This document shows, one piece after another, positions 1 to 33,330 of a stretch of DNA of 33,330 nt. The stretch comes from an uncultured Nocardioidaceae bacterium. GTDB taxonomy: Bacteria; Actinomycetota; Actinomycetes; Propionibacteriales; Nocardioidaceae. Every line of letters starts with the position of its first letter. Position 1 is the stretch's first letter. The translations under genes and the position numbers were made by a program. The notes beneath the pieces were generated by a model. That model had not been told where the DNA came from, searched no databases, and saw only the letters and a list, made by a program, of their open reading frames with translations. The stretch lies in assembly GCA_902805845.1 (NCBI GenBank), contig CADCUI010000048.1, forward strand, positions 1 through 33,330. Direction: 5' to 3'.

Positions 1-563
1 TCATACATGGCATCCCCGCGACCTGCCTCGGACCAGTCGACCACGCCGGTGATCTCGTCACCTTCGACGAACACGTGGGCGAGCTGAAGGTCGCCGTGCA
101 TGAACACCGGTGTCCACGGTCGCAGCGCAGCCTCGGCGACCCGACGGTTGCGGTTGACCAGGTCAGTAGGAAGGACGTCGTTCGCCAAGAGCCACGTGCA
201 TTCGAGGTCGAGGCTCGATGCCGTCTCTTCGAGGCTGCGACCGGGCCAGGGCGGCAGCGGCGCATCGTGCAGAATCCGTACGGCTGCCCCTACCGCGGCC
301 CACGCCGCCGACGACGTGGTCGACGGCTCACCGAGACGGCCGAGTGCCGTCCCCGGGAGAGCGGCGAGCGCAAGGACGGGCGGCCTGCGCCACAGGACCT
401 CCGGAGTCGGAATCGGCGCCCTCGTCATCGCTTCGACCTCGACGTCGGTGCGCGTCTGATCAGCGTCGACCTTCAGGAACACCTCACCCACGCGAAGGGT
501 CGCGCGCTCGTGATGTGCCACAACGACCTCGACCCCTTCCACGCCGGTCATTGTCGCGGACAT
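1..563 (-). CDS. Phosphotransferase (aminoglycoside phosphotransferase/APH fold), 3' end outside window
   Basis: The reading frame is open from an ATG at 563 to the left window edge (187 codons seen, C-terminus missing). A GAGGGA ribosome-binding site lies 7 nt before the ATG; a second in-frame ATG at 551 is possible. The N-terminal lobe contains ATLRVGEVFLKVDAD, the usual beta-strand/lysine segment of actinobacterial phosphotransferases. Near the edge are HGDLQLAHVF (the catalytic-loop HGD; the usual Asn five residues later is His here) and VVDWSEAGRGDAMY (metal-binding Asp). Known for the family: ATP-dependent phosphorylation of small molecules, including antibiotics and amino sugars. The substrate cannot be inferred here. 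No obvious operon partner; rnpB is encoded upstream on the same strand. Confidence 0.85.
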   Translation of the reverse strand, partial: MSATMTGVEGVEVVVAHHERATLRVGEVFLKVDADQTRTDVEVEAMTRAPIPTPEVLWRRPPVLALAALPGTALGRLGEPSTTSSAAWAAVGAAVRILHDAPLPPWPGRSLEETASSLDLECTWLLANDVLPTDLVNRNRRVAEAALRPWTPVFMHGDLQLAHVFVEGDEITGVVDWSEAGRGDAMY

Positions 564-694
564 TGCCTGTCCCTCAAGCAGCAGAGCCTTCCCGAAGTCG
601 GCCTCGACCTCGTCGGTGAACTCGTTCTCACCGTGACAGGACGGTTCGTCCATCCCGACCAGCGTGCTGACCAGGCACGGAGAGTTGGTCAGGA

Positions 695-731
695 CAGTGC
701 AGGCCGGGAGACTCTGTCCCGGGCATCACTG
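695..731 (-). terminator. Possible hairpin terminator downstream of rnpB
   Basis: A two-part inverted repeat lies about 60 nt beyond the RNase P RNA 3' end: outer arms 695-699/727-731 (5 bp) and inner arms 704-709/717-722 (6 bp), separated by a symmetrical 4+4 nt internal loop. There is no U-tract, which is common for actinobacterial hairpins but weakens the call. Confidence 0.3.
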
Positions 732-789
732 CGGAGCATGTGCGATCCGCTGACGCCTCAGCGCGCTGGAACAGCAGGTCAGTGTCTGG

Positions 790-1210
790 GCGGATGAGCT
801 GACCTGTAGGCCGGGTTCTGTCCTCGCGCACCTCACGGTGCCTGCGATGGGCGACCATCCATCTGGGACCGCCGTTGCCGGCGGCCTCGTGCGATCTACC
901 CGCGAGCTCGGGCGGGCCGCCCTCGAACGCTCGCGCAGACGCCGCTCCGACCGGAGCCGGGAAGCGTCCTCTTGATCTTGCTCCAGGTGGGGTTTACCGA
1001 GCCGCGCCGGTCACCCAGCGCGCTGGTGGTCTCTTACACCACCGTTTCACCCTTACCGGCGCTGCCAGCAAGCCAGCTCCGGCGGTCTGTTTTCTGTGGC
1101 ACTGTCCCGCGGGTCACCCCGGGTGGGCGTTACCCACCACCTTGCCCTGTGGAGCCCGGACCTTCCTCGACGGCTGGCAGCCGCCGCGGCCGCCCGGTCA
1201 GCTCATCCGC
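790..1210 (-). ncRNA. rnpB: RNase P RNA (class A)
   Basis: Read on the minus strand this is a ~421-nt RNase P RNA, the catalytic RNA that removes 5' leaders from pre-tRNAs. The ends are set by a perfect 15-bp P1 helix: 1196-1210 pairs with 790-804. Hallmark conserved segments are present: GAGGAAGGTCCGGGCTCCAC near the 5' end, GGTAAGGGTGAAACGGTG and GTAAGAGACCACCAGC in the middle, and AGATGGATGGTCGCC and ACAGAACCCGGCCTACAGGTC near the 3' end. The size fits actinobacterial RNase P RNA. It begins 10 nt after the DUF3140 gene and has its own -10 box overlapping that gene's stop codon. Small reading frames across this interval are shadows. Confidence 0.96.
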
Positions 1211-1216
1211 TCCACC

Positions 1217-1222
1217 ATTCTA
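1217..1222 (-). promoter_or_regulatory. -10 element of the rnpB promoter
   Basis: TAGAAT on the minus strand fits the TAnnnT -10 consensus and lies 6 nt before the first base of the P1 helix (1210). Its first three bases (1222-1220) are also the TAG stop codon of the DUF3140 gene. No convincing -35 hexamer is visible; a weak TGACCC lies about 19 nt upstream. Confidence 0.6.
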
Positions 1223-1561
1223 CGAGGCCGCCGGCTTCAGCGGGTCATGCCCGATGGACATCAGCTTGCGCCGCCAGTGGTCGTCCCCAGCGGTCGGCTC
1301 GAGATCGTCGCGCCGTTCACGCTGCACGATGTCGACGACCTTGGTCATCGCGTCGACATCGTCGTTGGTGAGGTCCGAGCGCCGCTTGGCCAGGATCGCG
1401 GCGACCCGGTGACCGAGCGAGGTGCCCGCGGCCTCCGGGACCGCCTCGGCGTCCTCGCCTGCCGAGGAGGTCCGCATCCACTCGACGAGCTCGCGGGACG
1501 TCATGTTGACGACGCGGTGGAACCCCTCCCACAGTTCGTCGCTCACCTTGTCCTGAGCCAC
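1220..1561 (-). CDS. DUF3140 family protein
   Basis: 113 residues, GTG start at 1561 with GAGGAG about 5 nt upstream. The sequence begins MAQDKVSDELWEGFHRVV, contains NMTSRELVEWMRT, and ends with the positively charged DHWRRKLMSIGHDP segment. These are the conserved blocks of DUF3140, a small soluble actinobacterial family of unknown function. It lies 36 nt after the SRPBCC gene on the same strand, so the two are probably co-transcribed. Its stop codon is shared with the rnpB -10 box. No catalytic motif is seen; function unknown. Confidence 0.85.
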   Translation of the reverse strand: MAQDKVSDELWEGFHRVVNMTSRELVEWMRTSSAGEDAEAVPEAAGTSLGHRVAAILAKRRSDLTNDDVDAMTKVVDIVQRERRDDLEPTAGDDHWRRKLMSIGHDPLKPAAS

Positions 1562-1597
1562 GCGGTCTCCTCTACGACGGACTGGTCGGTGCGTCGC

Positions 1598-2599
1598 TCA
1601 CTGGTCCCGGTTGAAGTCGGGGTCCTTGCTGAGGTCGGTGCCGCCGGCAGCGTTCCGGTCCTCGAAGGCGACCACCTTGGTGACATCGTCGTTCCCGTCG
1701 CCGAGCACCATCTCGTCAGCACCCTGGTCGGCGGGGCCGGCGGTCCTGCCGTCGTCGGCGTCGGGGTCCGCGGCCAGTCGCGCAGTGTCGCCGATCCGCT
1801 CGCCGGTGTCGGAGCCGGTGGCTGTGCCGCCCCCGATGCCGGAGCCCGGTACGTCCCCGGTGTCGGAGGTGGACTCGGTTGCCGTCAGCGGCGCCGTCCC
1901 CGTCGTCGCCGGCGGGGTGTCGGTCACCTCGACGGCCGGCGTGGTGCCGAGGTTCTCGGTGGGAGCCGGCGGAGGGGACACTCGCTCGGTCGAGTCCTCG
2001 TCCGAACCGCTCTTCGCCGCGGCGGCGGCTGCGACACCGGCAGCCGCGACGGCTGCGCCTGCGGCCACCACCTTCGGGGAGACACCGGCCTTGCCGCTGT
2101 CGCCCTCGGACGTGGTCATCTCCACGCCCGGCGTGCCCACGGCAGGGGCGCCGACGTCGCCGCGCCACCCACCGCTCTCGGTGCCGCGCGACTCGATGAA
2201 GGTCTTGAACCTCTCCATGTCGGCCTGGGCCTGGCGCTCGATGATGTTCAGCGCGTCGCCCGCCTTCTCGACCAGCCCTTCCGGGTCGTACTCGAGCTCG
2301 AGCGTCACCTGGGTCTGGCCGGCACCCGCGGAGATGAAGTAGACGGCGCCCGCGTTGGTAGCACCCTCCGTCGCTGCCCAGGCGACCTTCTCGTCGGCCC
2401 GCTGCTCGAGGATGTCGGCATACCACTCACGGCGTACGCCGGCGATCTCGGCCACCCAGCGCAGCCGCTGGTCGTCGAGCTGCTCGACCTGCTGGACGCC
2501 ACCCATGAACTGGGGGAACTCCTCGAACTGCGTCCACTGGTTGTAAGCGGTGCTGATCGGCACGTTCACCGTGATGGTCTTTTCAACCTTGGTGGTCAT
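1598..2599 (-). CDS. SRPBCC-domain protein (polyketide cyclase/dehydrase type) with long disordered acidic tail
   Basis: 333 residues, ATG at 2599 with GGAGG 8 nt upstream. Residues 1-145 form an SRPBCC (START-like, cyclase/dehydrase) domain: MTTKVEKTITVNVPISTAYN, then QWTQFEEFPQFMGGV, and a basic/acidic C-terminal helix ERQAQADMERFKTFIESRG. Residues about 177-195 are almost pure Ala/Val/Gly and could form one membrane segment or a flexible hinge. Residues 197-333 are low complexity, rich in Pro, Thr, Asp and Gly, and probably disordered. Members of this group are often annotated as coenzyme Q-binding or stress-associated; the ligand is unknown here. First gene of a pair with the DUF3140 gene. 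A sigma-B-like GTTT-N15/16-GGG element lies about 45-70 nt upstream (2644-2669). Confidence 0.87.
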   Translation of the reverse strand: MTTKVEKTITVNVPISTAYNQWTQFEEFPQFMGGVQQVEQLDDQRLRWVAEIAGVRREWYADILEQRADEKVAWAATEGATNAGAVYFISAGAGQTQVTLELEYDPEGLVEKAGDALNIIERQAQADMERFKTFIESRGTESGGWRGDVGAPAVGTPGVEMTTSEGDSGKAGVSPKVVAAGAAVAAAGVAAAAAAKSGSDEDSTERVSPPPAPTENLGTTPAVEVTDTPPATTGTAPLTATESTSDTGDVPGSGIGGGTATGSDTGERIGDTARLAADPDADDGRTAGPADQGADEMVLGDGNDDVTKVVAFEDRNAAGGTDLSKDPDFNRDQ

Positions 2600-2643
2600 C
2601 GCTGGGCCTCCGAGAGACGTTGAGGAATCCGTACACGGAAGGG

Positions 2644-2669
2644 TTGCCCCGGCAAGGTCGGCTTGAAAC
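2644..2669 (-). promoter_or_regulatory. Possible stress-sigma-factor (SigB/SigF-like) promoter for the SRPBCC-DUF3140 pair
   Basis: On the minus strand GTTT (2669-2666) is followed after 15-16 nt by GGGGCAA (2650-2644). This resembles the GTTT-N14-16-GGGTAT promoters used by actinobacterial SigB/SigF-type factors, with 4 of 6 matches in the -10. It lies ~45 nt before the start codon. Weak on its own. Confidence 0.25.
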
Positions 2670-2769
2670 TGAGCCTCGGCAGGTTGGGACCGGCATGGAT
2701 GTGGCGGCGCCGAGCGCTTACGGTGGGGGCTCCGGCCTCGGGTCGGAACACAACTGCAGAGCCAGCCGG

Positions 2770-2970
2770 CAACGCCGAGTCCTGCCCGCCGCCGCTGGTC
2801 ACCGACACCACCTTGACCGGGCAGGAGTGGGGGACCCACGTTTCCCGCAGCGTCGGGCGTCCGAGGACGCCCGACACCGCTCGGGGTGAAGTCAGGCGGG
2901 CCGGCCACACGACCGGCTCCACTGACGGAGCACCTTTCAGCTCCAACCCGACAGCTCACCTCACAGGCGC
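2770..2970 (+). promoter_or_regulatory. c-di-AMP riboswitch (ydaO-yuaA class) upstream of the rpf-like gene
   Basis: The untranslated leader of the Rpf-like gene has the conserved blocks of the ydaO-type c-di-AMP aptamer in order: ACGCCGAGTCCTGCCC (2773-2788), GGGGGACCCACG (2828-2839), CGGGGTGAAGTC (2881-2892), an internal GACGGAGCACC/TTTCAGCTC region, and the terminal CCCGACAGCTCACCTCACAGG (about 2947-2967). The P1 strands can pair (CGCC 2774-2777 with GGCG 2966-2969). The class is well known upstream of actinobacterial rpf genes, where c-di-AMP lowers expression. The aptamer ends directly against the GGAAAGGAAG ribosome-binding site and no intrinsic terminator hairpin separates them. Translational control or control of read-through is therefore inferred, not shown. 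Confidence 0.88.
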
Positions 2971-2986
2971 GGAAAGGAAGCCACCC

Positions 2987-3370
2987 ATGCCTGTGCTGTC
3001 CACGTTGCGGTCCTCCGTCGTCCTCACGACCACCTTCCTGATGCTGCTCGGCTCGACCGTCGTCGGCGCCATGACCTCATCGGCCACCGCCCACACCGGG
3101 GGCGGCCGCTGGGAGTGCCTGGCTCACTACGAGTCGACGCACCGGTGGCACGTCAACACCAGCAACGGCCACTACGGCGGCCTCCAGTTCTCGCTCTCGA
3201 CGTGGCGGTACTACGGAGGGCCCAACTACTCCGGCAACAAGTACCCGCACAAGGCCACCCGGGCCGAGCAGATCGTCATCGGCAAGCGGACCGCGTTCCA
3301 CGGCTGGGGCAAGCGCGCTCCCCAGGGTGGTCGCAACGCGTGGCCGAACACCTGGTACCGCTGCGACTGA
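2987..3370 (+). CDS. Secreted Rpf-like muralytic protein (transglycosylase family)
   Basis: 127 residues, ATG at 2987 with GGAAAGGAAG upstream. Residues 1-35 are a signal peptide (VVLTTTFLMLLGSTVVGAM, cleavage near SATA-HT). The mature protein is one Rpf domain: RWECLAHYESTHRWHVNTSN followed by GHYGGLQFSLSTWRYYGG. Glu49 matches the catalytic Glu of resuscitation-promoting factors. Cys44 and Cys126 could form the usual disulfide. Known for the family: cleavage of peptidoglycan glycan strands outside the cell, promoting outgrowth of dormant cells. There is no LysM, G5 or other accessory domain, so this is a minimal Rpf. Control by the upstream c-di-AMP riboswitch is strongly implied. It converges on the RNB gene. 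Confidence 0.9.
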   Translation: MPVLSTLRSSVVLTTTFLMLLGSTVVGAMTSSATAHTGGGRWECLAHYESTHRWHVNTSNGHYGGLQFSLSTWRYYGGPNYSGNKYPHKATRAEQIVIGKRTAFHGWGKRAPQGGRNAWPNTWYRCD

Positions 3371-3388
3371 CGGCGGGCGACGACCGCC

Positions 3389-4831
3389 TCAGAGCTCGAA
3401 GTGCACCTTGCGCCGCTGCGGGTCGGCCAGCGCCAGCGTCACCCGGACGTCCTGACCGAGCGGAAGCTCCCCGGAGGTGGCGGTGACCCGCGCCTCGACG
3501 GCCGGGTCGGTCACCATGACGTCGCCCTCTCGACGATTCTCGTCGACGTCGACGACCATGCCGGCGAACGTCTCCCCCACCCGGTCCCGCAGCACCTCTG
3601 CCTCCACCAGGTCGAGCACCGCACGCTCGTACTGGTTGGCGCGGCGGGTGGACTCTCGCATCGTCGCGGGCAGGTCGCCGAGGCGCGCCGTGACCCACTC
3701 CGGCACCGGGTGACCCGCGCAGAGCGCGAGGCACACCTCCCCGGCGTACCGGTCGACGAGGCGGCGAAGCGGCGCCGTCACGTGTGAATAGGCCGACGCC
3801 AGCGCAGCGTGCATCGGCTGCTCGGGCAGGGTGCCGGTGAAGGAGACGTAGCCGGAGCCGCGCAGCAACGAGGTGGACGCATTCAGCATCGCGGCGTGAT
3901 CAGCGCGCGACGGGTCGAGTCCTCGGATGAGCTCGGGGTAGGTGGTGGACTCCGGCCAGCCCACGCTGAGCGCCTGCGCCACCCGGCGCAGCCGACGCAC
4001 GTCGCGCGGGTCCGGCGGAGCCAGGGTGCGGAGGATGCCCACCTGCCCCTCCGACATGAGACCGGCCGCGGCCATGCCCGTCAGCAGGGAGATCTGGGCG
4101 TTCCACTCCTCGACCGGCAGCGGGCGCCGGTAGCTCAGCACCCAGCGCTGGTCGACGAGGTCGACCTCCTGGTCGGGAAGCGGCAGGCTGACGCCGCCGC
4201 GGTCCCGCTCCCGTGCCAACCGCAGCTCCCCCACCTCCCGGAGCAGGTGGAAGACAGGGTCGGCGCGGCCGGCGTCGAGATCGGCCTGGACCCCGGCGTA
4301 GGACAGCTTCGCGCGGCTCCGGACCATCGCCCGCTCCACTCGTACGCCGACGCCCTCACCGGCGGCGTCGACGTCGATCGTCCACAGCAGCGCCGGCCGG
4401 TCGCCGTCGGGCAGCAGCGAGCAGGCGTCCTCCGACACTGCCGGCGGGTGCAGCGCAACCTTCTGTCCCGCACCGTAGAGCGTCTCGCCGCGACGGTGCG
4501 CCTCCTCGTCGACCGCACCGCCGGGCCGCACGAACGCCGCGACGTCGGCGATCGCGTAGTGGACGCGGTAGCCGCTGCCCTGCCGTTCCAGGTGCAGCGC
4601 CTGGTCGAGGTCTCGGGAGCTCTCGGGGTCGATGGTGACGAACGGGATGTCGGTGCGGTCGAGCTCCGGCAGCCGCGGGGCGCGAGCCGACGCCAGTGCT
4701 TCCTCCTCCACCGCCGACGGAAAGGCGGGGCTGACGCCGAGCTCCTCGTGGATGGCGGCCAGCCCGCGGCGCAGGGCCTGCACATGGACCCCCGGCACCT
4801 TCGGCGAGACCCCGACGACCCGTCGTGGCAC
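3389..4831 (-). CDS. RNB-domain (RNase II/RNase R family) exoribonuclease
   Basis: 480 residues from a GTG at 4831, chosen because GGAGGAGGGG lies 9 nt upstream and homologues start near (M/V)PRR. The frame is open to a GTG at 4876, which has no ribosome-binding site and would almost abut the divergent yaaA. The RNB core is clear: DIPFVTIDPESSRDLDQALH, with the metal-binding aspartates, YAIADVAAFV, and the distal MRESTRRANQYERAVLDLVE arm. The last ~75 residues look like a small S1/OB-type RNA-binding segment (ETFAGMVVDVDENRREGDVM). There is no N-terminal cold-shock domain pair, so it is shorter than RNase R or RNase II. Expected role: Mg-dependent 3'-to-5' RNA degradation in the cytoplasm. 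Confidence 0.9.
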   Translation of the reverse strand: MPRRVVGVSPKVPGVHVQALRRGLAAIHEELGVSPAFPSAVEEEALASARAPRLPELDRTDIPFVTIDPESSRDLDQALHLERQGSGYRVHYAIADVAAFVRPGGAVDEEAHRRGETLYGAGQKVALHPPAVSEDACSLLPDGDRPALLWTIDVDAAGEGVGVRVERAMVRSRAKLSYAGVQADLDAGRADPVFHLLREVGELRLARERDRGGVSLPLPDQEVDLVDQRWVLSYRRPLPVEEWNAQISLLTGMAAAGLMSEGQVGILRTLAPPDPRDVRRLRRVAQALSVGWPESTTYPELIRGLDPSRADHAAMLNASTSLLRGSGYVSFTGTLPEQPMHAALASAYSHVTAPLRRLVDRYAGEVCLALCAGHPVPEWVTARLGDLPATMRESTRRANQYERAVLDLVEAEVLRDRVGETFAGMVVDVDENRREGDVMVTDPAVEARVTATSGELPLGQDVRVTLALADPQRRKVHFEL

Positions 4832-4878
4832 CGCGCACCACCCCTCCTCCGTGACCCTGGTTTCCCGGCTTGCCACTC

Positions 4879-4884
4879 TAGGGT
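4879..4884 (+). promoter_or_regulatory. -10 element of a probable leaderless yaaA promoter
   Basis: TAGGGT fits TAnnnT and is followed by exactly 6 nt and then the GTG start codon at 4891, so transcription probably begins at or next to the first coding base. No Shine-Dalgarno sequence is present. A clear -35 is not seen. Confidence 0.55.
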
Positions 4885-4890
4885 GACGTC

Positions 4891-5679
4891 GTGCTCATCC
4901 TGCTCCCCCCGTCGGAGGGGAAGTCGGCGCCTCGTCGCGGCGCCCCGCTCGACCTCAGGACCCTGAGCTTCCCGGCACTGCACGAGCCCCGCAGCCAGGT
5001 GCTCGACGCGCTCGTCCGGCTGTGCTCGGGCGGTACGGCGGCGGACGCTGCCCCCGCCGCCGAGGTGCTCGGCCTCGGCGCGACACAGGCCGCCGAGGTG
5101 GCCCGGAACGCGGCGCTGCGCACGGCCGCGACAGCGCGGGCCGACAGGGTCTACAGCGGTGTGCTCTATGAGGCGCTCGACCTCGGCTCGCTCGAGGCTG
5201 CGGCGCGGCGCCGGGCGAGCAGCCGCCTGGCGATCACCTCAGGGCTCTTCGGCCTGCTCCGGCCCGGCGACCGCATCCCGGCGTACCGGCTCTCAGGTCA
5301 GGTCACCCTGCCCGGCATCGGGCCGATCGCCCGTCACTGGGGGCGTCACCTCGGTGACGCGGTGGCCGCAGCGGCGAGCGGCGGCCTCGTCGTGGACCTG
5401 CGCTCGTCGGCCTACCTGCCGTTCTGGCGTCCACCGCGTGCCCAGGCGGCCTCGGTGGTCCGGGTGCGGGTGCTGCACGAGGCGGCCGGGCGCCGTTCGG
5501 TCGTCTCGCACTTCAACAAGGCGACGAAGGGCCGACTGGTCCGCGACCTGCTGCTGGACGGCTCGTCGCCGCGACGGCCCGGCCAGCTCGTCGACCTGCT
5601 GCGCGACCTGGGCTGGCAGGTGGAGATCCCCGACGAGGCGCGGCCCGGCGACGTCGACGTCGTGGTGGCGACGCTCTGA
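4891..5679 (+). CDS. yaaA: YaaA family (DUF328) peroxide-stress protein
   Basis: 262 residues, GTG start. It opens with the family signature MLILLPPSEGKSAPRRGAPL and contains VYSGVLYEALDL, GLFGLLRPGDRIPAYRLSG and SHFNKATKGRLVRDLL, all conserved YaaA blocks. Length matches the family. In E. coli YaaA limits intracellular iron and oxidative DNA damage during peroxide stress, and the fold binds DNA; the biochemical activity in actinobacteria is not established. It is divergent from the RNB gene (59 nt between starts) and convergent with the RNase H/phosphatase gene. Confidence 0.92.
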   Translation: MLILLPPSEGKSAPRRGAPLDLRTLSFPALHEPRSQVLDALVRLCSGGTAADAAPAAEVLGLGATQAAEVARNAALRTAATARADRVYSGVLYEALDLGSLEAAARRRASSRLAITSGLFGLLRPGDRIPAYRLSGQVTLPGIGPIARHWGRHLGDAVAAAASGGLVVDLRSSAYLPFWRPPRAQAASVVRVRVLHEAAGRRSVVSHFNKATKGRLVRDLLLDGSSPRRPGQLVDLLRDLGWQVEIPDEARPGDVDVVVATL

Positions 5680-5697
5680 GCGGCTGGGCGCGACGGG

Positions 5698-6858
5698 TCA
5701 GTCAGCCAGCGCGAAGCCGGCGGGCCGGCCGTTGAGCAGCCGCAGCACCGCCCGGTCGTCGGGTGACCACGCCAGCACCGTCACCGACGCCGGCGAGATC
5801 TCGGTGCGGAAGACAGACTGCAGCGGCAGGTCGAGCACCGCACCGGCGAGCAGCTTGATGGGCGTCAGGTGGGTGAGCGCGACAACCGTGCGTCCGCGGT
5901 ACCGCTCCAGCAGCCGCCGCCGCGTCCCGGCCATCCGGGTGGCCATGCCGCTCAGCGAGTCGCCGGTGCCGCCGGCGGGCCGGTCGACGTCGTCGAGCCA
6001 CGCCGCCAGCCCCTCCGGGTCGACCTTCAGCACCTCGCCGTAGGACATTCCCTCCCAGGCGCCGAAGCCCGCCTCGGTCAGCCCCTCCTCGACCGTGTAC
6101 GACGCCTCGAGCCTGGCGGCCACGATGTCTGCACTCTCCCGGGTACGCCGCAGCGGCGAGCTCAGCAGCACCGGGTCGGCCGCCACCAGCGGGGCCAGCC
6201 AGTCGGCCGTCGCCCGGACCTGCGCCCGACCGTCCTCGGTGAGGCCGGGGTCGGAGCCCATGCGGCCGCTGAAGCGCCGCTCCCGCGTGTGCTCGGTGAC
6301 CCCGTGGCGCACCAGCACCAGGGTCGTCGGGGAGCCGTCGGACTGCCAAGGTGCGGTCGGCGGAGGGGTGATCGCGGGGGTCGCCGGAGGGGTCGCCGCA
6401 GGGACCGCCCATCCCGGACCTGAGCCGATGACTCTGCCCTCGGGCCCGTCGAGCGCCTCGTTCGCGAGCCGGTCGGCATGCCGGTTCTGCTCACGAGGCA
6501 TCCAGGTGTAGCGGGCGCCTGGGGGTGCGAGCCGGTTGGCCTCCAAGGCCAGCGGCCTCATGCCCGGATGCTTGATCTTCCAGCGGCCCGACATCTGCTC
6601 GACGACCAGCTTCGAGTCCATGCGGACCTCGAGGTCGGCGCCGTCGGCGTGTTCACGGTAGAGCTCGAGCCCGGCGATGAGTCCCCGGTACTCCGCGACG
6701 TTGTTGGTAGCCACCCCGATCCGTTCGGCGCGTTCGGCGATGAGCTCGCCGGTGTCGGCGTCCTTGAGCAGCGCGCCGTAGGCGGCGTTGCCCGGGTTCC
6801 CGCGGGATCCGCCGTCGGCCTCCACGACGACCGCACGGTGCTGGTGCCCGGCTCCCAT
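5698..6858 (-). CDS. Bifunctional RNase H / histidine-phosphatase (acid phosphatase) protein
   Basis: 386 residues. Residues 1-140 are a type I RNase H domain with the catalytic carboxylates visible: Asp15 in VVEADGGSRGNPGNAAYGA, Glu56 in NNVAEYRG, Asp81 in VRMDSKLVVEQM and Asp129 in QNRHADRLANEA. Residues 150-175 are a Pro/Thr/Ala linker. Residues 178-386 are a histidine-phosphatase (phosphoglycerate mutase-like, CobC-like) domain with LVLVRHGVTEHT, where His185 is the phosphorylated residue. The same fusion is known in Mycobacterium (Rv2228c), where it degrades RNA in RNA-DNA hybrids. The ATG overlaps the stop of the zinc-ribbon gene by one base (TGATG), indicating translational coupling. 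Confidence 0.93.
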   Translation of the reverse strand: MGAGHQHRAVVVEADGGSRGNPGNAAYGALLKDADTGELIAERAERIGVATNNVAEYRGLIAGLELYREHADGADLEVRMDSKLVVEQMSGRWKIKHPGMRPLALEANRLAPPGARYTWMPREQNRHADRLANEALDGPEGRVIGSGPGWAVPAATPPATPAITPPPTAPWQSDGSPTTLVLVRHGVTEHTRERRFSGRMGSDPGLTEDGRAQVRATADWLAPLVAADPVLLSSPLRRTRESADIVAARLEASYTVEEGLTEAGFGAWEGMSYGEVLKVDPEGLAAWLDDVDRPAGGTGDSLSGMATRMAGTRRRLLERYRGRTVVALTHLTPIKLLAGAVLDLPLQSVFRTEISPASVTVLAWSPDDRAVLRLLNGRPAGFALAD

Positions 6859-7601
6859 CAGATGCCGGACTCGCCCGTCCGCACCAGGATGCGTCCGCAC
6901 TCCTCGCACCTGACCACGGCGTCGGGTGGCTGCTTCGCGATGGTGGCGAGGTCGCCACTGTTGAGGTCCAGGCTGCAGCCGGAGCATCGCCGGGCGCGCA
7001 GCAGCGCCGCGCCGACGCCCTGCTTCGACTCCCGCAGCCGCTCGTACAGACCCAGCAGGTCCTGGGGCAGGTCCGCGATCATGGCCGACCGCTTCTGCGC
7101 CACCCCTGCGCCCTCCCCCCGCAGTGCCGTCACTCGGCGGTCGCGGGCCTCGGTCAGCTCGGCGGACCGCTCGTCGATCTCGCCGATCGCGGTCCGCAGC
7201 TCGGTCACCTCCGCCTCGGTGCCCTCCAGCCGCTCCATCACGTCGAGCTCCAGGTCCTCGAGCTCGGTGATCCGACGATTGAGCGAGACCAGCTCGTGCT
7301 GCAGCCGCTCGAGGTCACGAGGGTTCCTCACCGTGCCGGCGTCGAGCCGCTGCTGGTCCCGGACCCGACGTGCCTTGACCTGCTCGACGTCCGCGTCGGC
7401 GCGCCGCTGCTCGCGGGAGAGGTCGTCGACCTCGACCTGGAGGTCGCGCAGCCGGCCGTCGAGGTCGGCCCTCCTGATGCCGAGCTCCCGGAGCTCGGCC
7501 GCCTCGGGCGGGTGGGCCACCTGCTGCCGCAGGACATCGAGCCGGCTGTCCAGCTCCTGGACGTCGAGGAGCTTGAGCTGGGCGGACGGGTCGGCGTTCA
7601 G
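6858..7601 (-). CDS. Zinc-ribbon coiled-coil protein (Rv2229c-like), apparent CTG start
   Basis: 247 residues if translation starts at the CTG at 7601. AGGAG lies 6 nt before it, and the codons after it give NADPSAQLKLLDVQELDSRL, the conserved N-terminus of this family. The first ATG/GTG/TTG in frame is a GTG at 7520, which would remove 27 conserved residues and has no ribosome-binding site. Residues ~25-175 are a long charged antiparallel coiled coil. The C-terminus has a zinc ribbon with CSGC (206-209) and CEEC (232-235). The family is related to CdsZ/YbgI-associated zinc-ribbon proteins and is usually considered a nucleic-acid or nuclease-related scaffold; the role is unknown. Middle gene of nif3-zinc ribbon-rnhA. 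Confidence 0.88.
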   Translation of the reverse strand: MNADPSAQLKLLDVQELDSRLDVLRQQVAHPPEAAELRELGIRRADLDGRLRDLQVEVDDLSREQRRADADVEQVKARRVRDQQRLDAGTVRNPRDLERLQHELVSLNRRITELEDLELDVMERLEGTEAEVTELRTAIGEIDERSAELTEARDRRVTALRGEGAGVAQKRSAMIADLPQDLLGLYERLRESKQGVGAALLRARRCSGCSLDLNSGDLATIAKQPPDAVVRCEECGRILVRTGESGI

Positions 7602-7650
7602 GGTCGTCTCCTGTGTCGAAGGCGCGTGGCATTTCCCGCGGCTGCGAGAG

Positions 7651-8805
7651 TCAGATCCGGAACGTCCAGGGGTCCGTCACGATCTCGCTGACGCGGGTCT
7701 CCACCGTATCCCCCGCCTCGGCCGCCGCCTGGCGCACCTTGCGCTCCACGACCGGCAGCCAGGTCCACTCCGCGGCCCAGTGCGGTACGTCGACCAGGGC
7801 CGGACCGCCCTCCTCGAGGAACTCGCTGGCCCGGTGGTGCTTGAGGTCGGAGGAGACGTAGACGTCGGCCCCGGACCGACGTACCTCCTCGAGCAGGGAG
7901 TCCCCCGAACCGGCGCCCACGGCGACCGTCGTGATCTCGCGGTCAGGGTCCCCGGCCACGCGTACGCCGGGGGCGGCGACCGGGAGCGCGGCGGCCACCC
8001 GGTCCGCGAAGCCCCGCAACGAAACGGGTTCCGGCAGCCGGCCGACCCGACCGTGCCCGCGAGTGGCGGCGGGAGCGGGACCGGTCGAGGGTCCGCCGGG
8101 AGTCTCGGCCAGCTCGACCAGGTCGAAGGCCGGCTCCTCGTAGGGGTGGGCCGCCCGGAGGGCGGCCACCACTTCCCGGCGCCGCGGCCGCGGGTAGACC
8201 GCCTCGACCCGCGCCTCGGCGACCACCTCCAGGGCCCCGAGCTCGCCCAGAGCAGGACGGGCCCCGGGCAGCGGGCGGAACCGACCCTCCCCCCTGCTCG
8301 TGAAGGTGCACGAGTCGTAGGCGCCGACGGCACCCGCGCCGGCCTCGGTGATCGCCGCGCGCACCGCCTCGGCGGAGCCCTCGGGGACGAAGACGACGAG
8401 CTTGTCCAGGCCTCCGCCGTCAGTCGGCACGAGCACCCGCGGGTCCTCGAGGCCGAGGGCGGCCGCGATCGCGTCGTTGACGCCGTCGGCGGGCACGTCG
8501 GCATTGGTGTGGGCGGTGAACAACGCCGTCCCGTTGCCCAGCAACCGGTGCACGACCGAGCCCTTGGCGGTGGTGGCGGCCACGGAGCTGACCGGGGTCA
8601 GGAACAGTGGGTGGTGCACCACGACGAGATCGGCACCGAAATCGATCGCCTCCTCCACGACGGCCGCCACGGGGTCGACGGCGAAGAGCACGCGCCGCAC
8701 CTGGCTCTCCGGATCCCCGCACACCAGACCGACCTGGTCCCGGGCCTCCGCCCACCGGGGGTCGTACCAGCCGTCGAGCCAGGCAAGCAGATCGGCGAGC
8801 CGCAT
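7651..8805 (-). CDS. Nif3-like dinuclear metal-centre protein (GTP cyclohydrolase I type 2 / NIF3 family)
   Basis: 384 residues, ATG at 8805. NIF3 signatures: MRLADLLAWLDGWYDP at the start, the metal-binding DLVVVHHPLFL, TAHTNADVPADGVNDAIA, and the C-terminal DVYVSSDLKHHRASEFLEEG and ALVDVPHWAAEW. The central part (about residues 130-230: KLVVFVPEGSAEAVRAAITE, GAYDSCTFTSRGEGRF, AHPYEEPAFD) is the PII-like insert found in long NIF3 proteins. Known for the family: toroidal hexamers with a dinuclear metal site; the substrate is unresolved. First gene of a three-gene minus-strand unit, matching Rv2230c-Rv2229c-Rv2228c order in Mycobacterium. Confidence 0.92.
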   Translation of the reverse strand: MRLADLLAWLDGWYDPRWAEARDQVGLVCGDPESQVRRVLFAVDPVAAVVEEAIDFGADLVVVHHPLFLTPVSSVAATTAKGSVVHRLLGNGTALFTAHTNADVPADGVNDAIAAALGLEDPRVLVPTDGGGLDKLVVFVPEGSAEAVRAAITEAGAGAVGAYDSCTFTSRGEGRFRPLPGARPALGELGALEVVAEARVEAVYPRPRRREVVAALRAAHPYEEPAFDLVELAETPGGPSTGPAPAATRGHGRVGRLPEPVSLRGFADRVAAALPVAAPGVRVAGDPDREITTVAVGAGSGDSLLEEVRRSGADVYVSSDLKHHRASEFLEEGGPALVDVPHWAAEWTWLPVVERKVRQAAAEAGDTVETRVSEIVTDPWTFRI

Positions 8806-8812
8806 GCCCGCG

Positions 8813-8818
8813 AGCGTA
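8813..8818 (-). promoter_or_regulatory. -10 element of a probable leaderless nif3-like promoter
   Basis: TACGCT on the minus strand (TAnnnT) is followed by 7 nt and the ATG at 8805, with no Shine-Dalgarno sequence. This is the arrangement expected for a leaderless transcript. Confidence 0.45.
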
Positions 8819-8946
8819 GACCGGCGCCGGGGCCGCCGGATGCCCCGCAGCGCATGAGGCCGCCTGAACGGGGGTAGTGAGCGGAGGACACATGGACGGG
8901 GTGTCCGCGGACCGGCGCCTGGACGCCTGATGGGAACGGAGACGGC

Positions 8947-9369
8947 ATGGAGCTGGCAGCCCTCGGACTGTGGATCGCCACGATCATGGGCGGGCTGTAC
9001 ATGTTCGGCATCCTGCTGCGGACGGGGAACACCCACTCGGGGGCGACCGAGACCCACCTGCCGACCACCGCGGTGTTCGCGCACGGGTCGCTTGCCGTGT
9101 TCGGTCTCGGCGGCTGGGCCGTCTACATGGGCTACCGCGACGACGTCCTGGGATGGGTGGTGCTGGGGACGGTCGTGGTCGTCGCTCTCGGCGGCGGCCT
9201 GCTGTTCCTGCGCTGGCACAAGGACCGGCGGGCCACCGGTCCCCATTCCGAAGCCGTCAAGGCGCGGCTGGCCGAGCAGCAGATCCCTTCGCCGGTCGTG
9301 CACCTGCACGGGGCGCTGGCCACGTTCACGATCCTGGCAGTTCTCCTGGCACTCCTCGGCGTCGGCTGA
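8947..9369 (+). CDS. Four-helix membrane protein of unknown function
   Basis: 140 residues, ATG at 8947 with GGAG 6 nt upstream. Predicted membrane helices at about 4-25, 43-62, 69-89 and 119-138. Between helices 3 and 4 lies a basic/acidic cytosolic stretch (RWHKDRRATGPH). Helices 2 and 4 begin with similar motifs, FAHGSLAVFGL and HLHGALATFTI, suggesting an ancient duplication with conserved histidines (46, 119, 121) that could bind haem or metal; this is inference. I do not recognise the family. The stop codon lies inside a 14-bp tandem repeat. Convergent with the 121-residue membrane protein gene. Confidence 0.75.
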   Translation: MELAALGLWIATIMGGLYMFGILLRTGNTHSGATETHLPTTAVFAHGSLAVFGLGGWAVYMGYRDDVLGWVVLGTVVVVALGGGLLFLRWHKDRRATGPHSEAVKARLAEQQIPSPVVHLHGALATFTILAVLLALLGVG

Positions 9370-9402
9370 GCTCCGTCGGATGAGCTCCCTCGGCTGAGCT
9401 CC
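9361..9402. repeat. 14-bp tandem repeat, three copies, over a stop codon
   Basis: GTCGGCTGAGCTCC (9361-9374), GTCGGATGAGCTCC (9375-9388) and CTCGGCTGAGCTCC (9389-9402) are contiguous 14-bp units, followed by a decayed fourth unit to about 9416. The first copy supplies the last codons and TGA of the upstream membrane-protein gene. The array fills the gap between two convergent genes. Confidence 0.85.
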
Positions 9403-9412
9403 CGCCGGCTGC

Positions 9413-9778
9413 TCAGAAGAGCAGGTAGGCCCCCGCGATGCTGGGGACCCAGCCCAGGAGGACCCACCAGCTGAGGAGCGACTTGCCGTGGATGGCAGCA
9501 CCCGCCATGAACGAGGCCACGCCGAGGATCCCGGCCAGCACCAGCAGTCCGATCTGGGAGTCGAGCCGCGCCTCGTCGACGTAGAAGGCGGCAGCGATCA
9601 TGCCGACCACCAGGTGCAACCCGGTGCTCACCGCGAGGACTGACATCACCCACATCTGCACGTGGGTGAGGCTCATGCTGCGGCGCACGCTCACCGGCGC
9701 CCGCGGGTTGTCGGGATCCATCAGGTGCCGCGGTCGGCGAGGGGCCGGCGCATCCGGACGGTTGGACGGGTTCGCCAT
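9413..9778 (-). CDS. Small membrane protein, start codon abutting tRNA-Val
   Basis: Up to 121 residues. The first 37 are Pro/Arg-rich and cytosolic. Membrane helices follow at about 42-66 (QMWVMSVLAVSTGLHLVVGM), 76-97 and 100-120, ending in LLF at the membrane. The first ATG (9778) lies only one base after the 3' end of tRNA-Val (9780). A second in-frame ATG at 9721 (MDPDNP) is the alternative start. Neither has a ribosome-binding site. If the first is used, translation of an mRNA released by tRNA 3' processing would be nearly leaderless. Family not recognised; no catalytic motif is seen. Confidence 0.7.
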   Translation of the reverse strand: MANPSNRPDAPAPRRPRHLMDPDNPRAPVSVRRSMSLTHVQMWVMSVLAVSTGLHLVVGMIAAAFYVDEARLDSQIGLLVLAGILGVASFMAGAAIHGKSLLSWWVLLGWVPSIAGAYLLF

Positions 9779-9779
9779 G

Positions 9780-9851
9780 TGGGCGCAGCAGGGATCGAAC
9801 CTGCGACCGCTGGTTTGTAAGACCAGTGCTCTACCGCTGAGCTATACGCCC
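9780..9851 (-). tRNA. tRNA-Val (anticodon UAC)
   Basis: 72-nt cloverleaf on the minus strand: acceptor arms GGGCGTA/TGCGCCC, D arm GCTC-AGCGGTA-GAGC, anticodon arm CTGGT-CTTACAA-ACCAG with anticodon TAC (34-36), variable loop CGGTC, and T arm GCAGG-TTCGATC-CCTGC. The discriminator is A at 9780. The CCA tail is not encoded. UAC reads GUA valine codons. Confidence 0.96.
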
Positions 9852-9865
9852 CTGGAAGCGGTGGC

Positions 9866-9871
9866 AGCCTA
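9866..9871 (-). promoter_or_regulatory. -10 element for tRNA-Val
   Basis: TAGGCT (TAnnnT) lies 14 nt before the mature tRNA 5' end, allowing a leader of about 8 nt. The region 17 nt further upstream (TTCGCC) overlaps the T-tract of the ahpE terminator and is only a weak -35. Confidence 0.4.
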
Positions 9872-9890
9872 CGCGAGCCGAATCGGCGGG

Positions 9891-9936
9891 CGAAAAAGAG
9901 AGGCGGCCGCTGGCGTCTCGGGTCACCAGCGGCCGC
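9891..9936 (-). terminator. Rho-independent terminator after ahpE
   Basis: On the minus strand GCGGCCGCTGG (9936-9926) pairs perfectly with CCAGCGGCCGC (9913-9903) around a 12-nt loop, followed by CTCTCTTTTTC. An 11-bp GC stem plus a T-run is a classical intrinsic terminator, about 70 nt after the ahpE stop and before tRNA-Val. It is the only hairpin in the window with a good U-tract on its own strand. Confidence 0.88.
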
Positions 9937-10006
9937 ATGCTCATTGAACCACAGTGGCGGTGGGGTGGGTGCGCTTCCCCCCAAAAAGCGGCCCCGGGTG
10001 TCCCGT

Positions 10007-10474
10007 TCAGCTGGTGAGCTCGTCCAGAGCGCGACGGTAGGCCTCGACGTCTCGGGCCTCAGGTCCCGGGTTGTGGACCTGCCAGTGCACCGTGCCGTCC
10101 CTGTCCAGGGCGAAGCTGGAGCGCCTGGAGCTGCCCCGGTGCTCGTCGAAGACGCCGTACGCCGCCGACACGGCCCCGTGCGGCCAGAAGTCCGACAGCA
10201 GGGGGAACTCGATCGTCTCGGCATCCGCAGCGGCGCGGAGCGTGAACACCGGGTCGCAGGAGATCGCCAGCAGCTCGGCGCCGGCACGGTCGAGCAGCGG
10301 CCAGCCGTCACGGAGCGCAGTGAGCTCCCCGCTGCAGACGCGGCTGAACGCGGCCGGGTAGAAGACCAGCAGGACCGCGGCCTTCCCTCGGAAGGAGGAC
10401 AACCTGACGTCCTGGCCGTGCTGGTCGCGCAGCGTGAAGTCGGGCGCGAGGGCGCCCCGCCGGAGGCCCGTCAC
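10007..10474 (-). CDS. ahpE: Peroxiredoxin, AhpE type
   Basis: 155 residues from the GTG at 10474; the frame is open further upstream but the thioredoxin fold begins at LRRGALAPDFTLRDQHGQDV. The peroxidatic site is VFYPAAFSRVCSGELTALRD with Cys47. PLLSDFWPHGAVSAAYGVFD matches mycobacterial AhpE very closely, and length agrees (AhpE is 153 residues). Role: cytosolic reduction of hydroperoxides and peroxynitrite. AhpE is a 1-Cys enzyme; here a second cysteine (Cys73 in AISCDPV) is present. The gene follows the DUF3052 gene with a 55-nt gap containing a hairpin, as in Rv2239c-Rv2238c. The ribosome-binding site is weak (GAGGGAG about 13 nt upstream). Confidence 0.93.
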   Translation of the reverse strand: MTGLRRGALAPDFTLRDQHGQDVRLSSFRGKAAVLLVFYPAAFSRVCSGELTALRDGWPLLDRAGAELLAISCDPVFTLRAAADAETIEFPLLSDFWPHGAVSAAYGVFDEHRGSSRRSSFALDRDGTVHWQVHNPGPEARDVEAYRRALDELTS

Positions 10475-10514
10475 GCGTCGGCCCGCGCTCCCTCGCCGTG
10501 CTGCTCTCGCATCT

Positions 10515-10537
10515 CCCGGTGACGAACCGTCACCGGG
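10515..10537 (-). terminator. Hairpin overlapping the DUF3052 stop codon
   Basis: Perfect 10-bp stem CCCGGTGACG (10515-10524) / CGTCACCGGG (10528-10537) with a 3-nt loop. The TGA stop of the DUF3052 gene (10532-10530) lies inside the upstream arm. There is no T-run, so it may attenuate or process the transcript entering ahpE rather than stop it fully. Confidence 0.5.
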
Positions 10538-10958
10538 CGTGCGACTTGGGCGCCGCAAGCCTGGTGGCGGTCCAGTCCTTGCTCACGGCGGCGGTGGTGG
10601 TGATCGCCAGTCCAGCGATGGGGGCGGCCTCGGTCACGTCGGCGGCGTCCACGGCGTTCGGCCGGCCCACCTTGGGTGTGAGCAACCAGATCACGCCGCC
10701 CTCGACGAGGTCGGTGAGGGAGTCGACGAGCGCGTCGACCAGGTCGCCGTCGCCGTCGCGCCACCACAGCACGATGGCGTCCACCACGTTGCCGTAGTCG
10801 CCGTCCACCATGTCGCCGTCGACGGCGTCCTCGATCTGCATCCGCAGCGTGTCGTCGACGTCCTCGTCCCAGCCCAGCTCCTGGACGACGGACCCAGGGG
10901 TCAACCCCATCCGCGCACCGGCATTCGTGGTGTCCGCGCCACCGGGGGTCGCGCTCAC
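10530..10958 (-). CDS. DUF3052 family protein
   Basis: 142 residues, GTG start at 10958 with GGAGG 8 nt upstream. Conserved segments include GLTPGSVVQELGWDEDVDDTL, EDAVDGDMVDGDYGNVVDAI, VLWWRDGDGDLVDALVDSL and GVIWLLTPKVGRPNAVDAADV. This is the DUF3052 family (Rv2239c type), small acidic actinobacterial proteins of unknown function next to aceE in many genomes. It is divergent from aceE (191 nt) and upstream of ahpE. No membrane segment or catalytic motif is seen. Confidence 0.88.
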   Translation of the reverse strand: MSATPGGADTTNAGARMGLTPGSVVQELGWDEDVDDTLRMQIEDAVDGDMVDGDYGNVVDAIVLWWRDGDGDLVDALVDSLTDLVEGGVIWLLTPKVGRPNAVDAADVTEAAPIAGLAITTTAAVSKDWTATRLAAPKSHAR

Positions 10959-11003
10959 GTCAGGAACCTCCACCTCTCCTGGCCCGCGGCTGCGGACCGG
11001 TAC

Positions 11004-11023
11004 GTGCGTGCACGTGCGTGCAC
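11004..11023. repeat. Tandem 10-bp repeat in the DUF3052/aceE divergent promoter region
   Basis: GTGCGTGCAC occurs twice with no gap (11004-11013, 11014-11023). Each unit contains the palindrome GTGCAC, and the junction contains GCACGTGC. A ten-base period is one DNA turn, so two protein monomers could bind the same face. No known regulator is matched. Confidence 0.6.
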
Positions 11024-11110
11024 CCGCGTAGTCCACCGGAAGTGGGCGCAGGGTGCAACCCGCCGTACCCCTGAGGACGCGTAGCGGAGCAGCTGTGGGG
11101 GAACCTGTGG

Positions 11111-11124
11111 GTACTCGCGAGTAC
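11111..11124. promoter_or_regulatory. Perfect 14-bp palindrome, candidate operator of aceE
   Basis: GTACTCGCGAGTAC is a perfect palindrome 26-39 bp before the aceE start codon. It covers the place where the -35 box would lie relative to CAGGAT (11138-11143), a likely -10 positioned 6 nt before the GTG at 11150. A protein bound here would be expected to block RNA polymerase. The regulator is not known. Confidence 0.5.
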
Positions 11125-11149
11125 TTCGGTCGGCTGTCAGGATGGAACC

Positions 11150-13960
<2,811 letters not shown>

Positions 13961-13975
13961 TCCCCGCTCCCGGTC

Positions 13976-14031
13976 CGCCGACCCGCCCACCATGCTGGGC
14001 GGGTCGAGCAGACATGAGGGGCGGGTCGGCG
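13976..14031 (+). terminator. Hairpin terminator after aceE with a competing alternative stem
   Basis: GACCCGCCCA (13980-13989) pairs perfectly with TGGGCGGGTC (13996-14005) around a 6-nt loop, 20 nt after the aceE stop. The same left arm, extended as CGCCGACCCGCCC (13976-13988), also pairs perfectly over 13 bp with GGGCGGGTCGGCG (14019-14031), 22 nt before the next start codon. The two stems exclude each other. There is no U-tract. Confidence 0.6.
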
Positions 14032-14053
14032 TGGTGGCTGGGAGCGTGAGGCC

Positions 14054-15274
14054 ATGACCCGCGCCAGCAGCCGCTCCGGTGGCGGGGCCGCCACCCGAGC
14101 CGTGGTAGTGCGGCAGCTGCAGCGGGCGGTGGACGACCTGACCAAGGCGACGTTGTCGCGCATGGACTCGGAGATGTCGTGGTTCGTCGAGCTGTCAGCA
14201 GAGCACCGGGCGTCGATCGGCATGGTGCTGCAGGCGGGATTCAACAGCTTCATCACCTGGTACCGCGAGCCGAACAAGCCCGCTCCGCCGCTCACCGTCG
14301 AGGTGTTCGGCAGTGCGCCCCGTTCGTTCGCGGGGGTGATCACGCTGCAGCAGACCGTCGCGATGGTCCGCCTCGGCATCGAGGTCGCCGAGACCGGCGT
14401 CACCGACGCCGTGGCCCCCGAGCACGCCGCGGAGGTGCGGGAGGCCATCCTGCGCTACGGCCGTGAGCTCGCCTTCGCCACCGCGGACATCTATGCCCAC
14501 GCGGCGGAGATCCGGGGAGCGTGGGACGCCCGCCTCGAGGCCCTCGTCGTCGACTCGATCATGCGCGGGGACGCCGACGAGACGGTGCGGACCCGCGCCA
14601 GTGCCCTGGGCTGGCTGGAGACCGGGCACGTGACGGTCGTCGTGGGGCGCGCGCCGAACCCGCAGGACGGCACAGCCCGGGAAGGCATCGTGGACGAGGT
14701 GCGGTCGGCGGCCCGGCACGCCGGCCTCACGACGCTGGGTGCGGTGCAGGGCGACCGCCTGGTCATCGTCACCGGAGGTGTGTCGGACCCCGACAAGGTC
14801 GGGGCACTGCTCGGCAGCCACTTCGGGGAGGGTCCGGTGGTCGTCGGGCCCGTCGTACCGGATCTCCTGCAGGCGCACCACTCCGCGGCGGAGGCGGTCG
14901 CCGGGCTCCGCGCCGCTGCCGGGTGGCCGGCCGGGCCGGGGCTGCTGACCAGCGACGACCTGCTGGCCGAGCGGTCCCTCGACGGCGATGTCCTTGCCCG
15001 TGACCAGCTCATCGCCCAGGTGTACGCGCCCTTGTGCAGCACAGGGACCGGCATGCTCGACACGCTCACCGCGTTCTTCGACAGCGGCGGCTCGGTGGAG
15101 GGGGCGGCCCGAGCCCTGTTCGTGCACCCGAACACCGTGCGCTACCGACTCAAACGCGTCGCCGACGTGACGGGGCTGAGCCCGGCGAACGCGCAGCACG
15201 CGTTCACCCTGCGGATAGCACTGGTGCTCGGACGGCTGGCGGACGACCGCCGAGGCACACCCTCGTCTTTGTAG
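14054..15274 (+). CDS. fasR: PucR/CdaR-type transcriptional regulator of fatty acid synthesis (FasR-like)
   Basis: 406 residues, ATG at 14054. The C-terminal ~60 residues are a PucR-type helix-turn-helix (HTH_30): LTAFFDSGGSVEGAARALF, then VHPNTVRYRLKRVADVTGLS. The middle holds a GGDEF-like/CdaR regulatory region, and the N-terminal ~170 residues are an all-helical sensor domain. The position between aceE and fabD matches SCO2386 (FasR) of Streptomyces coelicolor, an activator of the fab operon, and Rv2242 of Mycobacterium. The symbol rests on that synteny and domain layout. It probably senses a lipid-related ligand, which is inference. Two competing hairpins precede it. The fabD start lies 79 nt downstream. 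Confidence 0.85.
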   Translation: MTRASSRSGGGAATRAVVVRQLQRAVDDLTKATLSRMDSEMSWFVELSAEHRASIGMVLQAGFNSFITWYREPNKPAPPLTVEVFGSAPRSFAGVITLQQTVAMVRLGIEVAETGVTDAVAPEHAAEVREAILRYGRELAFATADIYAHAAEIRGAWDARLEALVVDSIMRGDADETVRTRASALGWLETGHVTVVVGRAPNPQDGTAREGIVDEVRSAARHAGLTTLGAVQGDRLVIVTGGVSDPDKVGALLGSHFGEGPVVVGPVVPDLLQAHHSAAEAVAGLRAAAGWPAGPGLLTSDDLLAERSLDGDVLARDQLIAQVYAPLCSTGTGMLDTLTAFFDSGGSVEGAARALFVHPNTVRYRLKRVADVTGLSPANAQHAFTLRIALVLGRLADDRRGTPSSL

Positions 15275-15353
15275 GGTTCCTCCAAGGCCACGCCCATGAT
15301 CTTCGTGGGGGTCGATGCGGGGCAAAGGCCGCTCGAACGGGAAGAGTGGAGGC

Positions 15354-16541
15354 ATGCTCGTCATCGCTGCTCCCGGCCAGGGTGCCCAGACGCCCGGATT
15401 CCTCACGCCGTGGCTCGAGGATCCGACGTACGCCGAGCGGATGCGCTGGCTGTCGGCGGTGGCCGATCTCGACCTTGTCGACTACGGCACCAACGCCGAC
15501 GCCGAGACCATCCGCGACACCGCCGTGGCGCAACCGCTGCTCGTCGCGTCCGCGCTGGTCACCGCGCTGCAGCTGTTCCCGCACCCGGCCGACGCGTTCA
15601 CCAAGATCGGCGCCCTCGCCGGCCACAGCGTCGGCGAGCTGGCCGCGGCCGCGGGTGCCCGTGTGATCACCGCCGAGCAGGCCATGGTCCTCGTCCGCGA
15701 GCGTGGCCGGGCCATGGCCGAGGCGGCCGCTCGCACCCCCACCAGCATGACCGCGGTGCTGGGTGGTGACCGCGACGAGGTGCTGGCCAAGCTCGAGCAG
15801 CACGGTCTCACCGCCGCCAACGACAACGGCCCCGGCCAGATCGTCGCCGCAGGCACGGTCGAGCAGCTCGCCGCGCTCACCGCCGACCCGCCGGGCCGAG
15901 CGCGCCTGACGCCGCTGCCGGTCGCCGGTGCGTTCCACACCCACCACATGGCGCCCGCCGTCGAGGTCATCGCCGGTCTCGGCCGCGCCGTGACCACCCA
16001 CGACGCCCGGACGCCGGTGATCTCCAACCGGGACGGGCACGTCATCCATGACGGCCGCCAGCTCCTCGAGCGCATCGTGAACCAGGTCGCCGCGCCGGTC
16101 CGCTGGGACCTGTGCATGGACACCATGCTCGACCTCGGGGTGACCGGCATCCTCGAGATGCCGCCGGCCGGCACTCTCACCGGGATCGCCAAGCGGACGA
16201 TGAAGGGCGTCGAGACCTTTGCGCTGCGGACGCCGGACCAGATCGACGACGCCCGGGCATTCGTGGAGCGTCACGGCAGCCCCTCGCCCGTCGACGAGAC
16301 GCCGACCTGGCGGATGCTCGTCTCCCCCGCCAAGGGCACGTTCCGGCAGGTGCCCGACATCGCCGAGGGTGGACGGCTCCCGGTGCAGGCGACGATCGGC
16401 GCTGTCGCGGGGCTGCGCGACGAGACACTCATCCGGGCTCCCCACGGCGGCACGGTCGTGGAGTGGCTGGTCAGCGACGGGGACCCCGTCTCGCCCGGAC
16501 AGCCGCTGATCCGCCTCCACCCCGAGGGGGTGGGCGGGTGA
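15354..16541 (+). CDS. fabD: Malonyl-CoA:ACP transacylase with C-terminal BCCP-like domain lacking the biotin lysine
   Basis: 395 residues, ATG at 15354 with GGAGG 1-5 nt upstream (close). Residues 1-308 are a complete acyltransferase: APGQGAQ (6-12), the nucleophile motif GHSVGE (Ser92), NDNGPGQIVAAG, and AFHTHHM (His195). FabD moves malonyl from CoA to ACP. Typical FabD proteins end near residue 310. Here residues ~320-391 add VSPAKGTFRQVP, then LIRAPHGGTVVEWLVSDGDP and VSPGQPLIRL, which align with the two halves of a biotinyl/lipoyl carrier (BCCP) domain. The region where BCCP has EAMKM reads IGAVAGLRDET, so it cannot be biotinylated. The stop overlaps the fabH start (GTGA). Confidence 0.95.
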   Translation: MLVIAAPGQGAQTPGFLTPWLEDPTYAERMRWLSAVADLDLVDYGTNADAETIRDTAVAQPLLVASALVTALQLFPHPADAFTKIGALAGHSVGELAAAAGARVITAEQAMVLVRERGRAMAEAAARTPTSMTAVLGGDRDEVLAKLEQHGLTAANDNGPGQIVAAGTVEQLAALTADPPGRARLTPLPVAGAFHTHHMAPAVEVIAGLGRAVTTHDARTPVISNRDGHVIHDGRQLLERIVNQVAAPVRWDLCMDTMLDLGVTGILEMPPAGTLTGIAKRTMKGVETFALRTPDQIDDARAFVERHGSPSPVDETPTWRMLVSPAKGTFRQVPDIAEGGRLPVQATIGAVAGLRDETLIRAPHGGTVVEWLVSDGDPVSPGQPLIRLHPEGVGG

Positions 16542-17542
16542 GCGCCACGATCGCGTCCACCTCCGGCGCCCCCCACACCGCGATCCTCGGTCTCGGCGCC
16601 TACCGCCCCAGCCGGGTGGTGGGGAACGCCGAGCTGGTCGACGCCATCGACAGCAGCGACGAGTGGATCCAGCAGCGGTCGGGCATCAAGCAGCGACGGT
16701 TCGCCACCGAGGACGAGACCGTGCAGATGATGTCCGTGGCCGCCTCCCGGGCCGCGCTGGAGCAGGCCGGCCTTGCCGCCGCCCAGGTGGACGCGGTCAT
16801 CGTCGCCACGGTCACGCACCTGATGCAGACGCCGGCGGTCGCCCCCGCAGTGGCGCACGAGCTCGGCACCGAGCACGCCGCGGCCTTCGACGTCAGTGCC
16901 GCCTGCGCGGGCTTCTGCCACGGTGTCGCGCTGGCCTCCGACATGGTGCGCGGCGGCAGCGCCAAGAACGTGCTGGTCGTCGGCGTGGAACGCCTGTCCG
17001 ACATCCTCGACCTGTCCGACCGAGGCACCGCCTTCATCTTCGCCGACGGGGCGGGAGCCGTCGTGGTCGGCCCGGCCGACGAGCCGGGCATCGGACCCGT
17101 CGTGTGGGGCTCGGACGGCGAGCAGCTCGACATGATCCGCCAACGTGAGGACTGGCGCGAGGCGCTGGCCGCGGACGACCCGCAGATGCCCTTCCTCATG
17201 ATGGAGGGCAAGGCGGTCTTCCGGTGGGCCGCCTTCGAGATGGCCAAGGTCGCGCAGGCCGCGCTGGACCGCGCCGGGGTCGGGGTCGACGACCTCGACG
17301 CGTTTGTGCCCCACCAGGCCAACATGCGCATCACCGACGCGATGGCCCGCGCCCTGCGACTGCCCGAGCGCGTCGCCATCGCCCGTGACATCGCCGAGCA
17401 GGGCAACACCTCGGCGGCCTCGATACCGCTGGCCCTGGAGCGGCTCGTGGCGGACGGCGAGGTCAAGAGCGGCGACACCGCCCTGCTGGTCGGCTTCGGC
17501 GCCGGCCTCGCCTATGCCGCCCAGGTGGTGAAGGTGCCATGA
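16538..17542 (+). CDS. fabH: Beta-ketoacyl-ACP synthase III
   Basis: 334 residues, GTG at 16538 overlapping the fabD stop by four bases, so translation is coupled. The catalytic triad is visible: Cys123 in FDVSAACAGFCHG, His259 in VPHQANMRI and Asn290 in EQGNTSAASIP. Length is normal. FabH condenses a starter acyl-CoA (acetyl-CoA or branched-chain acyl-CoA in actinobacteria) with malonyl-ACP to begin fatty acid synthesis. The gene order fabD-fabH-acpP-fabF is that of Streptomyces; Mycobacterium lacks fabH at this position. Starter preference cannot be read from the sequence by eye. Confidence 0.96.
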   Translation: MSATIASTSGAPHTAILGLGAYRPSRVVGNAELVDAIDSSDEWIQQRSGIKQRRFATEDETVQMMSVAASRAALEQAGLAAAQVDAVIVATVTHLMQTPAVAPAVAHELGTEHAAAFDVSAACAGFCHGVALASDMVRGGSAKNVLVVGVERLSDILDLSDRGTAFIFADGAGAVVVGPADEPGIGPVVWGSDGEQLDMIRQREDWREALAADDPQMPFLMMEGKAVFRWAAFEMAKVAQAALDRAGVGVDDLDAFVPHQANMRITDAMARALRLPERVAIARDIAEQGNTSAASIPLALERLVADGEVKSGDTALLVGFGAGLAYAAQVVKVP

Positions 17543-17633
17543 CCCGCATCCCCGCGAACCCCGCCGTCTGACCCCCACACCTGCACGACCTCACCAAACC
17601 GAATGCACCACCTCTCACCAGAAGGAGCCACCC

Positions 17634-17882
17634 ATGGCAGACACCTCCGAGATCCAGGCCGAGCTCGCGACGATCGTCGAGGAGGTCGCCGGCGTACCCG
17701 CCTCGACCGTGCAGCCCGACAAGGAGTTCATCTCCGACCTCGACGTCGACTCGCTGTCGATGGTCGAGATCGTCGTCGCCGCCGAGGAGAAGTTCGGCGT
17801 GCGCATCCCCGACGACGAGGTCAAGAACCTCCGCACCGTGGGCGACGCCGTGGCCTACATCCAGAGCGCCCAGGCCGCCTGA
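17634..17882 (+). CDS. acpP: Acyl carrier protein
   Basis: 82 residues, ATG with AAGGAG 7 nt upstream, a strong ribosome-binding site as expected for an abundant protein. The phosphopantetheine attachment site is Ser40 in FISDLDVDSLSMVEIVVAAE. The protein is acidic and helical, without the C-terminal extension of mycobacterial AcpM. It carries growing acyl chains between FabD, FabH, FabF and the reductases. It lies 91 nt after fabH, in a gap with no hairpin, so read-through is likely; an extra internal promoter is possible but not visible. Confidence 0.97.
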   Translation: MADTSEIQAELATIVEEVAGVPASTVQPDKEFISDLDVDSLSMVEIVVAAEEKFGVRIPDDEVKNLRTVGDAVAYIQSAQAA

Positions 17883-17954
17883 GCGGTCCCACCACCGACC
17901 GCCAGCTGACCGGGCCCACCGCATCGCAGCGGCCCGACGAGGAGTGATCTGAGC

Positions 17955-19190
17955 ATGTCCACCACGCGCGTCCTGGTGACCGGTATCGGCGCCACCTCCC
18001 CACTCGGGGGAGACGCTCCGAGCACCTGGTCGGCGCTCCTCGCCGGCCAGTCGGGGGTCGACACGCTCAAGCACGAGTGGGCCGACGATCTCCCCTCCCA
18101 GATCGGGGCGGAGGTGGCGGTCGAGCCGACCGACGTCCTGGACCGGGTCAAGGCACGGCGCCTGGACCGGTCGAGCCAGCTGGCGCTGGTCGCGGCGCTC
18201 GAGGCCTGGACCGACGCAGGGCTCGACGACGCCGAGCTCGACCCCGAGCGGGTCGCCGTCGCGATGGCCTCGGGCATCGGCGGGGTCCAGACGCTGCTGG
18301 CCAACTACGACCAGCTGATCCAGAAGGGCCCTCGACGGGTGTCGCCGCTGGCGATCCCGATGCTGATGCCGAACGGCCCTGCCGCGAGCATCGGCCTCGC
18401 CGTGAGCGCCAAGGCCGGTGTCCACACGCCGGTGTCGGCGTGCGCCTCCGGCAACGAGGCCATCGCGCTCGGCATCGACCTGATCCGGTGGGGACGGGCC
18501 GATGTCGTCGCGGTCGGCGGCACCGAGGCAGCCGTGCACGCGCTGCCGATGGCCGCGTTCGGCCAGATGCGGGCGCTCTCCCAGCGCAACGCCGAGCCGC
18601 AGCGGGCATCGCGACCGTGGGACCGGGGCCGTGACGGCTTCGTGCTCGGCGAGGGGGCCGCGGTCCTCGTGCTCGAGTCCGAGGCGCACGCGACCGCCCG
18701 CAATGCGCGGGTGTACGCCGAGGCGGCCGGAGCGGGCGTCACCGCCGACTCCCACGACATCGCCCAGCCCGACCCGGCCGGCCTGGGGGCCACGAGGGCG
18801 ATGACGATCGCGCTGCGCGAGGCGGGGCTCGACCCTGCCGACCTGGTGCACATCAACGCCCATGCCACCTCCACGCCCCAGGGCGACGTGGCCGAGGCGT
18901 TGGCGGTCCGCACCGCCCTCGGCGACGCGGTCGACCGCGTCGTGGTGACCTCCACGAAGTCGATGACCGGCCATCTCCTCGGCGCCGCGGGCGCCCTGGA
19001 GTCGCTGGCGACGGTGCTGGCACTGCACCACCGGGTGGTTCCGCCGACGATCAACCTCGAGGACCCCGAGGATGTCGGCCTCGACATCGCCACCGACCAG
19101 CGCGAGCTCGCGGCGGGTCAGATCGCCGCCATGAACAACTCGTTCGGGTTCGGCGGGCACAACGTCGCGGTGGCCTTCACCAGCGTCTGA
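17955..19190 (+). CDS. fabF: Beta-ketoacyl-ACP synthase II
   Basis: 411 residues, ATG at 17955 following GAGGAGTGATCTGAGC. KAS II/KasA-type active site: Cys163 in VSACASGNEAI, His303 in INAHATSTPQGD and His340 in KSMTGHLLGAAG; the Phe gate region reads NNSFGFGGHN. It elongates acyl-ACP by condensation with malonyl-ACP in the cytoplasm. Length and order match fabF of Streptomyces and kasA of Mycobacterium. There is only one copy here (no kasB-like second gene), consistent with absence of a mycolate-type elongation system at this locus. Confidence 0.96.
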   Translation: MSTTRVLVTGIGATSPLGGDAPSTWSALLAGQSGVDTLKHEWADDLPSQIGAEVAVEPTDVLDRVKARRLDRSSQLALVAALEAWTDAGLDDAELDPERVAVAMASGIGGVQTLLANYDQLIQKGPRRVSPLAIPMLMPNGPAASIGLAVSAKAGVHTPVSACASGNEAIALGIDLIRWGRADVVAVGGTEAAVHALPMAAFGQMRALSQRNAEPQRASRPWDRGRDGFVLGEGAAVLVLESEAHATARNARVYAEAAGAGVTADSHDIAQPDPAGLGATRAMTIALREAGLDPADLVHINAHATSTPQGDVAEALAVRTALGDAVDRVVVTSTKSMTGHLLGAAGALESLATVLALHHRVVPPTINLEDPEDVGLDIATDQRELAAGQIAAMNNSFGFGGHNVAVAFTSV

Positions 19191-19248
19191 CCTGCCCTCT
19201 CCCGGCACCGCCACCCGATCCGGCACCACCGACCACCTTGGGAGCTCG

Positions 19249-20739
19249 ATGACCACCGCCCCCGCAGCCCCGACGACGGCCACCTCGGACGCCACTGTCC
19301 CCGCCGGACGCGCCCGGCCCCCGAAGCTCCCCCGGGATCAGGACCCGAGGCACCCCGGCCGACGGCTCGCGGCCTACCTCGACCCAGGCTCGATCGAGCT
19401 GCTGAGCCCGGACGACGACAGCGGCATGCTCGCCGCCCTGGGAACGGTGGAGGGCGCCCCGGTCGTCGCCTTCTGCTCCGACGCCACCGTGATGGGCGGC
19501 GCGATGGGGGAGGCCGGCTGCCGGGTCGTGGTCGCGGCGTACGAGCGCGCCCTCGCCGACGGCGTGCCGATCGTGGGGCTGTGGCACTCCGGCGGCGCAC
19601 GGCTGGCCGAGGGGGTGCGCTCGCTGCACGCCGTCGGCGAGATCTTCCACGCCATGACCACCGCGTCAGGTCGCATCCCGCAGATCTCGGTGGTGCTCGG
19701 CCCTGCGGCCGGCGGCGCGGCGTACGGCCCCGCCCTCACCGACATCGTGATCCTCGGACCGGAGGGGCGGATCTTCGTGACCGGCCCCGACGTGGTCCGC
19801 TCGGTCACCGGCGAGGACGTCGACATGCTCCGGCTGGGAGGCCCCGAGCCGCACGGCCGGCGCTCCGGCGTGGTGCATCTGCTCACCGACTCGGAGGAGG
19901 AGGCGCTGTCCCGAGGCCGCGCGCTGGCCGCGCTCCTCGGTGCGCAGGGCCGGCTGGCCACCGACGACGTCGTGGCTCGCGACCTCGCGACGCTGCTGCC
20001 GGAGTCGGCCAAGCGGGCCTACGACGTGCACCCGCTCGTCGAGGGCGTGCTCGACGAGGGCACCGTCGTCGAGCTGCACGCCCGGTGGGCTCCCAACCTC
20101 GTGACCGCCCTCGGGCGGCTCGGTGGCCGCACGGTCGGCGTCGTCGCCAACAACCCCCTCCGCCTCGGCGGCTGCCTGGACTCCGCCTCGGCGGAGAAGG
20201 CGGCCCGCTTCGTCCGGATGTGCGACGCGCTCGGCGTGCCGCTGGTGGTGCTGGTCGACGTCCCCGGGTACCTGCCCGGAGTCGGCCAGGAGTGGGACGG
20301 CGTCGTACGCCGCGGCGCCAAGCTGCTGCACGCGTTCTCGGAGTGCACGGTGCCGCGGGTCAGCCTGGTCACCCGCAAGGCGTACGGCGGTGCCTACATC
20401 GCGATGAACGCCCGCTCCCTCGGAGCCACCCGGGTGCTCGCCTGGCCCGGCGCCGAGGTGGCGGTCATGGGAGCGGTGGCTGCGGTGCGGATCCTCCACC
20501 GTCGCCGGCTCGCCGAGGTCGCGCCGGAGCAGCGTGCCGAGGTCGAGGCCCAGCTCGCGGCCGAGCACGAGCGGATGACCGGCGGAGTGACCGCCGCGCT
20601 CGGCATCGGCGTGGTCGACGAGATCGTGGCACCGGCTCAGACCCGGCAGGCGCTGGCCGAGGCACTGGCCGAGGCGCTCGACGCCGGGAGGGCCGACGGC
20701 CGCGAGCCGCGGGGTCGGCACGGCAACATCCCCCTCTGA
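19249..20739 (+). CDS. accD: Acyl-CoA carboxylase carboxyltransferase (beta) subunit, AccD6/PccB-like
   Basis: 496 residues, ATG at 19249. Carboxyltransferase domain with GLWHSGGARLAEGVRSLH, the oxyanion-forming VLGPAAGGAAYGPAL, LVDVPGYLPGVGQEWDGVVR and TRKAYGGAYIAMNARSLGA, ending in the family motif HGNIPL. It transfers carboxyl from carboxybiotin to acetyl-CoA and/or propionyl-CoA, making (methyl)malonyl-CoA for FabD. The last position of a fab operon matches accD6 of Mycobacterium. The alpha (biotin carboxylase/carrier) subunit is not in the window. The N-terminal ~35 residues are Ala/Thr/Pro-rich and probably disordered. An exact substrate choice cannot be made here. Confidence 0.93.
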   Translation: MTTAPAAPTTATSDATVPAGRARPPKLPRDQDPRHPGRRLAAYLDPGSIELLSPDDDSGMLAALGTVEGAPVVAFCSDATVMGGAMGEAGCRVVVAAYERALADGVPIVGLWHSGGARLAEGVRSLHAVGEIFHAMTTASGRIPQISVVLGPAAGGAAYGPALTDIVILGPEGRIFVTGPDVVRSVTGEDVDMLRLGGPEPHGRRSGVVHLLTDSEEEALSRGRALAALLGAQGRLATDDVVARDLATLLPESAKRAYDVHPLVEGVLDEGTVVELHARWAPNLVTALGRLGGRTVGVVANNPLRLGGCLDSASAEKAARFVRMCDALGVPLVVLVDVPGYLPGVGQEWDGVVRRGAKLLHAFSECTVPRVSLVTRKAYGGAYIAMNARSLGATRVLAWPGAEVAVMGAVAAVRILHRRRLAEVAPEQRAEVEAQLAAEHERMTGGVTAALGIGVVDEIVAPAQTRQALAEALAEALDAGRADGREPRGRHGNIPL

Positions 20740-20779
20740 GTCGACGCCGAGCCGGTACAGGGGCTGGTAGACAGGCCGC

Positions 20780-21985
20780 GTGAGGTCGACGGCCGAGGGC
20801 ACGTCGGGGGTCATGTCGGTCCAGCAGCGACGGGCCCGGCTGGTCACCCGCCACTTGATCGACGGTTCGGCTCCCGACCCGGTGACCGCGACCCGCGGTC
20901 TCGTGTGCCTCCATGCCACGGACCCGGCGACGGTCTACCTCTCGGTGCTGGCCAGGTCCGCCGGCGTGCAGATCGCCGACGTCGCCGAGGCGATGTACGA
21001 GCAGCGCTCCCTGGTCCGGATGATGGGCATGCGGCGGACCCTCTTCGTGGTCCCCGACGACCTCGCCGCCACCGTGCACCACGCCGCCGCCCTCGACGTC
21101 GCGGCGACCGTCCGCAAGCGGCTGCTGCAGGAGCTCGCCACCGCGCCGACCGACCCGCCGATGCCGCAGGACGTGGCATCCTGGCTGGCCGAGGTCGAGG
21201 ATGAGGTCGAGGCAGCGATCCGGGATGCCGGCGTCGCCTCGGGGGCACAGCTCGCCGCGAGGGTGCCCCGGCTGAAGACGGCGATCCTGCCCCGCAGCGA
21301 CAAGGCGTACGACGTGCGGCGCAGCGTCACCTCACAGGTGCTCGTCCTCATGGGACTGCAGGGACGGCTCGTCCGCGGCCGGCCGCTGGGGTCGTGGACC
21401 TCGCGGCAGCACACCTGGGAACCAGGGGCGGCGTGGTGGCCGGACGGCTTGACCGAGCTGCCGACGAGTGAGGCCCGGGCGCGGCTGGTCGGGGCCTACC
21501 TCGCCCGCTTCGGACCGGCGCAGGAGGCCGACGTCGCCTGGTGGACCGGCTGGTCGCTGCGCCTGACCCGTGCGGCGGTCACCGACGCCGGAGCGGTCAC
21601 GGTCGACGGCGGGCTCGTCGCCGACGGGGACACCGACCCGGTCGCCGTACCGGAGCCGACGGCGGCCCTCCTTCCGGCCCTCGACCCGACGCCGATGGGG
21701 TGGAAGCACCGGGAGTGGTACCTCCCCCAGGACGCCGACCACAGGGCGTCGCTCTTCGACCGGTCGGGCAACGTCGGGCCGACGATCTGGTGGGGAGGTG
21801 AGGTGGTCGGTGGATGGGCGGTCCGCAGGGACGGGACGGTGGAGACCAGGCTCCTGGTCGATCGCGGTCGGGAGGCGGCGCGAGCGGTCGAGGCGGCCGC
21901 GCAGCGGCTGGAAGGGCGCCTCGGAGGAGCCGTCGTCGTCCCGTCCTTCCGGACCCCGCTCGAGCGTGAGCTCAGCGGGACCTGA
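20780..21985 (+). CDS. Winged-helix DNA-binding protein, AlkZ-like (HTH_42 / COG3214)
   Basis: 401 residues from a GTG at 20780; an ATG at 20813 (MSVQQRRARLV) is an equally possible start, as neither has a clear ribosome-binding site. Recognisable blocks are RLVTRHLIDGSAPDPV, GLVCLHATDPATVYLSVLAR, MMGMRRTLFVVPDDL, RLVGAYLARFGPAQEADVAW and LLPALDPTPMGWKHREWYLP. These place it in the winged-helix family that includes the AlkZ/AlkX glycosylases, which unhook DNA crosslinks. The catalytic QxQ motif of true AlkZ is not apparent (HAT follows L in CLHATDP), so activity should not be assumed. It follows accD by 40 nt on the same strand and could be its distal operon member. Confidence 0.82.
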   Translation: MRSTAEGTSGVMSVQQRRARLVTRHLIDGSAPDPVTATRGLVCLHATDPATVYLSVLARSAGVQIADVAEAMYEQRSLVRMMGMRRTLFVVPDDLAATVHHAAALDVAATVRKRLLQELATAPTDPPMPQDVASWLAEVEDEVEAAIRDAGVASGAQLAARVPRLKTAILPRSDKAYDVRRSVTSQVLVLMGLQGRLVRGRPLGSWTSRQHTWEPGAAWWPDGLTELPTSEARARLVGAYLARFGPAQEADVAWWTGWSLRLTRAAVTDAGAVTVDGGLVADGDTDPVAVPEPTAALLPALDPTPMGWKHREWYLPQDADHRASLFDRSGNVGPTIWWGGEVVGGWAVRRDGTVETRLLVDRGREAARAVEAAAQRLEGRLGGAVVVPSFRTPLERELSGT

Positions 21986-22000
21986 GGGGAGGGAGGACGG

Positions 22001-22507
22001 TCAGACGACCTGGTGGAGCCACCGCACCGGCGCTCCGTCGCCGGCGTGCCTGAAGGTCTCGAGCTCGTTGTCCCACGGCTTGCCCAGCAGCCGGTCCACC
22101 TCGATCTCGAGGGTGGTCTCCCCCACGGCTGCCTTGACCAGCCCGGCCCTGAGCCGGTCCTCGGGGATCATGATGTCGCCGTGGATGCCGGTGACGGCGT
22201 GGAAGACGCCGAGCTCGGGCGTGTAGGAGTAGCGAGACCCCTCGCTGGCGGCAGTCGGCTCCTCGGTGATCTCGAACCGCAGGTGCTTCCAGCCGCGCAG
22301 CGCCGACGCGATCGCCGCGGCGGTGCCGGAGTCACCCAGCCAGGAGTACTCCGAGCGGTAGGTCCCCGCCTGCGCCGGCTGCGGGGTCCACTCCAGGCTC
22401 ACCGCATTGCCGAGCACGCCGCCGAGTGCCCACTCGATGTGCGGGCACAACGCAGACGGCGCGGAGTGGACGTAGATGACGCCCCTGGTCGCTGAACGTG
22501 TGGTCAT
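22001..22507 (-). CDS. DUF3145 family protein
   Basis: 168 residues, ATG at 22507 with GGGAGG 5 nt upstream. It begins MTTRSATRGVIYVHSAPSAL and continues CPHIEWALGGVLG, SLEWTPQPAQAGTYRSEYSW and YSYTPELGVFHAVTGIHGDI, the signature blocks of DUF3145, an actinobacterial family of unknown function. Streptomyces has the family next to the fab cluster as well (near SCO2391), so the neighbourhood is conserved. It is convergent with the winged-helix gene (15 nt apart). A frame extends upstream of the ATG without a ribosome-binding site and is not considered coding. A -10 box is visible about 110 nt upstream. Confidence 0.88.
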   Translation of the reverse strand: MTTRSATRGVIYVHSAPSALCPHIEWALGGVLGNAVSLEWTPQPAQAGTYRSEYSWLGDSGTAAAIASALRGWKHLRFEITEEPTAASEGSRYSYTPELGVFHAVTGIHGDIMIPEDRLRAGLVKAAVGETTLEIEVDRLLGKPWDNELETFRHAGDGAPVRWLHQVV

Positions 22508-22615
22508 CGTGGCCTCCCTGTTGATCTCAGCGCTCGAGTTTGCGCCTTCCCCAGCGGTCTCGAGTACGAGCGATCGGACGAGAGGTCCGGTCAGCGGTAT
22601 GCGGTTGTGCTGAGC

Positions 22616-22621
22616 ATCATA
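22616..22621 (-). promoter_or_regulatory. -10 element upstream of DUF3145
   Basis: TATGAT on the minus strand is a near-perfect SigA -10. TGGCAA lies 18 nt upstream as a weak -35. The transcript would have a ~100-nt leader before the ATG at 22507. Confidence 0.5.
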
Positions 22622-22677
22622 GCGGCACATCTGTCCCATTTGCCACAGGAATCCCGCAACTTGTGGGGCCTCCGGCG

Positions 22678-22725
22678 CCTCGTCCGACTGCGCGCGGCCC
22701 ATGACCCGCGCCCGATCGGACGAGG
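22678..22725 (-). terminator. Bipartite hairpin terminator after selO
   Basis: Outer stem CCTCGTCCGA (22678-22687) / TCGGACGAGG (22716-22725), 10 perfect bp; inner stem GCGCGG (22692-22697) / CCGCGC (22706-22711) with an 8-nt loop. It lies 20 nt beyond the selO stop on the minus strand. No U-tract. Confidence 0.6.
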
Positions 22726-22745
22726 CGGGAGGGGAGGCGGGGCGG

Positions 22746-24209
22746 TCAGGTCCCGCAGAAGGTCTGGTACGCCCCGAAGTCCACGGGGGCGGGGGCGGCG
22801 TAGCGCTCCAGACCAGGGCGCTCGTCGTACGGCGCGGTGACGGCGTCCAGGAGCCGCTCGAGCGGCCCTGTCTCCCCGTCGGTCGCGGCGGCGAGCGCCT
22901 CCTCGACGAGGTGGTTGCGCGGGATGTAGAGCGGGTTGACCCGGTCCATCGCATCCGCATCGGGTCCGAGGGCCCGCCACCGCTCGACCCAGGCGTCGAA
23001 CGCCGGAAGGTCGACGAACAGGCCGCGCGCGGGCTCGGCGTCCCCCCGGGCGGCTCCTCCCAGGGCGCGGTAGAACGAGGTGTGGTCGACGTGGCTGGCG
23101 CGGAGCAAGGTCAGCAGCTCGTCCACGAGCGGTGCGGCCACGCCCTCGTCGAGCCCGTCCGGGAGCCCCAGCTTGGCTCTCATCCCGGCGGACCAGGCGG
23201 CGCTGTACAGCGGGCGGAAGGCGCCGAGCGACTCCACCGCGATCTCGACGGCTCGCTCCTCGTCCTCGTCAAGGAGCGGGAGCATGGCCTCGGCGAGGCG
23301 GGCGAGGTTCCACTCCGCGACGACGGGCTGGTTGCCGTAGGCGTAGCGCCCACCGGTGTCGATCGAGCTGAAGACGCTGGCAGGGTCGAAGGCCTCCATG
23401 AACGCGCACGGCCCGTAGTCGATCGTCTCGCCCGAGATGGTCATGTTGTCGGTGTTCATGACGCCGTGGACGAACCCGACCAGCATCCACTGGGCGACCA
23501 GGGCCGCCTGCGCGGCGACGACCGCCTCGAACAGCGCCAGGTAGGGGTGCTCTGCCTGCGCAAGGCCGGGGTGGTGACGGCCGATGGCATGGTCGGCCAG
23601 CCGGCGGAGCAGGTCCACGTCGCCGGTCGCCGCCACGAGCTGGAAGCTGCCGACACGCAGGTGGCTGCTGGCGACCCGGGCGAGCACCGCGCCGGGCAGG
23701 AGCGTCTCGCGGGCGACCGGCCGTCCGGTGGCCACCACGGCAAGGGAGCGGGTGGTGGGGACGCCCAGGGCGTGCATCGCCTCGCTCACGACGTACTCAC
23801 GCAGCATCGGTCCGACCACCGCACGGCCGTCTCCCCCGCGTGCGAACGGCGTGCGCCCCGATCCCTTCAGGTGCAGGTCCCGGAGGCGGTCGTGCACGTC
23901 GACGATCTCCCCGAGCAGGAGCGCCCGGCCGTCGCCGAGACGCGGGTTGAAACCACCGAACTGGTGGCCGGCGTAGGCCTGCGCCACCGGAGTCGCCCCC
24001 TCGGGCACGAGGTTGCCGACCAGCAGCCGGAGCCCGTCGTCGGTCCGCAGCGAGGCCGCATCGAGTCCCAGCTCCTTCGCCAGGGTCTCGTTCAGCGCGA
24101 GCAGTCGCGGGTCCGGTGCGGCTTCCGCCTGCCACGGAAGGGCGAGCTCGGAGAGCTCACGTGCGAAGCGGTTGTCGAGGGTGACGGTCGGTGCCGGTGC
24201 GACGCTCAC
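22746..24209 (-). CDS. selO: SelO/YdiU family protein adenylyltransferase (pseudokinase fold)
   Basis: 487 residues, GTG start at 24209. SelO motifs in order: [78 protein letters not shown] (catalytic Asn/Asp), [13 protein letters not shown] and the C-terminal TFCGT, where Cys replaces the selenocysteine of animal SelO. Known for the family: transfer of AMP to Ser/Thr/Tyr of proteins, linked to redox homeostasis. The cysteine near the C-terminus and the one in GPCAF could be the redox pair; this is inference. A leaderless promoter is likely. Length is typical. Convergent with nothing; its terminator precedes the DUF3145 promoter. Confidence 0.95.
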
Positions 24210-24216
24210 AGCATCG

Positions 24217-24222
24217 AGGTTA
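24217..24222 (-). promoter_or_regulatory. -10 element of a probable leaderless selO promoter
   Basis: TAACCT (TAnnnT, minus strand) is followed by 7 nt and the GTG at 24209; no Shine-Dalgarno sequence is present. Confidence 0.45.
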
Positions 24223-24252
24223 CGTGGCGCCCCGTGGCGCTCGCCATGACGC

Positions 24253-25167
24253 TCATCGGGGCCGCAGCCGCACCGTCGGCAGCGGCGGAGCGAGCAGCCG
24301 AGGGGCATCGACGCCCTCCACCCGGCCGAACCGTCCGGGCACGAAGTCGACACCGCTGCCGTTCCATGCCTCGCGCTGCTCCACGATCTCCTCGTGCGAG
24401 CGGCCGATGAAGTTCCACCACATCACCAGCCGCTCCTCGAAGGGCATCCCGCCCAGCAGCAGGACCCGGGCGTCGCTCTCAGGAGCCCCCAGCCGCAGGG
24501 ACGTACGACCGGTCCCGAGGTAGGCGAGCCGGTGGCGGTCGACGGTCTCGTCGTCGACGGTGACCGCCTCGTCGACCGCCAGCAGGCCGTGCTCGAAGGC
24601 AGGATCCACCGGCAGGTCCGCAACGGACCCGCGTGGGAGCCGCAGCTCCGCCCCCACCAAGGGGCTGTACGCCGGGGCGGGCGACCGGTGACCGGCCAGC
24701 TCCCCGACCAGGACGGTCACCGAGACGTCGCCCAGCGTGAACGCGGGAAGCGTGTCGACGTGGGCGAAGTCCGGCGGAGCGCTGTCACGGTGCTCGTCGG
24801 GAAGCGCCACCCACAGCTGGACCCCGTGCAGGGTCGATGGCGCGTCCCCCGGTGAGGTCTCGGCGTGGCACAGGCCGTGTGCTGACGTCATGACGTTGAG
24901 CTGCCCGGGCCGGATGAGCTGGTCGGAGCCGAGGCTGTCGAGGTGTCGGCCCAGCCCCTCGAACAGCCAGGTGACCGTCTGCAGCCCGGTGTGGGGATGC
25001 GGCGGCACCCACATGCCGCCGGTCCGCCGGATGTCGTCGGGCCCGTAGTGGTCAAGGAAGCACCACGCCCCGATCGTCCGCTGCACCTTGTGCGGCAGCA
25101 GCCGTCGGACGTGCGTGGTCCTGCCCAGGAGGACGTCGCGGGGCTCGAGGAGATCGAACGCGGGCAT
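24253..25167 (-). CDS. Pirin family protein
   Basis: 304 residues from the ATG at 25167; a GTG at 25182 is possible. The bicupin signature is clear: [58 protein letters not shown] and the C-terminal cupin with [20 protein letters not shown]. The N-terminal cupin keeps HPHTG and the HxxH-E metal ligands. Bacterial pirins are iron- or other metal-binding proteins, some with quercetinase activity; some modulate pyruvate dehydrogenase in other bacteria, but no such role can be deduced here. It lies 20 nt after the membrane-protein gene upstream on the same strand, so co-transcription with the DUF2243 unit is possible. Confidence 0.92.
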
Positions 25168-25203
25168 GCCGCCAGTGTGCACCGGTGGACCGCGGGAGGA
25201 GCC

Positions 25204-25623
25204 TCACCGGAGCAGACAGCTGAGGGCGCCGGCCGCGCAGACGACCGCACCTGCGGTCCTGACCCGGTCCGCGACGAGCAGTCGACGGACGAGGCGGTCG
25301 TCCTTGCCCGCCGACAGCCGCCCGTGGGTGGGGCCCGCCACCAAGGCGGTCACCAGGATCGAGGCAGCAGCGCCGCCGACGCCTACCCAGGTCCCGGTGC
25401 AGGAGAGGTCGTCCACGAGCCCCCAGGCCCCCGTGGTGACCAGGGCGCCGTAGAGAAGGGCGACGAGCGGGGTGATCCTGCGGGTGTGCAGCGCGTGGGC
25501 GGTCGCCCAGTCCGGCGCTCGGACCAGGGCCGGGTACACGACCATCGTGACCGTCAGCTGGAACCCGAGGTGGAGGCACGCTGCGGCGAGGAGCGCGGCT
25601 GATGCAGGCGCCGCGTCCGTCAC
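25204..25623 (-). CDS. Four-helix membrane protein, DUF1772-like pattern
   Basis: 139 residues, GTG start at 25623 overlapping the stop of the DUF2243 gene by four bases (GTGA). Membrane helices at about 7-31, 51-69, 78-98 and 121-137. The spacing of VVYPAL, HALHTRRITPLVALLYG, GPTHGRLSAGKDDRLVRRLL and ADRVRTAGA resembles small DUF1772-type integral membrane proteins, but the match is by pattern only. Function unknown. Translational coupling to the DUF2243 gene suggests a joint role in the membrane. Confidence 0.72.
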   Translation of the reverse strand: MTDAAPASAALLAAACLHLGFQLTVTMVVYPALVRAPDWATAHALHTRRITPLVALLYGALVTTGAWGLVDDLSCTGTWVGVGGAAASILVTALVAGPTHGRLSAGKDDRLVRRLLVADRVRTAGAVVCAAGALSCLLR

Positions 25624-26129
25624 GGTCGCGGGCGAACGCCCGAGCCCTCGGCCGGCCGCAACGTCCGTCCCGCGCGGCGCGACACGAGCCAGCCGAGGAC
25701 GATCTGCAGCGCGCCCAGGGCGAGGAACCCGAGGTCCCATGCCAGCGGGCCGCCCAGGTCGTCGCGGACGTGGTGGACGCCCAGGATCTGGTGGTCGACG
25801 ACACCCTCGACGAGGTTGAACAGTCCCCAGCCGGCCAGGACCGTTCCCAGGTGAAAGCCCCAGCTCGGCGCCAGCCGGCGCTCTCGCCATGACCGGATCG
25901 TCAGGAGCGAGGCGGCCACCACGCTGCACCAGGCGACGACGTGGAAGAGGCCGTCGGCCAGCGTGTTGGCCTCGAGCCCGGCCACCGTGGTGGGCGGGTA
26001 GGCGTGGACGTCGCTGACCATGTGGTGCCACTGCAGCAACTGGTGCAGGACGATGCCGTCCACGAAGCCACCGAGGCCGATGCCGTACAGCAGCCCGGGG
26101 GCTCTGCTCGGTCCGGCCGACGCCGGCAT
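25620..26129 (-). CDS. DUF2243 family membrane protein
   Basis: 169 residues from the ATG at 26129; a GTG at 26168 adds 13 residues and lies 10 nt after a sigma-B-like -10 box, so it is a real alternative. DUF2243 signatures: GIGLGGFVDGIVLHQLLQWH, HMVSD, LADGLFHVVAWCSVVAA, GWGLFNLVEGVVDHQILGVH and VLGWLVSRRAG. Four membrane helices carry conserved His residues (VLHQ, WHHM, VDHQ, VHHV), suggesting metal or haem binding, which is inference. Function of the family is not established. It is divergent from the DUF72 gene and translationally coupled to the next gene. Confidence 0.87.
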   Translation of the reverse strand: MPASAGPSRAPGLLYGIGLGGFVDGIVLHQLLQWHHMVSDVHAYPPTTVAGLEANTLADGLFHVVAWCSVVAASLLTIRSWRERRLAPSWGFHLGTVLAGWGLFNLVEGVVDHQILGVHHVRDDLGGPLAWDLGFLALGALQIVLGWLVSRRAGRTLRPAEGSGVRPRP

Positions 26130-26178
26130 CCCCGCCCGCCCGGCGTCCTCGTTTTCCGCGTGCGTCACGAACCGGCGC

Positions 26179-26203
26179 GTACCCGCCGCCTTGGTGCGCA
26201 AAC
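26179..26203 (-). promoter_or_regulatory. SigB/SigF-like promoter for the DUF2243 unit
   Basis: On the minus strand GTTT (26203-26200) is separated by 15 nt from GGGTAC (26184-26179). This closely fits the GTTT-N14-16-GGGTAT consensus of actinobacterial general-stress sigma factors, and it sits just upstream of the DUF2243 start codons. Confidence 0.5.
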
Positions 26204-26240
26204 GACGCCGACCCCGACCACCCACGTGCTCGTCCTCCCT

Positions 26241-26260
26241 GCGAGACGCTGCGAGACGCT
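26241..26260. repeat. Tandem 10-bp repeat before the DUF72 gene
   Basis: GCGAGACGCT occurs twice without gap (26241-26250, 26251-26260), followed by a related GTGCCACGCT (26261-26270) whose CACGCT half could serve as a -10 six to seven nt before the ATG at 26277. Confidence 0.6.
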
Positions 26261-26276
26261 GTGCCACGCTGCTGCC

Positions 26277-27089
26277 ATGGGTCGGATCCGCGTCGGCATC
26301 TCGGGGTGGACCTACGCCGGGTGGCGCGGAGACTTCTACCCCGCCGGTCTGCCGCAGCGGCTGGAGCTGGCCTATGCCGCGGAGCGGATGAGCTCGGTGG
26401 AGATCAACGGCTCGTTCTACTCGCTGCAGCGGCCCACGTCGTACGCCGCGTGGCGCGAGCAGACCCCCGACGACTTCGTCTTCGCCGTCAAGGGCGGTCG
26501 GTTCATCACCCACATGAAGAAGCTCCGGGGCGTCGAGACGCCGGCGGCGAACTTCTTCGCCTCGGGCGTGCTGGCCCTCGGCCCCAAGCTCGGGCCGGTG
26601 CTGTGGCAGCTGCCCGCGAACCTGCCGTACGACGCGGAGCGGCTGGACGACTTCTTCCGGCTCCTCCCCCGGACCACGACGGCGGCCGCCGCCCTAGCCG
26701 CAGGCCACGACGCCAAGGTCCCCGAGGACCGCGCGCTGACCGTCGCCGACGCGGAACGGCCGATCCGTCACTGCCTGGAGTTCCGGAGTCCGACCTACTG
26801 CACCGACGAGGCCTTCGACCTCCTGCGTGCTCACGACATCGGGTGCGTGGTGGCCGACACCGCGGGCAAGTGGCCGATGGCCGAGGCCGTCACCAGCGAC
26901 TTCGTCTACGTGCGGCTGCACGGCGACACCGAGCTCTATGCCAGCGGCTACAGCGTGGAGGCTCTCGACCGGTGGGCCGAGAAGTGCCGGGGCTGGGCGG
27001 CGGCGGGAGACGTCTACGTGTACTTCGACAACGACGCGAAGGGCTTCGCGCCCCACGACGCCGTCTCGCTTCTCGATCGGCTCAGCTGA
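26277..27089 (+). CDS. DUF72 family protein (YecE-like)
   Basis: 270 residues, ATG at 26277, no ribosome-binding site. DUF72 TIM-barrel-like signatures: RVGISGWTYAGWRGDFYPAG, LAYAAERMSSVEINGSFYSL, FAVKGGRFITHMKKLRG, GPVLWQLPANLPYD, FVYVRLHGDTELYASGYS and the terminal YVYFDNDAKGFAPHDA. The family is widespread and conserved, with a predicted nuclease-like or hydrolase pocket, but the reaction is not known. Divergent from the DUF2243 gene. Confidence 0.93.
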   Translation: MGRIRVGISGWTYAGWRGDFYPAGLPQRLELAYAAERMSSVEINGSFYSLQRPTSYAAWREQTPDDFVFAVKGGRFITHMKKLRGVETPAANFFASGVLALGPKLGPVLWQLPANLPYDAERLDDFFRLLPRTTTAAAALAAGHDAKVPEDRALTVADAERPIRHCLEFRSPTYCTDEAFDLLRAHDIGCVVADTAGKWPMAEAVTSDFVYVRLHGDTELYASGYSVEALDRWAEKCRGWAAAGDVYVYFDNDAKGFAPHDAVSLLDRLS

Positions 27090-27206
27090 GGGTCACCCCC
27101 CCGGCAGCCGAGAAGCGCGCCTCGATCAGCTCGGTGACCGGACTGCCGCTGCCGCGGCGCACGGCGAACCGTGCATGGCCGTCGCAGAAGGCGGGAATCG
27201 TCCCTC

Positions 27207-27590
27207 ATGCGCTTTCCGTTCCGGTTCGCCCCGTCCTACCGATGGGCGGCCCTGCCGTTCGGCGTCACGCCGGCCACCGCCTTCGTGGAGGTGTCCGAGG
27301 GCAGGCTGCTCGTCCGGTTCGGGCTGTGGCGGCTGGAGACCTCGGTGACCAACGTCGCCGGCCACGAGGGAACCGGCGGGTTCGCCTTCGTCAAGACCGC
27401 CGGCCCCCCGCACTTGTCGCTCGCCGACCGCGGCGTCACGTTCGCCACCAACGCGGATCGGGCGCTGTGCGTGCGGTTCCAGGAACCTGTGAAGACTCTT
27501 CTCCCCACCGGGAGGCTGCGGCACCCGAGTGCCACGCTCACGGTGGCGGACCCGCCGGGTCTGGCAGCGATGCTCGACGCCGAACGATGA
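27207..27590 (+). CDS. Conserved actinobacterial hypothetical protein
   Basis: 127 residues from the ATG at 27207; a GTG-type start 36 nt upstream is less likely because conserved sequence begins MRFPFRFAPSYRW. The protein is a single beta-rich domain: ALPFGVTPATAFVEV, LLVRFGLWRLETSVTNVAG, FVKTAGPPHLSLADRGVTFA and TNADRALCVRFQEPV. I recognise this as a repeatedly seen actinobacterial family without assigned function. No signal peptide or membrane helix. It follows the DUF72 gene on the same strand after 117 nt. Confidence 0.75.
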   Translation: MRFPFRFAPSYRWAALPFGVTPATAFVEVSEGRLLVRFGLWRLETSVTNVAGHEGTGGFAFVKTAGPPHLSLADRGVTFATNADRALCVRFQEPVKTLLPTGRLRHPSATLTVADPPGLAAMLDAER

Positions 27591-27641
27591 GCTGACTCGA
27601 CGTCGGGGGGTCGGCGCCTCCCGCCGGTCGCACGGCCATGT

Positions 27642-27658
27642 CCGGTACCCGCTACCGG
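27642..27658 (+). terminator. Small hairpin after the hypothetical gene
   Basis: CCGGTA (27642-27647) pairs with TACCGG (27653-27658) around 5 nt, about 50 nt beyond the stop at 27590. Short and without U-tract. Confidence 0.25.
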
Positions 27659-27680
27659 GTCCCGGCCTTCGCAGGACCTT

Positions 27681-27695
27681 CGACACTAATTGTCG
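27681..27695. promoter_or_regulatory. Inverted repeat CGACA-N5-TGTCG upstream of the GYWKNH gene
   Basis: CGACA (27681-27685) and TGTCG (27691-27695) form a short dyad in the most AT-rich intergenic stretch nearby. The leader also has a direct repeat CATGGGGGCA at 27759-27768 and 27795-27804, the second of which includes the likely ribosome-binding site. A TTGACT (27738-27743) could be a -35, without a convincing -10. Candidate regulatory region only. Confidence 0.3.
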
Positions 27696-27808
27696 CACTT
27701 AGACCTTTCAGCACTTGTGTCCCCTTTCGGGGTGTTGTTGACTTCTGGTCAGCGGGGCCATGGGGGCATGGGACGCACCCGCTCTTTTCCGAGTCATGGG
27801 GGCACACA

Positions 27809-28285
27809 ATGAAGAACGCCTTGCGCACCATCCTGTGCACGCTGGTGATCGCGGCCGGCGCAGCTGCCGTCCCGTCAGCCAGCCAGGCGGTTGTCATCGG
27901 CTACGACGGCTGCACACCCGGGTACTGGAAGAACCACACGGAGAACTGGCAGGAGACCAGCCCGGCCACGACGTTCGGTTCGCTGTTCACCAAGGCCCGG
28001 ACCAACGTCAAGACGCTCACGCTTGCCCAGTCGCTGGCGGGCGGCGGCGGAGGCGGGCTCGACGGTGCGGCGCTGATCCTGGCGCGCGCCGCCACAGCGT
28101 CCTGGCTCAACGCCGCGCACGACGACCTCGGCTACCCGTGGCGTCGCGCCGGCACCGGCCTGGACGGGCGCCCGGCGCTCGTCAGCACGGTGAACGCCGC
28201 CTTCGCGTCGGGTGACCGTGCCACGATGCTCGAGCTCGCCAGCCGTCTCGACCGCGACAACAACCTCGGATGCCCGCTCAGCTGA
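27809..28285 (+). CDS. Secreted protein with CTPGYWKNH motif
   Basis: 158 residues, ATG at 27809 with GGGGG 7 nt upstream. Residues 1-26 are a signal peptide (ILCTLVIAAGAAAVPSASQA, cleavage after AxA). The mature N-terminus is VVIGYDGCTPGYWKNHTENW; the GCTPGYWKNH signature occurs in a widespread but uncharacterised group of exported bacterial proteins. A Gly-rich linker (GGGGGG) and an alanine-rich helical domain (ALILARAATASWLNAAHDDL, then GYPW) follow, ending DNNLGCPLS. Two cysteines (in GCTPG and GCPLS) could form one disulfide tying the ends together. No catalytic motif is recognised; a wall- or surface-associated structural role is a guess. A strong hairpin follows. Confidence 0.82.
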   Translation: MKNALRTILCTLVIAAGAAAVPSASQAVVIGYDGCTPGYWKNHTENWQETSPATTFGSLFTKARTNVKTLTLAQSLAGGGGGGLDGAALILARAATASWLNAAHDDLGYPWRRAGTGLDGRPALVSTVNAAFASGDRATMLELASRLDRDNNLGCPLS

Positions 28286-28306
28286 CCGGGCAGGAGTCTG
28301 CCGGCT

Positions 28307-28334
28307 CGCCCTCCGTCCCTGCGGACGGAGGGCG
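28307..28334 (+). terminator. Hairpin terminator after the GYWKNH gene
   Basis: Perfect 12-bp stem CGCCCTCCGTCC (28307-28318) / GGACGGAGGGCG (28323-28334) with a 4-nt loop, 22 nt after the stop codon. No U-tract, but a very stable GC stem. Confidence 0.75.
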
Positions 28335-28377
28335 GTCCCGGTTGCGGCATGAGCGGGACCGGCTGGGGTCCCGCGCG

Positions 28378-28383
28378 TATCGT
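28378..28383 (+). promoter_or_regulatory. -10 element of a probable leaderless promoter for the SGNH-like gene
   Basis: TATCGT (TAnnnT) is followed by 6 nt and the ATG at 28390; the intervening CCAGGG is too close to act as a good ribosome-binding site. Confidence 0.55.
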
Positions 28384-28389
28384 CCAGGG

Positions 28390-29223
28390 ATGGGCATGTG
28401 GGGGCGGCAGTCGCTGCGGCGTCGCTCGACGCTGCGAGACCTCGGAGCCGTCCTCGTCCTGCTCGTGGCGTTGGCTGCGGTGACGTACGCCGCAGCTGGA
28501 CCCCGCGGCCCGTCGAGCGTCGACGACCTGCCGGACAGCACCCCCTCGACGGTGAGGTCGACCACCGCAGCCACCGCCGAGGAGTCCCTGGCGTCGGCAC
28601 GGAAGACGCTGCGGACCACCTCCTCGATGGTCGTGCTCAGCGACTCGAAGGGGACGGACCCCAGCACCTGGGTGGTGCAGTGGGCCCGGATGCTCGCCAT
28701 CGACCGGCGAGTGGCGATCAGGACCTGGGAGCCCGTCGAGCAGAAGTTCGCCGCCAGGCGGACGGTGTTCGGTCGCGGGCTCGGGCACCGGTTGGTGATC
28801 TGGAGCATGGCGCAGCCCGGCTCCACCGCGGACTTCTCCGTGATCCGTCTGCCGTTGATCCCCGCGGCCAACCCTGGCCTGGTGGTGCTCGACTACGGGC
28901 GCAACAACAGCGCCGACCACCGGATCACCGGATCTCTCGCCAGGGCACGGGAAGCCGTGCAGGCGAGGTGGGGTGAGGTGGCTCAGGTGTTCCTGCTCCA
29001 GAACCCTGGCGCAGGCAAGTTCGCGGCGCTGCAGGAGGACAACGTCGCAGCGCTGCGCGCCTGGGCGGCGAAGGAGGAGCTGCCGGTCATCGACGTCTGG
29101 TCCGCGTTCGAGGAGGCGCCCGGCCCGACCTCGTTGCTGCTGGCCGACGAGGAGAACCCCAACGAGGCCGGATCCCGGCGATGGGCACAGGTGGTCGCTC
29201 GGGCCTTGGGCCCCGCCGCCTGA
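28390..29223 (+). CDS. Membrane-anchored SGNH-hydrolase-like protein, catalytic His not conserved
   Basis: 277 residues, ATG at 28390. One N-terminal membrane anchor (DLGAVLVLLVALAAVTYAAA) after a basic start (RRRSTLRD), then a Ser/Thr-rich linker and an extracytoplasmic domain. The SGNH pattern is visible: block I VVLSDSKGT (Ser), block III LDYGRNNSADH (Gly-x-Asn) and block V ADEENPNEAGSRRWAQVVA. In active members block V reads DxxHPN; here it is DEENPN, so the catalytic His is replaced by Asn or shifted. Acyl-esterase activity on cell-wall glycans or lipids is therefore uncertain. It stands alone between two hairpins. Confidence 0.75.
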   Translation: MGMWGRQSLRRRSTLRDLGAVLVLLVALAAVTYAAAGPRGPSSVDDLPDSTPSTVRSTTAATAEESLASARKTLRTTSSMVVLSDSKGTDPSTWVVQWARMLAIDRRVAIRTWEPVEQKFAARRTVFGRGLGHRLVIWSMAQPGSTADFSVIRLPLIPAANPGLVVLDYGRNNSADHRITGSLARAREAVQARWGEVAQVFLLQNPGAGKFAALQEDNVAALRAWAAKEELPVIDVWSAFEEAPGPTSLLLADEENPNEAGSRRWAQVVARALGPAA

Positions 29224-29297
29224 AGTCTCACGCCCCCTACCCGTCTGTGCAGCTCCACACCGCCCGTTCGGGCCATCTTTCCACCGCCGCGCAGCCA

Positions 29298-29322
29298 GCC
29301 GTGGCTTTCGCGACGCCACGGC
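29298..29322 (+). terminator. Hairpin between the SGNH-like and S55-like genes
   Basis: GCCGTGGC (29298-29305) pairs with GCCACGGC (29315-29322) around 9 nt, about 75 nt after the SGNH-like stop and 55 nt before the next ATG. It may be a weak terminator or a leader structure. Confidence 0.35.
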
Positions 29323-29376
29323 CGCACCATGAGGACACTGTTCGGCCAATCGGCCGACGGAAGCGAAAGGCACCTC

Positions 29377-31182
29377 ATGCCACACAGAAGGATGTTCCCG
29401 TGGGGCGGCCGGCGCGCCGCCGCACGACTCACCGCGGGGGCACTGGCCACGACGGCGGTGGCCACACTGTCCGGCCTCGGGTCCGCGCCGGCGCAGTCGG
29501 CACCGGACACGAGCTGCCCGGCGACGTACCCGATCGGCGAGCTGAGCAGGACGCAGCCGGTCACGGGGCTGACGGTGTCGCAGGGCACCACGCCCGACGG
29601 TTTCACCGGTGAGGTGATCGGGGTCCTCCCCGACGGCATCTCGGTAGGCATCGACATGGTCCTCGTGCGGCTGGCCTCCAGCGAGATCAACCGCGTCGGC
29701 GGCATCTGGTCGGGCATGTCCGGGTCACCGGTCTACGCCGCCGACGGCCGGCTCATCGGCGCCGTCTCCTACGGGCTCGCGTTCGGGCCCTCGCCGGTCG
29801 CCGGGGTCACTCCCGCCGCAGACATGCGCGAGATCATCGACGGACCTGCCGCCCCGGCGACCGGTCCGTCGACGCGCGTGAGGCTCCCCCGACGGATCAC
29901 CACCCGGATCGTCGCCAGCGGCGCTGCGACGACCCAGGAGGCCGCGGCGGGGATGACGCAGCTGAAGCTGCCCTTCGGCATCGCGGGTCTCGGCAGCGAG
30001 AAGCGGTTCCGTCAGGTGACCAAGAGGCTCGACCTCCCCGATGCCCGGATGATGCGGGTCGGCACCAGCGCCGCCGACGCCCCTCCGGTCCAGGCGACCG
30101 CGGGCGGCAACCTGGCCGCCTCCATCGCGTACGGCGACGTCACCGCAGCCGGTGTCGGCACGGCCACCCTGGTGTGCGGCGAGGAGGTGGTCGGGTTCGG
30201 CCATCCCATGACGTGGGACGGAGCGACGTCGATGACCCTGCACGCCGCCGACGCCCTCTACGTCCAGGAGGACCACATCTTCTCCGGCTTCAAGGTGGCG
30301 ACGATCGGCGCGCCCATCGGCACCATCAACCAGGACCGCATGGCAGGCATCGCCGGTCAGCTCGGAGCGGTCCCGGACACGGTCGACATCACCTCGACCA
30401 TCTCCAGCCGCCTGCGCAGCCGCGAGGGCAGCACCCACGTGAGCCTGCCGAGCTGGGTGCCGGAGATGGCGTTCAGCCACCTGCTCGCCAACGAGGACCG
30501 GGTGCTCGACGGTCTGGGCGAGGGCAGCGGAAAGCTTGGATGGACCGTGCACGGCACCCGCGAGGACGGCAGCCCGTTCACGCTCACCCGCACGGACCTG
30601 TACGCGGACAGGTACGACATCACCTTCCGGACGGCCTGGGAACTGTACGAGGCCTTGTCTCGCCTGCACTACAACGGCATCGAGGAGATCAAGCTCGGAG
30701 ACATCGACGCCAAGGGCACACTGAGCGAGACCTACAGGGCCGCCTCCATCGACCGCGTCCGCTGGCGCAGCCACGGTCGGTGGGTCCCGCTCGACGGCGT
30801 GCGGTCCATCCAGCCCCGGGCCGGCAAGGACGCCCGATTCCTGGTCCGGCTCGACGGTCCGAACGGCAAGCGGGAGATCCAGGTGAAGGTCCCGGTCCGC
30901 AAGCGCGATCTGGGCTCGCGTGGCTTCCTCACGGTGTTCGGTGGCAACGGCGCCTCTGAGGACGACGGGGGGTTCTACTTCCGGTCCCACGAGGACGGGG
31001 ACGAGCCGACGTTCGACCAGGTGCTGGCACGCATCGAGAACGCGCCTCACAACGACGACGTCGTCACCCAGCTCCAGCTCTTCGACCGCAGGACCGACGA
31101 CGTGGCCAAGCGCGCGACGCGCACGGCCACCGGCATCGTCGTCAACGGCTGGGAGCGCGTGCGGGTGCGCATCGTCAAGTGA
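29377..31182 (+). CDS. Secreted SpoIVB-type (peptidase S55) protein
   Basis: 601 residues from the ATG at 29377 (GAAAGG 6 nt upstream); an upstream ATG at 29329 would place a charged stretch before the signal peptide. Residues 1-42 are a signal peptide with twin Arg/basic start and AQSA cleavage region. The S55 core has IDMVLVRLASSEINRVGGIW and SGMSGSPVYAADGRLIGAVS, with the nucleophile motif GMSGSP at 113-118, and a later VGFGHPMTWDGATSMT segment like the SpoIVB GFGH motif. SpoIVB itself is a sporulation signalling protease; non-spore-forming actinobacteria have such secreted relatives of unknown target. The C-terminal ~250 residues look like an extra beta-rich domain. A strong terminator follows. 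Confidence 0.85.
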   Translation: MPHRRMFPWGGRRAAARLTAGALATTAVATLSGLGSAPAQSAPDTSCPATYPIGELSRTQPVTGLTVSQGTTPDGFTGEVIGVLPDGISVGIDMVLVRLASSEINRVGGIWSGMSGSPVYAADGRLIGAVSYGLAFGPSPVAGVTPAADMREIIDGPAAPATGPSTRVRLPRRITTRIVASGAATTQEAAAGMTQLKLPFGIAGLGSEKRFRQVTKRLDLPDARMMRVGTSAADAPPVQATAGGNLAASIAYGDVTAAGVGTATLVCGEEVVGFGHPMTWDGATSMTLHAADALYVQEDHIFSGFKVATIGAPIGTINQDRMAGIAGQLGAVPDTVDITSTISSRLRSREGSTHVSLPSWVPEMAFSHLLANEDRVLDGLGEGSGKLGWTVHGTREDGSPFTLTRTDLYADRYDITFRTAWELYEALSRLHYNGIEEIKLGDIDAKGTLSETYRAASIDRVRWRSHGRWVPLDGVRSIQPRAGKDARFLVRLDGPNGKREIQVKVPVRKRDLGSRGFLTVFGGNGASEDDGGFYFRSHEDGDEPTFDQVLARIENAPHNDDVVTQLQLFDRRTDDVAKRATRTATGIVVNGWERVRVRIVK

Positions 31183-31206
31183 GCCGCACGACGCCGTAAC
31201 GCACGG

Positions 31207-31238
31207 TGAGGGCGGGTGGCCACGGCCACCCGCCCTCA
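31207..31238 (+). terminator. Rho-independent terminator after the S55-like gene
   Basis: Arms 31207-31221 and 31224-31238 pair over 15 bp (TGAGGGCGGGTGGCC against its complement) with a minimal AC loop, 24 nt after the stop, followed by TCTTTGTG. It could also stop transcription from the opposite strand. Confidence 0.85.
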
Positions 31239-31298
31239 TCTTTGTGCCCCAGACGCGGTAAGCGAAGTGCGGGTGCCGTGCCAGCCGAGCATGGCACC

Positions 31299-31622
31299 TC
31301 AACGGAGCAGCAGCAGGCCCGATCCCACGAGGATCGCCGGGATCGTGGTGAGAACCGTCGCGAGCAGCGCGGACCGGTGCTCGAGGGCCAGCAGCGGCAG
31401 CAACGCGTCGCCGTCCTGGCTGATGCTGTTGGCCACCAGCGTGGGCAGCGGCATGCCGCCGGCGAGGAAGATGCCGGCGAAGACGATCTGGACCCCACAT
31501 CCCGGGATCAGCCCCACCGTGGCGCCCACCACCCGGCCTACGATCTCGGACTGCCCCCGTCGCCCGTGATCCGCCAGCTGGTGGCGCCGTTGTTGGGTCG
31601 GCCCGCCGACGGACCGCGCCGC
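31299..31622 (-). pseudogene. C-terminal remnant of a 10-TM heavy-metal exporter (ArsP_2 / putative Mn transporter family)
   Basis: The last 77 codons encode VGATVGLIPGCGVQIVFAGI, then PTLVANSISQDGDALLPLLA and LATVLTTIPAILVGSGLLLL, the highly conserved C-terminal repeat of the putative 10-TM heavy-metal exporter family. Upstream in frame, SEIVGRVVGATVG still looks like the preceding loop, but before about 31600 the frame reads ARSVGGPTQQRRHQLAD and then non-membrane sequence, with no ATG, ribosome-binding site or earlier helices. The full-length family has about 350-400 residues, so roughly three quarters of the gene is gone. A single GTG at 31532 could in principle start a 77-residue peptide. 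Best read as a decayed gene. Confidence 0.65.
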
Positions 31623-31968
31623 AGCCGTACGCCTCGGATCCGCCGAGCATGACCCGGTGGGTGAAGGGTGAGGCAGGCCGCCCCTGGCTCAGGCGGCGAC
31701 GTGCACCGACCAGTAGGTGGGAAGCGCGCAACCCCGCGGAGTGGTCGGGCGCCGTCGTCCGCCCGGTGCCGGGGCCACCACGGCGCCCACGGGTGACGCC
31801 TGTCAGCGCTCCCGGCCGCAGGTGTCCTGGGTAGTGGTGCCCTTGGTCCCTTACGCCGCGGGGGGAAGTCGTCGACCCTGTGCGGGGGGCCTATTCGAGG
31901 CCTCGAACTTCGCGACGCGCTGGGACGGATTCGGGCCGGCGTCGCGGCGATGACCGGGGGGTCAACCA
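31623..31968. other. Intergenic stretch with a 14-bp palindrome
   Basis: About 350 nt without a supportable gene; open frames here have no membrane or domain character. The only clear element is the perfect palindrome TTCGAGGCCTCGAA (31894-31907), 62 nt before the beta-propeller gene, a possible operator. The rest may be decayed sequence from the lost exporter gene plus the promoter of the downstream gene. Confidence 0.4.
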
Positions 31969-33168
31969 ATGCACACACCTTTCATGGCTGCGCGCCGACG
32001 GCGTTCGATGTTCTCGCGGCTCACTCCCGCACTGGGAGCGGGGCTGGCGGTCGCCCTGGTGGCGCCCCTGCCCGCCTCGGCCACGGTGAGCACGACGCCG
32101 GACGTCGTCGCGAAGGTGGCCGGCATCGTGCACGCCGTCGGCTTGGTCGACCCGGATGACAACCCGGCGACGGTGGACTCCAAGGCCTACCTCGGTGGCG
32201 TGTTCACCGCCGTGGGCGGCCAGGCCCGGAGCAACGTCGCCATGGTGAAGGCCGACGGCAAGGTCGACCTCACGTTCAAGCCCACCACGAACGGCAAGGT
32301 GCTCGCGGTGGCCGCCTCCGAGGACGGCAGCACCGTCTTCCTGGGTGGCACGTTCACGGAGGTCAACGGCACGCCGCGCGCCAACCTCGCCGCGGTCGAC
32401 GCCGTCACGGGCCAGCTCGTCGAGACCTGGCAGGCAGATACCGGCGGCACCACCCCCGACGTCGCGTCGCTGGCAGTCAAGGGCAGCGTCCTGTACGTCG
32501 GCGGACGGTTCGCCACGATCGACTCCACCAACCGTAAGCGCCTGGCGGCCGTCAACACCGCGACGGGCGTCGTGGACACCACGTCCTTCAGGCCCAACTT
32601 CAACGGGGGCGTCCGCGAGGTCGTCGTCAGCCCGGACGGCTCCACCGTGTTCGCCGGCGGAGCGTTCACGGCGATCAACAACCAGCCTCGTCTGGCTGCT
32701 GGCGCCGTGTCCGCGGCCACCGGAGCCCCCACCAGCTTCAGCCCGTCTGGCAGCGGCGGCAACGCAGTGTCCGTCGCGCTGAGCCCCACGGGGGACCGGT
32801 TCTTCTACTCCACCGAGAACAACACCCTCTTCGCCCACAAGCTGAACGACCCGAACGTCAACCCCAACAACCCGGCGTGGTCGATCAAGACGAGCGGCAA
32901 CACCCAGGCGATCGTGGCGGTCGAGGACGAGATGTGGATCGGTGGTCACTTCTCGCAGATCGTGACCGGTCACATCGCTCGGCCGTTCGTGGCGTCGATC
33001 GACCCCGTCGACGGCTCGGTGAACGACTGGAACTCCCAGTGCGTCGGCGGGAAGATCGGCGTCTGGGCGCTGGCCCACGACGGCAAGCGCCTCCACCTCG
33101 GCGGTGCCTTCACCGGGTTCGGCACCGTCAAGCAGCGCGGCTACGCGCGGTTCACCCAGATCGGCTGA
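31969..33168 (+). CDS. Secreted beta-propeller protein (delta-60/DUF5122-like repeats)
   Basis: 399 residues, ATG at 31969 with GGGGGG about 9 nt upstream; ATGs at 31984 and 32008 are alternatives. Residues ~1-38 are a signal peptide (LTPALGAGLAVALVAPLPAS, cleavage after SATA). The mature part repeats a blade motif six times: YLGGVFTAVGG, FLGGTFTEVNG, YVGGRFATIDS, FAGGAFTAINN, WIGGHFSQIVT and HLGGAFTGFGT, each followed by a basic residue and an Ala/Val-rich strand. This G-G-x-F-T pattern is typical of exported actinobacterial beta-propellers with delta-60-like repeats. No catalytic residues or anchor are evident; binding of carbohydrate or surface ligands is possible but not shown. Confidence 0.88.
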   Translation: MHTPFMAARRRRSMFSRLTPALGAGLAVALVAPLPASATVSTTPDVVAKVAGIVHAVGLVDPDDNPATVDSKAYLGGVFTAVGGQARSNVAMVKADGKVDLTFKPTTNGKVLAVAASEDGSTVFLGGTFTEVNGTPRANLAAVDAVTGQLVETWQADTGGTTPDVASLAVKGSVLYVGGRFATIDSTNRKRLAAVNTATGVVDTTSFRPNFNGGVREVVVSPDGSTVFAGGAFTAINNQPRLAAGAVSAATGAPTSFSPSGSGGNAVSVALSPTGDRFFYSTENNTLFAHKLNDPNVNPNNPAWSIKTSGNTQAIVAVEDEMWIGGHFSQIVTGHIARPFVASIDPVDGSVNDWNSQCVGGKIGVWALAHDGKRLHLGGAFTGFGTVKQRGYARFTQIG

Positions 33169-33184
33169 GCCCCGCCCCCCAACC

Positions 33185-33220
33185 GCCTGCCGCCCGCCCT
33201 CCCCCGAGCGGGCGGCAGGC
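33185..33220 (+). terminator. Hairpin terminator after the beta-propeller gene
   Basis: Perfect 13-bp stem GCCTGCCGCCCGC (33185-33197) / GCGGGCGGCAGGC (33208-33220) with a 10-nt loop, 16 nt after the stop codon. No U-tract. Confidence 0.8.
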
Positions 33221-33232
33221 TGCTACCCGCCG

Positions 33233-33330
33233 AGTCGGCGCCTATGCACGCGCGAAGCCAGCCCAGTCGGCGCTTATGCACGCCCAAAGCCAGCCCGATC
33301 GGCGTTAATGCACGGGTGTTTAAGTCAGCC
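33233..33330. repeat. Tandem ~32-bp repeats running to the window edge
   Basis: Two contiguous 32-bp units (33233-33264, 33265-33296) and a diverged third (33297-33330). The shared core is AGTCGGCGCYTATGCACG followed by CCAGCCC; the third reads GATCGGCGTTAATGCACG. The array may continue beyond the window. No gene overlaps it. Confidence 0.85.

Follow-up and report, generated by a model that had tools for sequence, protein, structure and literature searches.

The window analyzed here, a stretch of 33,330 nucleotides from an uncultured Nocardioidaceae bacterium (contig CADCUI010000048.1), contains a fatty acid synthesis operon on its plus strand. The fabD gene (positions 15354-16541) is an open reading frame of 395 codons plus stop. 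Upstream of it lies a gene for a PucR/CdaR-type regulator (14054-15274, plus strand; PF13556 and PF17853 over cut-off), and downstream follow, in the same orientation, fabH (16538-17542; PF08545 and PF08541 over cut-off), acpP for the acyl carrier protein ACP (17634-17882), fabF (17955-19190) and accD (19249-20739) for an AccD6-type carboxyltransferase. The names of the acpP and fabF reading frames are our assumption, based on a DSL motif and the operon position for acpP and on operon position and sequence features for fabF. The accD product matched PF01039 with 408.8 bits, and its best solved match was AccD6 (E 1e-190), the next other protein following at 5e-121. An earlier note on this DNA had located accD three genes downstream of fabD; it is in fact the fourth gene after fabD, with fabH, acpP and fabF intervening. 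An AlkZ-like gene is found 40 bases past accD. No epsilon-type gene was seen beside accD, and a loose epsilon pattern matched nothing in the window. A pyruvate dehydrogenase-type gene on the plus strand of the window is presumably aceE.

The catalytic part of FabD comprises residues 1-307 (15354-16274, plus strand). In phmmer searches against solved malonyl transferases (303-322 aa) the best match had an E-value of 1e-95, and the acyl-transferase profile PF00698 passed its cut-off (63.5 versus 32.7 bits). The cut-off of the NCBIfam FabD equivalog TIGR00128 was missed (162 versus 260.9 bits), and the malonate decarboxylase epsilon profile TIGR03131 scored slightly higher (168.7 bits) but below its own cut-off of 297.9. 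FabD is a sensible name because of the solved relatives and the operon. Malonyl-CoA transacylase activity is presumed from the sequence, S92 and H195 being the presumed catalytic pair.

Residues 311-395 (16284-16541, plus strand) form a tail, which bears out the earlier description of about 85 residues past the normal FabD end, as the solved homologues have only 303-322 aa. An AlphaFold2 model of the whole protein (60 sequences) had a mean pLDDT of 91.4 and a pTM of 0.76. Residues 312-317 (16287-16304) showed pLDDT values below 50 and are predicted to be a flexible linker; between residues 321 and 390, every block of ten reached 87-93. When modelled alone (54 sequences), the tail had a pLDDT of 88.6. 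A Foldseek search returned the biotinyl domain of E. coli acetyl-CoA carboxylase (1bdo) as top match (E 2e-5). VIA-align gave a Z-score of 12.0 and an rmsd of 2.4 across 74 residues for 1bdo and a Z-score of 11.4 for Arabidopsis BCCP1 (9a87), and the tail shares 30% identity with these biotinyl domains. The models predict with high confidence that residues 318-391 (16305-16526, plus strand) adopt a flattened β-barrel of the biotinyl/lipoyl type, the carrier fold that had been proposed from the sequence by eye. Profile searches agreed: biotinyl/lipoyl-type matches were significant but stayed just below the curated Pfam cut-offs for the FabD of the window (PF13533, 28.7 bits, cut-off 29.8, E 1.1e-6; PF00364, 20.7 bits, cut-off 22.1). 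In two congener genomes the tail passed the PF00364 cut-off with 28.6 and 28.2 bits. The NCBIfam model NF005457 "acetyl-CoA carboxylase" matched the tail with an E-value of 4.9e-8 and 33 bits versus a cut-off of 87. The epsilon profile PF13822 was not among the matches of the tail at E ≤ 10, in a search in which HMMER filters drop weak matches.

The site corresponding to the biotinylated lysine was located from the aligned C-terminal ends (81 versus 156) by counting residues backwards, on the assumption that this half contains no gap. FabD residue 355 (codon 16416-16418, plus strand) is thereby paired with residue 122 of E. coli BCCP, taken to be its biotinylated lysine. Across 168 distinct domain-bearing sequences, position 355 is occupied by R in 156, Q in 4, S in 3, D in 2, G and T in one each and a gap in one; K does not occur. 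The claim that the biotin hairpin lacks its lysine thus stands, with the correction that the position carries a conserved arginine, R355. Judged from the sequence, the domain cannot be biotinylated at site 355, and the idea of an active carrier in some relatives was rejected since none of the 168 sequences has K at the site and MKM occurs in no tail. E370 is invariant (168/168), and W319, R320 and R387 (166/168 each), W371 (163/168) and H389 (159/168) are nearly so. For 33 close pairs, the median dN/dS (Nei-Gojobori) was 0.20 for the tail domain versus 0.11 for the catalytic part. The term "degenerate", used in the earlier note, therefore fits only in the sense of divergence from BCCP: the domain is not decaying but under purifying selection, and a read-through or random tail was rejected by the conservation and the dN/dS values. 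We regard the tail as a pseudo-BCCP, which is predicted to share the fold of BCCP and other biotinyl domains but differs from them by an arginine in place of the biotinylated lysine, by its own set of near-invariant residues and by its fusion to a transacylase.

The tail recurs in close relatives. When named genome records were scanned, 265 loci matched, and the best 80 of them belonged to Nocardioides, other Nocardioidaceae, Kribbella, Phytoactinopolyspora, a Propionibacteriales MAG and a record titled Streptomyces sp. SID13031. The tail was present in 110 of 110 loci that had been selected by their resemblance to full-length FabD. In a class-wide draw, 271 of 296 genomes had a FabD match (E ≤ 1e-40), and among the matches listed at least 97 extend to residue 380 or further; four more tails were found among 44 followed-up genomes (G070, G092, G194, G072). 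In a draw of 149 genomes of the phylum, which included some members of the same class, the tail profile matched 36 genomes at E ≤ 1e-6, of which the own genome alone gave a strong match (1.9e-40), the next having 2.6e-10. The fusion occurs widely across the class, and a restriction to close relatives was rejected on the basis of this class-wide occurrence. The tail is missing from the FabD of many other lineages.

Presence of the domain was compared with that of accD. Among 58 relatives (accD match threshold E ≤ 1e-140), 44 have a FabD with the domain and 42 of these an accD, the exceptions being G030, whose fabD contig has just 3,280 bases, and G049. None of the eight relatives with a domain-less FabD and none of the remaining six has accD. 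An automatically drawn survey of 147 genomes of the order (FabD match threshold 1e-60) included 92 with a domain-bearing FabD, of which 88 have accD and four do not (G049, G564, G566, G580). In the 37 genomes with a domain-less FabD, 20 of which were read as sequence and 17 judged by the match end, accD was absent throughout. The other 18 genomes had no FabD match at 1e-60, and none of them an AccD6-type accD. In this order, the domain is kept only where an AccD6-type accD is present, with few exceptions. This tracking of accD by the tail domain is new here, and at the sequence level the coevolution with the operonic gene supports the link between the tail and acetyl-CoA carboxylase (ACCase) that the earlier note had proposed.

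Domain losses also occurred in genera that hold domain-bearing members, namely g1 (G001), g7 (G010), g27 (G045), g28 (G496, G498, G510), g255 (G513), g257 (G522, G534, G545) and g259 (G560), and accD is missing in every fetched locus of these cases. The genes between the lost domain and the lost accD, fabH, acpP and fabF, mostly remain (no fabH match was found in L183), so that a single deletion does not explain both losses. In other lineages accD lies beside a tail-less FabD in 14 loci, two of which (L223, L224) fall among domain-bearing relatives on the FabD tree. Hence the domain is dispensable for AccD6 and can disappear from FabD while accD stays. In one genome, G023, an ordinary FabD is missing; the five matches there fall within open frames 3,217-3,710 residues long, perhaps those of a type I synthase.

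The FabD tree was calculated with FastTree from the catalytic part of 166 non-redundant loci, near-identical loci having been collapsed. They comprise 107 loci with domain and accD, 36 with neither, 14 with accD only and nine with the domain only. L186 (G263), which has a run of N in the tail, and loci that lacked accD and had less than 4,500 bases of downstream sequence (67 of them domain-bearing) were left out. The loci were chosen knowing the domain state, and 20 added regions were picked after the results of the order survey. A dependent two-character model fitted better than an independent one, with a likelihood ratio of 35.6 (df 4, p 3.5e-7), a p value that is indicative because several branches are weakly supported and the sampling was partly informed by the states. 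In a loss-only model (likelihood ratio 36.4), the rate of domain loss was 6.33 without accD versus 0.37 with accD. Rooting on L236 gave a much similar result, and an earlier run with 146 loci had given a likelihood ratio of 21.7 (p 2e-4). Whole-operon exchange as cause of the joint loss was disfavoured for G001 (L178) and for L252 and L253 on the Kribbella side, because their FabD nests beside domain-bearing sisters. The FabD of G010 (L182) clusters with that of genomes from a different family, possibly due to operon transfer or a tree artefact.

Among the nine loci with the domain but no adjoining accD, seven are missing between 3 and 7 of 18 signature residues, which places them 1.9 to 4.6 standard deviations below what their catalytic divergence would predict (Mann-Whitney test over all nine, p 0.001). 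An altered R355 is seen in L163, L169, L174, L177 and L255, and R320 is replaced by M in all three loci of genus g255 (L255-L257). For L177, a weaker accD-type match (E 3.3e-160) was obtained elsewhere in its genome, G149. L248 (G049) and L218 (G076) retain the domain fully intact with no accD adjoining it, and signatures are likewise eroded in L219-L222, four loci of a single divergent family that do have accD. In G012, which has lost the domain, the fabF stop codon is immediately followed by a relic of the accD C-terminus, 45 codons long (L179:7009-7146). Over its final 39 codons it can be aligned to AccD residues 453-496 with 47.7% identity (E 4e-6 within the locus, 1.5e-4 over all loci). 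It was the one convincing relic in a search of 45 accD-less loci, in which weaker matches were not credited, and G034, a relative of G012, showed none.

A BC-BCCP subunit, with an intact EAMKM motif, is encoded on another contig (L238:14394-16193), and about 10 kb from it lies the second carboxyltransferase of the genome, with an adjoining gene for an epsilon subunit (L238:4213-4434; PF13822, 58.8 bits). A single-chain carboxylase of 1852 residues is encoded on the minus strand of a further locus (L241:3230-8788) and has homologues in 25 of the 58 relatives.

Malonyl-CoA supply is the committed step of fatty acid synthesis, and to our knowledge its direct hand-over from ACCase to FabD is an open question. 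We lean towards the reading that the pseudo-BCCP tail docks FabD onto the acetyl-CoA carboxylase composed of the AccD6-type carboxyltransferase and BC-BCCP. Being carrier-shaped and non-reactive, the domain would dock as a carrier domain would, without turnover; its partner would be the AccD6-type carboxyltransferase of the operon with a BC-BCCP subunit that also serves other carboxylases. Through its flexible linker FabD would stay close to where malonyl-CoA is released, and this proximity might favour malonyl transfer to ACP and/or aid complex assembly. The predicted fold, the missing lysine, the conservation and the coevolution with accD are what the analysis shows; binding itself, the surface used by the partner and any effect on kinetics are inferred from them. 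Docking is the simplest reading because genomes of the order rarely retain the domain without accD, and since the domain tends to disappear or decay upon loss of the operonic carboxylase gene, FabD and the carboxylase may be physically coupled. We also counted in favour of docking the correlated-evolution result, the eroded signatures in seven of the nine loci and the accD relic of G012, and that no epsilon-type gene was seen by accD, whereas the other carboxyltransferase of the genome has one. Against it we counted the 14 loci with accD but without the domain, the intact domains without accD in L248 and L218, the eroded accD-bearing loci L219-L222, the recovery of a single relic among 45 accD-less loci, the weak tree branches and the state-informed sampling. 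A bolder version, which we put forward tentatively and with some doubt, would be an ACCase-FabD metabolon, in which a permanently docked pseudo-carrier places FabD at the carboxyltransferase site and malonyl-CoA is handed directly to ACP; this would be an old actinobacterial arrangement, discarded once another carboxylase took over.

The nearest analogue of the FabD tail is plant BADC. As far as described in the accessible parts of two studies, BADC proteins are BCCP homologues without biotinylation motif in plastid ACCase, either serving as glue for its assembly or competing with BCCP (PMC11926652, PMC7712654). The tail is likewise BCCP-like and without the biotinylation motif, and its coevolution with accD would tie it to ACCase. 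Unlike BADC, which are separate proteins contacting BC and BCCP, it is bacterial, fused to FabD and encoded near an AccD6-type carboxyltransferase. The domain might be a regulatory decoy, after the inhibitory model proposed for BADC: in competition with the genuine BCCP for sites on biotin carboxylase or carboxyltransferase, it would let idle FabD damp malonyl-CoA synthesis. The same fold, the lack of the lysine and the coevolution with accD would suit a decoy too, and a competition model for BADC is stated in the accessible part of PMC7712654, but that of PMC11926652 argues against an inhibitory model. Moreover, domain loss follows accD, while BC-BCCP would serve other carboxylases too, although this does not separate docking from competition. 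We consider a decoy unlikely.

Alternatively, the domain could serve FabD itself or the ACP step, through stability, oligomer formation or ACP docking, and its loss with accD would reflect a general remodelling of fatty acid synthesis. This would accommodate the 14 loci that lost the domain yet kept accD and the two that keep an intact domain without accD. It would also fit the single-chain carboxylase, which accompanies most losses among the relatives (six of the eight with a tail-less FabD). This enzyme may permit domain loss, but does not force it, because 17 of the 42 accD-bearing relatives have one too. A role in FabD or the ACP step appears rather improbable given that none of the 147 genomes of the order has accD without the domain, that the intervening fabH, acpP and fabF mostly survive the loss of both flanking pieces, and that the linker is predicted to be flexible. 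A functionless tail, for which its absence from FabD of many other lineages might speak, is very hard to reconcile with the conservation and the purifying selection (median dN/dS 0.20 over 33 pairs).

If the tail docks FabD onto ACCase, non-biotinylated BCCP homologues, described in plants, would exist in bacteria as a fusion, and a pseudo-carrier that is fused to FabD and tends to go with its carboxyltransferase would offer a natural handle on the hand-over from ACCase to FabD. Among the open-access papers listed in literature searches, no title or abstract opening dealt with a FabD fused to a biotin-carrier-like domain. Mycobacterial FabD with AccD6 differs from the present case, as the solved chains 2qc3 and 2qj3 (303 and 322 aa), which we take to be mycobacterial FabD, are too short for a tail. 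The epsilon subunit of actinobacterial acyl-CoA carboxylases is, according to the accessible part of PMC13118682, a non-catalytic third component tied to the carboxyltransferase that affects assembly and activity. The FabD tail may resemble it as a non-catalytic component tied to a carboxyltransferase, but the epsilon subunit is a separate small protein, and its profile PF13822 was not among the matches of the tail that passed the HMMER filters at E ≤ 10.

AccD columns that differ between lineages with and without the domain were not used as evidence, as they are confounded by lineage. Within AccD residues 191-204 (19819-19860 of the window), R195, P201, G203 and R204 are conserved alongside a tailed FabD and vary in 14 loci whose FabD is tail-less.
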